DNA from: Melioribacteraceae bacterium
Lineage (GTDB): Bacteria > Bacteroidota > Ignavibacteria > Ignavibacteriales > Melioribacteraceae
Length of the DNA: 64,000 nucleotides
Assembly: GCA_021739765.1 (NCBI GenBank)
Contig: JAIPBD010000007.1
Span: 1 to 64,000, forward strand
Reading direction: 5' to 3'
Shown here: positions 1-64,000 of the stretch, piece after piece
How positions within the stretch are numbered: position 1 is the first letter of the stretch
Layout of the letters: every line of letters starts with the position of its first letter
Translations under genes and position numbers: made by a program
Notes under the pieces: generated by a model
The model's database searches: none
Told to the model about the DNA's origin: nothing
Seen by the model: the letters and a program-made list of their open reading frames with translations, nothing else

Positions 1-1
1 A

Positions 2-2740
2 AATTTCCTTTCCGAAATTCGTGACGAAGGAAGAGACAGTTTATCAATTTTTAACGATTACTTTAATGATTGGCAAAACTGGCCGGGTGATAAAGGCGCT
101 CCATTTGAAGATATCAATAATAACGGTGTTTACGAACCGGAAATAGATATTCCGGGAATAAAAGGAGCTGATCAAACAATCTGGTTTGTAGCCAATGACA
201 GAGATAGCACACTGACAATAAATTTATACGGTTCCGAACCATTGGGATTAGAAATGCAAGCTACTATTTGGGGTTACAATGTATCGGGCCCGGTTGGAAG
301 CACTCTCTTCCGACGGTTTAAAGTCACAAACAAATCCGATCAATCCTTCCAAGAAATGTTTATCGGTTATTGGTCAGATCCGGACTTAGGAGGCGCCGGA
401 GATGATTTTATAGGATGTGATACTTCACTTTCACTTGGTTTTGCATACAATGGAAATGATTATGATGCCCAATACGGATACCAAACTCCTGCTGTTGGAT
501 TGCAGCTAGTTGAAACTAATTTTTATGATCAATTCTCTTTTAAAAGCAAAAGTTCGAATTTATTTAAAGCAAATTCGGAGCAACCTAAAATTTCTTCACA
601 CATATTTTTTATTGGAGGAGATCCGGTTTATTCAGATCCAGTTCTCGGAGAATATATACAAGGCAGCATAACGATGTATAAATATTTGAGGGGACTTCCT
701 TATTACGACTATGAAAATTTTATCGATCCAACGACCGGTAAATCGACGAAATATTGTTTGAGCGGAGATCCTCTGAACAAAGAAGGTTGGATTGATGGTT
801 TAGTCCATTCTCCAGGAGATAGAAGACAAATAATTTCCGTCGGTCCATTGGAAGTGAAACAAGGTGAATCTGCTGAATTAACTTTTGCCATCAGCGCAAT
901 TCAAAAATCTGCTAATTTAAAAGCTGTTGAAGCGTTAAAATCGTTTGCTGAATATTTGAGAGAATCATACAAAAACTCTGAATTTGTAAATACACCGGAA
1001 ATAATTTTACCGGAAATCCCGGAGTTTTCAATTGAAAGAGGAGACGGGGAGTTTATCATCAAAATTGATAACCTATCCAAAATAAATCAAAGTATAGAAT
1101 CATTTGATAGAGATGGTGTAAAATTCCAGGGTTATAAAATTTATCAATATGCTTATGAGGACTTCTATTCTTCGATTTATGAAGCAGAATATCCTAAGAT
1201 TCTAATTAAAACCATTGATCTGAAAGATGGGATAACAAATATTAACGGACAAGTTTATAATTGGGAAGAGCATTCCTATTCGGAAAATCAACTGCTTCAT
1301 TCTGGCACGGATTCAGGAATTCTAAGGGAAGTTACAATTCCGATTGATTATCTCGAGTCCAAAAATTTTATTAATGGAAGAAGTTATGAATATGGTGTCA
1401 CTGCGTATGTTTATTCGGAATCAGGTAAATATAATTCGGAAATCGAAACTCAAAGCACGAAGAAACATATTGTATATCTCGATAATAATCACAATTCACG
1501 ATTTAGAGATTTAATTGAAGTTGAACATTTGACCGGAAATGGGAATGGTTCTGTTAGAATTTTTGTAGATGATCCCGCAAATTTGAAAAGTGAAAATTAT
1601 CAAATATCAGTTCAAGTAAGTGAAGAAAAACGGGAATGGGTTTTAAAATATTTACCGAGTCTGAATTTAGCTGCAGACCCTCAAAATAAATGGAATAATG
1701 AAGAGATTTTTAGGGTTGATGGACTTTTAATTAATATTAACTCGGAAGCCGGCTTAAATTATGTTACGGAATATGATCAAAATGATGAAGTTGTTGATTA
1801 TCGTGTTGGGATGCTAATATTGTCTGATAGCGCTAGTTCTGGATATGTTATCCTCTCAGAAAATTTTTCTCAATTTTACTTTAATACCGATACAAATATT
1901 TATGATATGCATAACTATTGGGGTAGAGATGACGTCATCATTAACTTTAATGATTCTTCATTGGTTTGGGATTATAAAAAGGAACAAATTCTAAAAGATA
2001 ATCTCTCAAACCAGAGTTCGAGAATGCCGTTTGCGGTTTATAGAATTGATTATGAATCCGGTGTAAAATATAGACTATTTGTTGCAATTCAGGACTCTGA
2101 TAACGATGGTAAATGGAGCGTAGATTCAAATTCACAACGAACCGGTGAATTTGTAATACCAACTTATGAACCGATTTATGCCTATCAAAGTTACAATGCA
2201 GATGGTGTACCAATCAGTTACGAACCAGATAACGAATTTGCCTACCAAGCCCAAAACGATCTTTTCACTTCAGCCAATTCAGCGTTTGGAAGAACGGTCG
2301 GTGAATTTGAATACCCTTTTGTATCCGGAATATTGTTCGGATTGCCAACACCCGAAGCAAAGTTACCAATCGGAAACAAAATAATATTTGCGACCCGTAA
2401 ACCTTTTTCGGAGGAGGATGTTTTTGAGTTTTCGACTAAGGAACATTATGGGAGACCGGAGAATCCTTTTGAGGAGAGCTTTCTTTTACTCCAAAATTTC
2501 CCGAATCCATTTAATCCGAATACGACGATTAAATTTTATGTCGATAATGACTCCGATGTTAAAATCTCCGTTTACGACATTCTCGGACAAAGAATCTCCA
2601 TTGTTTTTGAAAATTTTGTGAAGAGGGGAACGCATTACAAAGAATTTTTCGGTGCAAACCTTAGTTCCGGAGTTTACTTTTATACTTTAGAAGCAAACGG
2701 GCAATTGATGGATGTGAAAAAAATGATGCTTTTGAAATAA
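2..2740 (+). CDS. T9SS-exported large protein, 5' end outside window
   Basis: The frame is open from base 2, so the true start lies upstream of the window; about 912 residues are visible. The body is rich in Asp, Asn, Tyr and Ser, has no obvious catalytic motif, and contains fibronectin-like stretches (around 1100-1450 nt, 'KFQGYKIYQYAYEDFYSS'), as in many secreted Ignavibacteria proteins. The last ~85 residues form a type IX secretion sorting domain: NFPNPFNPNTTIKF, then a VKISVYDILGQ strand, SSGVYFYTLEANG, and a basic end, KKMMLLK. By family knowledge, this domain sends the protein across the outer membrane and it is cleaved on the surface. Function otherwise unrecognised. A strong terminator follows 8 bases after the stop. 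Confidence 0.85.
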   Translation, partial: NFLSEIRDEGRDSLSIFNDYFNDWQNWPGDKGAPFEDINNNGVYEPEIDIPGIKGADQTIWFVANDRDSTLTINLYGSEPLGLEMQATIWGYNVSGPVGSTLFRRFKVTNKSDQSFQEMFIGYWSDPDLGGAGDDFIGCDTSLSLGFAYNGNDYDAQYGYQTPAVGLQLVETNFYDQFSFKSKSSNLFKANSEQPKISSHIFFIGGDPVYSDPVLGEYIQGSITMYKYLRGLPYYDYENFIDPTTGKSTKYCLSGDPLNKEGWIDGLVHSPGDRRQIISVGPLEVKQGESAELTFAISAIQKSANLKAVEALKSFAEYLRESYKNSEFVNTPEIILPEIPEFSIERGDGEFIIKIDNLSKINQSIESFDRDGVKFQGYKIYQYAYEDFYSSIYEAEYPKILIKTIDLKDGITNINGQVYNWEEHSYSENQLLHSGTDSGILREVTIPIDYLESKNFINGRSYEYGVTAYVYSESGKYNSEIETQSTKKHIVYLDNNHNSRFRDLIEVEHLTGNGNGSVRIFVDDPANLKSENYQISVQVSEEKREWVLKYLPSLNLAADPQNKWNNEEIFRVDGLLININSEAGLNYVTEYDQNDEVVDYRVGMLILSDSASSGYVILSENFSQFYFNTDTNIYDMHNYWGRDDVIINFNDSSLVWDYKKEQILKDNLSNQSSRMPFAVYRIDYESGVKYRLFVAIQDSDNDGKWSVDSNSQRTGEFVIPTYEPIYAYQSYNADGVPISYEPDNEFAYQAQNDLFTSANSAFGRTVGEFEYPFVSGILFGLPTPEAKLPIGNKIIFATRKPFSEEDVFEFSTKEHYGRPENPFEESFLLLQNFPNPFNPNTTIKFYVDNDSDVKISVYDILGQRISIVFENFVKRGTHYKEFFGANLSSGVYFYTLEANGQLMDVKKMMLLK

Positions 2741-2748
2741 ACTAATAC

Positions 2749-2800
2749 AAAGTCCAACTTTTCTAGAATTACCTTTAATTTTTAAAAGTTGGACTTTTTT
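2749..2800 (+). terminator. Rho-independent terminator of the T9SS protein gene
   Basis: A perfect 14-bp inverted repeat, AAAGTCCAACTTTT (2749-2762) against AAAAGTTGGACTTT (2784-2797), is followed by a T run. The loop is 21 nt, longer than usual. It starts 8 bases after the stop codon of the upstream gene. Confidence 0.8.
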
Positions 2801-2870
2801 ATTCATCCTATTCCCGTTTAATCCGACTACATCAATTTATTATTCTTTGCCGAATGATTCTGATGTTAAA

Positions 2871-3055
2871 CCCGGATTATGCAATAGATTTTTATACAAC
2901 AATATAGAAATTGAGATTACACAAGATAAAAGCAGACTTGCCCCGATTTACTCGCTCTTAGGGTTTTCACCAAAAAGGTGATTAGTAAAAATGTGGAAAC
3001 GCTTAGAGCGAGTTAGTCGAATTTGCATTAGTGGTTTTCTAATGCAAATTTTGGG
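2871..3055. mobile_element. 185-bp MITE-like insertion with 5-bp target duplication
   Basis: It sits inside the sorting-domain remnant. It is flanked by direct repeats TTAAA (2866-2870 and 3056-3060). Its ends are imperfect inverted repeats: CCCGGATTATGCAATAG at the left against CCCAAAATTTGCATTAG read inward from the right, 12 of 17 identical. Removing the element plus one TTAAA gives GAT GTT AAA TTA ACT ATT, restoring the conserved DVKLTIYNSIG reading. It has no ORF of useful length, so it would be non-autonomous. It contains three hairpins: 2967-2981, 2950-2958 with 3005-3013, and 3020-3050. Confidence 0.75.
3020..3050. repeat. 12-bp perfect hairpin at the right end of the insertion element
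   Basis: AATTTGCATTAG (3020-3031) pairs perfectly with CTAATGCAAATT (3039-3050) around a 7-nt loop. It lies 5 bases inside the right terminus of the MITE-like element. The 3' arm is part of the terminal inverted repeat. Confidence 0.8.
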
Positions 3056-3283
3056 TTAAATTAACTATTTACAATTCGATTGGTAAAGAAGTAGTTCAGT
3101 TGGTAAATGAAAACAAATCCGCCGGAACTCATACTGTAACTTGGAACGCTGCTGATAAGGTCGGAACTAAAGTTTCAAGTGGCGTTTATTTCTACAAATT
3201 AACCAGCGGTGAGATTGCGGAATCGAAAAAAATGATTCTATTGAGATAGCGACATTTGTCGGAATTGTAAATAAGAATTATCG

Positions 3284-4024
3284 TTAATTGTTCTTTTTCC
3301 CAAGAATTACCAGATCCGAAGAATTATTTTCATCGAAAGGATCCATTTTTAATGAACCGAAAAACTCAATTTTTGATTGTAATTCTAAAACTTTTGCGAC
3401 TGTTGCCTTTTCATGGGGAAATATCGGAGTAGAAATCAACTTGCGGTTGTTCGGGTTTTGCGTCTCATAAATCAAAATATTGAATTGAAGCCTATCTTTA
3501 TAAAAATCATAAAACCGAATGAAAGTTTTCCCCCCGTTTTGCGTGATATTTACAATTCTTTCCTTTTCATTTAGAATTTTTGTGTAATTCAGAATTTGTA
3601 CCAAAAACATTCCATCTTTTTTTAACAAATTCGATATTTTCTTCAAAGATGTATTTAATTTTTCATTTGGAATGTTTGCTAAAACGTTCCCCAGACAAAT
3701 TACTCCATCATACTTTTCATCAAATTCAGGTGGGATCTCATCAAGAGAGTAATTGAAAAACTTAACAGACTGCGAAAATTTCCTCACATTGATTTCTGCT
3801 TTTCCAATCATTTTTATTGACGGTTCAAATCCGTCCGTTTTTACTCCAAGTTTGGAAAGAGCAATTGAATCAACTCCGGTTCCGCTTCCAATATCAGCGC
3901 AGGACATATTTTCCGGCGAGAATATATTTCCGAGCAGTTTTGATTTGTTTTCAACACTTTTATCAAAATTTATCATCTCGTCGTAATTTTCCGATAGAGA
4001 AGAATAAAATTCATTGTTTTTCAT
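3284..4024 (-). CDS. Class I SAM-dependent methyltransferase
   Basis: 246 residues, the usual size for small Rossmann-fold methyltransferases. Motif I is clear at about residues 43-53 (ADIGSGTGVDS), followed by an acidic residue at the end of strand 2 (DGFEPS), which binds the SAM ribose. A motif-IV-like DGVICLGNVLANIP lies further on. The N-terminus (FYSSLSENYDEM) resembles UbiE/COQ5-like and other Methyltransf_25 proteins. The substrate cannot be told from sequence. The gene stands alone on the minus strand, divergent from the nrf operon and convergent to the remnant upstream; no functional link to the neighbours is implied. Confidence 0.8.
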   Translation of the reverse strand: MKNNEFYSSLSENYDEMINFDKSVENKSKLLGNIFSPENMSCADIGSGTGVDSIALSKLGVKTDGFEPSIKMIGKAEINVRKFSQSVKFFNYSLDEIPPEFDEKYDGVICLGNVLANIPNEKLNTSLKKISNLLKKDGMFLVQILNYTKILNEKERIVNITQNGGKTFIRFYDFYKDRLQFNILIYETQNPNNRKLISTPIFPHEKATVAKVLELQSKIEFFGSLKMDPFDENNSSDLVILGKKNN

Positions 4025-4137
4025 AATTTCCCAGTTTATAAAAAGATAACTTATTCCGTTATTCGAAATATATAAAATTAATAAAGCAAAGAAAAAAAAG
4101 AAAACTACTAATTTTAGAGTAAAAAGAGATTTTTAAT

Positions 4138-4166
4138 TTGACAAAGGAGTCGGTTTGTAGTAATTT
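4138..4166 (+). promoter_or_regulatory. Candidate promoter of the nrf operon
   Basis: TTGACA (4138-4143), a 17-nt spacer and TAATTT (4161-4166) lie 38 bases before the ATG of the first operon gene. The -10 also fits most of the Bacteroidota TAnnTTTG pattern. The call is from sequence only. Confidence 0.5.
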
Positions 4167-4203
4167 TTAATCAGAGTTTTAATTCTGTTTATATGAGTAA
4201 TAA

Positions 4204-5316
4204 ATGCCACGGAAATATATAAAAAACACAGAAAAGTCCATTCAACTTTACAGATCGATAACCCAGATCCTCTTTATATTGATTTGTATTTGGATCGGCA
4301 TCGAGTTTTATCTTTTCACTAAGTTTATTGAATCACCCGGTTCTGCGGTATTTGTCGAACGTCCGCCCGGTGCCGAAGCGTTTCTACCAATCAGCGCGCT
4401 GATGAGCGTCTATTATTTTATTCAAACCGGAATAATTCATGACGCGCATCCTGCCGGATTTTTTATACTGATTGCGGTTATCGCTGTTTCATTAGTTTTC
4501 GGTAAATCATTCTGTAGCTGGATCTGCCCGATTGGAACGCTTTCGGAATATATAGCCGACTTCGGGGATAAAATTCAAAAAAAATTATTTAAGAAAGTCT
4601 ATCGATTACCACGCTGGTTGGATTATCCGCTCCGTTCGCTGAAGTACCTTTTGCTCGGATTTTTTGTCTATTCAATATTTTTCACCATGAGTACGATTGC
4701 TTTAAGGATGTTTTTAGACAGCCCTTACAACTTGGTTGCTGATGTCAAAATGTGGTATTTTTTCGCGGATATTTCGAAAACATCACTAATTGTAATATCG
4801 GTTCTATTCTTTCTTTCCATTTTTATCAGAAATTTTTGGTGCCGGTTTTTATGTCCATACGGCGCTCTTCTCGGAATATTTTCTTTGTTGAGTCCGCAAA
4901 AAATTACACGTGATCCGATTTCGTGTATCGATTGCGCGTTATGCGCGAAAGCTTGCCCTTCCAATATAAAGGTGGACAAAGTAAAAACCGTCTTCTCGGA
5001 TGAATGCTCAACATGTATGAGTTGTGTGGATGTGTGCCCGGTAGAAGACACGCTGCAATTAAAATCAGTTCCTTTCAAACGGGTGATTCCCAAAAAGCTA
5101 ATTGCGTTTGGTGTATCAATTTTGTTTCTTACAATAATTACCGTGGCAAAAATCAGTAACAGTTGGGAGAATAATATTTCGCCGATTGAATACATAGATC
5201 TTCATCAAAACATCCACAGTCTCGGGCATCCGAGAAGTACAACAGAGCTCGACGAGCTTAATAAGAAAGCAAAACAAATGCACACTCCTAAAGAATTGGA
5301 AATAACAAATGATTAA
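4204..5316 (+). CDS. NapH/NosR-like membrane polyferredoxin (4Fe-4S)
   Basis: 370 residues. Several transmembrane helices (about 20-40, 60-78, 85-103, 140-160, 190-208, 295-312) surround two NapH-type motifs, CSWICPIG at 104 and CRFLCPYG at 213. Two ferredoxin-type cluster motifs follow: CIDCALCAKACP (Cys 241, 244, 247, 251) and CSTCMSCVDVCP (Cys 268, 271, 274, 278). Family members such as NapH, NosR and RdxA/CcoG pass electrons or help with quinol oxidation at the membrane. It overlaps nrfH by 8 bases, so it most likely works with the nitrite reductase, perhaps as an extra electron input from the quinone pool; that role is inference. It is not CcoG by context, since no cbb3 oxidase genes are nearby. 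Confidence 0.82.
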   Translation: MPRKYIKNTEKSIQLYRSITQILFILICIWIGIEFYLFTKFIESPGSAVFVERPPGAEAFLPISALMSVYYFIQTGIIHDAHPAGFFILIAVIAVSLVFGKSFCSWICPIGTLSEYIADFGDKIQKKLFKKVYRLPRWLDYPLRSLKYLLLGFFVYSIFFTMSTIALRMFLDSPYNLVADVKMWYFFADISKTSLIVISVLFFLSIFIRNFWCRFLCPYGALLGIFSLLSPQKITRDPISCIDCALCAKACPSNIKVDKVKTVFSDECSTCMSCVDVCPVEDTLQLKSVPFKRVIPKKLIAFGVSILFLTIITVAKISNSWENNISPIEYIDLHQNIHSLGHPRSTTELDELNKKAKQMHTPKELEITND

Positions 5317-5899
5317 AAAAATAATGAAGAGAATTCTTCCACCTCCCAATTGGAGGTTTCCGGTTACACTCCTAATGGGATTAATGACCGGCATTATTAT
5401 TTATACACTTTATATCTCAAACGCGGTTTCATATTTATCCGATGATCCGGAGGCATGTGTTAACTGCCACATTATGGCTCCGCAATTCGCGACCTGGGAA
5501 AGGGGAAGTCACGGAAGGGTTACTACCTGTAATGATTGTCATGTGCCGCATGATAATGTTATAAGAAAATATTATTTCAAAGCTTCGGACGGGCTTAGAC
5601 ACGCAACGATGTTTACTCTAAGAATGGAACCTCAAGTTATCCAAATTAAGGAGGCCGGTCGGAACGTTGTGCAGGAAAATTGTATTCGTTGCCACTCAAA
5701 TTATCTTCATCCGGTTTCTTTGCGTTCAACTAACGCAAAAGGAATTTATGAAGATAAAACACAAGTTTGCTGGGATTGCCATAGAGCAACACCACACGGA
5801 AGAGTGAACAGTTTGTCGTCCGCTCCTTATGCACGAGTTCCGGTTGCCAGAAAATCAACTCCGGAATGGATTCAAAAATTAATAGAAAATGAAAATTAA
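5309..5899 (+). CDS. nrfH: Cytochrome c nitrite reductase small subunit NrfH
   Basis: 196 residues of the NapC/NirT/NrfH family. One N-terminal transmembrane anchor (about 18-36) precedes four c-type heme sites: CVNCHIM (Cys 50), CNDCH, CIRCH and CWDCH. The first has the CxxCHxM form seen in NrfH. It is membrane-bound and faces the periplasm, where it oxidises menaquinol and passes electrons to NrfA. The start overlaps the end of the polyferredoxin gene (coupled translation), and nrfA follows at once. Conserved histidines after the last heme motif (HRATPHG) are consistent with heme ligation. Confidence 0.93.
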   Translation: MIKKIMKRILPPPNWRFPVTLLMGLMTGIIIYTLYISNAVSYLSDDPEACVNCHIMAPQFATWERGSHGRVTTCNDCHVPHDNVIRKYYFKASDGLRHATMFTLRMEPQVIQIKEAGRNVVQENCIRCHSNYLHPVSLRSTNAKGIYEDKTQVCWDCHRATPHGRVNSLSSAPYARVPVARKSTPEWIQKLIENEN

Positions 5900-5915
5900 A
5901 ATCGAAGGGAAAGCG

Positions 5916-7415
5916 ATGGAAAATCAATCAAAGAAAAAATCAGCAACCAACTGGATTCTATTTTTCAGTACAGTTGTTGTCGTATTTGTTTTAGGAATTT
6001 TTGCTTCCTCCATCTTGGAGAGGAAATCTGAAGCTCAGTACACTTTTCAAATGATAAAGCCGATTCCGGCTGATGAAGCGCGTAATGAAGTGTGGGGCGA
6101 GAACTTCCCGAGAGAATATGAAACGTATCTCAAAACACTTGACACCGATTTTGCCAGCAAACACGGCGGTTCGAAAATGATTGATTATCTGGAAAAATAT
6201 CCTGAATTAGTTGTGATGTGGGCAGGATATGGATTCTCAAAAGATTATAATCAAGGTCGGGGGCATGCATACGCGATTGAAGATATTCGGAATACATTAA
6301 GAACCGGTGGAAATGAAGTTAGTCCGATGCCCGCAACTTGTTGGACGTGCAAATCTCCCGACGTTCCTCGTTTAATGGAAAAAATGGGACCAGCAGAATT
6401 TTATAAAGGAAAATGGATTGAAAAAGGACATGATGTTACAAATCCAATCGGATGTAAAGATTGCCACAACCCCGAAACAATGGATTTGCAAATTTCCCGT
6501 CCCGCACTTGTTGAAGCATTTGAGAGACAGGGCAAAGATATGTCTGAATTTTCGCGACAAGAAATGCGCTCGCTTGTTTGCGCTCAATGCCATGTTGAAT
6601 ATTATTTTAATAAAGAAGTAGTTCCTGGTTCACCATACCTTACTTTTCCTTGGGATAAGGGATTCAGCGCCGATGATATGGAAGAATATTACGACGAAAT
6701 GGAGTTTTCGGACTGGACTCATGGTTTGAGTAAAGCTCCGATGTTAAAAGCGCAGCATCCCGATTTTGAATTGTTTATGACCGGAGTACATGCCCAAAGA
6801 GGCGTTGCCTGTGCGGACTGCCACATGCCTTACAAATCAGAAGGCGGTGTCAAATTCACTGATCATCATATTCAATCTCCTTTGGCCAATGTCGCTAATT
6901 CATGTCAAGTTTGTCACAGAGAAGAAACTGACCGTTTAATCAAAGATGTATATGAGAGGCAGGATAAATTGGAAGAGTTAAGACATCTCGCCGAATCGGC
7001 GCTAGCCAAAGCACATTTGGAAGCAAAAATTGCATGGGATAACGGAGCCGCAGAATCTCAAATGAAAGATGCTTTGCAGTTAATCCGTCATGCACAATGG
7101 AGATGGGATTGGGTTGCGGCGGCAAACGGATTAGGTTTTCATTCACCAACCGAAGCCATGCGTGTAATTGGAACCTCAATTCAAAAATCCGAAGAAGCCA
7201 GACGTGAATTAGCTGTGATTCTGTTAAAATTGGGTGTTGAGTACCCGCCTAAACTGCCCGATTATTCAACAAAAGAAAAAGCTCAGAAAGTTATCGGTTT
7301 GGATATGAATTATCTGAATAAAGATAAAAAAGAATTTTTGGAAACCACTGCAAAAGAGTGGGACAAAGCAGCATTGGAAAGACAAGGTACACTAAAAAAT
7401 TATTCTGGAAAATAA
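5916..7415 (+). CDS. nrfA: Ammonia-forming cytochrome c nitrite reductase NrfA
   Basis: About 499 residues; a pentaheme enzyme reducing nitrite to ammonium with six electrons in the periplasm. The diagnostic active-site heme CWTCK (coding bases 6339-6353, Lys as axial ligand) is present, followed by CKDCH, CAQCH, CADCH and CQVCH. The AQRGVACADCHMPYKSEGG and FTDHHIQSP segments carry the expected catalytic and calcium-site surroundings. The N-terminal hydrophobic stretch may be an uncleaved anchor or be cut near SEAQ. I chose the ATG at 5916 because GAAGGGA lies just upstream; an in-frame ATG at 5889 would overlap nrfH by 11 bases. Confidence 0.95.
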   Translation: MENQSKKKSATNWILFFSTVVVVFVLGIFASSILERKSEAQYTFQMIKPIPADEARNEVWGENFPREYETYLKTLDTDFASKHGGSKMIDYLEKYPELVVMWAGYGFSKDYNQGRGHAYAIEDIRNTLRTGGNEVSPMPATCWTCKSPDVPRLMEKMGPAEFYKGKWIEKGHDVTNPIGCKDCHNPETMDLQISRPALVEAFERQGKDMSEFSRQEMRSLVCAQCHVEYYFNKEVVPGSPYLTFPWDKGFSADDMEEYYDEMEFSDWTHGLSKAPMLKAQHPDFELFMTGVHAQRGVACADCHMPYKSEGGVKFTDHHIQSPLANVANSCQVCHREETDRLIKDVYERQDKLEELRHLAESALAKAHLEAKIAWDNGAAESQMKDALQLIRHAQWRWDWVAAANGLGFHSPTEAMRVIGTSIQKSEEARRELAVILLKLGVEYPPKLPDYSTKEKAQKVIGLDMNYLNKDKKEFLETTAKEWDKAALERQGTLKNYSGK

Positions 7416-7435
7416 GTTCATTTACGGAGATTTTA

Positions 7436-8638
7436 ATGAAAACTAAGATTTTGATATTGGGTGTTTTATTTCTCGCTCTTACAACGAATTCGTTCGCTCA
7501 AATTGAATCAATAATTACCGGACAGATCAGAGCCAGACAAATCATGGACGATCTTGATTTTAATTCGAATACTAATATGTTTTCTTATGCCGAGCTCAGA
7601 ACGCGGCTTGGAATTGAATTAATCTCAAAAAGTGATATCAAAGCATTTTTTCAAATACAGGATTCCAGAGTTTTTGGTACGGAGGCGAATACTCTTACTT
7701 CGACAAAGAATTTGGATTTACATCAAGGATATTTTTCGATCAAAAATTTGCTGGATCAAAATATAAATCTGAAAATCGGAAGAATGGAAAAAGTGCTTGG
7801 GAATCAAAGACTTGTTGGTTCAGTTGGTTGGAGTAATGTTGGAAGAAGTTTTGACGGAATTGACATTTATTATCCCGGCGAAGCTGTCGATTTAAATCTG
7901 TTCAGTTATAATATAACCGAATCGTTTTTAGCCGGAGACTCGTTGGATAACTTGTTTTACGGTTTAACTCTGGATATAAAATCATTCGAAAATTATTCCG
8001 CTTCGGTATTTGTTTTGGCTTTGGATGAGCATCTGACAGATAATGATTTGTACACTTTAGGAACACAGATTAATGGAAATTTGGGAAATTATAACCACGA
8101 ATTGGAGTTTGCGTACCAACTTGGAAAGGGTTTCGGTTTGGATGTGAACGCGTTTATGTTTGCCTATAATGGCGCATTTAGTTTTGGCGGCGAGTTAAAT
8201 CCGAAGTTAAGTGCGGGAATTGATTATTTGAGCGGAGATGATGATCCGGCAGATAATAAATATAAAACGTTTAACACATTGTTCGCCACAAATCATAAAT
8301 TCTATGGTTACATGGATTATTTTATTAATCTGCCATTTCACACCTACAATCTTGGCTTAATGGATGTTCACGCAAAATTTGCGTTATCAACTTCAAAAGT
8401 TTCTACAATTGGGGCGAATCTGCACATATTTAATTCAAACCAGGACTACACATTATCCGATGGCGCAAAGTCCAAAAGTTTCGGAACAGAGTTGGATATA
8501 GTAGGAAATTTCAATTATTCGAAAAATGTTAATTTTCAAGGTGGGTTTTCTTTCTTCGCACCGGGCGATATTTTTAAAGAACAAAAAGGAAACGATGTTT
8601 CGCTCTGGGGCTTTTTGATTGCTCAAGTATCATTATAG
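7436..8638 (+). CDS. Porin-like outer-membrane beta-barrel (alginate-export-like)
   Basis: 400 residues starting at ATG 7436, preceded by GGAG; upstream in-frame codons overlap nrfA and are unlikely to be used. The signal peptide is clear (MKTKILILGVLFLALTTNSFAQ). The mature part shows alternating amphipathic strands and the pattern RTRLGIELISKSDIKAFFQI, then QDSRVFG, LHQGYFSIKN, GNQRLVGSVGWSNVGRSFDG, as in alginate-export-domain proteins and related barrels. It ends in an aromatic or hydrophobic strand (FLIAQVSL). It lies 20 bases after nrfA, so it may let nitrite or another small solute cross the outer membrane. That substrate is inferred from position only. Confidence 0.75.
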   Translation: MKTKILILGVLFLALTTNSFAQIESIITGQIRARQIMDDLDFNSNTNMFSYAELRTRLGIELISKSDIKAFFQIQDSRVFGTEANTLTSTKNLDLHQGYFSIKNLLDQNINLKIGRMEKVLGNQRLVGSVGWSNVGRSFDGIDIYYPGEAVDLNLFSYNITESFLAGDSLDNLFYGLTLDIKSFENYSASVFVLALDEHLTDNDLYTLGTQINGNLGNYNHELEFAYQLGKGFGLDVNAFMFAYNGAFSFGGELNPKLSAGIDYLSGDDDPADNKYKTFNTLFATNHKFYGYMDYFINLPFHTYNLGLMDVHAKFALSTSKVSTIGANLHIFNSNQDYTLSDGAKSKSFGTELDIVGNFNYSKNVNFQGGFSFFAPGDIFKEQKGNDVSLWGFLIAQVSL

Positions 8639-8648
8639 ATAAATTAAA

Positions 8649-8674
8649 GTTGAGTGACTTTGCGGTCACTCAAC
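8649..8674. terminator. Hairpin between convergent genes
   Basis: GTTGAGTGAC (8649-8658) and GTCACTCAAC (8665-8674) form a perfect 10-bp stem with a 6-nt loop, in the 49-bp gap between the porin gene and the reverse-strand sufE-like gene. T runs on both sides are weak, so it may serve both strands imperfectly. Confidence 0.6.
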
Positions 8675-8687
8675 AATTTGAACTGAT

Positions 8688-9116
8688 TTAACTGTTTTCA
8701 ACCAATTGATGAATTTTCTTAACAATTCCTGTCAATCCCATATTTTTGCCCATCGATAGTTCTTTTCCGAAAATTTTTAGGACAATATCAGCATTGACTT
8801 TTAAGATTGTCTCTTTGCTTTCACCGGAAATCGAATCAATTAGAATTACAGCCAAAGCTTTTGCGGAAATTCCGCTCGGGCTTTCAACCGCGATATAAAT
8901 ATCAAAATTCTCGTCGACATTTTTAATTGCCCAGACGTACGCTTCGGATTCACAATACTCAACTCGATGTTTTTTATCGAATGGCGGAGTGGCAATGTTA
9001 TCGGGAATCGGTTTATACTTCTCGGCAAGTTCAATCAAATATTGAATCTTGTCATTTTTATCTGTTAAAAAGGATAGGTCATCCAAATAATTTTGCAGTT
9101 TTTGTGGAGAACTCAT
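8688..9116 (-). CDS. SufE-like cysteine desulfuration protein
   Basis: 142 residues from the ATG at 9116. The SufE/CsdE fold is recognisable from LDDLSFLTDKNDKIQYLIEL at the start, the strand with the persulfide-accepting cysteine (VEYCESEAYVWA, in place of the usual GCxSxVW), and the later GISAKALAVILIDSISG helix. SufE takes sulfane sulfur from a cysteine desulfurase and stimulates it. Here the partner encoded 2 bases upstream is a rhodanese rather than SufS. A longer reading from 9164 would run back into the sulfurtransferase gene and is not preferred. The residues around the Cys differ from the classical motif. Confidence 0.82.
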   Translation of the reverse strand: MSSPQKLQNYLDDLSFLTDKNDKIQYLIELAEKYKPIPDNIATPPFDKKHRVEYCESEAYVWAIKNVDENFDIYIAVESPSGISAKALAVILIDSISGESKETILKVNADIVLKIFGKELSMGKNMGLTGIVKKIHQLVENS

Positions 9117-9118
9117 GC

Positions 9119-9982
9119 TTATCTCTGAACCGGAAGGCCGACAGAATTTCCCCATTCCGTCCAACTTCCATCATAATTTTTTACGTTTTCAAATCCGAGC
9201 AAATATTTTAGCACAAACCAAGTATGGCTGCTTCTTTCGCCGATTCTGCAATAAGCAATCACTTCATCGGATTTATCCAAACCGATTTCTCCTTGGTAAA
9301 TTTTTTCTAATTCTTCAATTGATTTAAAAGTACCGTCCTCCGGATTTATTGCCCTTGCCCAGGGAACATTTGAAGCTCCGGGAATATGTCCGCCGCGTAA
9401 TGCACCTTCGTTTGGGTAATCCGGCATGTGCATTCTTTCACCCGAAAATTCTTCGGGACTTCTTACATCGACCATCGGCATTCCTTTTTTTAGATGCAAA
9501 AGCACTTCATCCCTAAACGCACGAATTGAGCTGTCATCACGGTTGTTCGCTTTGTAATCTGATTCGGGATACTTGGGAGCTTCTTTCGTAATTTCACGAT
9601 TCTCTTTCTCCCATTTCAATCTTCCGCCATCCATTACTTTAACATTATTGAAACCAAAAAGTTGAAAAACCCAGAAGGCGTAACAAGCCCACCAGTTATT
9701 TTTATCTCCATAGAACACAACCGTTGTATCATTGGCGATTCCATTTTTCCTCAAAAGTTTTTCAAAATCTTTTTTCCCGATATAATCACGAACTAATTGA
9801 TCATTTAAGTCTTCGGTCCAATCGATTTGAACAGCGCCGGGTATATGACCTGAGGGATATAAAAGAGGATCTTCGTTGGATTCAACTATCCTAACCTTTG
9901 GGTTATTCAGATTTTCAGAAACCCATTGAGTAGATACTAATACATTTGAATCCAGTTCAGTGGTTTTATTTTCTTCGGACAT
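9119..9982 (-). CDS. Thiosulfate/3-mercaptopyruvate sulfurtransferase (tandem rhodanese)
   Basis: 287 residues with two rhodanese domains. The first (about 15-125) is the inactive-type domain with [12 protein letters not shown]. The second (about 150-285) has [24 protein letters not shown] and the active-site loop CRIGERS. The CRxGxRS loop fits thiosulfate sulfurtransferases better than the CGSGVTA loop of mercaptopyruvate enzymes. There is no signal peptide, so it is cytoplasmic. It is followed at 2 bases by the SufE-like gene, suggesting a sulfur relay where persulfide from the rhodanese reaches SufE. Confidence 0.88.
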
Positions 9983-10152
9983 TTTAATACCTTTCTATTT
10001 TGTGTAAATAACACATTATATCGCATTTTTAGTTCAACTTAATAACTTTGGCAATAATTGCAAGGCTAAACATGGACAAATCCGTTCGGAACTTATTTCC
10101 TATCTCTATATATTTAGCATCAAAATGTATTCCAATCAACATATGAACGGTT

Positions 10153-12006
10153 ATGAGAAAAAACAAAGTAATATTATGGGCGGTTCTAATCATCGTTTCA
10201 TTAACTGTAACAATATATTATTCGCTAAGAAGAGTGGATGTTAAGGAAATGGCAACTAATTCTTCGAACTTAATCTTTGCGGATAATTCAAGTTTCTGTG
10301 CGACAGAACTATCAAATCTTCAAAAAGACAATTCTCAAATACTCGGATTAGTTGTAAATGACTTCATGCATGGCAAACCATTTACGGATACCGAGAAGCA
10401 AACAATCGTGGAACGGGTTCCGATAAATTCTACCTCGGTTTATGTTGCTTTAAGAAAAGATGGGTACAGAATTAATGATGCGTGGGGTGACGGGAACAAT
10501 TGGTTTGAAGCCCTTTTGAATGCGATGGAATCCGCAAAAACCGGTGAAAGAATTAAATCGTTGCTTGGTGTTAATGCGGTAGAAATTGCTTTTGCCCAAA
10601 AATCAGAGCTTGTGTCCAAAGATGATTTTGAGAGCTGGAGAGATTTTCGATCAAATATTAATCGTGGATTGATTGGGTTGGAAATCGAATATAAAAATCA
10701 AAAAGCGAAGTTTTCGCCTACATATTCTATTGCGAGTAATCGATCAGTCGATAGGTTAATTGAAGTCTATTCACAATCGATCAAAGTTGATGAACGTTTT
10801 GTGCTCGAAGAGGGAATTTTTAGAAAATTTGAGGCTATTCAGGCTTTAGTCCATTTTACCGAAGAACCAAAAGCATACTTCATGGAACGAGGAAATACGT
10901 TGGTTGAATTAGAAAATGTCGATCAAAAGTCGGTAGAACGATTTGGAGAACTTGCTTCCGGTTGGCTTGAAAATAATATCGATTTCGATGGAAAGTTGAC
11001 TTACAAGTATTGGCCGAGCAGTGGAAAAGAATCGAGCGCGAATAATATGATCCGCCAGTGGATGGCAACCGTTGCTCTCGAAAAATCTGCTATGGCGAGT
11101 AAAAGAACAGAATTATGGGATAAAATCGAAAAAAATATCGATTACAACCTATCCCAATTTTACAAGAAAGATGGTGAATTCGGAACTATTGAATGGAATG
11201 AAAAAGTGAAATTAGGTTCACTTGCGTTGGCGGTCTTAGCAATAATTGAACATCCGAATCGCGATAAATGGAAAGATTATGAAGACTCAATTTTGAAAAC
11301 CATCTATTCGTTGTGGAATGAGGACGGCTCGTTTACCACTTTTTATAAACCGGAAGGAAGGAATGATAACCAGAATTTTTATCCGGGTGAAGCTCTGTTG
11401 CTACTCTCGGAAATCTATAAAAAAGAACAAAACGAAGAATTACTGACAAAAATTATGAATTCATTCCGTTATTATAAAGAATGGCACTTAGACGAAGGAA
11501 ACCGGAATCCCGCTTTTATTCCCTGGCACACTCAAGCATATTTTAATATTTATCAAATAACAAAAGAAGAAAAGTTAAAGGATTTTATATTCGAAATGAA
11601 TGACTGGCTAATTCCGGTTCAGCAGTGGGATGCTGATTCCGCAATATGCGATATTCAAGGAAGGTTTTATGATCCGATGAGACCGTTTGGTCCTCCTCAT
11701 GCGTCTGCGACCGGGGTTTATCTTGAAGGCTTAATCGATGCTTATGAACTTGCTTTGGAAGTTAAAGATTTCGAGCGCACAAATCTTTACAGAAGAACCA
11801 TCAAAAGAGGGTTGAGAAGTGTTCTGCAACTTCAATTTTCGGATGAAATCGACATGTTTTACGTATCTCATAATAAACGAAATCTCGTTTTTGGCGGTCT
11901 GCGCACAACTGTCTACGATAATGAAATCAGATGTGATAACGTTCAACATTGTTTGATGGCGGCTATAAAAATAATTGGTTCTTTTAGTGAATTCGATTAT
12001 AATTAG
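10153..12006 (+). CDS. Membrane-anchored protein with helical-toroid domain, function unknown
   Basis: 617 residues. A single N-terminal helix (about 7-25) anchors it, probably facing the periplasm. Residues ~60-230 weakly recall the AMMECR1 pattern (STSVYVALRKDGYRINDAWG, later NRGLIGLEIEYKNQKAKFSP), but the hallmark LRGCIG is missing. Residues ~260-610 look like an alpha/alpha toroid with repeated helical hairpins and sugar-enzyme-like spots (GKLTYKYWPSSGKE, NQNFYPGEALLLLSEIY, FGPPHASATGVYLEGLIDAY), as in six-hairpin glycosidases or epimerases. No catalytic residues can be assigned. The CotH-like gene starts 32 bases downstream on the same strand, so the two are likely co-transcribed. Confidence 0.6.
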   Translation: MRKNKVILWAVLIIVSLTVTIYYSLRRVDVKEMATNSSNLIFADNSSFCATELSNLQKDNSQILGLVVNDFMHGKPFTDTEKQTIVERVPINSTSVYVALRKDGYRINDAWGDGNNWFEALLNAMESAKTGERIKSLLGVNAVEIAFAQKSELVSKDDFESWRDFRSNINRGLIGLEIEYKNQKAKFSPTYSIASNRSVDRLIEVYSQSIKVDERFVLEEGIFRKFEAIQALVHFTEEPKAYFMERGNTLVELENVDQKSVERFGELASGWLENNIDFDGKLTYKYWPSSGKESSANNMIRQWMATVALEKSAMASKRTELWDKIEKNIDYNLSQFYKKDGEFGTIEWNEKVKLGSLALAVLAIIEHPNRDKWKDYEDSILKTIYSLWNEDGSFTTFYKPEGRNDNQNFYPGEALLLLSEIYKKEQNEELLTKIMNSFRYYKEWHLDEGNRNPAFIPWHTQAYFNIYQITKEEKLKDFIFEMNDWLIPVQQWDADSAICDIQGRFYDPMRPFGPPHASATGVYLEGLIDAYELALEVKDFERTNLYRRTIKRGLRSVLQLQFSDEIDMFYVSHNKRNLVFGGLRTTVYDNEIRCDNVQHCLMAAIKIIGSFSEFDYN

Positions 12007-12038
12007 TATAGTTGTATAGATCAATAATTTGAGAATCA

Positions 12039-13967
12039 ATGAAAATCGTTTATACTTTTGTTTTATCTTTTTTAATAAATTCAATTTTTGCACAAGTTGA
12101 ATTTTCCTCTTCAAATCTGCCCATTATTAAAATAAATACTTTCGGTTCTGAGATTGTGGACGAACCCAAAATCGATGCCCAAATGGATATTATCCACAAT
12201 GGCGATGATTCAACAAATTCAATCGATGATTACGCCAATGTATTTTCGGGGAAAATCGGGATTGAAATTCGAGGTTGGAGTTCCCAGCAACGATTTCCGA
12301 AAAAGCAGTACGCTTTTGAAACCCGTAAATCCGATGGAGAAAATCTTAACGTTTCTTTGCTCGGTTTACCTTCTGAAAATGACTGGATTCTATCGGCGCC
12401 TTATTCAGATAAAACTTTGATGAGGAATGTGCTCGCATACAAAATTGCTAACGATTTGGGTGGATATGCCAGCAGAACGAAGTTTTGTGAATTGGTTCTT
12501 AACGATGAATATATGGGTGTTTTTGTTTTAATGGAGAAAATCAAACGGGATAACAACCGAGTAAATATCAAAAAACTGACGGAGAACGATATTGACGGGG
12601 TTGATTTAACCGGTGGTTACATTATCAGAATTGATAAAGATACTTTAAGTAACGAACTTAATGGATTTTACTCAGAATACTTACCTTATGATAATGCCTG
12701 GCAAAAAATATATTATCAATACTATTATCCAAGTGATGACGATATCCTTCCAATTCAAAGAGAATATATTTATGATCATATGAATCGATTTGAAACGGTT
12801 CTAAATAGTAAAGATTACAATGAAATTTTTGGTGGAGTTTATGATTATATCGATATCAATTCTTTCGTAGATTATTTTATTGTAAATGAAATCGGCAGAA
12901 ATATTGATTCATATCGTTTGAGTACATATTTATATAAGGATAGAAATGATGTTGATTCTACACTAAAAGCCGGTCCGGTTTGGGATATGAATTTGGCTTT
13001 TGGCAATGCGAGATACAACGATGGCGAAAAAGATTTTGGGTGGCAAGTTGATTATTCGGGTACAAGCCGTTATCAAAATCCATTTTGGATTTCAAAATTG
13101 TTTCATGACCCTTTAGTTTTTAATAAAATATCGCAAAGGTGGAGAAACTTACGAGCCGGTAAGCTGCATGTCGATTCCCTAATCCAATATATTGAATCAA
13201 CCGCAGCTTACTTGAATGAAGCACAAGAAAGAAATTTTAAACGCTGGCCGGTGCTTGATACTTATGTTTGGCCTAATTTTTTTATCGGGGAAAATTATCG
13301 TGAGGAATTGGATTTCCTGGAGAGTTGGCTAACGAAAAGAATTGACTGGATGGATTCTCAGCTTGACTCATCCCAAACAAACTCACTTGTTGTTTGGAAG
13401 GAGCCGGATAGTTCATCGGTTCAAATAACGCCGAATAAAGAACATCTATTGCCGTTAAGTTATTTCATCGACGATTACTCTGAAATTGATCTTATCAAAT
13501 TTTACTCAAAAGATCCGGATCTAAGAGTTTGGCATTATGAAGATTCGGTTGTATTGGAATCTTCAATAGAGGGGAAGTATATAATAAAAGGAACCGGCTG
13601 GTATCGTAACGAGTTAGTTGAACTTTCTAAAGAATATATAGTTGATGTCGGATCAATCACTTCAATAGAAACTTCGGAAGCTGAAATTACCGGATTTAGT
13701 CTTGCACAAAATTATCCAAACCCGTTCAATCCAACAACCACAATAAAATTCAGCATACCTGTACCTTCGGACTATCAGTCAAGGCAGACAATACTACGAA
13801 TTTTTAACACCCTCGGTGAGCAAGTTGCGGAATTGTTAAACCAAGAATTGGGGAGTGGGGTTCACACAGTTCAGTTTAACGCGAGTAATCTTTCTGGCGG
13901 AATATATTTCTACGAACTAACTGCAGGGGAATATCGGCAAATCCGTAAGATGATTTTGCTGAAATGA
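12039..13967 (+). CDS. CotH-type kinase with T9SS sorting domain
   Basis: 642 residues. Signal peptide (MKIVYTFVLSFLINSIFAQ), CotH kinase domain (about 60-440), linker, and T9SS C-terminal domain ([17 protein letters not shown] … SGGIYFYELTAG … RKMILLK). CotH hallmarks seen: IEIRGWSSQQRFPKKQYAFE, YMGVFVLMEKIKRDNNRVNI, GGYIIRIDKDT and GPVWDMNLAFGNA, the last like the metal-binding Asp region. CotH proteins are atypical secreted kinases that phosphorylate Ser in spore coat proteins of Bacillus; here the protein would act at the cell surface. It follows the toroid gene at 32 bases. The substrate is unknown. Confidence 0.85.
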   Translation: MKIVYTFVLSFLINSIFAQVEFSSSNLPIIKINTFGSEIVDEPKIDAQMDIIHNGDDSTNSIDDYANVFSGKIGIEIRGWSSQQRFPKKQYAFETRKSDGENLNVSLLGLPSENDWILSAPYSDKTLMRNVLAYKIANDLGGYASRTKFCELVLNDEYMGVFVLMEKIKRDNNRVNIKKLTENDIDGVDLTGGYIIRIDKDTLSNELNGFYSEYLPYDNAWQKIYYQYYYPSDDDILPIQREYIYDHMNRFETVLNSKDYNEIFGGVYDYIDINSFVDYFIVNEIGRNIDSYRLSTYLYKDRNDVDSTLKAGPVWDMNLAFGNARYNDGEKDFGWQVDYSGTSRYQNPFWISKLFHDPLVFNKISQRWRNLRAGKLHVDSLIQYIESTAAYLNEAQERNFKRWPVLDTYVWPNFFIGENYREELDFLESWLTKRIDWMDSQLDSSQTNSLVVWKEPDSSSVQITPNKEHLLPLSYFIDDYSEIDLIKFYSKDPDLRVWHYEDSVVLESSIEGKYIIKGTGWYRNELVELSKEYIVDVGSITSIETSEAEITGFSLAQNYPNPFNPTTTIKFSIPVPSDYQSRQTILRIFNTLGEQVAELLNQELGSGVHTVQFNASNLSGGIYFYELTAGEYRQIRKMILLK

Positions 13968-13969
13968 CA

Positions 13970-14002
13970 AAACCGACACAATCATAAAATTTATTTCGGT
14001 TT
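13970..14002. terminator. Weak hairpin between convergent genes
   Basis: AAACCGA (13970-13976) and TCGGTTT (13996-14002) can pair around a 19-nt AT-rich loop. It overlaps the stop codon of the reverse-strand gene. The stem is short, so this is a tentative call. Confidence 0.35.
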
Positions 14003-15556
14003 ATCGGGATGATTCGTTTTTCGCTGAAAACTATAAGTCTCAGATTTAAATATTTGCAATACGATAGCTCTTTCCATAAGTATGTATAAAACAAACACCA
14101 AAAGCAGAAAGGAATATAAATAGTTATAAATAAACGGTGGATAATCATTATAAAAGTATACGGCATAAGTAATAGCGGTTATCCAGAATAAAAATGCGCC
14201 ATGCCTCAACCAAGTTTTACTCCCGTCAAATAGAAAAAATAGAACCAACACCGAGTAATAATACCTTGTTGAAACGAACAACAGATTGAAAAGAAGCAAT
14301 CCAAAAAGCAGCATAGCGTTAACGTTGCTTTGCTTATACATTACCGCGAGAAGCATAAGTAGTATAAAACTGAGGCTTAAATAATAGTAAACTCGTAAAT
14401 TGTCAAACTGTTTTCCCTTTGCGGAATAGGGTATAAATTCATCATCCCTCGTAATATCTCCGCTGTACATGAAGATATGTTTAAATCCAATTCTGTAACC
14501 TGCTGATGATTCCGTGTGAACTTCCATGTTATTTTTAAAAAGGAGCCAATTCTCAAACCCCCTTCCAAAATCAAAAGAGAGTAGAAACAACAAAATGATA
14601 GATATCGAATAGACCTTGAAAAATTTGTAAATGTCGGAATCAATTTCTCGCTTTTCGATAAAAATCAGAATTCCCTTTACGATCAATCCAATTGCAAATA
14701 TTGCCGGAAATATTCGGATCATCGTAGATAAAGCCATAAATACCGCCGCAAAACCATACTTTTTTCTGTATAGCAGACTTATTGATATTATCAGATATAC
14801 TATATAATCAAATCTAAGCAACGAACCACCCATGTGTTCATAACGGTTTGGGAAGTTTACACAGAAGAAGATGAACGCGATTAACGTATTATTAATACCA
14901 ATTACTTTCGACAGTATGAAAAAAGCTAAAATGATGAGAATTATGTCAATAAAACTGAATAATAAAAGGGTGGTTGTGGTTAGAGGAAAAGTGTTAACGA
15001 AAAACGAGATTATAAAAGAATAAAATGGAGACCCATTATAACCTTTATCTCTTAAAAGTCGCTTCCAATAATTTTTTGAAGTGATCGAATTGAAAACGGC
15101 AAGATCATCGATGAATTCCTTTCTGCGTTCGGGTGTGAAAATGCCATTAAAATTATGGTCTTTTATAACTTCTTCTACACTAACAAATCTGAGAGTAGAT
15201 AAATCTCTGATTTTCTCCACTTCTTCATAATAATTATGAGATTCCGAATCGAACGCAACAGCACATTCATACAAGTTTTTATATCCCAGTTCCTCAAAAT
15301 ATTTAACACCCATAATTGTATGGAACATATCCCAGCGATGAATATAGCTGGGTTCTGCGCGTGACGAATAAAAATAATTTATCGCGGCTATCACAGAAAT
15401 AGAGATCAGAAAATATCTGATGATGGAATTACGTTTTGATTGTATGACGAGTTTTAATTTATTGTTCTTGGAAATCTGAATGACCAAATAAAATGGCAGC
15501 CCAAAGGCAAAGAGTATGGAAATGATAAATTGTACTTCGGTTGATATTGTAGTCAT
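13991..15556 (-). CDS. Polytopic membrane protein, GT39/GT87-like glycosyltransferase
   Basis: 521 residues with about 11-12 transmembrane helices. The first periplasmic loop holds HRWDMFHTIMGVKYFEELGY, giving acidic residues at the position used by GT-C fold enzymes. A charged segment, STMIRIFPAIFAIG, resembles the R-x-FP signature of GT87-type mannosyltransferases. Such enzymes move a sugar from a polyprenyl-phosphate donor on the outer face of the inner membrane. The acceptor is unknown, and assignment to a specific GT family is uncertain. The gene converges on the CotH-like gene with a 23-bp gap and is transcribed alone. Confidence 0.6.
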   Translation of the reverse strand: MTTISTEVQFIISILFAFGLPFYLVIQISKNNKLKLVIQSKRNSIIRYFLISISVIAAINYFYSSRAEPSYIHRWDMFHTIMGVKYFEELGYKNLYECAVAFDSESHNYYEEVEKIRDLSTLRFVSVEEVIKDHNFNGIFTPERRKEFIDDLAVFNSITSKNYWKRLLRDKGYNGSPFYSFIISFFVNTFPLTTTTLLLFSFIDIILIILAFFILSKVIGINNTLIAFIFFCVNFPNRYEHMGGSLLRFDYIVYLIISISLLYRKKYGFAAVFMALSTMIRIFPAIFAIGLIVKGILIFIEKREIDSDIYKFFKVYSISIILLFLLSFDFGRGFENWLLFKNNMEVHTESSAGYRIGFKHIFMYSGDITRDDEFIPYSAKGKQFDNLRVYYYLSLSFILLMLLAVMYKQSNVNAMLLFGLLLFNLLFVSTRYYYSVLVLFFLFDGSKTWLRHGAFLFWITAITYAVYFYNDYPPFIYNYLYSFLLLVFVLYILMERAIVLQIFKSETYSFQRKTNHPDKPK

Positions 15557-16004
15557 TGAATAAATCCTTTGCGAATCCTTCTAAAAGAATCAAAAATACA
15601 TAAACAGGATTAAATATCTAAAATCTGAGCGCATTCTTTTTTTATGAGTCATTCGGAAGTCTATTCTGTTCAATATATACTTCCCTAGTAGCTAATAAGG
15701 TTATAATTTAGAGCGATTTATCAACTTTTCCCATTTCAATAGTTACGCAAGCGCAGGGAATATTGATCGTGAGAACCAAAGCGTAATCCTTCAAATTTTA
15801 GTTTTAGACTTCATTTCCCAATCAATTCTGTATCAAAATGGGATACGAATAAATAAATCAGTCTCAAATCAAGCCATCTCATAATGATACAGTCCTTCTA
15901 AAAAGTATGATTTTAGCCCAAATACGTGGATAATAAGACTGGCACTCCTTTTGTAATTGTAGTCCATTGCAAAAACAATATTTACATTATTAAGGAGTTA
16001 CAAC
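15557..16004. other. 448-bp intergenic region between divergent genes
   Basis: AT-rich spacer separating the reverse-strand membrane protein from the Gly-Asp repeat protein; it must hold promoters for both. A 6-bp inverted repeat GGAAGT…ACTTCC lies near 15655-15690. AAGGAG just before the ATG at 16005 is a good ribosome-binding site. I see no RNA gene or conserved ORF; a 62-codon ORF from 15926 only overlaps the downstream start. Confidence 0.5.
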
Positions 16005-19000
16005 ATGAGACAAGCACAACGATTACTTTTGGTTTTGTTGTCAGTTCTATTTTTCTCAAGCAGTTCTTTCGCGCAAACAAGCGTAGATGTAAATGGTTAT
16101 ACCTTTACCTTTAATGGTGCAACCATTTCCAATGGAAATACTACTTTTTCATATACAATTACAGCTTTAGGAACAGCAGCTAAGGATATTTCACATTTTA
16201 ATTTACAGATGTGTGAAGATATCACAAATTCTGATATAGTAGCGGTTTCTTCAGGTAGCAGCTGGGATTTAACTACAGATCAAACAACTCCTGATATAGA
16301 TTGGTACGGTTTAAAGTTTGATGAAGGTTATGGAAAAAACTCTCAAACACCAAAAACATTTTGGGTTACACTTGCAGGTGAATGGAGTGTTGCTCCAGTA
16401 AATGTTGGTTATAAAGCAGGCAGCCAAAATCAAGGAACAAACGGATGGTACGGATCGATAAATGGTCCAAATTGTTCTTCAGGTGACGGCGATGGAGATG
16501 GTGATGGCGATGGCGATGGTGACGGAGATGGTGATGGCGACGGCGATGGTGATGGTGATGGCGATGGTGACGGAGATGGTGATGGAGATGGAGATGGTGA
16601 CGGAGATGGTGACGGCGACGGAGATGGTGATGGCGACGGAGATGGTGATGGTGATGGTGATGGTGACGGCGATGGCGATGGCGATGGTGACGGTGATGGA
16701 GATGGTGACGGTGACGGTGATGGTGACGGTGATGGCGATGGTGATGGTGATGGTGACGGAGATGGTGACGGCGATGGCGACGGTGACGGAGATGGTGACG
16801 GAGATGGCGATGGTGATGGTGATGGAGACGGCGATGGTGATGGTGATGGCGATGGTGACGGAGATGGTGACGGAGATGGCGATGGTGACGGAGATGGTGA
16901 CGGAGATGGCGATGGTGACGGAGATGGCGATGGAGACGGCGATGGTGATGGTGACGGTGATGGTGACGGTGATGGCGATGGTGATGGCGATGGTGACGGC
17001 GATGGAGACGGCGATGGTGACGGTGACGGTGATGGAGATGGCGATGGTGACGGTGATGGAGATGGCGATGGTGACGGCGATGGTGATGGTGACGGTGACG
17101 GCGATGGTGACGGTGATGGAGATGGTGATGGTGACGGTGACGGTGATGGAGAGGGCGATGGTGACGGCGATGGTGACGGCGATGGTGACGGCGATGGTGA
17201 CGGCGATGGCGATGGTGACGGCGATGGTGACGGTGATGGCGATGGTGATGGTGACGGAGATGGTGATGGCGATGGCGATGGCGATGGTGACGGAGATGGT
17301 GATGGTGACGGAGATGGCGACGGTGATGGCGACGGTGATGGCGACGGCGATGGTGACGGAGATGGCGATGGTGACGGCGATGGTGACGGCGATGGCGATG
17401 GTGACGGAGATGGTGATGGCGATGGTGACGGTGATGGCGATGGTGATGGAGATGGAGATGGCGATGGTGATGGTGACGGTGATGGCGATGGCGATGGTGA
17501 CGGCGATGGCGATGGCGATTTCGAAATCGAAAAAACTGTTGACGATTCTTCACCGGAAGATGGAGACAATGTTACATTTACAATTACTTTCACAAATAAT
17601 GCAGATGAAGCAGTCGATAATGTATCAATTTCAGATGTATTAGCTGAAGAGTTTGTATATGTATCGGATAGTCCATCTGCAGGCGATTACGATGAAGTAA
17701 CTGGCGTTTGGGATGTCCCATCAGTTCCTGCTAATTCATCAGTAACTTTAGAAATAACTGTAACAGTTGATTTAGATATTCAAAATGTTAGCACGATTGA
17801 CTTTGGGATAGCATCAGATTACAACTTATTTGTGCTTGAAAACTTAACACAACCTTCTTCAGATACCGAAGGTAGAGTTGCTGTTGGTGGAGATGCAAAT
17901 TTAGGTAATTATAGTGTTGGTGATAAATTAACGGTTACCGGAACAGACGTTCTAGTAGTAGACGGATTTTTAAGCTATACAAGTGGCGCGGTATTCTATG
18001 GTAATGTTGTTTACGGTGACGGAACTAACCTTCCAATAAATCCTGTAAGTATTGATGGTGCCTTAATCGAAGACGATAACAGAATCGATTTTGGTGCAGC
18101 AGCAACTTATTTAGAAGGGCTTTCAACTAGTCTTTCTGCAAATGCTGCAAACGGCTCAACTGTTTATCAATGGTCTGGTTTAACACTAGATGGTTCTGAT
18201 CCTTATTTGAACGTATTCTCAGTTAGTGGTTCAGATTTAGCTTCAGCTACAAGCATGACAATCAACGTACCAAATGGTTCGGCAGTACTGGTAAACGTAA
18301 GCGGAACAAGCGTAGTTGATTGGAGCGGTGGTTTAACGGTAAACGGAACACATTACAGAAACGTAGTTTATAATTTCTACGAAGCGGAAGATATTACAAT
18401 TCAAGGTATTAATGTTACCGGAACAATCTTAGCCCCATTTGCGGATGTAACATTTACAACAGGTGTAATTAACGGACAAATGATTGTTGAGAATTTTGAA
18501 GGATCAGGTCAAATGAACGACCAAGGATTTATCGGAAACATTCCTTCAGATTTAACATTGATCAATACAGCAAATATTATCTCGCCTGTATTCGATAACA
18601 ACTCAGCAAGTGTTAGTTTGAGTATTACCGGTGATTCAAATCAAAATAATGGTGGAAACAACGGTGGCGAAGGAAATGGCGGAAACGAAGGAAACGAAGA
18701 AGGCGACTGGGTAGAATACGGAAGCTTTATGAGTGGTAAAGTTGTTTGGACATTTGCTTACACATCAACCGGAGATTTATTAGCCGGAACATTGGGTGGA
18801 GAAATCTTCAAACAAGAAAGCGGCGAATGGACAAGAATAAATGAAAACATGGACGCGGTAGGATTTGTATGGTCAATCGAAACAAAGAATAACGACAATA
18901 AAATCTTTGCCGGAACAGAAAAAGGTGTTTATTACAAGAATGGCACAAACGGAACATTCACTTTGGTTGGCTTAGGTGGAAAAGATGTTAGAGCTCTTGA

Positions 19001-19862
19001 GATAATCGATAATAAAATCTATGCTGGAATCTGGGGAGATGGAATCTACGTAGCAAACTTGGGTGACTTAAATACATGGACACAAGTAAGTGGTTCTGAA
19101 AACATGATAGTTCACGCACTTAGTGAAAGAGATGGTGAATTAGTTATAGGAACATTCGGAACCGGTGTAAGTCTTTATGACGGATCAACTTTCACAAACT
19201 TAAGTTTACCTTACGACTTCGTTTGGACATTGGATGTAAACAGCGATGGAGAAATCTTCGTTGGAACTTACGGTGGCGGAAGTTACATGTACGACGGAAG
19301 CTGGACACACTTAAGCAGTGGAATGAGCGCAGCATTCATTTACTCAATCGCAGTCGATAATAACGATAACGTATTCGCGAGTTCATGGGCAAGTGGAGTA
19401 TTTATGTTGGCAGCCGATAACGCGAAATCCGGAGTTTCAAACACAGCTTGGAGTTCATTAGGCTTAAGCTCTTACGGAGTAAGCTCAGTAACAACCGACG
19501 CAAAAGGAACAATCTACATCGGAACTGATGATGGTAGAGTATTTGCGAAGAGCGCACCAGGAAGCGTAACCGGTTTGAACGATGAAATTGGAGTACCGGA
19601 GGTTTATGAATTGAACCAAAACTATCCGAATCCTTTTAACCCAACAACAACAATCAGATTTAGTTTAGTTGACAATGGTTCATATCAATTGAAAGTATAC
19701 AATATAATCGGTGAAGAAGTAGCACAACTGTTGAACGGCGAAATGAATGCCGGAACACATGAAGTAAACTTTGATGCAAGTCAACTTTCATCCGGAATGT
19801 ACATTTACAGATTAACCGGAAATAATGTAAGCATCACAAAGAAAATGATACTTACAAAATAA
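16005..19862 (+). CDS. T9SS-exported giant (Gly-Asp)n repeat protein with choice-of-anchor A domain
   Basis: 1285 residues. Order: signal peptide (about 1-24, ending SSSFAQ); a globular N-domain (25-159, [13 protein letters not shown]); 346 residues of alternating Gly-Asp (160-505); a DUF11-like beta-sandwich (about 506-590, [20 protein letters not shown]); a choice-of-anchor A domain (about 595-845, [20 protein letters not shown]); a Gly/Asn linker; a beta-propeller-like region of repeated blades ([38 protein letters not shown]); and a T9SS C-terminal domain ([14 protein letters not shown] … KKMILTK). It is probably a large, highly acidic, calcium-avid surface adhesin. A strong SD (AAGGAG) precedes the ATG. 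A terminator follows. Confidence 0.88.
16482..17519 (+). repeat. 1038-bp tandem array coding 173 Gly-Asp units
   Basis: Codons alternate GGN-GAY from 16482 to 17519. Gly uses GGT, GGC and GGA only; Asp uses GAT and GAC. The only coding exception is GAG (Glu) at 17151-17153. Third positions vary freely, and longer DNA blocks such as GGTGACGGAGATGGCGAT recur around 16850-16935, pointing to segmental duplication as well as drift. All three reverse frames are affected, which produces long artefactual antisense ORFs. Confidence 0.97.
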
Positions 19863-19910
19863 TAACAATGGAAACATTGAGGTAAACAGCTGATTCCAGC
19901 CAGCTGAATT

Positions 19911-19944
19911 AAACCCCCTCTCCCCGAGGGGGTTTTTTATTTTT
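19911..19944 (+). terminator. Rho-independent terminator after the Gly-Asp protein gene
   Basis: AAACCCCCTC (19911-19920) and GAGGGGGTTT (19926-19935) form a 10-bp GC-rich stem with a 5-nt loop, followed by a T-rich tail. It lies about 50 bases after the stop codon. Confidence 0.9.
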
Positions 19945-20092
19945 GATCCAAAGTAACCAAAAATGAAATAATGCCAAAGCTGCCGTCATTGCCACACAGC
20001 AAAACCAGACTAATAATTCCTATTAAAGCTTCTCCCCTTCTGCCATTCTGTCACAATCCAATGTTAAATCATTTCAATTCTCCAAAAAAACC

Positions 20093-20121
20093 TTGACATC
20101 TCCATCCGAAACCACTATTTT
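20093..20121 (+). promoter_or_regulatory. Candidate promoter of the dcw cluster
   Basis: TTGACA (20093-20098), 17-nt spacer, TATTTT (20116-20121), 62 bases before the mraZ ATG. The 5' leader holds GTGGAG near 20130 that could be part of a MraZ operator, but I do not see the clear set of repeats known from other species. Confidence 0.55.
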
Positions 20122-20183
20122 TCCATTCAGTGGAGCGAAATACAATGAAATTCCCAAGATTTACCAAGGATATCCAAGCATAA

Positions 20184-20630
20184 ATGTTTATTGGCAGTTA
20201 CATATACTCAATCGACCAAAAAGGAAGGGTCAGCATTCCGGCAAAGCTACGAAAATATGTGAAGCCGGAAGCGAACGATACTTTCGTCTTAACACGAAGT
20301 TCAGAGAAGTGCATAGACATTTATCCTTATGATTTCTGGCGTGTTCTGGTGGATGAAAAACTCGCGAAATTAAATATGTTCGATCCCGAGCAAGCGATGT
20401 TTGTAAGGATGTTTTTACAAGAGGCGACAGAAGATAAAATGGATTCACAATATCGCCTTAGTATTCCTAAAAAATTGATCGACCACGCAAATGTGGAAGG
20501 CGAAGTTTTTATCCTCGGCGCGCTTAATAAAATTGAGATCTGGAATCCTCAAGTTTATGAGGATTATACTAAAAAACAGGGTAAACCGTTCGAAGAGGTA
20601 GCTAAAGAAGTAATGAACAGAAGGGTGTAA
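20184..20630 (+). CDS. mraZ: Transcriptional regulator MraZ
   Basis: 148 residues with two SpoVT/AbrB-like halves: IDQKGRVSIPAKLRKYV in the first and MDSQYRLSIPKKLIDHANV in the second, each with the expected D-x-(K/Y)-x-R-x-x-(I/L)-P core. MraZ forms a ring-shaped oligomer and usually represses its own dcw operon by binding repeats near the promoter. Being the first gene in the cluster fits. The start ATG-TTT-ATT-GGC matches the family N-terminus (MFIGSY). Its last base overlaps the first base of rsmH. Confidence 0.95.
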   Translation: MFIGSYIYSIDQKGRVSIPAKLRKYVKPEANDTFVLTRSSEKCIDIYPYDFWRVLVDEKLAKLNMFDPEQAMFVRMFLQEATEDKMDSQYRLSIPKKLIDHANVEGEVFILGALNKIEIWNPQVYEDYTKKQGKPFEEVAKEVMNRRV

Positions 20631-21553
20631 TGAATGAATTTCATACCCCGGTTCTTCTAAAAGAAACTTTAGAATATTTTATCACAAACCGAAACGGTTA
20701 TTATTTTGACGGCACTTTGGGTTTTGGTGGTCATTCAGCCGCGATATTGGAAAGTCTTGAAAATGGCGGAATTCTGATCGCGACGGATAAAGACAAAAAA
20801 GCTTTTGATTTTTGTAAAGATAGATTTGTTGGTGATAGTAGGATTCGACTTTACAAAACAAGTTTTACTGATATTAGAATAATTTCTAAAATAGAGTTCA
20901 TTGACATTTTTGACGGCATCTTCGCTGATTTGGGGGTTTCCTCATTTCAGCTGGATGATAAAAACTCAGGGTTTACTTACCGCGATGATGTTCCACTCGA
21001 TCTTCGAATGGATAAATCCAAAGGAATACCTGCATGGAAGTTGTTAAATGAGCTTGAAGAAGAAGAAATCGCCAACATCATATATAACTATGGTGAAGAA
21101 AGAAAATCGAGATTATTTGCAAGAAAGATTATCGAAACGAGGAAAAAAGAAAGTTTCAAAACTACCGGGCAACTTAGAAAAATAATTGAAGGTTCGGTTC
21201 CATCACGATTTGAAGGCAAAACTTTATCGAGAGTTTTTCAAGCATTTAGGATTTATGTGAATAACGAGTTGGAAGAACTTGAAAATTTTATTGACCGGAG
21301 TGTCGAATTATTAAAACCGGGTGGAAGGATTGTTTTCCTTACATATCATTCGCTGGAAGACAGAATCGTAAAAGATAAATTTAAGTACGAATCGATCGAT
21401 TGTATTTGTCCACCGGAAGTTCCGATTTGTGTTTGTGACAAAGAAAAACGACTTAACGTTTTAACCCGGAAACCGATAATTCCTTCTGCCGAAGAGATTA
21501 AATTGAATAAAAGATCACGCAGCGCAAAATTAAGGGCTGCAGAAAGAATATGA
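20630..21553 (+). CDS. rsmH: 16S rRNA m4C1402 methyltransferase RsmH (MraW)
   Basis: 307 residues, typical length. The N-terminus HTPVLLKETLEYF, the SAM loop FDGTLGFGGHSAAIL, the GIFADLGVSSFQLDD block, the C-terminal half GRIVFLTYHSLEDRIVK and the end RSRSAKLRAAERI are all diagnostic. It methylates N4 of C1402 in 16S rRNA. Starts one base before mraZ ends and overlaps ftsL by 4 bases, so translation is probably coupled. Confidence 0.96.
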   Translation: MNEFHTPVLLKETLEYFITNRNGYYFDGTLGFGGHSAAILESLENGGILIATDKDKKAFDFCKDRFVGDSRIRLYKTSFTDIRIISKIEFIDIFDGIFADLGVSSFQLDDKNSGFTYRDDVPLDLRMDKSKGIPAWKLLNELEEEEIANIIYNYGEERKSRLFARKIIETRKKESFKTTGQLRKIIEGSVPSRFEGKTLSRVFQAFRIYVNNELEELENFIDRSVELLKPGGRIVFLTYHSLEDRIVKDKFKYESIDCICPPEVPICVCDKEKRLNVLTRKPIIPSAEEIKLNKRSRSAKLRAAERI

Positions 21554-21879
21554 GCAAAAAGAGAGAGTCACTTTTTAAACATGTATTAATGACTGTGCTG
21601 ATAGTAGCACTTTCCCTTTTTGCTTATGTATTTCTTATTGAGGAAACAAAAAGAATTAACCGGGAAATATCTAAATCTATTGAGATTCTTGAAGCAAAGA
21701 AAAGTCAATATGAAACAAAATTTGTTGAGTATCAAAAATTAACGGGCGAGAACCGAATTACAAAAATCGCTCAGGAAAGATTGAATCTTGTTAGAAATAT
21801 GAAAACATCTCAAACTATAAATATCGATTCAAATCAAATTGAACGGCTTAAAAAGTTAGTTAACGAAAAATATGATTGA
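21550..21879 (+). CDS. ftsL: Cell division protein FtsL-like
   Basis: 109 residues: short basic cytoplasmic tail, one transmembrane helix (about 12-30), then a periplasmic coiled coil with heptads (EETKRINREISKSIEILEAK). Sequence is poorly conserved in this family; the assignment rests on topology and on its place between rsmH and ftsI. FtsL forms a complex with FtsB and FtsQ that activates FtsW/FtsI. Overlaps both neighbours (ATGA with rsmH, 8 bases with ftsI). Confidence 0.85.
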   Translation: MSKKRESLFKHVLMTVLIVALSLFAYVFLIEETKRINREISKSIEILEAKKSQYETKFVEYQKLTGENRITKIAQERLNLVRNMKTSQTINIDSNQIERLKKLVNEKYD

Positions 21880-23878
21880 CGCACGAGTAAAATTAATTTC
21901 ATTTTTTATTGTAACGGGATTTCTCGTTATAATATATAACCTCGTGCAAGTACAAATTGTTGATCATGAAAAATATAAGTTCTTCGCGGAAAGACAACAG
22001 AACAAATCGTTCATCGTTAAAGCGGAAAGAGGATTGATTTCGGATAGGAACGGTGAAGTTCTTGCTTACACAAAAGATGACATTTCATACTACGTCGATT
22101 CCAGAATGGCCAAAGATTCTGATATCGAAAAAATCGCTTCAAAATTTTCTGCTGTTTTTAACAAACCAAAAGAATTTTATGTAGAGTTAATACAATCCAA
22201 TTCTAAAAATGTCTGTATTGAAAAAAAAGTTCCGAAAGCGAAAGCCTTGGAATTAAACGGATTTGTCGCAAACGGATTTTTCAGCAACCAGGATTTCTCC
22301 AGAGTTTATCCTTACGGAAGTCTGGCATCTCATCTCGTTGGATACGTTGATTACACAAACCGAGGCATTAATGGAATTGAGAAGCATTATGACGATAAAC
22401 TTCAAGGCTCTGATGGTTCGAAATGGGTCGAGAGGGATGTTCTCGGAAGAGTTATTTCTGTCAATAAAGATCAAACGGTCCCTCCTCGAAATGGCAATAA
22501 TGTTTATCTTACAATAAATAAAACTTATCAGAAAATTTTAGAAGAAGGAATTAGTCAGGGTTTACAAGAATTTGGAAGTGATTCGGCAGTTGGTATAATT
22601 CAAAACCCTAATACCGGAGAGATTTTGGCAATGGCCAGCTTTCCAGCCTACGATCCTAACAATTATAATCTATTTAGCAACTCTTCACGAAGAAACCGGG
22701 CTATCACTGATACATACGAACCCGGTTCTACAATGAAAGCAGTTTCATTTTCTATAATGATCGAAGAAGGATTGATAGACGAGAAAAAGATTATCGATAC
22801 TGAAAATGGGGAATTTACATATCACGATGTAAAAATTGCAGATACACATCCTGAAAGACGAATGACAGTGCGGCAGGTTCTGGAATACTCAAGCAACATC
22901 GGAATGGTAAAACTCACTCAGAAACTTGATGACAACGTACTTTATAAATATTTAAGAGATTTTGGATTTAATAATCCAACATCAATTGATCTACCCGGAG
23001 AAGCAAAGGGATATCTGAAAAAACCTTCATTGTTTACCGGAATCTCAAAGCCTTACATTTCAATCGGCTACGAAGTTTCGGTTACACCTCTGCAGATGAT
23101 CACCGCATTCAGTTCTTTAATTAACGGTGGTATTTTGTATGAACCTTTCATTCTAAAAGAGATGGTTGACGAATCCGGCAGGAAAATAAAAGAGAATAAT
23201 CCGACTGTAATAAGAAGAATTATCGGCCCGGAAACTTCAGAGCAAATGAAAGATCTTTTAGTCGGTGTAGTTGAAAATGGTACCGGAAATTTAGCAAAGC
23301 TTGATAATGTTCTTGTCGGAGGGAAAACCGGAACATCGCAAAAATTGATTGATGGCAAATATTCAAAAGAGAAATACAATTCGTCATTTATTGGTTTTCT
23401 GCCCGCCGAAAATCCGAAAGTAGTTTGTCTCGTTTATATAGATTCTCCTAAAAGGGGGAAATATGGCGGAAAAGTAGCCGCTCCTATTTTTCAGAAGATT
23501 GCGAGAAGATTAGTTGAAGCCGATAGAAATTTAGTACCGGATGAAAGTAGAATAAACAGAACTAAACATTATATCGATGAATTCATCGCAGATTTTAATG
23601 ACGATGAAAAAATGAGTTCAGTCGCAAATCCCGGTGAAATTCAAAAACCGGTAAAAAAAGAAGTTCCGATTCAAAAGTTAAACGTAATGCCCGATTTAAC
23701 AAATCTTACAACGCGTGAAGCCATAGCAAAATTGGGTGAGTTGGAGTTAAAACATAAAATTATCGGAAGTGGGAAAATTGCATCACAAAGCATAAAAGTT
23801 GGGGATAAAATTGAACCGGGAATGCTTTGTGTTTTAAGAGCCAAAAAGAAAGAACTAAAATCGTTAAAAATTAATTGA
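21872..23878 (+). CDS. ftsI: Septal peptidoglycan transpeptidase FtsI (PBP3) with PASTA domain
   Basis: 668 residues. N-terminal membrane anchor (about 8-27), dimerisation domain with ERGLISDRNGEVLAY, then a transpeptidase domain with the three active-site motifs S286-T-M-K, S340-S-N and K485-T-G. A C-terminal PASTA-like domain (about 605-665, MPDLTNLTTREAIAKLGELE) is present, as in the Spo V D/FtsI type of many Bacteroidota and Firmicutes but not E. coli. It cross-links septal peptidoglycan in complex with FtsW. It ends TGA within TTGA, the start of murE. Confidence 0.95.
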   Translation: MIDARVKLISFFIVTGFLVIIYNLVQVQIVDHEKYKFFAERQQNKSFIVKAERGLISDRNGEVLAYTKDDISYYVDSRMAKDSDIEKIASKFSAVFNKPKEFYVELIQSNSKNVCIEKKVPKAKALELNGFVANGFFSNQDFSRVYPYGSLASHLVGYVDYTNRGINGIEKHYDDKLQGSDGSKWVERDVLGRVISVNKDQTVPPRNGNNVYLTINKTYQKILEEGISQGLQEFGSDSAVGIIQNPNTGEILAMASFPAYDPNNYNLFSNSSRRNRAITDTYEPGSTMKAVSFSIMIEEGLIDEKKIIDTENGEFTYHDVKIADTHPERRMTVRQVLEYSSNIGMVKLTQKLDDNVLYKYLRDFGFNNPTSIDLPGEAKGYLKKPSLFTGISKPYISIGYEVSVTPLQMITAFSSLINGGILYEPFILKEMVDESGRKIKENNPTVIRRIIGPETSEQMKDLLVGVVENGTGNLAKLDNVLVGGKTGTSQKLIDGKYSKEKYNSSFIGFLPAENPKVVCLVYIDSPKRGKYGGKVAAPIFQKIARRLVEADRNLVPDESRINRTKHYIDEFIADFNDDEKMSSVANPGEIQKPVKKEVPIQKLNVMPDLTNLTTREAIAKLGELELKHKIIGSGKIASQSIKVGDKIEPGMLCVLRAKKKELKSLKIN

Positions 23879-25356
23879 AAAATCTCGCGAAAATATTGAA
23901 TTCCGTTCGGACAATTCAAGTGACCGGAAATGCGGAAAAAAAAGAAATTCAGAGTGTGGTAAATGATTCCCGCAAGGTTAACGCCAATTCTGTTTTTGTG
24001 GCTGTTAAAGGATTTCAAACCGACGGACACAATTTTATCAACTCGGCAATTAGTAAAAACGCTGCGGCAATTGTTCTGGAAAACGATAATAATTTCCCGG
24101 ATTCAATTTTTGCAAATCAAAATATTGTAAAAATTCTTGTTGAGGATAGTAGAACAGCTCTGGCGGAAATATCAGATTCGCTTTTTGATTCTCCTTCGAA
24201 AAAATTAAAGTTGATAGGTGTAACCGGAACGAAAGGTAAAACCACAACAACTTATTATGTAAAAAGTGTTCTTGAAAATGCGGGATTAAAAACCGGTCTT
24301 ATCGGAACGATTAATAATCTCATTGGTGATAAAAAAGTTGAGGCAAAACGAACTACTCCTGAATCGAATGAAATCAACAGTTTGTTTGCGGAAATGATTA
24401 AAGCCGACTGTAATTCTTGCATTATGGAAGTTTCATCGCATGCACTAGTCCTTAAACGAACTCATAAGCTGGATTTTGACGGAGCAGTTTTTACAAATAT
24501 TACTTCGGACCATATGGATTTTCATGAAAATTTTGAGAACTACCTCGAAGCAAAAAGAATTTTATTTGAAAATCTAAGCGAAGCTTCATTTGCTTTGTTA
24601 AATGCTGATGATAAAAACTGGAATCGATTATCCGAAAATTCAAAAGCGAGAATTCGAACTTATGGATTCGATGAAAAAGCAGATTATAAAATTTCTAATC
24701 TTGAATATGATCTGAATGGAACAAAATTTTGTATTGAATATGATTCGCGGCGAGTGAATGTATTCACAAAACTGATAGGTAAATTTAATGCTTATAACGC
24801 AACCGCGGCTTTTGGTTGTGGAATTGAACTTGGATTTGAACCTGAAAAAATTGTTAAAGGAATCGAAAATAACCCACACGTTCCCGGCAGAATGGAATTA
24901 ATCAGAAATAATGGTAAACGAGTGCTGATAGATTATTCGCATACTGCCGGTAGTTTAAAAGAAGCGCTTCTATCAATAAAACATATTAACACGGAAAACC
25001 GTCCGGTTTATACGGTTTTTGGCTGTGGCGGCGATAGGGATAGAACAAAACGTCCGGAAATGGGAAGAATCGCAACAGAACTTAGTTTCAAAGCAATTGT
25101 TACTTCAGATAATCCCAGAACCGAAGATCCTAAAACAATAATTGCGGATATACTAAAAGGTATTAAATCGAATAACTATGAAGTTTCAGTTGACAGAGAA
25201 ATGGCGATTAAAAAAGCAATTACCGAATCGGAAGATGGTGCGGTAATTCTTATAGCGGGAAAAGGGCACGAAGAATACAGCGAAGTAAATGGAGTAAAAA
25301 CTTACTTCTCCGATAAACAAACAGCTCTAAAATATTTGAATTTGATTGCAGAATGA
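23875..25356 (+). CDS. murE: UDP-MurNAc-tripeptide synthetase MurE
   Basis: 493 residues. The Mur ligase P-loop is GVTGTKGKTTTTYYV; RTTPESNEINSLFAEM contacts UDP-MurNAc-L-Ala-D-Glu; and the DNPR motif (TSDNPRTEDP) near the C-terminus is the signature of meso-diaminopimelate-adding enzymes, so the peptidoglycan should be of the mDAP type. The lysine to be carbamylated sits in the normal region. The start is TTG inside the TTGA overlap with ftsI; there is no ATG nearby in frame. Overlaps murF by 4 bases. Confidence 0.95.
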   Translation: MKNLAKILNSVRTIQVTGNAEKKEIQSVVNDSRKVNANSVFVAVKGFQTDGHNFINSAISKNAAAIVLENDNNFPDSIFANQNIVKILVEDSRTALAEISDSLFDSPSKKLKLIGVTGTKGKTTTTYYVKSVLENAGLKTGLIGTINNLIGDKKVEAKRTTPESNEINSLFAEMIKADCNSCIMEVSSHALVLKRTHKLDFDGAVFTNITSDHMDFHENFENYLEAKRILFENLSEASFALLNADDKNWNRLSENSKARIRTYGFDEKADYKISNLEYDLNGTKFCIEYDSRRVNVFTKLIGKFNAYNATAAFGCGIELGFEPEKIVKGIENNPHVPGRMELIRNNGKRVLIDYSHTAGSLKEALLSIKHINTENRPVYTVFGCGGDRDRTKRPEMGRIATELSFKAIVTSDNPRTEDPKTIIADILKGIKSNNYEVSVDREMAIKKAITESEDGAVILIAGKGHEEYSEVNGVKTYFSDKQTALKYLNLIAE

Positions 25357-26717
25357 AGTTAACACTCAATGACATATCGCAAATCCCAAATGCGGATATC
25401 TTAAATGCTGATAAATTTACCGGCATTTCATCAGTTTTTATTGATTCCCGAAAAGTTAAAAAGGGAGCTATGTTTGTCGCGATTGTAGGAGAAAAATTTG
25501 ACGGACATGATTTTATAAATACCGCAATTAAAAACGGTGTCTCCGCGGTTGTTGTTGAAAAATCCAGAAGAATAAAATATTCAAGTCTAAATATAACGGT
25601 TGTCTCCGTTGATGATACAACACTCGCTTATGGTGATATCGCCAAAATTTGGCGAAGAAAAAACAAAACTAAAATTATTTCAATTACCGGCAGTAACGGA
25701 AAAACATCAACTAAGGAGATTCTGACAACAATATTGGAGCAAAAGTATTCTGTTGATAAATCTGTAGCTAATAATAACAACCATATCGGCGTTCCGCTAA
25801 CCATTCTAACAGCAAAAAAATCTGCTGATTTTTTGGTTGCCGAACACGGTACAAATCATTTTGGTGAGATCGAGTATACGGCAAAAATTGCTGAACCGGA
25901 TTACGCGTTAATCACGAATATTGGAAATTCACACACAGAGTTTTTGGTTGATAAAGAAGGTGTCTTCAAAGAAAAAAATGAACTGTTTAACGAGTGTATA
26001 AATAATGGCGGGTGGTTATTCGTAAATACAGATGATCCTGTTCTTCTCAAAACTAAACCGAATTATTCTAAAATACTTACATACGGATTTAAAGGGAAAC
26101 CGGATGTAATGGGTAAAATTACGGCGGTAAATCAAAATGGAAATTCTGAGATAGAAATATGCTATAAGAACAAAATAATTAACACTAATATACCATTGCT
26201 CGGCAAAGCGAACGCGCAAAATTTTCTCGCGGCTTGCGCAATCGGGTTGAAGATTGGTCTTAATTCGAAGCAAATTTCCCGAGGTGCGGAAAAGTTGCAA
26301 GATGTTAAAGGCAGACTGGCCATAATTAAAGGCAAAAAGAATTTAGTGATAGATGATACATACAACGCAAGTCCCGATTCATACAAGGCGGCGCTGGAAG
26401 TTATTAAATCAATCAAAAATTTTAGAAAAAAAATAGTGATAGCGGGCGATATTTTTGAATTGGGGGGCAATTCAAAGCAAGAGCATAAAGATTTGGCGAA
26501 GTACTTCACTAAAGTAATTTCCAAAGTGTTATTAATTGGAAAAGAGATGAAAGTGCTGCACACCGAATTATCGGAGAAAGGGATTGATTCAGAATATTTT
26601 CAAAAAAGAGAGCAATTGTTAAAATCTCTGAAAGAGTTTGATTTTACAAATAGCGCAATTCTCGTAAAAGGTTCTCGCGGTATGAAGATGGAAGAATTTA
26701 TCCACGCAATTAACTAG
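25353..26717 (+). CDS. murF: UDP-MurNAc-pentapeptide synthetase MurF
   Basis: 454 residues. Adds D-Ala-D-Ala to UDP-MurNAc-tripeptide in the cytoplasm. N-terminal MurF domain with SSVFIDSRKVKKGAMFVAI, P-loop ITGSNGKTSTKE, central AEHGTNHFGEIEYTAKIAEP with the conserved G-T-N-x-x-G-E-I-x-x-L-type segment, and IDDTYNASPDSYKAAL in the C-terminal part. ATGA overlap with murE. Confidence 0.95.
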   Translation: MKLTLNDISQIPNADILNADKFTGISSVFIDSRKVKKGAMFVAIVGEKFDGHDFINTAIKNGVSAVVVEKSRRIKYSSLNITVVSVDDTTLAYGDIAKIWRRKNKTKIISITGSNGKTSTKEILTTILEQKYSVDKSVANNNNHIGVPLTILTAKKSADFLVAEHGTNHFGEIEYTAKIAEPDYALITNIGNSHTEFLVDKEGVFKEKNELFNECINNGGWLFVNTDDPVLLKTKPNYSKILTYGFKGKPDVMGKITAVNQNGNSEIEICYKNKIINTNIPLLGKANAQNFLAACAIGLKIGLNSKQISRGAEKLQDVKGRLAIIKGKKNLVIDDTYNASPDSYKAALEVIKSIKNFRKKIVIAGDIFELGGNSKQEHKDLAKYFTKVISKVLLIGKEMKVLHTELSEKGIDSEYFQKREQLLKSLKEFDFTNSAILVKGSRGMKMEEFIHAIN

Positions 26718-26725
26718 AGAGAAAC

Positions 26726-27835
26726 ATGTTTTATTATTTGTTCGATTATATAAATCAAAAATTTGCTCCCCCGGGTTTCGATGTTTTCCGGTTCCTCACA
26801 TTTCGGTCTATGATTTCCGCGATTACGGCGCTGTTTTTAACATATTATATCGGTCCGAAACTGATCGCCTATTTGAAAAAGAAACAGATTGGTGAAGAAA
26901 TAAGAGAGGATGGGCCAAAATCGCATTTTTCGAAAAAGGGAACTCCAACAATGGGGGGATTGATAATTCTCGCTTGCGTTTTTATTCCCGTCATTCTCTG
27001 GAGTGATATTAAGAGCGTTTATATTCTTATTGTTCTGGTCGGCACACTATTACTTGGTTTAGTCGGTTTTCTGGATGATTATCTGAAAGTAATTAAGAAA
27101 TATTCCCAAGGTTTAATTGCAAACTATAAATTGTTGGGACAAGTAATTGTTGGACTTGGCGTCGGATCCGCAATTTATTTCTTACCTGAGTTTCAAAATT
27201 ATAACACTGAAACAACATTGCCATTTTTCAAAAATCTGAACTTCGATTTTTCATTCTTTTATGTTCCGGCTGTTATCTTTATAATTACTGCGACTTCCAA
27301 TGCTGTAAATTTGACGGATGGATTGGATGGTTTGGCAATCGGAACAATGATAATTGTGATGCTTGCTTTGGCAATTATGAGTTATGTATCGGGAAACGTT
27401 ATTTATTCGGATTATTTAAATATAATCTATCTCGATGGTTCAGGAGAACTTACAGTTTTTATCGCGGCTTTAATCGGCGCGGGGCTAGGATTTTTGTGGT
27501 TCAATTTCTATCCGGCTCAAATTTTTATGGGTGATACGGGGTCTTTGGCATTAGGTGGAGCATTCGGAATAATTGCGATTTTGATTAAGAAAGAGCTCTT
27601 AATTCCGATAGTTGGTGGAATTTATTTCTTGGAAACTGTTTCAGTGATAATCCAAAGATTGTATTTCAAATACACGAAGAGAAAATATGGGGAAGGAAAA
27701 AGAGTTTTTAAAATGGCTCCGATTCATCACCATTTTGAGCTTCTCGGTTGGACAGAACCAAAGATTGTAATGAGATTTTATATAATCACAATAATATTGG
27801 CAATTATAAGTTTAGCATCATTCAAAATCAGATGA
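26726..27835 (+). CDS. mraY: Phospho-MurNAc-pentapeptide transferase MraY
   Basis: 369 residues with about 10 transmembrane helices. Forms lipid I at the inner membrane from undecaprenyl-phosphate and UDP-MurNAc-pentapeptide. Catalytic motifs are intact: GFLDDYLKV (the DD pair), NAVNLTDGLDGLAIG, FMGDTGSLALGG, and the MraY-specific MAPIHHHFELLGW. It ends in an ATGA overlap with murD. Confidence 0.96.
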   Translation: MFYYLFDYINQKFAPPGFDVFRFLTFRSMISAITALFLTYYIGPKLIAYLKKKQIGEEIREDGPKSHFSKKGTPTMGGLIILACVFIPVILWSDIKSVYILIVLVGTLLLGLVGFLDDYLKVIKKYSQGLIANYKLLGQVIVGLGVGSAIYFLPEFQNYNTETTLPFFKNLNFDFSFFYVPAVIFIITATSNAVNLTDGLDGLAIGTMIIVMLALAIMSYVSGNVIYSDYLNIIYLDGSGELTVFIAALIGAGLGFLWFNFYPAQIFMGDTGSLALGGAFGIIAILIKKELLIPIVGGIYFLETVSVIIQRLYFKYTKRKYGEGKRVFKMAPIHHHFELLGWTEPKIVMRFYIITIILAIISLASFKIR

Positions 27836-29184
27836 CAGACTATACAGATAAAAAAATATCGATAGTTGGAGCGGAACGAAGCGGAATTGGCGCCGCTAAA
27901 TTGTGCAAAAAAATAGGCGCTATTCCATTTGTCAGTGACTCCGGTGATGAACAAAAATTATCAAAACGATTGGGAGAATTAAATACTTTTGGGATAGAGT
28001 ACGAATCAGGCAGCCACTCCGAACGGATTTATGATTGTGATCTGATGGTTCTAAGCCCTGGTGTTCCATCTTCCTCCAAAGTTGTTAAAAACGCGCTCGA
28101 TAAAAACATAGAAGTGATTAGTGAACTTGAGTTTGCTTCATATTTCTGCAAAGCAAAAATTATTGGAATAACCGGTACAAACGGCAAAACTACTTCAACG
28201 AAATTATGCGAACATACATTTTCCACAGCGGGAATAAAGTGTTTTGCCGCCGGCAATGTTGGATTAGCCTTTTCCGAAGTTGTTCTGGAAGCCACAGAAA
28301 ATGATGTGATAGCTCTGGAAATTTCAAGTTTTCAATTGGATCACATCAAAAAATTTCGACCTGATGTCGCGATAATTTTGAACATAACACCAGACCATCT
28401 TGATAGATATGAAAACAATTTTATGAAATACGCGTCGGCAAAAATGCGAATTACGGAAAACCAAACTCATGACGATTATTTCGTTTACAATAGTGATGAT
28501 AATATTATAAATACGATGATTAGCGGGGTAAAAGCGGTAAAAGTACGATTCGGATTGAATGAAAATTTACACGAAGGTTGTTATATCCTTAATAACAAAT
28601 TTCATTTTGAAGAAAATAAAAAAGACCAAGAAATTATTAGTGTGAAACAATTTGCCCTTAAAGGAAAGCATAATTATTTGAACGCGATGTCGGTTATCGC
28701 AGCCGCTAAATTGCTGAATCTAAAAAACACCGATATTAAAAAAGCAATGCAGACATTTAGCGGTGTTGAGCATAGGTTGGAATTTGTGAGAGAGTTAAAC
28801 GGAATTTCATTTATAAACGATTCAAAGGCAACGAATGTCGATTCAGTTTGGTACGCGTTGCAAAGTTTTAAGAATCCGTTGCGATTAATTCTCGGAGGAA
28901 TCGATAAAGGAAATGATTACGAACGAATCGCGGAACTCGTAATAAAAAATGTGGCCAAAATATACGCGATCGGGTCCTCCGCAGAAAAGATTGAAAAATT
29001 TTTCAAGGATAAAGTTGAAGTTGAGTGTTTCACGGATATGAATATTTGTGTGAACAAAGCATATCAAGATTCAAAAAAGAATGAGGTCATTTTACTTTCT
29101 CCGGCGTGTGCGTCATTCGATATGTTTAATAATTATGAGCATCGCGGCGAAGTATTTAAAGAAATTGTAATGAGTATTAACTGA
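27832..29184 (+). CDS. murD: UDP-MurNAc-L-Ala:D-Glu ligase MurD
   Basis: 450 residues from ATG 27832 (ATGA overlap with mraY); an upstream in-frame extension from 27748 lies wholly inside mraY and is unlikely. N-terminal dinucleotide-like fold (ISIVGAERSGIGAAKLC), ATP loop GITGTNGKTTSTKLC, NITPDHLDRY, EHRLEFV, INDSKATNVDSVWYAL and ILGGIDKGNDYE are all MurD signatures. It adds D-glutamate in the cytoplasm. Ends one base into ftsW. Confidence 0.95.
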   Translation: MTDYTDKKISIVGAERSGIGAAKLCKKIGAIPFVSDSGDEQKLSKRLGELNTFGIEYESGSHSERIYDCDLMVLSPGVPSSSKVVKNALDKNIEVISELEFASYFCKAKIIGITGTNGKTTSTKLCEHTFSTAGIKCFAAGNVGLAFSEVVLEATENDVIALEISSFQLDHIKKFRPDVAIILNITPDHLDRYENNFMKYASAKMRITENQTHDDYFVYNSDDNIINTMISGVKAVKVRFGLNENLHEGCYILNNKFHFEENKKDQEIISVKQFALKGKHNYLNAMSVIAAAKLLNLKNTDIKKAMQTFSGVEHRLEFVRELNGISFINDSKATNVDSVWYALQSFKNPLRLILGGIDKGNDYERIAELVIKNVAKIYAIGSSAEKIEKFFKDKVEVECFTDMNICVNKAYQDSKKNEVILLSPACASFDMFNNYEHRGEVFKEIVMSIN

Positions 29185-30293
29185 TGAAAACAGAGGCTAG
29201 AACATTAATCGCACTTTCGGGGTTGCTCATGATTATGGGAGCTCTAATGGTTTTTAGCGCGAGCGGAACTTATAGTGTCTTTAAGTTTGACAGCATTTAT
29301 ACACTGTTCAAATCTCATGTCGGCAAAATGATAATCGCGGTCGTCGCGATGATTTTTACCGCAATGACCCCATATGAATATTATGAGAAATATTCGAAAA
29401 AAATCATGCTTTTTATCATCGGCATTTTAATTCTCACACTGATATTCGGTTTGACAAAAAAAGGTGCAAGCAGATGGATCGATATAGGAATTATCAGATT
29501 TCAACCGAGTGAGCTGGCAAAAATATTTTTAATTGTTCATCTGGCGGAAATGATAAAACGAAAAGGTGAATTAATTCAAAATTACAAAAAGGGATTTCTC
29601 TTTTTTCTCATTTGGATTTTCGGAATCGCGTCACTCGTGTTATTACAACCAAATGTAAGTACTGCGTTTATCATTGTTTTAACCTCATTTCTGATTCTGT
29701 ATGTCGGCGGTGCGAAATTTTTACACGTATCCGGAACCGCAGTTTCCCTTGGCTCGATTGGCGCGATGGCAGCAATGATTTTACCTCATTCGCGAGCTCG
29801 TATACTTGGTTTTGTGAACAGTATAATGCACGGGAGCGAACCTAACATGCAAGTAAATCAAGCAAAGATTGCTCTCGGGAGCGGTGGATTTTGGGGAGTT
29901 GGGATCGGCCAGAGCAGGCAAAGTGATCTGTTTTTACCGGAATCATACGGCGATTTTATTTTTTCAATTCTTGGCGAGGAACTCGGATTAATCGGCGCCT
30001 TCGCGATGATTATAGTCTACCTGTTTGTTTTCTATGCGTCGATCAGAATAGCGAGATGTACGAGTGATAAGTTTGGGCAAATGCTCGCATTCGGATTATC
30101 AATTAATCTAATTCTCAGCGCATTGATCAATATGTCGGTTGTTCTTGGTGTAATTCCGACAACCGGGATTACACTGCCATTTGTAAGTTTTGGAGGGACA
30201 TCAATTATTGCGTTCAGTATATCCGTTGGAATATTGATAAATATAGGTTATCAAAATTATCGTAAATCTGAAATAGTGCCAATTATATTTTGA
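29184..30293 (+). CDS. ftsW: Peptidoglycan glycosyltransferase FtsW (SEDS)
   Basis: 369 residues and about 9-10 transmembrane helices. SEDS signatures: GASRWIDIGIIRFQPSELAK, LLQPNVSTAFIIVLT, SYGDFIFSILGEELGLIGA (with the catalytic-type acidic residue region), and ITLPFVSFGGTSII near the end. Polymerises lipid II at the septum together with FtsI. Position between murD and murG supports FtsW over RodA. Its stop lies inside a TTGA overlap with murG. Confidence 0.94.
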   Translation: MKTEARTLIALSGLLMIMGALMVFSASGTYSVFKFDSIYTLFKSHVGKMIIAVVAMIFTAMTPYEYYEKYSKKIMLFIIGILILTLIFGLTKKGASRWIDIGIIRFQPSELAKIFLIVHLAEMIKRKGELIQNYKKGFLFFLIWIFGIASLVLLQPNVSTAFIIVLTSFLILYVGGAKFLHVSGTAVSLGSIGAMAAMILPHSRARILGFVNSIMHGSEPNMQVNQAKIALGSGGFWGVGIGQSRQSDLFLPESYGDFIFSILGEELGLIGAFAMIIVYLFVFYASIRIARCTSDKFGQMLAFGLSINLILSALINMSVVLGVIPTTGITLPFVSFGGTSIIAFSISVGILINIGYQNYRKSEIVPIIF

Positions 30294-31393
30294 AAAATAT
30301 AGATTCTAAATATCGTTTCCTTTTTGCCGGTGGTGGTACAGGCGGGCATATTTTTCCGATAATTGCGGTGGCTGAAAAAGTAAGGGAATTGCTGCCGAAT
30401 TCGGAAATACTATTTGTAGGAACGGCGAATAAAATAGAATCAGAAGTAGTTCCCAAAGCCGGATTTAACTACAAATCAATCTGGATTAGCGGGTTTATCA
30501 GAGGAGAAGTTTTTCAAAATTTAATGCTCTTGTTAAAAGTGCCAATTTCATTAATTCAATCATTTATGATAGTTCGAAAATTGAAACCAGGGGTTGCTGT
30601 TGGTTCAGGCGCATATGTTTCCGCGCCGATTATTAAGGTTGCAGCGTTAACCGGTTCAAAAATTGTTTTACTCGAGCAAAATTATTTACCCGGAATTTCC
30701 AACAAACTATTACAAAACGATGCAAGTGAAATTCACACAACTTTTGAGGAATCGATAAAGTTTTTTAAGGATAAATCGAAAGTAAGAGCGACCGGAAATC
30801 CAATTCGAAGCGAACTCAAATTGATTGATAAAAACGAAGCAAAAGTCAAACTCGGATTTAATCCTGCAGCAAAGTTGATTTTGGTAATGGGTGGAAGCGG
30901 CGGATCGTTTTTTATTAACGAAACAATTAAAAAAATATTACCGCAATTAGTTTCATTAAAGATTCAAGTAAATTGGCAGACAGGAAATCGTTATTACGAA
31001 AGTTACAAGTTGGCGGGTAATGAAAGTGTGAAAATATATCCATTCTTTGAAAATTTAGTCGACGTGTATTCTGCAGCTGATTTGGTAATAGCGAGAGCGG
31101 GTTCAACAACGCTTACAGAATTATCGGTACTGGGTTTGCCTACAATACTTGTCCCTTCTCCAAATGTTGCAGGTGATCATCAAAGAAAAAATGCGAGATC
31201 ACTAGAAGAAAAAAATGCCGTCAAAGTGATTGAAGAAAAAGATCTTTCTTCAAATTTATTTGAATTGATTTCAAATACAATTAGTAATAATGAAGTTTTG
31301 GAAGAGTTAAAAGAGAATATTAAACATTTTGCAAAAAAAGATGCCGCCGAAACTATCGCCAAAAGAGTGATAGAATTGGCAGGGGCAGCATAG
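30290..31393 (+). CDS. murG: UDP-GlcNAc:lipid I transferase MurG
   Basis: 367 residues; GT28 family, converts lipid I into lipid II on the cytoplasmic face of the membrane. Conserved loops FAGGGTGGHIFPIIAVAE, VGSGAYVSAPIIKVA, VMGGSGGSFFIN and ARAGSTTLTELSVLGLPTIL are present. The start codon is TTG in a TTGA overlap with ftsW, the same arrangement as murE. Confidence 0.95.
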   Translation: MKNIDSKYRFLFAGGGTGGHIFPIIAVAEKVRELLPNSEILFVGTANKIESEVVPKAGFNYKSIWISGFIRGEVFQNLMLLLKVPISLIQSFMIVRKLKPGVAVGSGAYVSAPIIKVAALTGSKIVLLEQNYLPGISNKLLQNDASEIHTTFEESIKFFKDKSKVRATGNPIRSELKLIDKNEAKVKLGFNPAAKLILVMGGSGGSFFINETIKKILPQLVSLKIQVNWQTGNRYYESYKLAGNESVKIYPFFENLVDVYSAADLVIARAGSTTLTELSVLGLPTILVPSPNVAGDHQRKNARSLEEKNAVKVIEEKDLSSNLFELISNTISNNEVLEELKENIKHFAKKDAAETIAKRVIELAGAA

Positions 31394-31402
31394 GAAAATT
31401 GA

Positions 31403-32773
31403 ATGATACATCGTGTAATTAAAAACATACATTTTGTCGGAATTGGTGGAATCGGAATGAGCGGCATCGCCGAAATATTGCTTAATCAAGGATTTAATGT
31501 CTCCGGCTCCGATTTATCCTCAAGCGAAATCACGGAAAGATTTGCAGAAATGGGAGTAAAGATTTTCGAAGGACACAAGGCCGAAAATATTGAAGATGTT
31601 GATGTTTTGGTTTACTCGTCAGCGGTATCAATTGAGAATCCAGAAGTAAAAGAAGCTATTTCAAGGAAAATTCCGGTTATAAAACGAGCTGAAATGCTTG
31701 CTGAATGCATGCGAATGAAATATGGAATCGGAATTGCAGGAACACACGGAAAAACTACTACCACTTCGATGACAGGATTAGTCTTAACAGAAGGAAATCT
31801 CGATCCGACTATTATTGTGGGGGGGAAATTAAGCGGACTAGGCGGAACGAACGCTAGGTTGGGGAATAGCGATTACATTGTTGTGGAAGCCGACGAGTAT
31901 GATCGGACGTTTTTAAAGTTAACTCCGAGCATTGTTGCTATCACGACACTTGAGACTGAGCATCTTGATATTTACAAAGATCTCGATGATTTAAAAACCT
32001 CATTTATTGAATTCGCGAACAAAGTTCCATTTTACGGATTTAATGTATTGTGTTTGGATGAGCCAAATATCCAGGACATAATTCCGTTCATCAATAAAAA
32101 GATTATAACTTACGGTACAACATCGCAAGCTGACGTTCGCGCTATTGATATTGAATACAACGCCTACAACAGTTCATATACCATTATTTATAAAGGTGAA
32201 GATTTAGGGCGTGTTGAACTTCAGTTGCCCGGTAAACATTTGGTTAAAAACAGCCTTGTGGCATTTACTATCGGTAAAGAATTAGGCGTTGAAGTTGATA
32301 TAATCAAAAAATCACTCGCGGCATTTTCGGGTGTTTACAGAAGGTTCGAAACAAAATACAATAACGGAATTTTGGTGATTGATGATTACGCTCATCATCC
32401 GACTGAAATTAACGTAACACTCGATGGAATTCGAAATGGATGGAAAAGAAGATTGATCGCAGTTTTTCAACCGCATCTTTACTCACGAACAGTTGATTTT
32501 CATAAAGAATTCGGCCGTTCATTCTTGAATTGCGATATCTTCATTTGCACGGATATTTATCCGGCACGCGAAAAACCGATTGAAGGTGTAACCGGTAAAA
32601 TGGTTGCAGATGCGGCTTCGAGTTACGGCCATAAAAATGTTATTTACGAACCGGATAAAACAAAAATTCCGGAGTTGATTAACTCGCTTACCAAAGATGG
32701 GGATATTGTGGTTACAATGGGAGCCGGTGATATCTGGAAGTATGGTGAAAAATACGTGGAAATGTTGAACTAA
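31403..32773 (+). CDS. murC: UDP-MurNAc:L-Ala ligase MurC
   Basis: 456 residues. First amino-acid ligase of the peptidoglycan stem. N-terminal HFVGIGGIGMSGIAEILL, ATP loop GIAGTHGKTTTTSMTG, VVEADEYDRTFLKL, DDYAHHPTEI and FQPHLYSRT are typical of MurC. It follows murG by 9 bases. In many bacteria murB or ddl comes next; here ftsQ follows at 2 bases. Confidence 0.96.
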   Translation: MIHRVIKNIHFVGIGGIGMSGIAEILLNQGFNVSGSDLSSSEITERFAEMGVKIFEGHKAENIEDVDVLVYSSAVSIENPEVKEAISRKIPVIKRAEMLAECMRMKYGIGIAGTHGKTTTTSMTGLVLTEGNLDPTIIVGGKLSGLGGTNARLGNSDYIVVEADEYDRTFLKLTPSIVAITTLETEHLDIYKDLDDLKTSFIEFANKVPFYGFNVLCLDEPNIQDIIPFINKKIITYGTTSQADVRAIDIEYNAYNSSYTIIYKGEDLGRVELQLPGKHLVKNSLVAFTIGKELGVEVDIIKKSLAAFSGVYRRFETKYNNGILVIDDYAHHPTEINVTLDGIRNGWKRRLIAVFQPHLYSRTVDFHKEFGRSFLNCDIFICTDIYPAREKPIEGVTGKMVADAASSYGHKNVIYEPDKTKIPELINSLTKDGDIVVTMGAGDIWKYGEKYVEMLN

Positions 32774-32775
32774 TA

Positions 32776-33549
32776 ATGATGAAGAATCTAAAAAAAATAT
32801 TCGGCCTATTATTTTTTGGAAGTTTACTTCTGCTGGTATTCTTTATCTCATTTAATGTTGAGTTAACCGAAAAGCCAAAAATTCAAGTGATTGAAATTGA
32901 TGGAAATTTTCATATGTCGAAGGACAAATATTATGAATTTGCCAATTTGACGAACCGAAAAGAATATCCGTTGTTATCAACAAGTTTAATTAAAGACCGT
33001 TTCGAGAAACATCCTTATATACATCGCGCAGATGTAAAAATGGATCGTTCCGGAAACGTCTATGTAAAATTATTGGAAAAACAGTTTGAAGCCTTGCTGT
33101 TTCTAAAAGAAGATCAATATCTGATTACTACCGAAATGCAATTGGTAAAAGTATTGCCTTTTAGCAGAGCGATTAATTATCCGGTTATCAGCAATCCTAA
33201 AATGGCGGAAAATTCTGCTAACAATTTTGTATCTAAATCAAGTGACATTGTAACCGGACTTAAAATTGCATTCGCTTTGAAACTTTTAAGTCCTGTACTA
33301 TATGAAGGATTGGCTGAAATTGATTTGAGAAATGGGCGCGATATTCTTCTAATCTCCTCGCTTTTCGAATATCCGATTGTGGTTGGTAGAGGAAACGAGA
33401 TCGCTAAGGTGGCCTATTTTAATGAGTTATGGAAAAAACTTTCCGAGAATAAAATTAATGATGTTTTGGAATATGTTGACCTTCGATACGACGGTCACAT
33501 TTTTCTTGGTTTCCCAATTGATGAAACCAAAGACGGAGATGCTGCATGA
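32776..33549 (+). CDS. ftsQ: Cell division protein FtsQ/DivIB
   Basis: 257 residues: short cytoplasmic tail, one transmembrane helix (about 8-27), then a POTRA-type region (about 38-105; VIEIDGNFHMSKDKYYEFAN, HPYIHRADVKMDRSGNVYVK) and the FtsQ beta domain, ending YVDLRYDGHIFLGFP. Sequence identity in the family is low, but the topology and location before ftsA are convincing. Scaffolds the FtsBLQ complex in the periplasm. ATGA overlap with ftsA. Confidence 0.9.
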   Translation: MMKNLKKIFGLLFFGSLLLLVFFISFNVELTEKPKIQVIEIDGNFHMSKDKYYEFANLTNRKEYPLLSTSLIKDRFEKHPYIHRADVKMDRSGNVYVKLLEKQFEALLFLKEDQYLITTEMQLVKVLPFSRAINYPVISNPKMAENSANNFVSKSSDIVTGLKIAFALKLLSPVLYEGLAEIDLRNGRDILLISSLFEYPIVVGRGNEIAKVAYFNELWKKLSENKINDVLEYVDLRYDGHIFLGFPIDETKDGDAA

Positions 33550-34802
33550 GTGATAAATATGTTGTTGGGTTAGATTTAGGAACTACCAAAGTATGCTGCG
33601 TTATCGCGGAACGAAAAGGAGACCGCAGCGATATTCTCGGATTTGGAGTTTCTCCTTCGGAAGGGCTCAACCGAGGATTGGTAGCTAACATTGCAAAAAC
33701 AGCGGAAGCAATAAAAGAGTCGGTCGGAATCGCGGCCAACCGTGCGGGAATTGAAGTTACAAAGTTGAATGTTGGAGTAGCGGGCGAACATATAACAAGT
33801 CTTCGCCATCGAAATTACGTTACAATCAGCAATCAGGATAAAGAAATTGCGCAGGAAGATTTAGATAGATTAAAAGCTGATGTAAGAACAATTAGAATTC
33901 CTTCTGATCGGCAAATTCTACATATCATTCCCGAAGAATACTTTGTTGATAATCAAGGCGGAATAGAAAATCCGATCGGAATGTGCGGATCAAAACTTGA
34001 AGCGACAAATCATGTGGTTCTCGCATCAATTCCGGCAATTCAAAATATTAAAAAATCTGTCGAGCGAGCGGGCTACTCCGTTCGGGATTATATCCTTCAG
34101 CCGGTGGCTTCGAGTCTCTCCGTTTTAGAAGAAAATGAGATGGATCTTGGTGTGGTTCTGATAGATATCGGCGGTGGAACAACCGACATTGCGATCTATC
34201 AAGATAAAAGCATTAAACATACCAAAGTTATCGGTGTTGCAGGCCGGCAAGTTACAAATGACATCAGGGAAACTCTTGGTGTTGTAACAGCCGACGCTGA
34301 AAAATTAAAACGTGATTATGGATACGCTTGTGAAGAAGCAATTATAAAAGATCAGGAAATTATTATAAAAGGTGTTGGTGCAAGAGGTGATACAACTATT
34401 CCAAATTCGCTGTTAACACAGATTATCAGCGTAAGAATGCACGAACTATTTACAATGATAGATAACGAGCTTCGACACACAGGGTTTAAAAATAGAATTA
34501 AAGCCGGTGTAGTATTGACCGGCGGCGGCGCGTTACTACGAGGTGCGACAGAATTAGCCGAAGAAGTATTCGGTATGCCAACACGATTGGGAGTGCCTCT
34601 TTCATTGGCTGCGGGCTTAGCGCGAGAAATTGAAAGTCCGGAATTTGCTACGGTAGCCGGATTGATAAAAGGAATTCCTGGAAGTACTTCATCTGAAAAT
34701 ATTATTGATGAAGAAAAACCAATTAAGAAAAAGCAAGGCCCAAAAGGCAAAAAACTCAAAGGTGTTTTGAGCAACATCAAAGAATTTTTTAACGAATTAT
34801 AA
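33546..34802 (+). CDS. ftsA: Cell division protein FtsA
   Basis: 418 residues; actin-like ATPase that tethers FtsZ to the membrane. Phosphate-1 loop VVGLDLGTTKVCCVIAE, the 1C domain region, GVVLIDIGGGTTDIAIYQ (phosphate 2), and AGVVLTGGGALLRGATELAE (adenosine motif) are present. The C-terminal end (KGVLSNIKEFFNEL) can form the amphipathic membrane-binding helix. Overlaps ftsQ by 4 bases; ftsZ follows after 21 bases containing AAGGGAGG. Confidence 0.96.
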   Translation: MSDKYVVGLDLGTTKVCCVIAERKGDRSDILGFGVSPSEGLNRGLVANIAKTAEAIKESVGIAANRAGIEVTKLNVGVAGEHITSLRHRNYVTISNQDKEIAQEDLDRLKADVRTIRIPSDRQILHIIPEEYFVDNQGGIENPIGMCGSKLEATNHVVLASIPAIQNIKKSVERAGYSVRDYILQPVASSLSVLEENEMDLGVVLIDIGGGTTDIAIYQDKSIKHTKVIGVAGRQVTNDIRETLGVVTADAEKLKRDYGYACEEAIIKDQEIIIKGVGARGDTTIPNSLLTQIISVRMHELFTMIDNELRHTGFKNRIKAGVVLTGGGALLRGATELAEEVFGMPTRLGVPLSLAAGLAREIESPEFATVAGLIKGIPGSTSSENIIDEEKPIKKKQGPKGKKLKGVLSNIKEFFNEL

Positions 34803-34823
34803 ATCCACAACAAGGGAGGTATT

Positions 34824-36116
34824 ATGCCCCGATTCGTAACATTAGATCAGGACGAAAAAATGTCCGCAGTACTTAAAGTAGTTGGAGTAGGCGGAGGCGG
34901 ATGCAACGCTATCAACAGTATGATTAAAAGAGGTTTGAACGGTGTTGAGTTTATTGCCGTCAATACCGATGCTCAAGTTCTTGAATTGAGCAAAGCCGAT
35001 CACAAAATTCAGGTCGGAAAAAATATTACAAGAGGACTGGGAGCCGGAGCAGATCCAAATGTCGGAAGGCAAGCGCATGAGGAAGACCGTGAAGCATTAA
35101 CCAAAGTGCTTGAAGGAAGCGATATGGTTTTTGTAACAGCGGGAATGGGCGGAGGAACCGGAACCGGCGGAGGTCCGATAGTTGCTTCAATAGCAAAAAG
35201 TATCGGCGCGTTGGTAATCGGAATCATTACTAAACCTTTCGGTTGGGAAGGTAAAAAAAGAATGATTAATGCCAACGAAGGAATAAATGAGCTTCGTCAG
35301 TATGTCGATAGTTTGATAATCATTCCGAATGAAAGATTATTGAACATTTTAGATAACACAATTTCCGCTTCAACAGCGTTTGACAAACCAAATGAAGTTT
35401 TGTATGAAGCGACACGCGGAATTGCAGATATTATTACAATCCCGGGAATAATTAATGTGGATTTTGCCGATGTCCGTTCAGTAATGAATTCCAGCGGTGA
35501 AGCATTGATGGGATGCGGAATCGCAAGTGGTGAGAATCGGGCTATTGAAGCCGCTCAAAAGGCAATTTCTTCACCATTGTTAGAAGGTGTAAATATAAAA
35601 GGAGCAAAAAACATATTGTTGAATGTAACAGGCTCCGAAAATATGACAATGCAGGAAATCGACGAAGGTAACAAAGTTATTTATGAAGCTGCCGGCGAAG
35701 AAGCAAATGTGATTTTCGGTTGGGTGAACAAGGAAGAAATGAAAGAATATGTTTCCTACACTGTTATAGCCACCGGATTTGATTCACAATCCAACAGAAA
35801 AAAATCGCATTTGGATGAACATCTAAAAGAGAAAAATGAGATGGAACAGAGAGAACCGATCAAAAAGAAAAAAGCGGTTGGTGATTATCCGATATATGGG
35901 GGTAATTCCTACGAAAATTCTGATGATTTAAATGTCCCGACATTCTTCAGAATCAACAGATCCAAAAAGATGAACGAAGAAGAAAATGACGCCACCTCAG
36001 GATTTAAATATGATCAGATTGATGCTTTTGAAGAGGGAGATTCTCCCGTTAAAGGTAAATCCGATGATAATGACAAGGGCGATAACTCTTCATTTTTACG
36101 AATGATGATGGACTAA
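34824..36116 (+). CDS. ftsZ: Cell division GTPase FtsZ
   Basis: 430 residues; tubulin-like GTPase forming the Z-ring. The tubulin signature GMGGGTGTGGGPIVASIAKS, the N-terminal VGVGGGGCNAINSM, and the catalytic NVDFADVRSVM with Asp residues of the T7 loop are all there. The variable linker after ~320 is rich in charged residues. Two stretches look like C-terminal binding peptides: DLNVPTFFRINRS (368-380) and the true end NSSFLRMMMD. A strong SD (AGGGAGG) precedes the ATG, consistent with high expression. Last gene of the dcw cluster. Confidence 0.97.
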   Translation: MPRFVTLDQDEKMSAVLKVVGVGGGGCNAINSMIKRGLNGVEFIAVNTDAQVLELSKADHKIQVGKNITRGLGAGADPNVGRQAHEEDREALTKVLEGSDMVFVTAGMGGGTGTGGGPIVASIAKSIGALVIGIITKPFGWEGKKRMINANEGINELRQYVDSLIIIPNERLLNILDNTISASTAFDKPNEVLYEATRGIADIITIPGIINVDFADVRSVMNSSGEALMGCGIASGENRAIEAAQKAISSPLLEGVNIKGAKNILLNVTGSENMTMQEIDEGNKVIYEAAGEEANVIFGWVNKEEMKEYVSYTVIATGFDSQSNRKKSHLDEHLKEKNEMEQREPIKKKKAVGDYPIYGGNSYENSDDLNVPTFFRINRSKKMNEEENDATSGFKYDQIDAFEEGDSPVKGKSDDNDKGDNSSFLRMMMD

Positions 36117-36302
36117 AAAATATATTTCGATATGGGTTGATTGTTTCACCTTGTTGTGGAAAATAGGGGAGTAATTTATATTCTGGAAACTTTCAGCCCA
36201 TCTTTTATTTAATAATATTTACCCCTCCGAATAATTTAAATATCCTTAAGCGTTTTACTTATTCGAAAAATTACTATTTTACTAATTACTTAAAAATCTA
36301 CT

Positions 36303-37025
36303 ATGAAAAAATTACTCTTCATTTTATATATTTTCTTGGCATCAAGCCTATTTGCTCAAATGGAGCAAGTTGGTTGGATCGCAAAATTTGGTGTTGCAGG
36401 CGGATTTACTCCGAGTCTCGTGATGCCGAACCTGGGCCCGCTAAATTCGCAAATCAAAAATTTTGGCCTTGATGAAATTTCGAGCAACGGAGTTTTTTCT
36501 TACGGTGGTGCGGGATATGTTTATGTTTTATTTGTGCCGAATCTCAGAATCGGCGGAATCGGTTTCGGTGGATCATCGCTAACTGAATCAAATATCGGTG
36601 GTTTGAATCGAAAGGCTGAATATAATTACAGCCTTGCCGGTATTACTTTGGAATATACTTTGCCATTTATCAATAACATGGCTGTAAGTGTTGGAGCGAT
36701 ACTCGGCTCGGGCGAGGTGGAAATAGATCTTTATCAAAATCAAGGAAATGCTGATTGGGATGATGTTTGGACTGATTTTAATGCACCGAACAATACCACG
36801 AATCGTCAACTCAAAAATAATTTTTATACAATTACACCAACTTTAAATATTGATATTCCGGTCAACCGTTTTATTGCTGTCAGGGTTGGAGCCGGTTATG
36901 TAATGAGTCTCTCGGATTCTTGGACGGTAGATGAGTATTGGGAGCTTAAAAATGTTCCGGATGATTTAAACGGTAATTCGTTTTTCCTTCAAACCGGAGT
37001 TTTTATCGGATTTTTTGCTTTTTAG
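36303..37025 (+). CDS. Outer-membrane beta-barrel-like protein, function unknown
   Basis: 240 residues. Signal peptide (MKKLLFILYIFLASSLFAQ) then alternating hydrophobic and polar beta strands rich in Gly, Asn and Tyr (GVFSYGGAGYVYVLF, FIAVRVGAGYVMSLSDSW), ending in an aromatic strand, TGVFIGFFAF. This fits a small 8-stranded porin-like barrel, but no family signature is visible. It is separated from ftsZ by 186 bases and from the dehydratase gene by 6, so it may be the first gene of the polysaccharide operon. Confidence 0.65.
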   Translation: MKKLLFILYIFLASSLFAQMEQVGWIAKFGVAGGFTPSLVMPNLGPLNSQIKNFGLDEISSNGVFSYGGAGYVYVLFVPNLRIGGIGFGGSSLTESNIGGLNRKAEYNYSLAGITLEYTLPFINNMAVSVGAILGSGEVEIDLYQNQGNADWDDVWTDFNAPNNTTNRQLKNNFYTITPTLNIDIPVNRFIAVRVGAGYVMSLSDSWTVDEYWELKNVPDDLNGNSFFLQTGVFIGFFAF

Positions 37026-37031
37026 GAATTT

Positions 37032-38042
37032 ATGAAAAAAATATTAGTAACAGGCGGTGCCGGATTTATCGGCAGTAATTATATTAATTACACACTCACA
37101 CATCGAGATGATGTTGAAATCGTTAATCTTGACAAATTAACTTATGCCGGAAATTTAGAAAATTTAAAACCGGTTGAGGGTAAAAAGAACTATCATTTTG
37201 TTAAAGGCGACATCACAAATAAAGAACTTGTTGATTATATCTTCAGAAAGTTTGAAATCAAACACGTGATAAATTTTGCCGCAGAATCGCACGTTGATAG
37301 GAGCATTCTCGGCTCGGAAATATTTTACTCAACAAATGTTATCGGTACGAATGTTTTGCTGGAAGCTTCACGTCGATTTGAGGTTGAGCGGTTTTTACAA
37401 ATATCTACCGATGAAGTTTACGGCAGTCTCGGACCCGAAGGATTTTTTACTGAAAAAACTCCGCTTGACCCAAGCAGTCCATATTCTTCAAGCAAAGCCG
37501 CAGCGGATATGATGGTTCAAGCTTTTCACCATACCTACGGAATGCCGACATTAATTACCCGTTGCTCAAATAATTATGGACAATTACAATTTCCCGAAAA
37601 GTTGATTCCCTTGATGATTATCAACATAATGAACGATAAAAAATTACCGGTTTACGGTGATGGCCTGAATGTCCGCGATTGGATTTATGTTTATGATCAT
37701 AATCGGGCTGTGGATCTTGTGATGGAGAAAGGGAAACCAGGAGAGGTTTATAATATTGGTGCCGAACGTGAAATGAAAAATATTGAGATTGTTAAACTTC
37801 TCCTAAACAGTTTGGGTAAAACCGAAGATTTGATTGAATATGTAAAAGACCGTCCCGGCCATGATCGCAGATACGCGATTGACGCGAGTAAAATCAAAAA
37901 TGAACTAGGATGGCAACCCGCTTACGAATTTGAAACCGCGATAGATGAAACCGTAAAATGGTACCTCGATAATAAACCGTGGTGGGAAAACATTTTATCG
38001 GGCGATTATAAAAATTACTACAACTTACAGTATGGAAATTAA
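37032..38042 (+). CDS. rfbB: dTDP-glucose 4,6-dehydratase
   Basis: 336 residues; extended SDR. NAD loop VTGGAGFIGSNYINY, catalytic YSSSKAAADMMV (Tyr-x-x-x-Lys), TDEVYGSLG supplying the Thr-Asp-Glu triad, ITRCSNNYGQLQFPEKLIP and RDWIYVYDHNRAVDLV are all diagnostic of RmlB. Makes dTDP-4-keto-6-deoxyglucose, the entry to deoxysugars such as rhamnose. No rmlA, rmlC or rmlD is in the window, so the rest of the pathway lies elsewhere. Its end overlaps the SLBB gene by 11 bases. Confidence 0.94.
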   Translation: MKKILVTGGAGFIGSNYINYTLTHRDDVEIVNLDKLTYAGNLENLKPVEGKKNYHFVKGDITNKELVDYIFRKFEIKHVINFAAESHVDRSILGSEIFYSTNVIGTNVLLEASRRFEVERFLQISTDEVYGSLGPEGFFTEKTPLDPSSPYSSSKAAADMMVQAFHHTYGMPTLITRCSNNYGQLQFPEKLIPLMIINIMNDKKLPVYGDGLNVRDWIYVYDHNRAVDLVMEKGKPGEVYNIGAEREMKNIEIVKLLLNSLGKTEDLIEYVKDRPGHDRRYAIDASKIKNELGWQPAYEFETAIDETVKWYLDNKPWWENILSGDYKNYYNLQYGN

Positions 38043-39453
38043 GATTTTGTCTAGATTTTTAAGATTTGTCATATTTCTAACATTGCTATCAATGTCAACT
38101 CTAAAGGCACAAGATATATCTGAATATGCCCAAAGTTCTTCGCTGGCGGGCTTGAATATGATCGGAGTTACAATTGGCGGCGAATTTATTATTACCGGAT
38201 CATTTCCCGCGTCTTCAACTGAACGTTTAGATCAGTTTGTTACCCGAATATTTAATCAAGGGAAAGCAAATATTCTTGCTACAACCAGGGAAAGAATTGA
38301 TCAGCAATACCTTGCAGAGTTGGAAACTACATACCCCCTTCGCGATATAAAACTTGTTAGGGCAAATGGCGAAGAACGTATTATCGATTTACTTAGATTC
38401 CGTCTTACCGGAAATTTCGAGCACAATCCATATTTGCTTAATGATGACGTGATAATTTTTCCTGCTGTCGATATTGAAAGAAATTTCTTTACCATCGCTG
38501 GCGCAGTGAATTCTCCGGGTACATTTCAATTTGTTGATGGCGATAAACTGAGTGACGCGCTTTTCTTTGCCAGAGGAATTAACAAAGCATTTGAAAAAGT
38601 AGAATACGCAGAAATTTCAAGACTTTCGTTCGATGGATTTTCGGAACAAATTATAGAGGTTGCCCTCGAAGATGATATTGAATTAGTAAGGGGTGATAGG
38701 ATAAATATTCATGCCGATGAAACACAAAGAAAAGAATTTTCCATTCTGATTGAAGGTGAAGTGAAAAATCCCGGTGAGATTTTTATCAAAAAAGAAACAA
38801 CTTTACGCGAAGTATTATTAAAGGCCGGCGGATTTACTGAAAATGCGGATTTAAGAAGAGCGGAATTAATTCGTGGTAAAAGGAATGAAATTTTCGCCAA
38901 TCCGAACGATCCCAGAAGATCTGTATTTAGTGAGAGTTTTGAGTTATTAATGATGCAGAGAATGGCTCACATCGATAGAGCAGATTCAGCGCAATTTCTT
39001 GTCGATAACCGATTGAAATTTTCCAGAGCTAACGGTGTAATTAAATTTGAAGAAGCGCTCGATGAAAAGAGCGAAGCTTCTACATTTCCTGTTCGGGATG
39101 GTGACTATATTTTCGTTCCTCAGCAGATTGATCTCGTTTATGTTTTCGGACATGTGGGTAATCCGGGGTATATCGATTATAAAAAAGAAGCGGGTTATAA
39201 TTATTACATCGAACAAGCCGGCGGAATCGGGCAATTTCCTCTCGGTGATTATTATTTGATTAAAGCTAAATCACGCGAATGGATTGCTCTGCACGAAGAT
39301 GAAAACACAGAAATTGACCCCGGCGATTACATTTGGATTCCAAAAGAACCATATAAAAGTTTAGATTACTATATAACTCGAATAGCGAACTACACCAGCA
39401 TTTTAGGAAGTGTAGCAACAGTTATTCTACTGATTACCCAAGTGAGTAAATAA
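38032..39453 (+). CDS. SLBB-domain polysaccharide export protein
   Basis: 473 residues with a signal peptide (cut near TLKAQ). It contains an unusual N-domain, then a soluble ligand-binding beta-grasp repeat about 150-200 (FFTIAGAVNSPGTFQFVDGD), a second near 238-290 (FSILIEGEVKNPGEIFIKKE), and a third near 365-415 (VYVFGHVGNPGYIDYKKE). There is a C-terminal membrane helix (about 448-468). Such proteins form the outer-membrane or periplasmic export channel of Wza type; the canonical Poly_export start is not well matched, and the C-terminal helix is extra. Pairs with the Wzz-like gene 2 bases downstream. Confidence 0.82.
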   Translation: MEIKILSRFLRFVIFLTLLSMSTLKAQDISEYAQSSSLAGLNMIGVTIGGEFIITGSFPASSTERLDQFVTRIFNQGKANILATTRERIDQQYLAELETTYPLRDIKLVRANGEERIIDLLRFRLTGNFEHNPYLLNDDVIIFPAVDIERNFFTIAGAVNSPGTFQFVDGDKLSDALFFARGINKAFEKVEYAEISRLSFDGFSEQIIEVALEDDIELVRGDRINIHADETQRKEFSILIEGEVKNPGEIFIKKETTLREVLLKAGGFTENADLRRAELIRGKRNEIFANPNDPRRSVFSESFELLMMQRMAHIDRADSAQFLVDNRLKFSRANGVIKFEEALDEKSEASTFPVRDGDYIFVPQQIDLVYVFGHVGNPGYIDYKKEAGYNYYIEQAGGIGQFPLGDYYLIKAKSREWIALHEDENTEIDPGDYIWIPKEPYKSLDYYITRIANYTSILGSVATVILLITQVSK

Positions 39454-39455
39454 AT

Positions 39456-40631
39456 ATGGCAGAATATAGAGGATTTGATGTGCTGGATTTTATTATCTCA
39501 TTGCTGAAATTAAAAAAACAACTACTGCTAACGTCTATTTTAACACTCGCTTTATCATATACTTCGGTCTATTATCTGATTCCTCCTCAATATGATTCAA
39601 ACGCTCTTATCCTATCTTCAGCAAACACCACTTATGGTCCGATTGGAGCTATTGGTAAGGATATCACAAGCAGTTTACCCCTATCCGCTCTTGGCATAAG
39701 TTTCGGAGAAAATGAGAATTATGATTTATTCACGACACTCATCTATAGTAGAACGAATTTAGATAAAATGATTGAAAAATTTGATTTGATGGATGATTAC
39801 GGCTCTGAAAAAATGAAAGATGCCCGCAAAACATTGATGAGTAATATCGAAGTTGAAATTACTCCTGAAATGGCATATTCAATTAAAATTCGATCAAGTT
39901 CACCATCTAAAAGTGTTGAGATGGTCAACTATTTATTAGCTTTTGTGAATGATGAAGTTGTAAGCTTAAATGTTCGTAAATCTCGCGAAAATAGAAAATT
40001 CCTTGAAGAGAGATATAGTGAAGTTCAACTTAAATTAACTCAATCTGAAGAAAACATGAGGATTTTCCAAGAGAATAATGGTTTATATGAAGTAGAAACG
40101 CAGATCGCATCTATGATTGAATCTGTGGGCTCACTTGAAAAGGAACTGATTCGAAAAGAAGTCGAAAAATCTGTGATCAATAAAATGCTGAGTGAGGATA
40201 ATCCCAATTTGGAAAGAATCGAAATAGAGTACAAAGAGTTGGAAAAGAAATTAGCTGATATTCGTTTGAATGGAACAAAAAGTAAGATTATTTTACCTCT
40301 AAATACACTTCCGGAAAAAGCATTGAGTTACATTAGAATTTACAGAGAAATTCAAATTTACAATGCAATGTTGGAATTTTTAATACCATTATACGAGCAA
40401 GCGAGATATGAGGAGATAAAGGATATTCCTGTTCTTCAAATAATAGATGGCCCGGTTGAAGCCGAGAAAAAAAATTATCCCCCACGAGTCCTTTTTGCAC
40501 TAGCTATCACATTTGTTTTGATGTCGCTTATTGTGATTTTCTCTTTTGTTAATCAACGATTAAAGATGAGCAACAACCCCAAAATTCTGGAAATACGCAA
40601 TGAGATGAAATTTATTGGCAAATCAAAATAA
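39456..40631 (+). CDS. Wzz/chain-length-determinant-like protein
   Basis: 391 residues with two membrane helices (about 18-38 and 344-364) framing a large periplasmic coiled-coil domain (LTQSEENMRIFQENNGLYEV). After TM2 there is only a short cytoplasmic tail, so there is no fused tyrosine kinase. The proline-containing segment before TM2 (IIDGPVEAEKKNYPPRVLFA) fits the P-x2-P-x4-S-P-like motif of the family. It controls polymer length or couples export in the inner membrane. Confidence 0.85.
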   Translation: MAEYRGFDVLDFIISLLKLKKQLLLTSILTLALSYTSVYYLIPPQYDSNALILSSANTTYGPIGAIGKDITSSLPLSALGISFGENENYDLFTTLIYSRTNLDKMIEKFDLMDDYGSEKMKDARKTLMSNIEVEITPEMAYSIKIRSSSPSKSVEMVNYLLAFVNDEVVSLNVRKSRENRKFLEERYSEVQLKLTQSEENMRIFQENNGLYEVETQIASMIESVGSLEKELIRKEVEKSVINKMLSEDNPNLERIEIEYKELEKKLADIRLNGTKSKIILPLNTLPEKALSYIRIYREIQIYNAMLEFLIPLYEQARYEEIKDIPVLQIIDGPVEAEKKNYPPRVLFALAITFVLMSLIVIFSFVNQRLKMSNNPKILEIRNEMKFIGKSK

Positions 40632-40636
40632 AGTTA

Positions 40637-42025
40637 ATGAAAAACTTAGATTCCACTTTCTCTCAGAATAAACTCCTTCTCGCTCCTTTAATTCTTATTG
40701 GAATATTTACACTCACTACCGTTTTTCAATCATTACCTCCTAAAATTCATTATTGGGTTATTTTAATATCCCTCCCTGTTATCGTTTTTACATTGATAAA
40801 CTATATGGTTGCTCATTTTGTATTAGTATTCGCCTTATTTATAAATTTTCAATATAGTTTTTATACACCTGCAACCATTATCGCTGGTGCATTACTCCTC
40901 CCATTTATAATCTCTTACACGAAGATTCGGTCTGAGGACTTCAAAAATCCTCTCACATTCTACATAGTTCTATATGTTTTATCAACGTTTCCATCTTATT
41001 TTAATTCAGTTAATCTGTTTAAGACGATTCTTGTAAATTATAATCTTCTCGTATTTTTGATACTATTTTTTCTTGGACTTATAACTTATAAATCCGAAAA
41101 GCTTATAAAAAATACATTCTATATATTTTTAGTCTTTGTTATAATTAATGGATTCAATGTAGTATTTGATGCTGTATTTTTGCAGGAGCGGGCATTTGGT
41201 TTTGCCGGTATTATGTCAACGGATTATACCGGAATATGCATTGCTGTTCTTGGAACGGCACTCCTTATAAATTATTCCAAACGAAAAGTAGTATTGGCAT
41301 TACTTTTATTATTTCTAATCGGTGTTTCCATTTTTACTCAAACAAGAAGTACATGGTTAGTTATAATATTGCTCTTTGGCATCATTGGAGTGTATCTGTT
41401 CATCAAGGGAAATGAGTATCAAATTCAAAAAAAACGATTAGTGACCTATGCCGTTCTAATTTTGCTTTCTACATCCATTATTTATTCCTTAACCTTAGTC
41501 CTAAATCCAACTGTTGCGACAAGAACTGAACAAGTTAATCAGCTGGACCAGGTTATTGACAAAGAAGGAAAAGTGAAAAATTCTCTTGTGTCGCGATTTT
41601 TTATCTGGCATACGAGTTTTAATGCAATAGCGGAGCACCCAATAATTGGAATCGGTTCTTATTCATTTCCATTTTCAAATCATTTATACTATACAATTCC
41701 CGAATTTTTATTTGAAGATTACGTGAAAAACAATTCTCCACATGTCGGATATCTTGCCGTGCTAACCGAGACTGGCGTGGTTGGTTTGCTTTTCTTTGTT
41801 TTACTGATATTTAACCTAATTAGATTTGGAATTGAAAATGTTAAAATGGCATCGGACTCGGAGCAGAAAAAATTCAATTTACTCATTTTCGTCCCTCTTT
41901 TATACCTCATTATTTCGTTAGCGACGACTGATGCATGGTTATGGAGACAAGGTGTAGTTATACTTGCATCTGTTGCGTCAATAAATATGTGTATTAACAG
42001 AAAAATTTCTGTAAATATAAGTTGA
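40637..42025 (+). CDS. O-antigen polymerase/ligase-like membrane protein (Wzy/WaaL type)
   Basis: 462 residues with about 11-12 transmembrane helices and a large periplasmic loop (about 290-365). The loop contains the Wzy_C pattern RFFIWHTSFNAIAEHPIIGIG followed by HVGYLAVLTETGVVGLLFF, and earlier TQTRSTWLVIILLFG. Polymerises lipid-linked repeat units or ligates a glycan in the periplasm; polymerase and ligase cannot be separated by sequence. Its place beside Wzz and a flippase favours Wzy. Very AT-rich, as often for the strain-variable core of such loci. Confidence 0.8.
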   Translation: MKNLDSTFSQNKLLLAPLILIGIFTLTTVFQSLPPKIHYWVILISLPVIVFTLINYMVAHFVLVFALFINFQYSFYTPATIIAGALLLPFIISYTKIRSEDFKNPLTFYIVLYVLSTFPSYFNSVNLFKTILVNYNLLVFLILFFLGLITYKSEKLIKNTFYIFLVFVIINGFNVVFDAVFLQERAFGFAGIMSTDYTGICIAVLGTALLINYSKRKVVLALLLLFLIGVSIFTQTRSTWLVIILLFGIIGVYLFIKGNEYQIQKKRLVTYAVLILLSTSIIYSLTLVLNPTVATRTEQVNQLDQVIDKEGKVKNSLVSRFFIWHTSFNAIAEHPIIGIGSYSFPFSNHLYYTIPEFLFEDYVKNNSPHVGYLAVLTETGVVGLLFFVLLIFNLIRFGIENVKMASDSEQKKFNLLIFVPLLYLIISLATTDAWLWRQGVVILASVASINMCINRKISVNIS

Positions 42026-42029
42026 TATT

Positions 42030-42842
42030 ATGAATAGAATAAAAAAATATTACATTAATCACATTAGTAAGAGAATATTAAATCGAAAGAGTGAAGAATT
42101 TGTTCATAGATCACCTTTCGGATTTAAATTAATTCTAAATAAGAAACGCGCAGTTGACACAGATTTTTATTTGAAATTATTCGAATGGGATACTTTAAAA
42201 TATTTTGCTAAAGTTATCTCGAATGCTTATAGTTTTGTTGATATAGGAGCAAATATTGGTTTGTATACATTGCTCGCTGCACAAAAAATGTCCTCTGAGG
42301 GGAAAATTCATAGTTTTGAACCATCCGATTGGGCACATTCACGGCTTGAAGAAAATATTAAGATTAATGCTTTTACAAATGTTACAGTAGTTAAAAAGTG
42401 CGCCGGTGATATTAATGGAGAGGCTAAATTTCATATTACCGATGATGACGCTTACAATTCAATCGGCAGTTCGCCCATGAATACTGTTAGAAAAGTGCTT
42501 ACTATTCCTCAGATTAAACTAGATGATTACCTTGACCAGAATCAATTTGCATCAGTAGATGTGCTCAAAATAGATACGGAAGGTGCTGATTATTTGGTTT
42601 TAAAAGGTGCCGAAAGGTTATTAAGCCAAGAAGGTGCACCTGTCATTTTCTTTGAATACAATAGATCGGTACAAAACGGTTATTCTTATAAAGTTGATGA
42701 AATATTAACTTTTTTAGAAAATCATGAGTACAATGTTTTCGAACTTTCTAAAAACCGATTGGTAAAGTTTGATAAAACCGTGAGTCATGCAAATGAGTTA
42801 ATCGCAGCAAAATCTTTTGATTTACTAAATAAGAATTTCTGA
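42030..42842 (+). CDS. FkbM-family methyltransferase
   Basis: 270 residues. SAM loop SFVDIGANIGLYTLLAAQK, IHSFEPSDWAHSRLEENIKI at motif II, and VDVLKIDTEGADYLVLKGAERLL, the FkbM signature, are clear. Members methylate hydroxyl groups on sugars or similar compounds. Sits between the polymerase and flippase genes, so a sugar O-methylation of the polysaccharide is likely, but this is inferred from position. Confidence 0.88.
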   Translation: MNRIKKYYINHISKRILNRKSEEFVHRSPFGFKLILNKKRAVDTDFYLKLFEWDTLKYFAKVISNAYSFVDIGANIGLYTLLAAQKMSSEGKIHSFEPSDWAHSRLEENIKINAFTNVTVVKKCAGDINGEAKFHITDDDAYNSIGSSPMNTVRKVLTIPQIKLDDYLDQNQFASVDVLKIDTEGADYLVLKGAERLLSQEGAPVIFFEYNRSVQNGYSYKVDEILTFLENHEYNVFELSKNRLVKFDKTVSHANELIAAKSFDLLNKNF

Positions 42843-42846
42843 GATA

Positions 42847-44364
42847 ATGCAAAAAAAGCATTTTTTAAATTCGTTTTCAGGTGTAGTGCAACTAATCCTT
42901 TCAACATTATTAATCTTTATAACTATCCCAATTTTTAGAAATGAATTAGGACATGAACAATATTCCCTTTTCGCATTGATCATGGTTCTAGGCAATTTTA
43001 GTGTATTTGTTGATTTGGGATTGAGTTCGGTTTTGGTTAAGTACCTTTCTGAGCAAGGACAATCGCAGGAATCGAATGATGATATTATCACAAGTCTGAT
43101 TAACTTGATGATTATCGTCCTACCCATAACTATCTTAGCAATTATATACTCTAACTTTATCATGAATTCTATCTTGAATATCCCTCCTAATCAAATAGGA
43201 AATATCATAGATTTCTACATTTTCATTCTCATTTCAAATGGATTTATGATTCTTGGACAAGTAACAAGGGCTGTACTTGATTCCTTACACTTGATATTTA
43301 TAGTAAATAATCTTCAAAGTTTATTAAATATTTTGTATTGGGGTGGAATTCTTGTTGTTGTAATTACCGGAGGCAACTTAAACTTAATTGGATTGGCAAT
43401 ATTTATAGCGACCATTCTATGGTTTTCATTGCAAGTTTATTATGTATTAAAGTATTGGGGCAAATTTAATCTTGAAACAATATCTCTGCGATATATAAAA
43501 AGCTCGAGAAAACAGTTTACATACAGTCTTAAAATATATACAAGTAGTACAATTGGATTTTTTGTTGAACCCTTTTCTAAACTGCTTTTAAGCAATTTTA
43601 TCGGATTAGATTATGTCGGATACTTTGATATCGTGTTACGTATTAAGAATCAGATTTGGCGTTTGTTTTATAAATTGATATACCCAGTATATCCGATAAT
43701 CGCGAACCTCAAGGAAAAAGATAGGTTAGTCAATGTAATTTCTGTAACTCAAAGAGTATTAATATTAATTCTATTGCCTTCTCTAATACTTTTAATAATT
43801 GTATCACCGGCGTTTATTCAGCTGTGGATTGGTGCTGAAGTAAACTTAATTAGTTGGTCGATCATATTATTAGTTACTGCAACCGCACCGGCTTTAGTGA
43901 CAGTTCCAATTTATTTCTTTCTGATTTCAAAAGATCTGGCTTCCAAAACGATTTACTTACAACTTGTAAATGTGCTTGTTAATATTGTACTATTTTTTGT
44001 TCTAAAAGAACATTTGAATTATTTTGCAATCATTCTCAGCAACTCTTTGGCGTTGTTTTCTTCATTTGGTTTAATTATTCACTATCAAAAAAGATTTTTA
44101 GGTACGTATACTATTATTGATAGGAGAGATTTTTTTTCTCTCCTAAAAGTGGGACTAATTTTATTATTCGTTGGTTATTTAGTAAGCTACTTATTTGAAG
44201 CACCTATTCTGAGAATAATTAGCACCACTTTAGTTCTCGCAATTTCTACAATTGTTTTAGTCAAATACTTCAATTTAGTCAAATCAAAAGATATTGATTC
44301 GATTATTAGTTCTGAAGCAAAGCTTAACCATTTACTGAAAAAAAATCTAATTCAGAAAAATTAA
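42847..44364 (+). CDS. Polysaccharide flippase (Wzx/MATE-like)
   Basis: 505 residues with about 12-14 transmembrane helices. N-terminus LNSFSGVVQLILSTLLIFITIP with the following Asn/Glu-containing loop (FRNELGHEQYSLFALI) is typical of the polysaccharide-biosynthesis flippase clan. It moves undecaprenyl-diphosphate-linked repeat units across the inner membrane. There is no sign of truncation. A second flippase-like gene is at 58030. Confidence 0.85.
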   Translation: MQKKHFLNSFSGVVQLILSTLLIFITIPIFRNELGHEQYSLFALIMVLGNFSVFVDLGLSSVLVKYLSEQGQSQESNDDIITSLINLMIIVLPITILAIIYSNFIMNSILNIPPNQIGNIIDFYIFILISNGFMILGQVTRAVLDSLHLIFIVNNLQSLLNILYWGGILVVVITGGNLNLIGLAIFIATILWFSLQVYYVLKYWGKFNLETISLRYIKSSRKQFTYSLKIYTSSTIGFFVEPFSKLLLSNFIGLDYVGYFDIVLRIKNQIWRLFYKLIYPVYPIIANLKEKDRLVNVISVTQRVLILILLPSLILLIIVSPAFIQLWIGAEVNLISWSIILLVTATAPALVTVPIYFFLISKDLASKTIYLQLVNVLVNIVLFFVLKEHLNYFAIILSNSLALFSSFGLIIHYQKRFLGTYTIIDRRDFFSLLKVGLILLFVGYLVSYLFEAPILRIISTTLVLAISTIVLVKYFNLVKSKDIDSIISSEAKLNHLLKKNLIQKN

Positions 44365-44388
44365 GTGATAACATGGAATTCAATTCCA

Positions 44389-45117
44389 ATGAATAAAATT
44401 CTGACGATATCAATTATTACCCCTTCATTCAATCATTCAGATTTTATCGAGGACACGATCACATCTGTTATAAATCAAGATTATGAGTACATTGAACACA
44501 TTGTTGTTGATGGAGGTTCGACTGACAGTACCATTGAAATTCTTAAGAAGTATGATGAATTAAAATGGATTTCTGAAAAGGACAACGGCCAGGCCTCCGC
44601 AATTAATAAGGGCTTTAGGATGGCTACCGGTGAAATCGTTTCGTGGTTAAATTCAGATGATTATCTTGCGCCAAACTCAATCACCAAAGTTGCCAAGGTG
44701 TTTGCTGAAAAACCCGAAATCGATTTTGTGTATGGAGATATTATTTATGTTAATAAGGGCAAATCGACAATCGAAGAAATAATTGGTGAGAAAATAAACT
44801 ATGACAAACTATTAAGAAATCCGGACATCGTTCGTCAACCAAGTACTTTTTGGAGAAAATCTGTTCTGGATAAGATTGGTTATATTGATGAAAATCTGGA
44901 ATTAGTTATGGATTATGATTTTTTTCTAAAATTATTCAAGAATTTTAGTTTTGAATATATTCCGGTCACATTAAGTTATTACCGTGAGTACAGCGATACA
45001 AAAACATCAAAACAGAACAGAAAACAAGTAATGGAAATTCTAAAAGTAATTTCCGGCCATACGTTTTTTTTCTCACCAAAGCTTTTATGGAAATTAATAA
45101 AGAGATATTGGCAATAG
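44389..45117 (+). CDS. GT2 family glycosyltransferase
   Basis: 242 residues from ATG 44389, which gives the usual GT2 start (MNKILTISIITPSFNHSDF). A GTG at 44365 would add eight residues; no good SD separates the two. GT-A motifs: VDGGSTDSTIEIL, SEKDNGQASAINKGF, then SWLNSDDYLAP with the metal-binding Asp pair. Resembles GT2 enzymes that use a colanic-acid-style NDP-sugar. Cytoplasmic. Donor and acceptor cannot be predicted. Confidence 0.88.
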   Translation: MNKILTISIITPSFNHSDFIEDTITSVINQDYEYIEHIVVDGGSTDSTIEILKKYDELKWISEKDNGQASAINKGFRMATGEIVSWLNSDDYLAPNSITKVAKVFAEKPEIDFVYGDIIYVNKGKSTIEEIIGEKINYDKLLRNPDIVRQPSTFWRKSVLDKIGYIDENLELVMDYDFFLKLFKNFSFEYIPVTLSYYREYSDTKTSKQNRKQVMEILKVISGHTFFFSPKLLWKLIKRYWQ

Positions 45118-45138
45118 GTTCAGCGGCCTGAAAGTCCC

Positions 45139-46329
45139 ATGAAGTCAAATCAAAAAAAAATACTAATCCTGGACCACGATCCCCAAATTACGGGTTCAAG
45201 CGTAAGTCTTAAATATGTTCTGAGACATCTCGCTAACAGTGGCTTTCTATTAATTCTCTACACGACGAAAAATGAAATTAATGAAAAATACTTTTCAGGA
45301 AATTCACTGAAAGTTGCGAGACTGAACAAAATCTACAATCTCAACATTCACTTCAGTTCAAAAACATCATTTACATCCTTAGTTGGAATTTATTCGGGTG
45401 TCCTATCTTTATGGCGATTTACTGCCGGAATTTTTCTTTCAACTAAAATAATGATTAAAGAAAAACCGGCACTTATTATTATCAATGAATACGTTTTGCT
45501 CCAATTCGGAATCATTCCGAGAATATTTGGGATACCAGTAATTGTATATGTTAGAAGTCGATTCCTATATGGGCCATTTGGTTTGTTTTCTAAATTAATC
45601 AAACAATCCTTGCTTCTTTTTGCTGATGAATTGATTTGTATTAGTGAGGTTGAGCAAAACCAGTTCGGAAATTCAAAAAAAGCGAAAATTGTGAGAGAGT
45701 TTGTCGAACATCCAAAATTGACAGACAAGGATCAAGTTGGTGAAAGTTTTGCAAGAATAAATATCCCCCAGGATCAAAAACTCATTATAAATCTTGGAGG
45801 GATAAGTCACTTCAAGGGCACGTTTATTGCGATAAAGGCTTTTGAGATTGCCGCCGAGACTTTCGATAATATCCAATTGTTAATTGTTGGTGGCTATAAG
45901 AAAGATGAGAAGTATTCGATGGAATTGATAGATTATGTTAAAAAATCAAAATTCCCTGAACGAATTCACATATTAGGATATGTCGAAAAGGCAGACAGTT
46001 TATTTACAAATAATTCGATTCTTATTTCAACTAATCTGGATTCACATTTTCAACGACCGATTATAGAAGCCTGGGCAAAAAGTGTCCCTGCAATCGCATC
46101 AGATACTTTGCATACGAAAATGCTCTTTAATGCCGGTGAGGACTTACTAATGTATTCCAAGCAAGATATTAATGACCTTGCCCAGAAATTAAAAACACTA
46201 CTTTCGGACGAAACCCTCAAGCAGAAAATTGTTGAAAACGCAAAAATATCTTTGAAAAAAAACTACGACGCTGAGTATAATTTTCAAGCACTTTCTGATA
46301 TTGTTCTTAAATATGTGGGACGGAAATAA
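45139..46329 (+). CDS. GT4 family glycosyltransferase
   Basis: 396 residues with GT-B fold. The C-terminal half carries LIINLGGISHFKGTFIAIKAF, RIHILGYVEKADSLF and RPIIEAWAKSVPAIASDT, with the E-x7-E-like retaining-GT pattern (the second Glu is less certain). The N-terminal half has DHDPQITGSSVSLKYVLRHL, a donor-site Gly-rich start. Very AT-rich. It overlaps no neighbour on its 5' side and ends just before the next gene. Confidence 0.83.
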   Translation: MKSNQKKILILDHDPQITGSSVSLKYVLRHLANSGFLLILYTTKNEINEKYFSGNSLKVARLNKIYNLNIHFSSKTSFTSLVGIYSGVLSLWRFTAGIFLSTKIMIKEKPALIIINEYVLLQFGIIPRIFGIPVIVYVRSRFLYGPFGLFSKLIKQSLLLFADELICISEVEQNQFGNSKKAKIVREFVEHPKLTDKDQVGESFARINIPQDQKLIINLGGISHFKGTFIAIKAFEIAAETFDNIQLLIVGGYKKDEKYSMELIDYVKKSKFPERIHILGYVEKADSLFTNNSILISTNLDSHFQRPIIEAWAKSVPAIASDTLHTKMLFNAGEDLLMYSKQDINDLAQKLKTLLSDETLKQKIVENAKISLKKNYDAEYNFQALSDIVLKYVGRK

Positions 46330-46330
46330 T

Positions 46331-47260
46331 ATGTCAGTTTCCACTACTGCACTTATCGATGTTTCAATTATTATCGTTAATTACAACTCCGTGGAATTGC
46401 TAAACAATTGCCTCAATTCAATTTACAAACATAGTGATGGATTCAAATACGAAATAATAGTTGTTGATAACGGATCGACGAATTTCCACGAAAGCGATCT
46501 TAAAAAAAATGAGAATACACGGATTATTATTAATGGTGTAAATCTTGGTTTTTCGAAAGCGAACAACATTGCATTGGATCAGGCAAAAGGAAGGTATACT
46601 CTTATATTAAACAATGACACAATCTTTCTTGAAAATTCGATCAAGCGGTTAATTGAATTTTCTGAAAAAGATAGCGTAAGAAAGTTAATAGGAATCCAAT
46701 TGTTAAACGAAAACCGGTCATTTCAGCAATCGGTTTTTAGAACTCCCGGAGTCCTTAATTTGCTTTCTTCAACCTTGTTTCTCGACCAATTATTTCCCAG
46801 ATATCAGAGATTTAGCAAATATGATTTGCGGGCGGAAAAAGTTAATACTACAATTGAGGTAGATTCAATGATCGGTGCATTTTTGTTTGCTGAGACAAGC
46901 GCTCTTAAAGAAATTGGTGGATTCGATGAAAATTATTTTTTCTACCACGAGGATACGGATCTTTGTAAAAGATTTTCTGAGAAGATAGGGAAAGTATTAT
47001 ATTTCCCTTCAACATCTATTATTCATATTGGTGGAGCAACAACAGCCGATTATAATTGGTTCAGAGAAAAAAATAAGGCACTTTCGCGACGTACTTTCGT
47101 CAAAAACCATTTCGGTTTATTTTCCAAAATTTTGCTTTTTATAATTTTATATGCCGGTCTGATTCTAAGAATACCCCTCTTCTTATTAATTGGCATTTTT
47201 ACGCTGAATAAAATGTATTTACTAAAATCATTTTATAATTTTCGTCTTCTCTTTATTTAG
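46331..47260 (+). CDS. GT2 family glycosyltransferase (rhamnosyltransferase-like)
   Basis: 309 residues from ATG 46331, which has GGACGGA upstream; a start at 46301 would overlap the previous gene by 29 bases. Motifs: VSIIIVNYNSVELLNNCLNS, VVDNGSTNF, LNNDTIFLENSIK (metal-binding Asp), GGFDENYFFYHEDTDLCKRF. This type is common in rhamnan and O-antigen loci. A hydrophobic C-terminal stretch (about 265-300) may be membrane-associated. Confidence 0.87.
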   Translation: MSVSTTALIDVSIIIVNYNSVELLNNCLNSIYKHSDGFKYEIIVVDNGSTNFHESDLKKNENTRIIINGVNLGFSKANNIALDQAKGRYTLILNNDTIFLENSIKRLIEFSEKDSVRKLIGIQLLNENRSFQQSVFRTPGVLNLLSSTLFLDQLFPRYQRFSKYDLRAEKVNTTIEVDSMIGAFLFAETSALKEIGGFDENYFFYHEDTDLCKRFSEKIGKVLYFPSTSIIHIGGATTADYNWFREKNKALSRRTFVKNHFGLFSKILLFIILYAGLILRIPLFLLIGIFTLNKMYLLKSFYNFRLLFI

Positions 47261-47274
47261 ATGGTCACGATCCG

Positions 47275-49032
47275 ATGTTTTCAAAAATAAACCTAGTTCT
47301 CGATAGCTTAAAACGCGTAACTCCTCACCAGGCTTTCTATATCTTTAAAAACAAAGTGCTCAAATTGCATTACTCGGGAATTAATAATCTCAGAGATTTG
47401 AAGCTAATAGATTCGAATTTGGATCGCTTCAAGGAAACATCGAAGCTCTGCCTTATTTTGGGTGATGTGGATATATTTAGATATGGAACTGAGGATAATC
47501 GTTTTAACTCGGATTATAAATGCGATTTAAGAGAAAAATTAGATGCGATTAAATCGGAAGGGAATTCTTCGTCAATTGCAGCTTTATGGCGAGAGACGGA
47601 AAACTTCGAAATGAATAATAATTTTCAAAGATTTTATCTTTTTAAAGAAGTCGCTGATGATTTGAAATTTGATAATCAGTTGAAGGTCAATCTAATATTG
47701 GAATGGATAAAATTCTCACCGCCAAAACCAAATATTTCATGGAATGCATTTAATTGTTCGGTCAGGTTGATAAATTGGGTGAAGATTTTAATTTCGGTTT
47801 CCGATGATTATGAAATCTCTAAAGAGGATTTCTATACTATATCCAATTCGATTTACAAACATATCCAGATCATCCGCCAGAATATTGAATACCATATCCC
47901 GGGCAATCATGTGCTGATTCAATACTTCAGCATTTTTTTCACTTTAACTTTATTTGATAATTGGGACTTTTCCGAAAAATTAAATGAGATATTTGAGAAG
48001 AACTTCATCGAGGAATTTGAAAAAGAATTCCCTAATAGGCAATTCCATTTTGAACATAGTTCTCATTATCATATTCAAATAATATTAATTGGCATCTATT
48101 ATTACATAATTTCAAAAAAGAAAATGGGTAAAATTCCTGCCAATATTGTAAAAGAAAGATTGCTCGATATTAGCGAATTAATGACCTTCTTTAAAATCGG
48201 AGACGATAGATTAGTGATGCTCGGGGATAATTGTTACCCTTTCTTCCATGATTCATTAAAAAATGATTATCAGAATGTTTTTGCACTATTTAAATATTTG
48301 GAATTTGACCTAAACAATTCAACGAATAAAGTAATTATTCGAGATCCTTACATTTTTTGTGCAAAAGGCAATTCAAAATTAATCTATGATGTTGGATTAA
48401 TCGGATTAGAACAAAATCCCGGTCATGGACATGCCGATATTCAGAGTGTAATTTTTTCAGATAACGATAAACCAATATTTATTGATCCGGGTACAAGAAA
48501 TTATTCCAATAAAAAAGATGATATTCACGTTAAGAAAACAATTTCACATAATACTTTATCAATTGATGGGGAAGATCAAGCTCTTAATTGGGGCTTTTTT
48601 AGGTGGGCTTATTTACCGACAAGGCCGGTTTTCAAAATTGAGGATTTTAACGATTCGTTAGTAATAAAATCCAGTTTTCATGGCTTCAAACATCTCGGTG
48701 GAATTACACATTCGAGGAATATTGAACTGATGGAGGGTAAACTGAGTATTACAGATTCAGTCCCTAATTTAATTGACAAAAACGTTGAGCTAAATTTTAT
48801 TTTGAATCCCGAAATAATCTGTAAAACTGACGATAATTGTATGATTTTTAATTTAAATGATCTAAAATGGAAATTAGAAGTTGGCTCAGCTATTCCGCAC
48901 AGATTTAATATATCTGAAATTTCTATTTATCCGGAGTATGATTTTCCGGTTCATTCAAATAAAGTTCAAATTTTATTTGAGAGCTTTACCGGAGATTTTC
49001 ATTCCCAAATAAATTTTCAAAGAATTTTATGA
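47275..49032 (+). CDS. Heparinase II/III family protein (polysaccharide lyase-like)
   Basis: 585 residues, no signal peptide. N-terminal helical toroid (about 90-340) with YHIPGNHVLIQYFSIFFTLT and HFEHSSHYHIQIILIGIYYY, then the heparinase II/III C-terminal beta-domain (about 370-585) with LEQNPGHGHADIQSVIFS and KKTISHNTLSIDGEDQALNWG. The HGHAD and SHNT motifs are conserved catalytic or metal-binding spots. Such genes sit in many exopolysaccharide clusters and may trim or remodel the polymer. Lack of an export signal is odd for a lyase. ATGA-type overlap with the next gene. Confidence 0.82.
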   Translation: MFSKINLVLDSLKRVTPHQAFYIFKNKVLKLHYSGINNLRDLKLIDSNLDRFKETSKLCLILGDVDIFRYGTEDNRFNSDYKCDLREKLDAIKSEGNSSSIAALWRETENFEMNNNFQRFYLFKEVADDLKFDNQLKVNLILEWIKFSPPKPNISWNAFNCSVRLINWVKILISVSDDYEISKEDFYTISNSIYKHIQIIRQNIEYHIPGNHVLIQYFSIFFTLTLFDNWDFSEKLNEIFEKNFIEEFEKEFPNRQFHFEHSSHYHIQIILIGIYYYIISKKKMGKIPANIVKERLLDISELMTFFKIGDDRLVMLGDNCYPFFHDSLKNDYQNVFALFKYLEFDLNNSTNKVIIRDPYIFCAKGNSKLIYDVGLIGLEQNPGHGHADIQSVIFSDNDKPIFIDPGTRNYSNKKDDIHVKKTISHNTLSIDGEDQALNWGFFRWAYLPTRPVFKIEDFNDSLVIKSSFHGFKHLGGITHSRNIELMEGKLSITDSVPNLIDKNVELNFILNPEIICKTDDNCMIFNLNDLKWKLEVGSAIPHRFNISEISIYPEYDFPVHSNKVQILFESFTGDFHSQINFQRIL

Positions 49033-49985
49033 AAAAAAAATATTGGATCACCTGGCATCACCAAGCACGATCTAGATTTCTTGCAAAAGAGTTTAATCTC
49101 GAATTAAAAGAATGTTTTTATAACAAAAATGTTTTTCAGCGACATTTTTACAGTTTCTTTTGGACTATAAATATCCTTAGAAAGGGAAAACCGGATGTGA
49201 TTTTCATCCAACTTTCATTTCTACTTTCTATTTTAACTGTACTTTACAAGAAGCTAAGCTCCAAGGAAATAAGGGTGATTGCTGATTGTCACACGAAAGC
49301 ACTCAGAAGAACTGCAACCGGTTTTTTAGGAAATATTTTTTGGGAAGTTAAAAAATGGACTTTTCGTAACATTGATTATTCAATAGTCTCCAACGATGGT
49401 ATGAAATCCGACATCGAAACGCTTACCGTGAATTACTGGATATTACCTGATAAAATTCCGGATTTTCAAATGACTGAAAAAACTAACCAAGATTTATACT
49501 GTGTTTATATAAGTTCATTCGCTGTTGATGAACCAATCAAAGAAATTGTTGAAATGGCAAGATTACTCCCCACTAAAATTACTGTTTACTGGACCGGTAA
49601 AAAACCGGATAGTGTGATTCTTGAAAATCCACCTTCAAATTTGAAGTTGACAGGTTATACTTCGTATGAAGATTATGTGAATTTGATAACGAATTCTCAA
49701 TGTATAATTGGTCTCACTACAGAGGATGATTGTTTACAATCCGGAGCGTATGAGGCTTTAGGTGTTGAAGTTCCGATGGTTTTGACTGATTCTGAAGCCC
49801 TAAGATCATTCTTCGGCGATTCTGCGATTTACACTGATCATAAGCCTGAAAAAATCGCAAAAGCAATAATGGAAGTAATGGAGAATAAAGAAGAAATGAT
49901 GCCTAAATTACAACGTATTAAAACTTTGCGTAATGCAGAATTTGATGAATTGAAAAAAACGATTGTTGAATATGTTAATAACTGA
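49029..49985 (+). CDS. GT4-like glycosyltransferase
   Basis: 318 residues. A short GT-B enzyme: N-terminal part with KYWITWHHQARSRFLAKEFN, C-terminal part with VYWTGKKPDSVILENPPSNL, LTGYTSYEDYVNLITNSQCI and QSGAYEALGVEVPMVLTDSE (an E-A-L-G stretch typical of retaining GTs). Donor unknown. It overlaps the heparinase-like gene by 4 bases, so the two are likely translated together. Confidence 0.75.
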   Translation: MKKKYWITWHHQARSRFLAKEFNLELKECFYNKNVFQRHFYSFFWTINILRKGKPDVIFIQLSFLLSILTVLYKKLSSKEIRVIADCHTKALRRTATGFLGNIFWEVKKWTFRNIDYSIVSNDGMKSDIETLTVNYWILPDKIPDFQMTEKTNQDLYCVYISSFAVDEPIKEIVEMARLLPTKITVYWTGKKPDSVILENPPSNLKLTGYTSYEDYVNLITNSQCIIGLTTEDDCLQSGAYEALGVEVPMVLTDSEALRSFFGDSAIYTDHKPEKIAKAIMEVMENKEEMMPKLQRIKTLRNAEFDELKKTIVEYVNN

Positions 49986-49997
49986 AAATTTAAATAA

Positions 49998-51230
49998 ATG
50001 AAACTTCTTTTCCTCCTACATTTTTTCAAGCCTGAATCTTGCGCGGCAGCCATTCGATTAAATTATTTTGTAGATCAAGTGCGAAACTCCGGAATCGATT
50101 ATGAAATCTTAGCTCCAAAACCAAACTACCCGCATGGCAGGGTTTTCCCGGGATTTGAAGGGGGAATCATTCATGATAAAGAGAACTATGTCACGTATTT
50201 ACCGATATATTTACCGCAGAAGCCATCAGTAATCGGTAGATTTTTATCTTATTTCTCATATTCTTTAACCGCATTGTTCTATACACTTTATAAATCCAAA
50301 AATTTTGATGTGATTATCAGTTCTTCGCCTCCAATTTTTACGGCCTTCACGGCGGCATTTTTATCGAAATTTAAGAAGAAAAAATTCATTCTGGATCTGA
50401 GAGATATTTGGCCGGACATCGGTATCGAACTCGGAATTCTAAACAATAAGGATATTATTTATTGGCTGAAAAGAATGGAAAAATTCATCTACAATCGGGC
50501 CGATAGGATTATTGTAACAGCAGATGGGGATCGTAAAAATTTAGTTGAAAAGGGAGTTCAGGAATCAAAAATTGAATTAATTTTTAATGGCGTTGACACC
50601 GCGAAATTTCGACCTCTCTCGGAAGAAGAAAAAAAACTTATCAGAAAAGATTATAAGCTCCCAATTGATAAAAAGATCGCTATTTACTTTGGGTCATTAA
50701 ATCAAGGGATGAACGATATCGAGCTACTCATTGATGTAATTCTTAACTCCGCGAACAAGAGTGAAGAAATTTTCTATGTGGTTGTTGGAGATGGAGAAAA
50801 CAAAACTGAAGTCTTATCTAAAATTGGTCACTTAAGCAACAATCTGATAATTGAGAATCTCAATCATACAGAACTCTCCCGGCTTGTTGCCTCGTCGGAT
50901 ATTTCCCTCGTCCCGAGAAAAGATATCCGAAAAGACACCGGTGGAAATATTCCCGTAAAGTTGTTCGAAAGTTTAGCCGCTGGAGTCCCGGTTGTTCTCT
51001 CAACCATAAGTGGAACTGAAATTGAAAAAATCTTCACTGAAATAGGTGTCGGGCGAATAGTAAAATCCGGTGACCCGGAAGCCTTTAGAGAAGCAGTGGA
51101 ATCTCTCATCACTGATACTGAATCTTCAAATATTGGAATTAAGGCAGGGGAATATGTCAAAATTAATTTCGATAGAATCAACGAAAGCAAGAAATTTTTA
51201 AATATAATTAGAGACTTAAAAATTGACTGA
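49998..51230 (+). CDS. GT4 glycosyltransferase, WbuB-like
   Basis: 410 residues. KILDLRDIWP-type motif is seen as ILDLRDIWPDIGIELGIL, a hallmark of the WbuB/WcaI group (fucosamine transferases in E. coli). The nucleotide-binding half has IAIYFGSLNQGMNDIELLI and IPVKLFESLAAGVPVVLSTI. The start KLLFLLHFFKPESCAAAIRL fits the group. Ends in an 8-base overlap with the oxidase gene. Confidence 0.86.
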   Translation: MKLLFLLHFFKPESCAAAIRLNYFVDQVRNSGIDYEILAPKPNYPHGRVFPGFEGGIIHDKENYVTYLPIYLPQKPSVIGRFLSYFSYSLTALFYTLYKSKNFDVIISSSPPIFTAFTAAFLSKFKKKKFILDLRDIWPDIGIELGILNNKDIIYWLKRMEKFIYNRADRIIVTADGDRKNLVEKGVQESKIELIFNGVDTAKFRPLSEEEKKLIRKDYKLPIDKKIAIYFGSLNQGMNDIELLIDVILNSANKSEEIFYVVVGDGENKTEVLSKIGHLSNNLIIENLNHTELSRLVASSDISLVPRKDIRKDTGGNIPVKLFESLAAGVPVVLSTISGTEIEKIFTEIGVGRIVKSGDPEAFREAVESLITDTESSNIGIKAGEYVKINFDRINESKKFLNIIRDLKID

Positions 51231-52422
51231 CATTACAATAATAGGTGCGGGAATTGTCGGCCTCTCGACCGCTTTTCAACTATTAAAAGCGCAACCGAAA
51301 CTTTCGATCAGAATTATTGAAAAAGAATCTGATGTTTCAAAACATCAAACCGGGAATAATAGCGGTGTTATTCATTCGGGAATTTATTACAAACCCGGAA
51401 GTCACAAAGCGGTTAATTGTCGCAAAGGGTATCAAATGTTGTTGGACTTCTGCGATCAGAATGACATTAAATATGATATTTGCGGCAAAGTAATTGTCGC
51501 TGTCGATGAATCTGAAATTGATTCGCTTAACAATATTTACCAACGAGGAATCGAAAACGGACTACAAAATTTACAAATATTGGAAGCGTCCGAATTAAAA
51601 GAAATCGAACCTCATGTCAGCGGAGTGAAAGGAATCCGCGTTCCTCAGACCGGAATTATCGATTATAAAGTTGTGTCACAAAAATTAAAAGAGAATTTAG
51701 AGCGACTCGGGGTGGAATTTAAATTTTCCGAAAAAGTGATCGAGATTCAATCGGTAGGCGATATTCTCGTAAAAACCGAAACCGCGGAATATTTATCCAA
51801 AGCATTGATAACATGCGCCGGACTGCAATCCGACAAAATCGCTCAAATGACAGAACCGAATATTCAGTTCAAAATTATACCATTTCGGGGGGAATATTAT
51901 AAACTGACCGATGTTTCCAAACATTATGTTAATAATTTAATATATCCTGTTCCCGATCCGAATTTCCCATTTCTCGGTGTTCACTTCACTCGAATGATCG
52001 ATGGAGCTGTTGAAGCAGGCCCGAACGCAGTATTTGCGCTTAAAAGGGAAGGTTATAAAAAAACCGATTTTAACTTGGCGGATGTTTTCGAATCCTTTGC
52101 CTGGCCCGGATTTAGAAGTGTAATAAAAAAATATTGGCGGACCGGTTTAGGTGAATTTCACCGCTCTTTCAATAAAACGGCTTTTGTGAATGCTTTGCAG
52201 AGATTAATTCCCGAAATCCAAAAGAGCGATCTGCTTCCGGGAGGAGCTGGAATTCGCGCGCAAGCTTGCGATAAATATGGTGGATTATTAGATGATTTTT
52301 ATTTTGTGGAATCGAAAAATATAATTCATGTCTGTAACGCGCCTTCACCGGCGGCAACATCATCGCTTTCTATCGGTGAAACTTTAGCCGGGAAAGCTCT
52401 CAAGAATTTCCACTTAAACTAA
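51223..52422 (+). CDS. lhgO: L-2-hydroxyglutarate oxidase-like FAD enzyme (LhgO)
   Basis: 399 residues, DAO-type flavoprotein. FAD-binding ITIIGAGIVGLSTAFQLLKA, NSGVIHSGIYYKPGSHKA, and GGAGIRAQACDKYGGLLDDF are strong LhgO signatures. It oxidises L-2-hydroxyglutarate to 2-oxoglutarate, passing electrons to the quinone pool in E. coli. The start is TTG at 51223, inside the preceding GT gene's last codons. Being inside a polysaccharide operon with coupled translation is unusual; it could act on a related sugar acid, but the sequence gives no clear sign of this. Confidence 0.85.
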   Translation: MTDITIIGAGIVGLSTAFQLLKAQPKLSIRIIEKESDVSKHQTGNNSGVIHSGIYYKPGSHKAVNCRKGYQMLLDFCDQNDIKYDICGKVIVAVDESEIDSLNNIYQRGIENGLQNLQILEASELKEIEPHVSGVKGIRVPQTGIIDYKVVSQKLKENLERLGVEFKFSEKVIEIQSVGDILVKTETAEYLSKALITCAGLQSDKIAQMTEPNIQFKIIPFRGEYYKLTDVSKHYVNNLIYPVPDPNFPFLGVHFTRMIDGAVEAGPNAVFALKREGYKKTDFNLADVFESFAWPGFRSVIKKYWRTGLGEFHRSFNKTAFVNALQRLIPEIQKSDLLPGGAGIRAQACDKYGGLLDDFYFVESKNIIHVCNAPSPAATSSLSIGETLAGKALKNFHLN

Positions 52423-52470
52423 TATTTAATCATTATAATTCGGTTTTAATTTTCCCAAAATTCGTTTAAA

Positions 52471-53874
52471 ATGATCGAACGTTTAGAAAAAATCCTCGTT
52501 TTTGGCATCGATTTTTTGATGATAAACCTTGCTTGGCTGCTCTATTACTATTTTAGAGTCGAAACGGGTTGGTTTGCAATTTTTACTCAGCCTGAACTTT
52601 TGCTGCCGATGTTCGTTCTTTACCTCTACTGGTTTATACTTTTTTTCTTTGTGGGGATGTACCAAAAATGGTTCGCGGAATCACGTTTTGATGAACTTTC
52701 CAGACTTTTTAAGATTACGGCAGTCGGAACTTTTATCCTCTTCTTTTTAATTCTTTACGACGACTTTCAAAGCGGAGTTACATCCGAAATCCGTTTTTTC
52801 ATTTTTGTCTACTGGGGAATTTTGCTCGTTTCTGTCAGCTTCGGACGATTGCTCGTAAGGAGTATTCAACGAAGACTGCTAATAAACGGGATTGGCAGGC
52901 ACAACGGCGTAATTGTCGGCTTTAATCCACGAGCATTCAAAATTCATTCGAGTTTGAAGAAGCATAGAGCTTTGGGAATTGATATTGTAGCTTACCTTGC
53001 GGTTTTGGATAAAAATCTTAACGCTTCAAATGACGGGATAAAAGTTAAAGGCAAAGTAGAAGATTTATCAAAACTGATCGATGCTGAACATATCTCAGAG
53101 ATAATTATTGCGCTGGAAAAGCACGAAGAAAAGGTACTTTATAAAGTAATTCAGTTCTGTGACGGCAAAAAGGTCAATATTAAAATTGTCCCCGATTTGT
53201 ACGAAATTATCAGCGGTCAGGCGAGAACAAATCAGATTTATGGCTTTCCGCTAATTGATATTATGCCGCAGTTAATGCCGGCGTGGGAAAAGAAACTTAA
53301 AAGAATTTTTGATTTAGTGATATCGTTCTTTGCGCTGGCAGTAACCTTCCCGATGGTTATTTTAATTTCTGCCGCGATTAAACTTGATACCAAAGGACCC
53401 GTTTTTTATAAACAAAGAAGAAGCGGCCTGAACGGTAAGATGTTCGATGTTTATAAATTTAGATCGATGGTTGAAGATGCAGAAAAACTATCCGGGCCTG
53501 TCTGGGCAACCAAACATGATCCAAGAATTACGAGAGTTGGCAGAATAATTCGAACAATGAGACTGGATGAATTTCCTCAATTCTTTAATGTTTTAAAAGG
53601 CGAAATGAGTTTAGTAGGACCAAGGCCGGAAAGACCGTTTTTCGTTGATCAATTGGCAAAAGAAATTCCTTTGTACAAAAGGAGGCTTTCGGTTCGCCCC
53701 GGTATAACCGGCTGGGCACAGGTAAAGCATAAATATGATGAAGACCTGGACGATGTAAAAATGAAAGTAAGATATGATCTGTTTTATATTGAAAACATGT
53801 CACTCAGAATGGACATGAAAATTATTTTCAGAACCATATTTATTATGCTTTTTGGGAAAGGACACTTCGATTAA
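52471..53874 (+). CDS. Undecaprenyl-phosphate sugar-1-phosphate transferase (WcaJ/WbaP type)
   Basis: 467 residues. Four or five N-terminal membrane helices, a CoA_binding_3 central part (about 140-250), then the catalytic polyprenyl glycosylphosphotransferase domain (about 275-467): KRIFDLVISFFALAVTFPMV, YKQRRSGLNGKMFDVYKFRSM, MRLDEFPQFFNVLKGEMSLV, GPRPERPFF and PGITGWAQV. All conserved acidic residues of the initiating enzyme are present. It loads the first sugar phosphate on the lipid carrier and so starts repeat-unit assembly. Confidence 0.93.
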   Translation: MIERLEKILVFGIDFLMINLAWLLYYYFRVETGWFAIFTQPELLLPMFVLYLYWFILFFFVGMYQKWFAESRFDELSRLFKITAVGTFILFFLILYDDFQSGVTSEIRFFIFVYWGILLVSVSFGRLLVRSIQRRLLINGIGRHNGVIVGFNPRAFKIHSSLKKHRALGIDIVAYLAVLDKNLNASNDGIKVKGKVEDLSKLIDAEHISEIIIALEKHEEKVLYKVIQFCDGKKVNIKIVPDLYEIISGQARTNQIYGFPLIDIMPQLMPAWEKKLKRIFDLVISFFALAVTFPMVILISAAIKLDTKGPVFYKQRRSGLNGKMFDVYKFRSMVEDAEKLSGPVWATKHDPRITRVGRIIRTMRLDEFPQFFNVLKGEMSLVGPRPERPFFVDQLAKEIPLYKRRLSVRPGITGWAQVKHKYDEDLDDVKMKVRYDLFYIENMSLRMDMKIIFRTIFIMLFGKGHFD

Positions 53875-53929
53875 TATTGAAAATTAAATTAAAATAATAT
53901 ATTCTTTCATTCAGAAAATAAGGTGTTTA

Positions 53930-54646
53930 TTGAAAGCGTTACTTATAATTCCCACTTATAATGAATTAAATAATATTCAAAAGCTTCTTCCTGCGGTGCT
54001 GGACAGGTATCCGGGGTTGGATATCTTAATCGTTGACGATAATTCGCCTGATGGAACAGCAGATTACATCAGAAAATTTATGGAAGATTCGACAAGGGTT
54101 AAATTAATTCAACGAGAGAAAAAATTGGGTTTGGGAACCGCGTACGTGCGTGGATTTCGATATGTCATTGATCATGGCTATGATCTCGCGCTTCAAATGG
54201 ATGCCGACTTCTCTCACGATCCGAATGATATTGCAAGATTGCTCGAAGCAGCAAAAGAATATGACCTGATAATTGGAAGCAGATACATCCAAGGTGTAAA
54301 TGTTATCAACTGGCCGATGCAGCGATTATTGCTCAGTTTTTTCGCCAACAAATATACAAGTATAATAACAGGTTTACCGATTAATGACTCAACCGGCGGG
54401 TTCAAATGTTTCCGTGCGGAAGTATTGAAAGCGATCGATCTTACTAAGATTAGGTCAAATGGCTATACATTTCAAATTGAAATGAATTTTAAAGCGTGGA
54501 AAAAGGGTTTCCGGTTGAAAGAAGTTCCGATTGTATTTACCGATCGAGTTGAAGGCACGTCAAAAATGTCAAAGAAAATTGTTTACGAAGCGATGTTTAT
54601 GGTTTGGTATTTAAGATTTAGGAGCATACTTGGAATTTTAAGATAA
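53930..54646 (+). CDS. Polyprenol-phosphate mannose synthase-like GT2 (Dpm1 type)
   Basis: 238 residues starting at TTG 53930, with AAGGTG as SD. Motifs: LLIIPTYNELNNIQKLLPAV, LIVDDNSPDGTADYI, QMDADFSHDPNDIARLL and GSRYIQGVNVINWP, then DRVEGTSKMSKKI, as in bacterial and archaeal Dpm1 homologues without a C-terminal membrane anchor. Makes polyprenyl-phosphate sugar, the donor type used by GT-C enzymes such as the one at 13991-15556. Confidence 0.9.
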   Translation: MKALLIIPTYNELNNIQKLLPAVLDRYPGLDILIVDDNSPDGTADYIRKFMEDSTRVKLIQREKKLGLGTAYVRGFRYVIDHGYDLALQMDADFSHDPNDIARLLEAAKEYDLIIGSRYIQGVNVINWPMQRLLLSFFANKYTSIITGLPINDSTGGFKCFRAEVLKAIDLTKIRSNGYTFQIEMNFKAWKKGFRLKEVPIVFTDRVEGTSKMSKKIVYEAMFMVWYLRFRSILGILR

Positions 54647-54648
54647 TT

Positions 54649-56637
54649 ATGATTGATGTTTCAGTAATAATCGTAAATTATAATGTTAAAGAATATCTTC
54701 AAAATCTTTTGCTCTCGTTGGAACATGCTTCGAATAATCTCAAACTTGAAATTATTGTTGTTGATAACAATTCGGATGACGGCAGCCCGGAAATAATTCA
54801 GCAAAAATTCCCATCCGTTAAATTCATCCTAAACAAAAAAAATGTCGGCTTCGGAGCGGCAAATAATCAGGCAATGCAAATTGCCGAGGGAAAATATTTC
54901 CTGCTAATAAATCCCGATACGATCGTAAAAGAAGACACAATTGATAAAATGTTTCATTTGATGGAGAATAATCCTCAAATTGGATTAGCAGGCTGTAAAG
55001 TTCTTAATCCTGACGGTTCGTTGCAATTGCCCTGCCGTCGAAGTTTCCCTGGTCCCTGGACTTCTTTCACAAAAGTTTCCGGCTTAAGTACAATGTTTCC
55101 AAAATCAAAATTATTTGCCAGATATAATCTTACGTTTTTGGATGAAAATAAAAGCTATGAAGTCGACGCCGTTTCAGGTTCATTTATGTTTTTTAAAAAG
55201 GAAGTATTCACCAAAATCGGCGGTTTTGATCCGGTATTTTTTATGTACGGCGAAGATTTGGATTTATGCTTTAGAGTGCAGGCTGAAGGTTACCAGGTCT
55301 ATTTTTTCCATGAGACAGAAATTATTCATTATAAAGGAGAAAGTACAAAAAGAAGCAACCTCGACGAAACAAGAATATTCTATGATGCGATGAAACTGTT
55401 TGTAAATAAACATTTTTCCACCTCAATTATTACCAAATCCTTGCTCTCAATAGCAATTACTTTACGAAAGTTGCTCACTTATTTTAGAGTGAATAGTCTT
55501 ATTCTAATTCCGGCCATAATCGATTTTATACTATTTTCATCCTCGATGTTCCTGGCTTCAAAAATATATACACCGGCAAATTGGAGAGGATTTCCACCGG
55601 AAATTGTTCCGCAGATATTTTTTCTTCCCGCGATATTTCAGGTTTTGGTTTCAGCTTTTTGGGGTGTGTATAAAAAAAGGGAAATATCAGTTTTAAAGTT
55701 TGTTTCAGCTGTGCTTATCGGTGTAATAATTCTCGCGTCATTTACATTTTTCTTCAAACAATTTGCTTACAGTCGAGCAGTTTTGTTAATAACTTATGCG
55801 CTTTTTACAGTTACATCATTTTCTTGGCGGACTATGCTAAAACTTTTTTTCAAAGTTGGCGCCAGCGAAATTTCAACGCAGAGAACACTTATTGTCGGGG
55901 AAAGTAAAAAAGCGATTGAACTCCATTCTAAAATCATTCAATCCACAAATGATATACACCACATCGTGGGATTTATCGCAAAAACAAGAATTAATATCGG
56001 TGAATTGCTAAACGGAGTTCCAATATTAGGATCCCTAGACAACATCAATAAAGTAATTGAGGAGAAAAAAATTGACAAAATTATTTTTACTCCGGGTGAA
56101 ATTGATTTTACAACCATATTTTTTATTGTCGCGAATTCCAGCCGATTAAATGTGGATTTTATGATTGCCGGAGATGATCAAAACTTCCTGGTCGGGAAAT
56201 CCTCAATTAATCTTCTAAACGAAGTTCCTTTGGTTAAAGTGCATTATAACATATCCGAACTTTCACAGAAAATTATTAAAAGGTTTTTTGATTTTGTGAT
56301 CTCAATAATTGTTTTAGTTTTTGTCTTTCCTTTTTTATTTTTGATAAACTTGGTTAAACCAAAGGAAAATAACCTATACTCGATAGTCAGAAAAACCCCC
56401 GAAGTACTTTTAGGAAGGAAAAGTTTTGTCGGTCCTGAAAAATCGTCTTACCTTGGGGAGTTATTTCTCGGCAAAATTGGACTTACCGGATTGTGGTTCA
56501 CGGAGAGTCTGAATAAAGAGAGTAGCAAAGAAATTGATAAAATTAATATATATTATGCACGAAATCAGAATATCTGGTTCGATATTGAGATTTTGAGCAA
56601 AACATTAATGAAAATTTTACTTAAGTCGGAGAGATAA
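54649..56637 (+). CDS. GT2 fused to a degenerate sugar phosphotransferase
   Basis: 662 residues. Residues 1-245 are a full rhamnosyltransferase-like GT2 ([74 protein letters not shown]). From ~280 come several membrane helices, a CoA_binding_3-type domain ([38 protein letters not shown]), then [20 protein letters not shown]. The following catalytic stretch is nearly absent: KFRTM and DELPQ-like motifs are missing, and only LVGP-like [18 protein letters not shown] and the final helices remain. The second half therefore looks enzymatically dead. Its stop overlaps accA by one base. Confidence 0.85.
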
Positions 56638-57587
56638 TGGCAAATGTGACACTGGATTTTGAAAAACCTATCGTTGAACTTGAGCGCAAAATTGAAGAGA
56701 TGAAAAGCTTTGAGGATAACCTCGACATTCAGTACGAGATTAATAAATTGGAAGAAAAAGTTATTCAGTTAAAACGTAACGTTTACAAGAATTTAACAAG
56801 ATGGCAGCGTGTTCAACTTGCGCGCCATGCCGAAAGACCGTACACACTCGATTATATTTATTCCATGTGTGATGATTTTATCGAACTGCATGGGGATCGT
56901 TTATATAAAGATGATAAAGCAATGGTTGGAGGTTTCGCGAAATTGGACGATATGAAAGTTATGATTATCGGACAGCAAAAAGGCCGTGATACAAAATCAA
57001 ATCTCTACAGAAATTTTGGAATGGCAAATCCCGAAGGTTACAGAAAAGCGTTGCGACTTATGAAAATGGCGGAAAAATTTAACGTTCCGGTAATCACTAT
57101 GCTGGATACACCTGGCGCGTATCCAGGTATAGAAGCTGAAGAAAATGGCCAAGCTGAAGCAATCGCGAGAAATTTACTCGAAATGAGTCGTTTGAAAGTT
57201 CCTATCGTTGTGTGCGTTATTGGTGAAGGCGCAAGCGGCGGAGCACTGGGAATTGGTTTGGGCGACCGGATATTGATGCTCGAAAATACATGGTATTCTG
57301 TTATTAGTCCGGAATCCTGCTCAAGCATTTTATGGAGGAGTTGGGAATATAAAGAGCAAGCAGCGGAAGCTTTAAGATTAACCGCTGAAGATTTGTTGGA
57401 ACAAGGTATTATTGATAGAATAATTCCCGAACCTCTGGGTGGAGCGCATAAAGACCATCAATATATGGCCGATACATTAAAGACTGCGTTAAAAGAAGAA
57501 ATTCTTGAATTACAAAAAGTGAAACCGGATAAATTGGTTGCAAATCGAATAAACAAATTTGGAAATATGGGAGTTTTCGAAGAGTAG
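56637..57587 (+). CDS. accA: Acetyl-CoA carboxylase carboxyltransferase subunit alpha
   Basis: 316 residues, usual length for AccA. N-terminal coiled coil ([20 protein letters not shown]), [58 protein letters not shown] (CoA/carboxybiotin site), [20 protein letters not shown] and [15 protein letters not shown] are diagnostic. With AccD (not in the window) it moves the carboxyl group from biotin to acetyl-CoA for fatty-acid synthesis. Starts within the stop of the preceding fusion gene. Confidence 0.96.
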
Positions 57588-57590
57588 TTT

Positions 57591-58001
57591 ATGGTAATTC
57601 ATGAAACTAAAATTAGGGTCAGGTATGCAGATACCGATAAAATGCAATTCGTTTACAATGGCAAATACTTAGAATATTTTGAAGTTGGAAGGACTGAATT
57701 GCTTCGTTCTACCGGTCTCGCATACAGCGAACTTGAAAAACTTGGATATCAGCTTCCATTAAGGGAAGCCGGTCTTAAATACAAAAAACCAGCAACTTAT
57801 GACGATTTACTTGTAATTCGTGCAATCGTTAAAGAATTATATACCGCTAAAGTAAGAATCGAATACCAAATTAGAATTGATGGTTCAGACGAGATAATTT
57901 GTGAAGGATTTACCGAACATATGTTCATTACCGCGGATTCTAAAAAACCAACACGCCCTCCACAAAAATATGTCGAGGCACTTTCGCATTTCTTTGAGTA
58001 A
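57591..58001 (+). CDS. YbgC/FadM-type acyl-CoA thioesterase
   Basis: 136 residues, hot-dog fold. The start TKIRVRYADTDKMQFVYNGK holds the catalytic Asp of the 4HBT family (R-x-x-D-T-D-x-x), followed by YLEYFEVGRTELLRSTGLAY, and the C-terminal TRPPQKYVEAL. Hydrolyses acyl-CoA or acyl-ACP esters; substrate not predictable. Lies 3 bases after accA, giving a small lipid-related pair. Confidence 0.87.
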   Translation: MVIHETKIRVRYADTDKMQFVYNGKYLEYFEVGRTELLRSTGLAYSELEKLGYQLPLREAGLKYKKPATYDDLLVIRAIVKELYTAKVRIEYQIRIDGSDEIICEGFTEHMFITADSKKPTRPPQKYVEALSHFFE

Positions 58002-58029
58002 TTTTGACATTCCGTGTTATTTTTGTTAG

Positions 58030-59487
58030 ATGAGAGATAAACTCAAACAACTTTCCAAAGAAACCGCTTTGTACGGAATTAGTACCGTTGTGGGAAGGTT
58101 TCTAAACTTTCTTTTAGTTCCATTCTACTCAAATGTATTTTTAAGCGGCGATTTCGGTATATATGCAAATATTTATGCCTATGTCGCGTTTTTTAATATC
58201 GTCTATCTCTACGGTATGGAAGCCGCATATTTGAAGTACGCTTCATTGGAAGAAGGGGATTCGAAAAAGAATATCTTTGTATCGACCTTTTACCCTTTAT
58301 TTCTCAGCTCAATGATCTTTTCCTTTGCAATTGTTCTGTTTTCATCCGGTCTTTCAGATTTTTGGAGAATTCCCGCTGGATTAGAATATATTGTGTACTG
58401 TATTGCCGGGATTCTACTTTTTGATACCTTAACGGCTATTCCTTTTGCTCACCTTCGGCTGCAACAAAAAGCGCTCAAATTCTCCCTCATTAAAATTGGA
58501 AATATTACAATTAATCTCACATCAAATGTGATTATGATTGTGGTATTCGATTTTGGAATTGAAGCGATATTTTTGAGTAATTTAATCGCGAGTTTATTCT
58601 CAATTCTACTTTTGATCCCCGAAATCCTTGTTCAGTTAAAAGCTCGATTTAATAAAGAAAAATTCAAGAAAATTTTGAAATTTGGAATTCCATATCTTCC
58701 TGCCAGTCTTTCGGCGATTATGGTTCAAGTAATTGATAAACCAATTTTAATGGAAATTGCGGGTCCGGAAGCAACTGGAATTTATCAGGCAAATTATAAG
58801 CTTGGTATTTTTATGATGCTTTTTGTCTCGATGTTCCAGTATGCCTGGCAGCCATTCTTTCTAAATAATGCCAAAGAACCAAACGCGAAACAAATTTTTT
58901 CAAAGGTACTAACGGCATTTGCCAGTATTTCGGGTATAATTACGGTTTTTCTATCTCTTTACATTGCCGATATTGCGACACTTAAGTTCTGGGGGAGGTC
59001 TTTGATTGGAGCCGACTATCACCAGGGGCTTGTAATTGTTCCTTTAATATTACTCTCATATTTTTTTCATGGGTTGTACGTCAATTTTACAGCAGGCATT
59101 TACATTGAAGAAAAAACAAAATATTTGCCGTTAATCACGTTTTCGGGAGCGGTAGTAAATGTAATTACCAACTTCATTTTGATTCCACAAATCGGATATC
59201 TCGGCGCCGCGATAGCTACTTTAATCAGCTATTTGGTGATGTGTATTTACATTTATCTGATATCGAATAAATATTATCCGATCGAATATGAATTCTCTAA
59301 AATTGTTTCGATTATAATAATTGTCTCGACGGTTATAACCATTGATTATATCTTGATCTATAATGATATCTCTACATTTCTTTTACAAACATGTCTGTTT
59401 GCCCTTTTTGTAGGGTCATTATTTATAACAAAAATTCTTCGGAAAGAAGACATCAATTTACTTTTCAACCGGGTTATCAAAAAATAA
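58030..59487 (+). CDS. Oligosaccharide flippase-like membrane protein
   Basis: 485 residues with about 12-14 transmembrane helices of the MATE/Wzx clan: KETALYGISTVVGRFLNFLL at the start, then FLSGDFGIYANIYAYVAFFN, and the central IPYLPASLSAIMVQVIDKPI, all typical of the RfbX-like group with a D-K-P at the second half start. Exports lipid-linked sugars or related precursors. It is separated from the polysaccharide locus by accA and ybgC and transcribed in the same direction. Confidence 0.83.
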   Translation: MRDKLKQLSKETALYGISTVVGRFLNFLLVPFYSNVFLSGDFGIYANIYAYVAFFNIVYLYGMEAAYLKYASLEEGDSKKNIFVSTFYPLFLSSMIFSFAIVLFSSGLSDFWRIPAGLEYIVYCIAGILLFDTLTAIPFAHLRLQQKALKFSLIKIGNITINLTSNVIMIVVFDFGIEAIFLSNLIASLFSILLLIPEILVQLKARFNKEKFKKILKFGIPYLPASLSAIMVQVIDKPILMEIAGPEATGIYQANYKLGIFMMLFVSMFQYAWQPFFLNNAKEPNAKQIFSKVLTAFASISGIITVFLSLYIADIATLKFWGRSLIGADYHQGLVIVPLILLSYFFHGLYVNFTAGIYIEEKTKYLPLITFSGAVVNVITNFILIPQIGYLGAAIATLISYLVMCIYIYLISNKYYPIEYEFSKIVSIIIIVSTVITIDYILIYNDISTFLLQTCLFALFVGSLFITKILRKEDINLLFNRVIKK

Positions 59488-59568
59488 TCCGCGTAAATAT
59501 TCTTCCACAGATTATCAAGTTGTAATTCTATTTTCTGCAATATATTTTAGAGTAAAAATCGTAGGGAC

Positions 59569-60024
59569 ATGAAAAAAGTACAAATTCAAATAAAACGAAT
59601 AGATCAAAATTTTAACGATATAGAAATTCCATTTTACGCATCTGAAGGAAGTTCCGGGATGGATATCCGTGCCGCCATAAACTCGGAATACATCCTTAAG
59701 TCTGGCTCAATTGGATTAATTCCTACAAATTTGATGATGGAAATTCCACTTGGATATGAAATCCAGGTACGACCACGCAGCGGATTAGCAATCAAACACG
59801 GAATTGGTGTTCTAAATTCACCCGGAACCATTGATTCGGATTACAGAGGTGAAGTAAAAATAATCCTATTCAATTTTGGGAAAGAGGATTTTGTAATTAA
59901 CAGGGGTGACAGAATAGCTCAGATTGTGATTTGCGAAGTTATTCACGCTAATATCCAACTAACTGAGGACTTGAGCGAAACCAAAAGGGGTGCCGGAGGA
60001 TTCGGGCATACCGGTAAACAATAA
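59569..60024 (+). CDS. dut: dUTP diphosphatase (dUTPase)
   Basis: 151 residues. The five trimeric dUTPase motifs are present: SSGMDIRAAI (1), RPRSGLAIKHG (2), VLNSPGTIDSDYRGEV (3), RGDRIAQIVI (4) and RGAGGFGHTG (5, the C-terminal P-loop-like arm). Hydrolyses dUTP to dUMP and pyrophosphate, keeping uracil out of DNA. AGGGAC just upstream is the ribosome-binding site. The DNA polymerase gene follows after 5 bases. Confidence 0.96.
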   Translation: MKKVQIQIKRIDQNFNDIEIPFYASEGSSGMDIRAAINSEYILKSGSIGLIPTNLMMEIPLGYEIQVRPRSGLAIKHGIGVLNSPGTIDSDYRGEVKIILFNFGKEDFVINRGDRIAQIVICEVIHANIQLTEDLSETKRGAGGFGHTGKQ

Positions 60025-60029
60025 ATTTT

Positions 60030-63000
60030 ATGTCAGATTTTATTCATCTTCACAATCATTCTCATTACAGTCTCCAGGATGGAGCGGCAACTGTTGATTC
60101 GTTGGTTCAAGCAGCTGTCGATAATCAGATGCATGCAATTGCTCTAACCGATCATGGCGTTATGTTCGGTGCTTCCGAATTTTACAAGAAAGCAACTAAA
60201 GCAGGAATAAAACCGATTATCGGGATGGAAGCCTACATTGTAACCGATGGAAGCCGGTTTGAAAAAGGCGATAAAATTTCCAGCAAAGCGCATAACCGAA
60301 GCAATACAAATCATTTACTTTTACTCGCAAAAAATAAAACAGGTTATCAGAACTTAGTTAAACTTGCTACACTTGGTCAAACAGAAGGATTTTATTACAA
60401 ACCAAGAATTGATATTGAACTTTTAAGACAAAGAAGTGAAGGATTAATCTGCACTTCAGCTTGCCCGATCGGACCGGTTTCACCTCACTTAATTAATAAT
60501 GATTATAAAAAAGCGAGAGAGATTGCGTTAAAATATCATGAAATATTCGGTGATGATTTTTACCTGGAAATCCAAGATCATTCGCTTGAAATTGAACAGC
60601 CGATATTGAAAGGTATGCCAAAACTTGCCGAAGAACTCGGTATAAAATTGATCGCTACCAACGACACACATTATATCGATCGAAAGCACGCGATTGCCCA
60701 TAATATTTTAATCCAATTGGGAGATAAAACCGGTAACGCCGATTATCAAAAACTTCGGTACAAAACTGACCAGCTGTTCTTTCGTACTTCCGATGAAATG
60801 AAAACCTTGTTTAAAGGTTATAAAGGTGCTATTGAAAACACTTTAGAAATTGAAGAAAAAGTGAACGTTGACCTCAGCTTTGAAAAATTCCATTACCCGT
60901 CATTTCCAATTCCTAAAGAATCCAACGCCGCTGATCTTGAAGATTATTTTGAAGAACTCGCCTGGCAAGGCCTGGATAAAAAATACAAGAAATTAGATAG
61001 CCAGGTAAAAGAAAGATTTGAATATGAAGTGAAAGTTATCCGGGATATGGGATACTCCGGATATTTTTTAATCACCCAAGATTTTATTAACGCGGCAAAG
61101 AAGCGGGGTATTCCCGTAGGTCCCGGAAGAGGAAGCGCAGCCGGAAGTTTAGTAGCGTACGCTCTCGGAATTACAAATGTTAATCCGCTCGAATATGATC
61201 TGTTATTTGAGAGATTTCTAAATCCGGCAAGAAAATCAATGCCCGATATTGATGTTGATTTTGCTGATGATCAAAGAACTGAAGTTATAGATTATGTAAA
61301 AAGTAAATACGGTGAAAATTCCGTTTGCCAGATTATTACCTTTAATAGGTTGTCATCGAAAGCTGTTCTTCGCGATGTTGCAAGAGTTCTAAAAATACCA
61401 ATTCCAACTGTTAATAATATTACTAAATTTATTCCATCCAAATTCGGCAGAGTTTTTACTATCGACCAAGCTTTGAAGGAAGTTCCGGAATTAAAGTGGG
61501 TATTGGAATCTAAAGATGAAAAAATAAAAGAACTTATAACCTATGCTCGAATATTGGAAGGCATGAATAGAAATGCTTCCAAACATGCTGCCGGTGTGGT
61601 AATCGCCCCTGGTGAAGTGAGCGATTTTGTTCCGTTGGCTCGAGCCGGAAGTGAAACTGATATCGTAACACAATTCAATATGAAAGAATTGGACGATGCA
61701 GGTCTGCTTAAGATGGATTTTCTCGGGTTGAGAACATTAACCATCATCCGCGATACACTTAAACTTGTGAAACAAAATCGAAATGTTGATATAAATATTG
61801 ATGACATTCCGCTGGATGATGAAGAAACATATAAGCTTTTTTCACGTGGACAAACTACTGCCGTTTTTCAGTTTGAATCTGCTCCGATGAGGGAATATCT
61901 CAAAAAATTAATTCCGACAAGCGTAAAAGATCTCGCGGCCATGAATGCTTTGTACCGTCCGGGGCCGATGGAATTTATAGATGAGTTTATCGAAAGACGA
62001 CACGGCAGAAAAGAGATAGAATACCAACATCCGATTCTTGAATCAATTCTTAAAGAAACATATGGCATAATTGTCTATCAAGAGCAAGTTATAAAAATTG
62101 CCAATCTTGTCGGTGGAATGAGTCTTGCCGAAGCCGATCTGTTAAGACGAGCAATGGGTAAAAAAGATTTAGCGGCAATGGCTGAACAAAAGAAGAAATT
62201 CACTTCCGGCGCGGTCGCCAATAATATCCCGCAAAAAATCGCCGAGAATATTTTTGAGGTAATTGATAAGTTTGCAAATTATGGGTTTAATAAAAGTCAT
62301 GCGGTTGCTTATAGTATTGTCGCTTACCAAACAGCATATTTAAAAGCGCATTACTTACCGGAATTTTTAGCGGCTAACCTTACAAATGAATTTGGCAACG
62401 CCGATAAAGTTACAATTTTTCTCGATGATTGTAGAAAGTTAAAAGTTAAGGTACTTCCTCCTGATGTGAACCAACCATCGGCTTTTTTTACCGTTCAAGA
62501 TGGAGAAATTTTATTTGGCATGTCGGCCATCAAAAATGTTGGTGTTAATGCCGTTCGTGAAATGGAAAAAGCAAGGGACAAACTCGGCAGGGATTTTACG
62601 AGTATTTTCGATTTTTGTAAGAATGTGGATATTTCGCTTGTAAATAAGAGAGCGCTTGAAGGTTTGGTTTTAGCGGGAGCATTTGATAATGTTAATCCGA
62701 ACCGCGCATGGAATTTTCGCGCAATTGAATTAGCATTGAATTACGGTAACAAAGTTAAAAGTGCAATTAAATCGAGCGCGGGAAGTTTATTTGGTGATGA
62801 AGTTTCTGAAACTGATTTCGAAGAACCCAAATTATTTGATGTTGAATCATGGTCTCATGATGTGAATCTTGCGAAGGAAAGGGAAGTTCTGGGATTTTAT
62901 TTAACGGATCATCCGCTAAGCAAATTTGAAAAAGAATACGAATCATTCGCTGCGATTCATCTTGGCGAACCGGAAACTTATATCGAAGGTGAAAATTCAA

Positions 63001-63488
63001 TTCGTGCATGTGGAGTTGTAACCGATGTAAAAACAAAAATCGATAAATCAAACCGTCAAATGGCGTTTTTCAAACTTGATGATTTCTCGGGCTCTTGCGA
63101 ATGCCTTATGTTTGCTTCGGTTTATGAAAAGTACGGACAGTACGTTCAACCTGAAGCTACTATAATGATCACCGGCAGATTGGAAAGCAGCGGCGACGCT
63201 GTAAAACTTCATGCCGAAGAAATTATGCCTCTCAATGAAGCTCGAGGAAAGCTTACTAAAAAGTTGCTAATCGTTCTTGATGAAAAAGTGCATGATGAAG
63301 AAACGGTGGCAAAGTTGAAAAATTTGTTCGAAGAGTATTCCGGCAATATTCCGGTTTTTCTATGCGTCATGAATAAATCCTCACGCCGTGAGTTTTATAT
63401 TGATCTTAAAGTATCCTTAAAAGATAAGTTAATTCAACAATTGGAAGATTTAGTTGGTCCTAATTCGTTTCAGTATTTAACAACTTAA
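60030..63488 (+). CDS. dnaE: DNA polymerase III subunit alpha DnaE
   Basis: 1152 residues, DnaE1 length. N-terminal PHP domain with HLHNHSHYSLQDG and ALTDHGVMFGASEF; polymerase core with GRGSAAGSLVAYALGI, PDIDVDFADDQR (two catalytic Asp), and further SKHAAGVVIAPG, AMNALYRPGPMEFID and FNKSHAVAYSIVAYQTAYLK (helix-hairpin-helix and fingers regions). The C-terminal OB-fold (about 990-1075, RACGVVTDVKTKIDKSNRQM) is present. The main replicative polymerase. No intein or internal stop is seen. Confidence 0.96.
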   Translation: MSDFIHLHNHSHYSLQDGAATVDSLVQAAVDNQMHAIALTDHGVMFGASEFYKKATKAGIKPIIGMEAYIVTDGSRFEKGDKISSKAHNRSNTNHLLLLAKNKTGYQNLVKLATLGQTEGFYYKPRIDIELLRQRSEGLICTSACPIGPVSPHLINNDYKKAREIALKYHEIFGDDFYLEIQDHSLEIEQPILKGMPKLAEELGIKLIATNDTHYIDRKHAIAHNILIQLGDKTGNADYQKLRYKTDQLFFRTSDEMKTLFKGYKGAIENTLEIEEKVNVDLSFEKFHYPSFPIPKESNAADLEDYFEELAWQGLDKKYKKLDSQVKERFEYEVKVIRDMGYSGYFLITQDFINAAKKRGIPVGPGRGSAAGSLVAYALGITNVNPLEYDLLFERFLNPARKSMPDIDVDFADDQRTEVIDYVKSKYGENSVCQIITFNRLSSKAVLRDVARVLKIPIPTVNNITKFIPSKFGRVFTIDQALKEVPELKWVLESKDEKIKELITYARILEGMNRNASKHAAGVVIAPGEVSDFVPLARAGSETDIVTQFNMKELDDAGLLKMDFLGLRTLTIIRDTLKLVKQNRNVDINIDDIPLDDEETYKLFSRGQTTAVFQFESAPMREYLKKLIPTSVKDLAAMNALYRPGPMEFIDEFIERRHGRKEIEYQHPILESILKETYGIIVYQEQVIKIANLVGGMSLAEADLLRRAMGKKDLAAMAEQKKKFTSGAVANNIPQKIAENIFEVIDKFANYGFNKSHAVAYSIVAYQTAYLKAHYLPEFLAANLTNEFGNADKVTIFLDDCRKLKVKVLPPDVNQPSAFFTVQDGEILFGMSAIKNVGVNAVREMEKARDKLGRDFTSIFDFCKNVDISLVNKRALEGLVLAGAFDNVNPNRAWNFRAIELALNYGNKVKSAIKSSAGSLFGDEVSETDFEEPKLFDVESWSHDVNLAKEREVLGFYLTDHPLSKFEKEYESFAAIHLGEPETYIEGENSIRACGVVTDVKTKIDKSNRQMAFFKLDDFSGSCECLMFASVYEKYGQYVQPEATIMITGRLESSGDAVKLHAEEIMPLNEARGKLTKKLLIVLDEKVHDEETVAKLKNLFEEYSGNIPVFLCVMNKSSRREFYIDLKVSLKDKLIQQLEDLVGPNSFQYLTT

Positions 63489-63552
63489 TCGATTGCTAAT
63501 ACTAAGTCTTATTCTTAAGTTTGGGGAATTCTAAAATAGCGGGAAAATTATA

Positions 63553-64000
63553 ATGGAAGAAAAAAAATGGGCTCTCATTCTTGGTGCGTCAAGTGGCTTC
63601 GGTGGTGCTTCTGCCGTAATGCTTGCCAAACAAGGATATCATATATTAGGTATTCATCTTGATCGTCAAGTTACGATGCCGAACGTAAATAAAATTATTA
63701 AAAAGATTGAACGTACCGGCCACAAGGCGATCTTCTTTAATGCTAATGCTGCCGATTCGATAAAACGAAATGACATTCTTGACGAAATAAAAGAACGGTT
63801 TGCCACCAAAGAGCATCCATACGTACATGTGCTGGTTCACTCTTTAGCCTTTGGAACTTTAAAACCTTATATTTCAAAAAATCCTATTGATTGTATTAGT
63901 CCTGCTCAAATGCAGATGACAACGGATGTAATGGCACATTCGTTAGTTTATTGGACTCAAGGATTGATACAAAGGGATTTATTTGCGAAAGGTGGAAGAA
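63553..64000 (+). CDS. SDR-family enoyl-reductase-like protein, 3' end outside window
   Basis: The frame is open from ATG 63553 to the last base (149 codons), so the gene continues beyond the window. Rossmann loop WALILGASSGFGGASAVMLA (G-x-x-x-G-x-G type), then a nucleotide-discriminating region IHLDRQVT and VHVLVHSLAFGTLKPYI, reminiscent of the A-x-S-x-A-F block in FabI-type enoyl-ACP reductases. The catalytic Tyr-Lys lies beyond the end, so FabI or another SDR cannot be settled. The SD is weak (GGGAAAA). Confidence 0.75.
   Translation, partial: MEEKKWALILGASSGFGGASAVMLAKQGYHILGIHLDRQVTMPNVNKIIKKIERTGHKAIFFNANAADSIKRNDILDEIKERFATKEHPYVHVLVHSLAFGTLKPYISKNPIDCISPAQMQMTTDVMAHSLVYWTQGLIQRDLFAKGGR

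Follow-up and report, generated by a model that had tools for sequence, protein, structure and literature searches.

The IS1380 family (NF033539, PF13701) is characterised by CC ends and A+T-rich target duplications of 4-5 bp, and piggyBac transposons have CCC ends and TTAA targets. The latter are distant relatives of IS1380 according to the passages of PMC10140906 that treat them. Bacterial MITEs such as MITEPye1 (of IS1182 type) and the TIMEs (of Tn3 type) are short and non-coding, with inverted ends, duplications and stable predicted folds, and in the relevant passages of PMC11578231, PMC4133298 and PMC10969869 these structures are described as single-sequence folds rather than as covariation tests. 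The word IS1380 is absent from the main text of the review PMC10969869, and no description of an IS1380-derived MITE was found in the passages of open-licence literature consulted.

The locus described here lies in the window, that is, the whole 64,000-nucleotide stretch that was analysed from the contig JAIPBD010000007.1 of a Melioribacteraceae bacterium (genome G000). It contains what is very probably a non-autonomous MITE of IS1380 type, moved by an IS1380-family transposase in trans. Although the element resembles the IS1380 family in its CC ends, its A+T-rich duplication of 4-5 bp and its matching terminal sequences, it has no transposase gene, measures 185 bp and contains a long core hairpin that is absent from the IS loci examined. 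Similarly, it is short and non-coding, with inverted ends, a duplication and a stable predicted fold, like MITEPye1 and the TIMEs, but the parent families of those elements differ (IS1182 and Tn3). In contrast to piggyBac, the duplications here are mostly 5-bp TTNAA sequences, although one IS1380 element, in genome G053, shows TTAA. The element and its relatives would form a new group of IS1380-type MITEs with a conserved structured core, presumably mobilised in trans and with a presumed role for the core.

The element occupies positions 2871-3055 of the forward strand and is bounded by two copies of TTAAA (2866-2870 and 3056-3060), assigned as a target duplication from the sequence and from the family-wide test below. 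It has no ORF of 100 aa and has full-length relatives in genomes G081, G144 and G082. Its left terminal inverted repeat, CCCGGATTATGCAATAG (2871-2887, forward strand), and its right one, which reads CCCAAAATTTGCATTAG inwards on the reverse strand (3039-3055), agree at 12 of 17 positions; it is therefore short and non-coding with inverted ends, as a MITE should be. The 185-bp length, the TTAAA boundaries and the imperfect repeats had been claimed in the first-pass annotation, and all three are confirmed. However, the window contains eight pairs that combine a 5-bp direct repeat with inverted ends agreeing at 12 or more of 17 positions at a spacing of 120-299 bp, so the local evidence by itself proves little: taken alone, the inverted ends and duplication are not above chance. 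A reversed-sequence control for this count is invalid because such pairs survive reversal. The case for a MITE thus rests on relatives in other genomes.

Upstream of the insertion, a 912-aa ORF (2-2740) ends in an intact sorting domain (2480-2737, forward strand; Por_Secre_tail, residues 833-908) that the insertion left untouched. Behind it come a terminator-like stem, 14 bp long and perfectly paired (2749-2797, forward strand), and then a second sorting-domain remnant (2811-3249, forward strand), which the element splits. Joining the flanks with a single TTAAA gives DVKLTIYNSIG, and the joined fragment scores above the Pfam thresholds for FlgD_ig, CHU_C and Por_Secre_tail. Of 14 other places in the same genome with which it was compared, 12 align with it across the insertion point without interruption, the best with 63% identity; one of the remaining two matches the terminator part only and the other only from the insertion point onward. 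By sequence, then, the interrupted fragment is a predicted sorting domain of the T9SS type, to which the genome holds 150 matches (E 0.001). Because the upstream ORF has kept a complete domain of this kind at its C-terminus, the disrupted one is an orphan second copy behind the terminator-like stem. The motif that was said to be restored by removing the element is indeed restored, but in an orphan copy; and the pre-insertion state, said to be directly readable, does form a continuous fragment but has to be deduced from paralogous domains, because no empty orthologous site was found.

Some further features surround this site. The stretch at 2741-2806, which holds the terminator-like stem behind the stop codon, recurs as a repeated 3' segment at three other places of the genome with 85-94% identity (L067/L073 on contig C4, L069 on C10 and L071 on C23), and the C4 copy sits directly behind another sorting domain. 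The two tandem sorting domains at 2480-3249, the second without a gene of its own, look as though the C-terminal part of a secreted protein had been exchanged or replaced. Downstream, the ORFs at 4204-7415 contain ferredoxin-like cysteine runs and CxxCH motifs, judged by eye, which suggests an electron-transfer gene cluster.

Relatives of the element are plentiful outside its own genome, where only the one copy is found. Thirty-six of 165 genomes of the order (the window's own included) match it at E 0.01 or better, many of the matches being short; long relatives occur in G081, G144 (76%) and G082 (71%). Eight copies read in G081 lie at different sites, seven of them about 80% identical to the window's element and one 74%, so that the several dispersed copies expected of a MITE are found in related genomes and not at home. 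The end motif, allowing two mismatches, is present in 33 of 80 genomes of the same family, with up to 46 matches in one genome, compared with two matches in total for the reversed motif. A scan of named genomes yielded at least 118 stretches; among the records listed, most are from Bacteroidota and Ignavibacteria/Melioribacteraceae, and one each is labelled Chloracidobacterium and Calditrichota. Plasmid and phage collections gave no match at E 0.01. On G081 contig C108, two copies that point the same way are separated by about 170 bp (L110:11594-11708 and 11878-11993).

The flanking repeats can be assessed across these relatives. Ends were paired by their own letters, ignoring the flanks, in 106 sources, and elements containing N and repeated flanks were dropped. 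Identical 5-bp flanks were found in 49 of the resulting 71 pairs, a set that includes chance pairs (two of the three from the window); 2000 shuffles gave a mean of 14.4 and a maximum of 26. Some of the 22 pairs without identical flanks are such chance pairs. The identical flanks are of seven kinds (TTAAA 20, TTTAA 18, TTGAA 3, ATTAA 3, TTTAT 2, TTCAA 2, ATAAA 1), and once the pairs with TTAAA at both flanks are set aside, 29 of the remaining 51 still agree. Since identical flanks far exceed the shuffles and vary in kind, the repeat is a true target duplication and lies outside the element. TTNAA fits 43 of the 49, and the target class is thus TTNAA-like and not TTAAA alone. An earlier pairing that demanded at least four of five matching flank bases, and a separate set of 90 pairs preselected for identical flanks with nested pairs included, do not constitute tests of duplication. 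Given that the end motif recurs in relatives and that their 5-bp flanks are identical, the element belongs to a real MITE family. The comparison with host and relatives that the first-pass annotation had called for supports its MITE claim through related copies elsewhere, which lie at unrelated sites with 5-bp duplications of varied sequence; the host itself has a single copy.

Folded as DNA, the whole element reaches -31.9 kcal/mol, better than all 200 shuffles (-15.0, sd 3.0; z -5.66). Of the three hairpins described at first, two are strong and the left-hand one is weak, appearing in the minimum-energy DNA fold and absent from the centroid. The right 115 bp adopt a predicted Y fold with two hairpins (2941-3055, forward strand; 114.3 bits with the covariance model R1), closed by CCC (2941-2943) and GGG (3053-3055). 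The first is the long core hairpin (2944-3019, forward strand), with a 27-bp stem (2944-2970/2993-3019) that is 81% paired and that contains T.T mismatches at 2949/3014 and 2959/3004, placed from alignment A1. The second is the end hairpin (3020-3050, forward strand), which overlaps part of the right end and whose perfect 12-bp stem (3020-3031/3039-3050) is exactly as first reported; the covariation supports it as well.

A single structure, CCC closing with GGG around two hairpins, was tested for covariation. Alignment A1 holds 13 related right halves from the window's genus and seven others. It was drawn from 17 type-B representatives by dropping five (L245, L107 and L113, which N interrupts; L109, which is rearranged; and the truncated L111) and adding L281, known from a previous fold; in G116 the aligner misplaced the left arm. 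Here 21 of 39 pairs show a two-sided change, and the share of cells that pair is 92.4%, compared with 32-48% when partners are slid. In A2, whose 36 distinct rows were fitted to the model so that the alignment leans towards the structure, 29 of 39 pairs are changed on both sides and 91.5% of cells pair (slid, 31.5-48.1%). Shuffles never reached the values observed in the 36 rows, although kinship of the rows can beat shuffles without any structure; more weight attaches to the slid controls and to the conservation of two T.T mismatches. These mismatches lie 10 positions apart: the first is U.U in 34 of 36 rows and U-A in two, and the second is U.U in 33, U-A in one and a gap in two. G.U cells outnumber A.C cells (70 to 31), but ten of the 31 A.C cells fall at one loop-closing pair and by pair position the ratio is 18 to 13, which is at most a weak lean to the forward strand.

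Of the 165 genomes of the order, 14 match R1, among them four (G118, G124, G142 and, weakly, G134) that were not used in building the model. Among 392 genomes sampled from the class, eight match, all of them previously seen or equal to a training record; the two matches in G218, for instance, have the coordinates of the model inputs L285 and L330, and I treat that genome as the same one and not as independent. Weaker matches occur in the Bacteroidota loci L272, L334, L346 and L288, at E values of 1.7e-6 to 2.8e-4 that are rough. Rfam 15 returned 12 matches for 2700-3300 of the window at E up to 5, all far under their gathering scores and mostly to eukaryotic RNA models, and returned only two tRNAs for 14 related loci. 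In copies from G143 and G124 (L395:1501-1615 and L377:1417-1533), the end hairpin reads CATCCCG...GGGATG in place of CATTAG...CTAATG; pairing is kept and the usual end motif is lost.

A second element type, 165-168 bp long, occurs in Bacteroidota (L255:6245-6411, L273:2072-2238, L311:3084-3248, L357:3153-3318, L249:4737-4901) with similar ends, TTNAA flanks and one long hairpin. In 15 sequences, 22 of its 40 predicted pairs show two-sided change, part of them inside the inverted ends, and it has no Rfam match. This second fold hints that several MITE lineages carry folded modules.

How might such a core be explained? Tentatively, it may be a structured nucleic acid under selection, a Y-shaped module whose two T.T (U.U) mismatches are separated by roughly one helical turn and which serves the element's own spread, kept across genera while its stem letters are replaced, whether as a single-strand or cruciform form recognised by the transposase or as a stable RNA. 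The main rival, which concerns the core only, is that the covariation arises from homogenisation of the palindrome at the DNA level (quasi-palindrome correction, template switching) with no selection for structure. Quasi-palindrome correction is a known process at palindromes, and functionless pairing would also mimic covariation. However, homogenisation should erase the T.T mismatches, and both are kept (in 34 and 33 of 36 rows) while adjacent pairs are exchanged, an argument of moderate strength given that the rows are related. I regard homogenisation as rather unlikely, if a serious contender, and a functional core structure as likely enough to test.

Which transposase moves these elements? 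G155 has a 1486-bp IS whose ends are alike at 17 of 18 positions and which has ATAAT at both flanks; it encodes an intact transposase of 441 aa that both NCBIfam (265.8 bits against a cut-off of 180) and Pfam assign to IS1380. The IS in G053 has one end CCCTAATCATGCAATAG (L161), an end agreement of 13/18 and a TTAA repeat of 4 bp rather than 5 bp, and an IS1380 remnant in G018 (L162) carries the end CCCAAATTATGCAATAG. The left end of the window's element is close to that of L161, and its right end shares 19 of 21 bases with that of the G155 IS (E 4e-4 when nine IS ends were compared), this being the only match between the two elements. The ends of the window's element are thus IS1380-like, and its 5-bp A+T-rich duplication falls in the same 4-5-bp class as the ATAAT of G155 and the TTAA of G053. 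Two other MITEs go further: a 288-bp one in G159 (L165:800-1087) is 76% identical to the left end of the G155 IS over 136 columns and identical to its right end at 19 of 19 bases, its own flanks being different (TTAAA and TTTAT), and one in G081 (L106) is 69.6% identical to the left end over 135 columns. The autonomous IS with such ends that the first-pass annotation had asked for accordingly exist as IS1380-family elements in related genomes, and the outcome it had held to count against a MITE, single copies everywhere and no related IS ends, is not what is seen.

The alternative is that a transposase of another family moved the element and that the likeness of the ends to IS1380 is convergence. 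PF13701 matches 3 of 14 genomes tested (two above the cut-off) and has no match in the window's genome, where the G155 transposase as query also found nothing at E 1e-10; even the copy-rich G081 has no IS1380 match, and the window's element has only its ends in common with the IS. No IS loci examined were found to carry the long core hairpin, the best match to the core model (L186, 14.4 bits) covering the end hairpin. Nevertheless, several IS1380 loci, from different genera, have ends like these, two MITEs share more than 130 bp with the IS left end, and the duplication length agrees with that of the G155 IS, all of which makes another family improbable. Relatives of the G155 transposase, many of which are broken, occur in 28 of the order's 165 genomes. 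The lack of an IS1380 transposase in G000 is still compatible with past movement in trans, but because of it the assignment to IS1380-mobilised elements rests on the relatives.

A role for neighbouring genes, as a cis-regulatory or terminator-like structure kept on their account, might be suggested by the strong fold and by the intergenic position in every context classified: 32 of 37 matches had enough flank for this, and none falls within an ORF of at least 80 aa. Their orientations to the flanking ORFs, set by a crude ORF rule, are even, however (7, 7, 6 and 5 in the four classes flanked by two ORFs, and seven more with a one-sided ORF or none), and the window's copy sits in an orphan remnant, which leaves this explanation very improbable. 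Finally, an integron gene cassette or another product of site-specific recombination, which the folded right end and the resemblance of the GTTAAA junction to an attC core might recall, has next to nothing to recommend it, as the ends are inverted repeats and the 5-mers at the flanks differ from one copy to the next but are the same on the two sides of each, and attC/integron identity was rejected.

Mobilisation by IS1380 would proceed as follows. An IS1380-family DDE transposase, supplied in trans, would recognise the CCC...CA(A/T)TAG ends and insert the element into TTNAA-like targets, duplicating 5 bp. The transposase behind the present copy may since have been lost from the genome or may never have been resident there. 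In its layout the end hairpin is similar to the left end of the IS, and it is probably arranged for binding of the transposase. The long core hairpin, in which pairing is kept while letters change, probably serves the element rather than neighbouring genes, possibly as a single-strand or cruciform form in transposition or as a transcript.

These results define a group of MITEs across Ignavibacteria-like genomes and Bacteroidota together with its probable transposase family, and the covariance model of the core is a means of finding more such elements. The TTNAA targets, beside one case of TTAA, are also relevant to the relationship that has been proposed between IS1380 and piggyBac. If the core is functional, such MITEs would not be just shrunken insertion sequences but would include a structural component on which their own spread depends.
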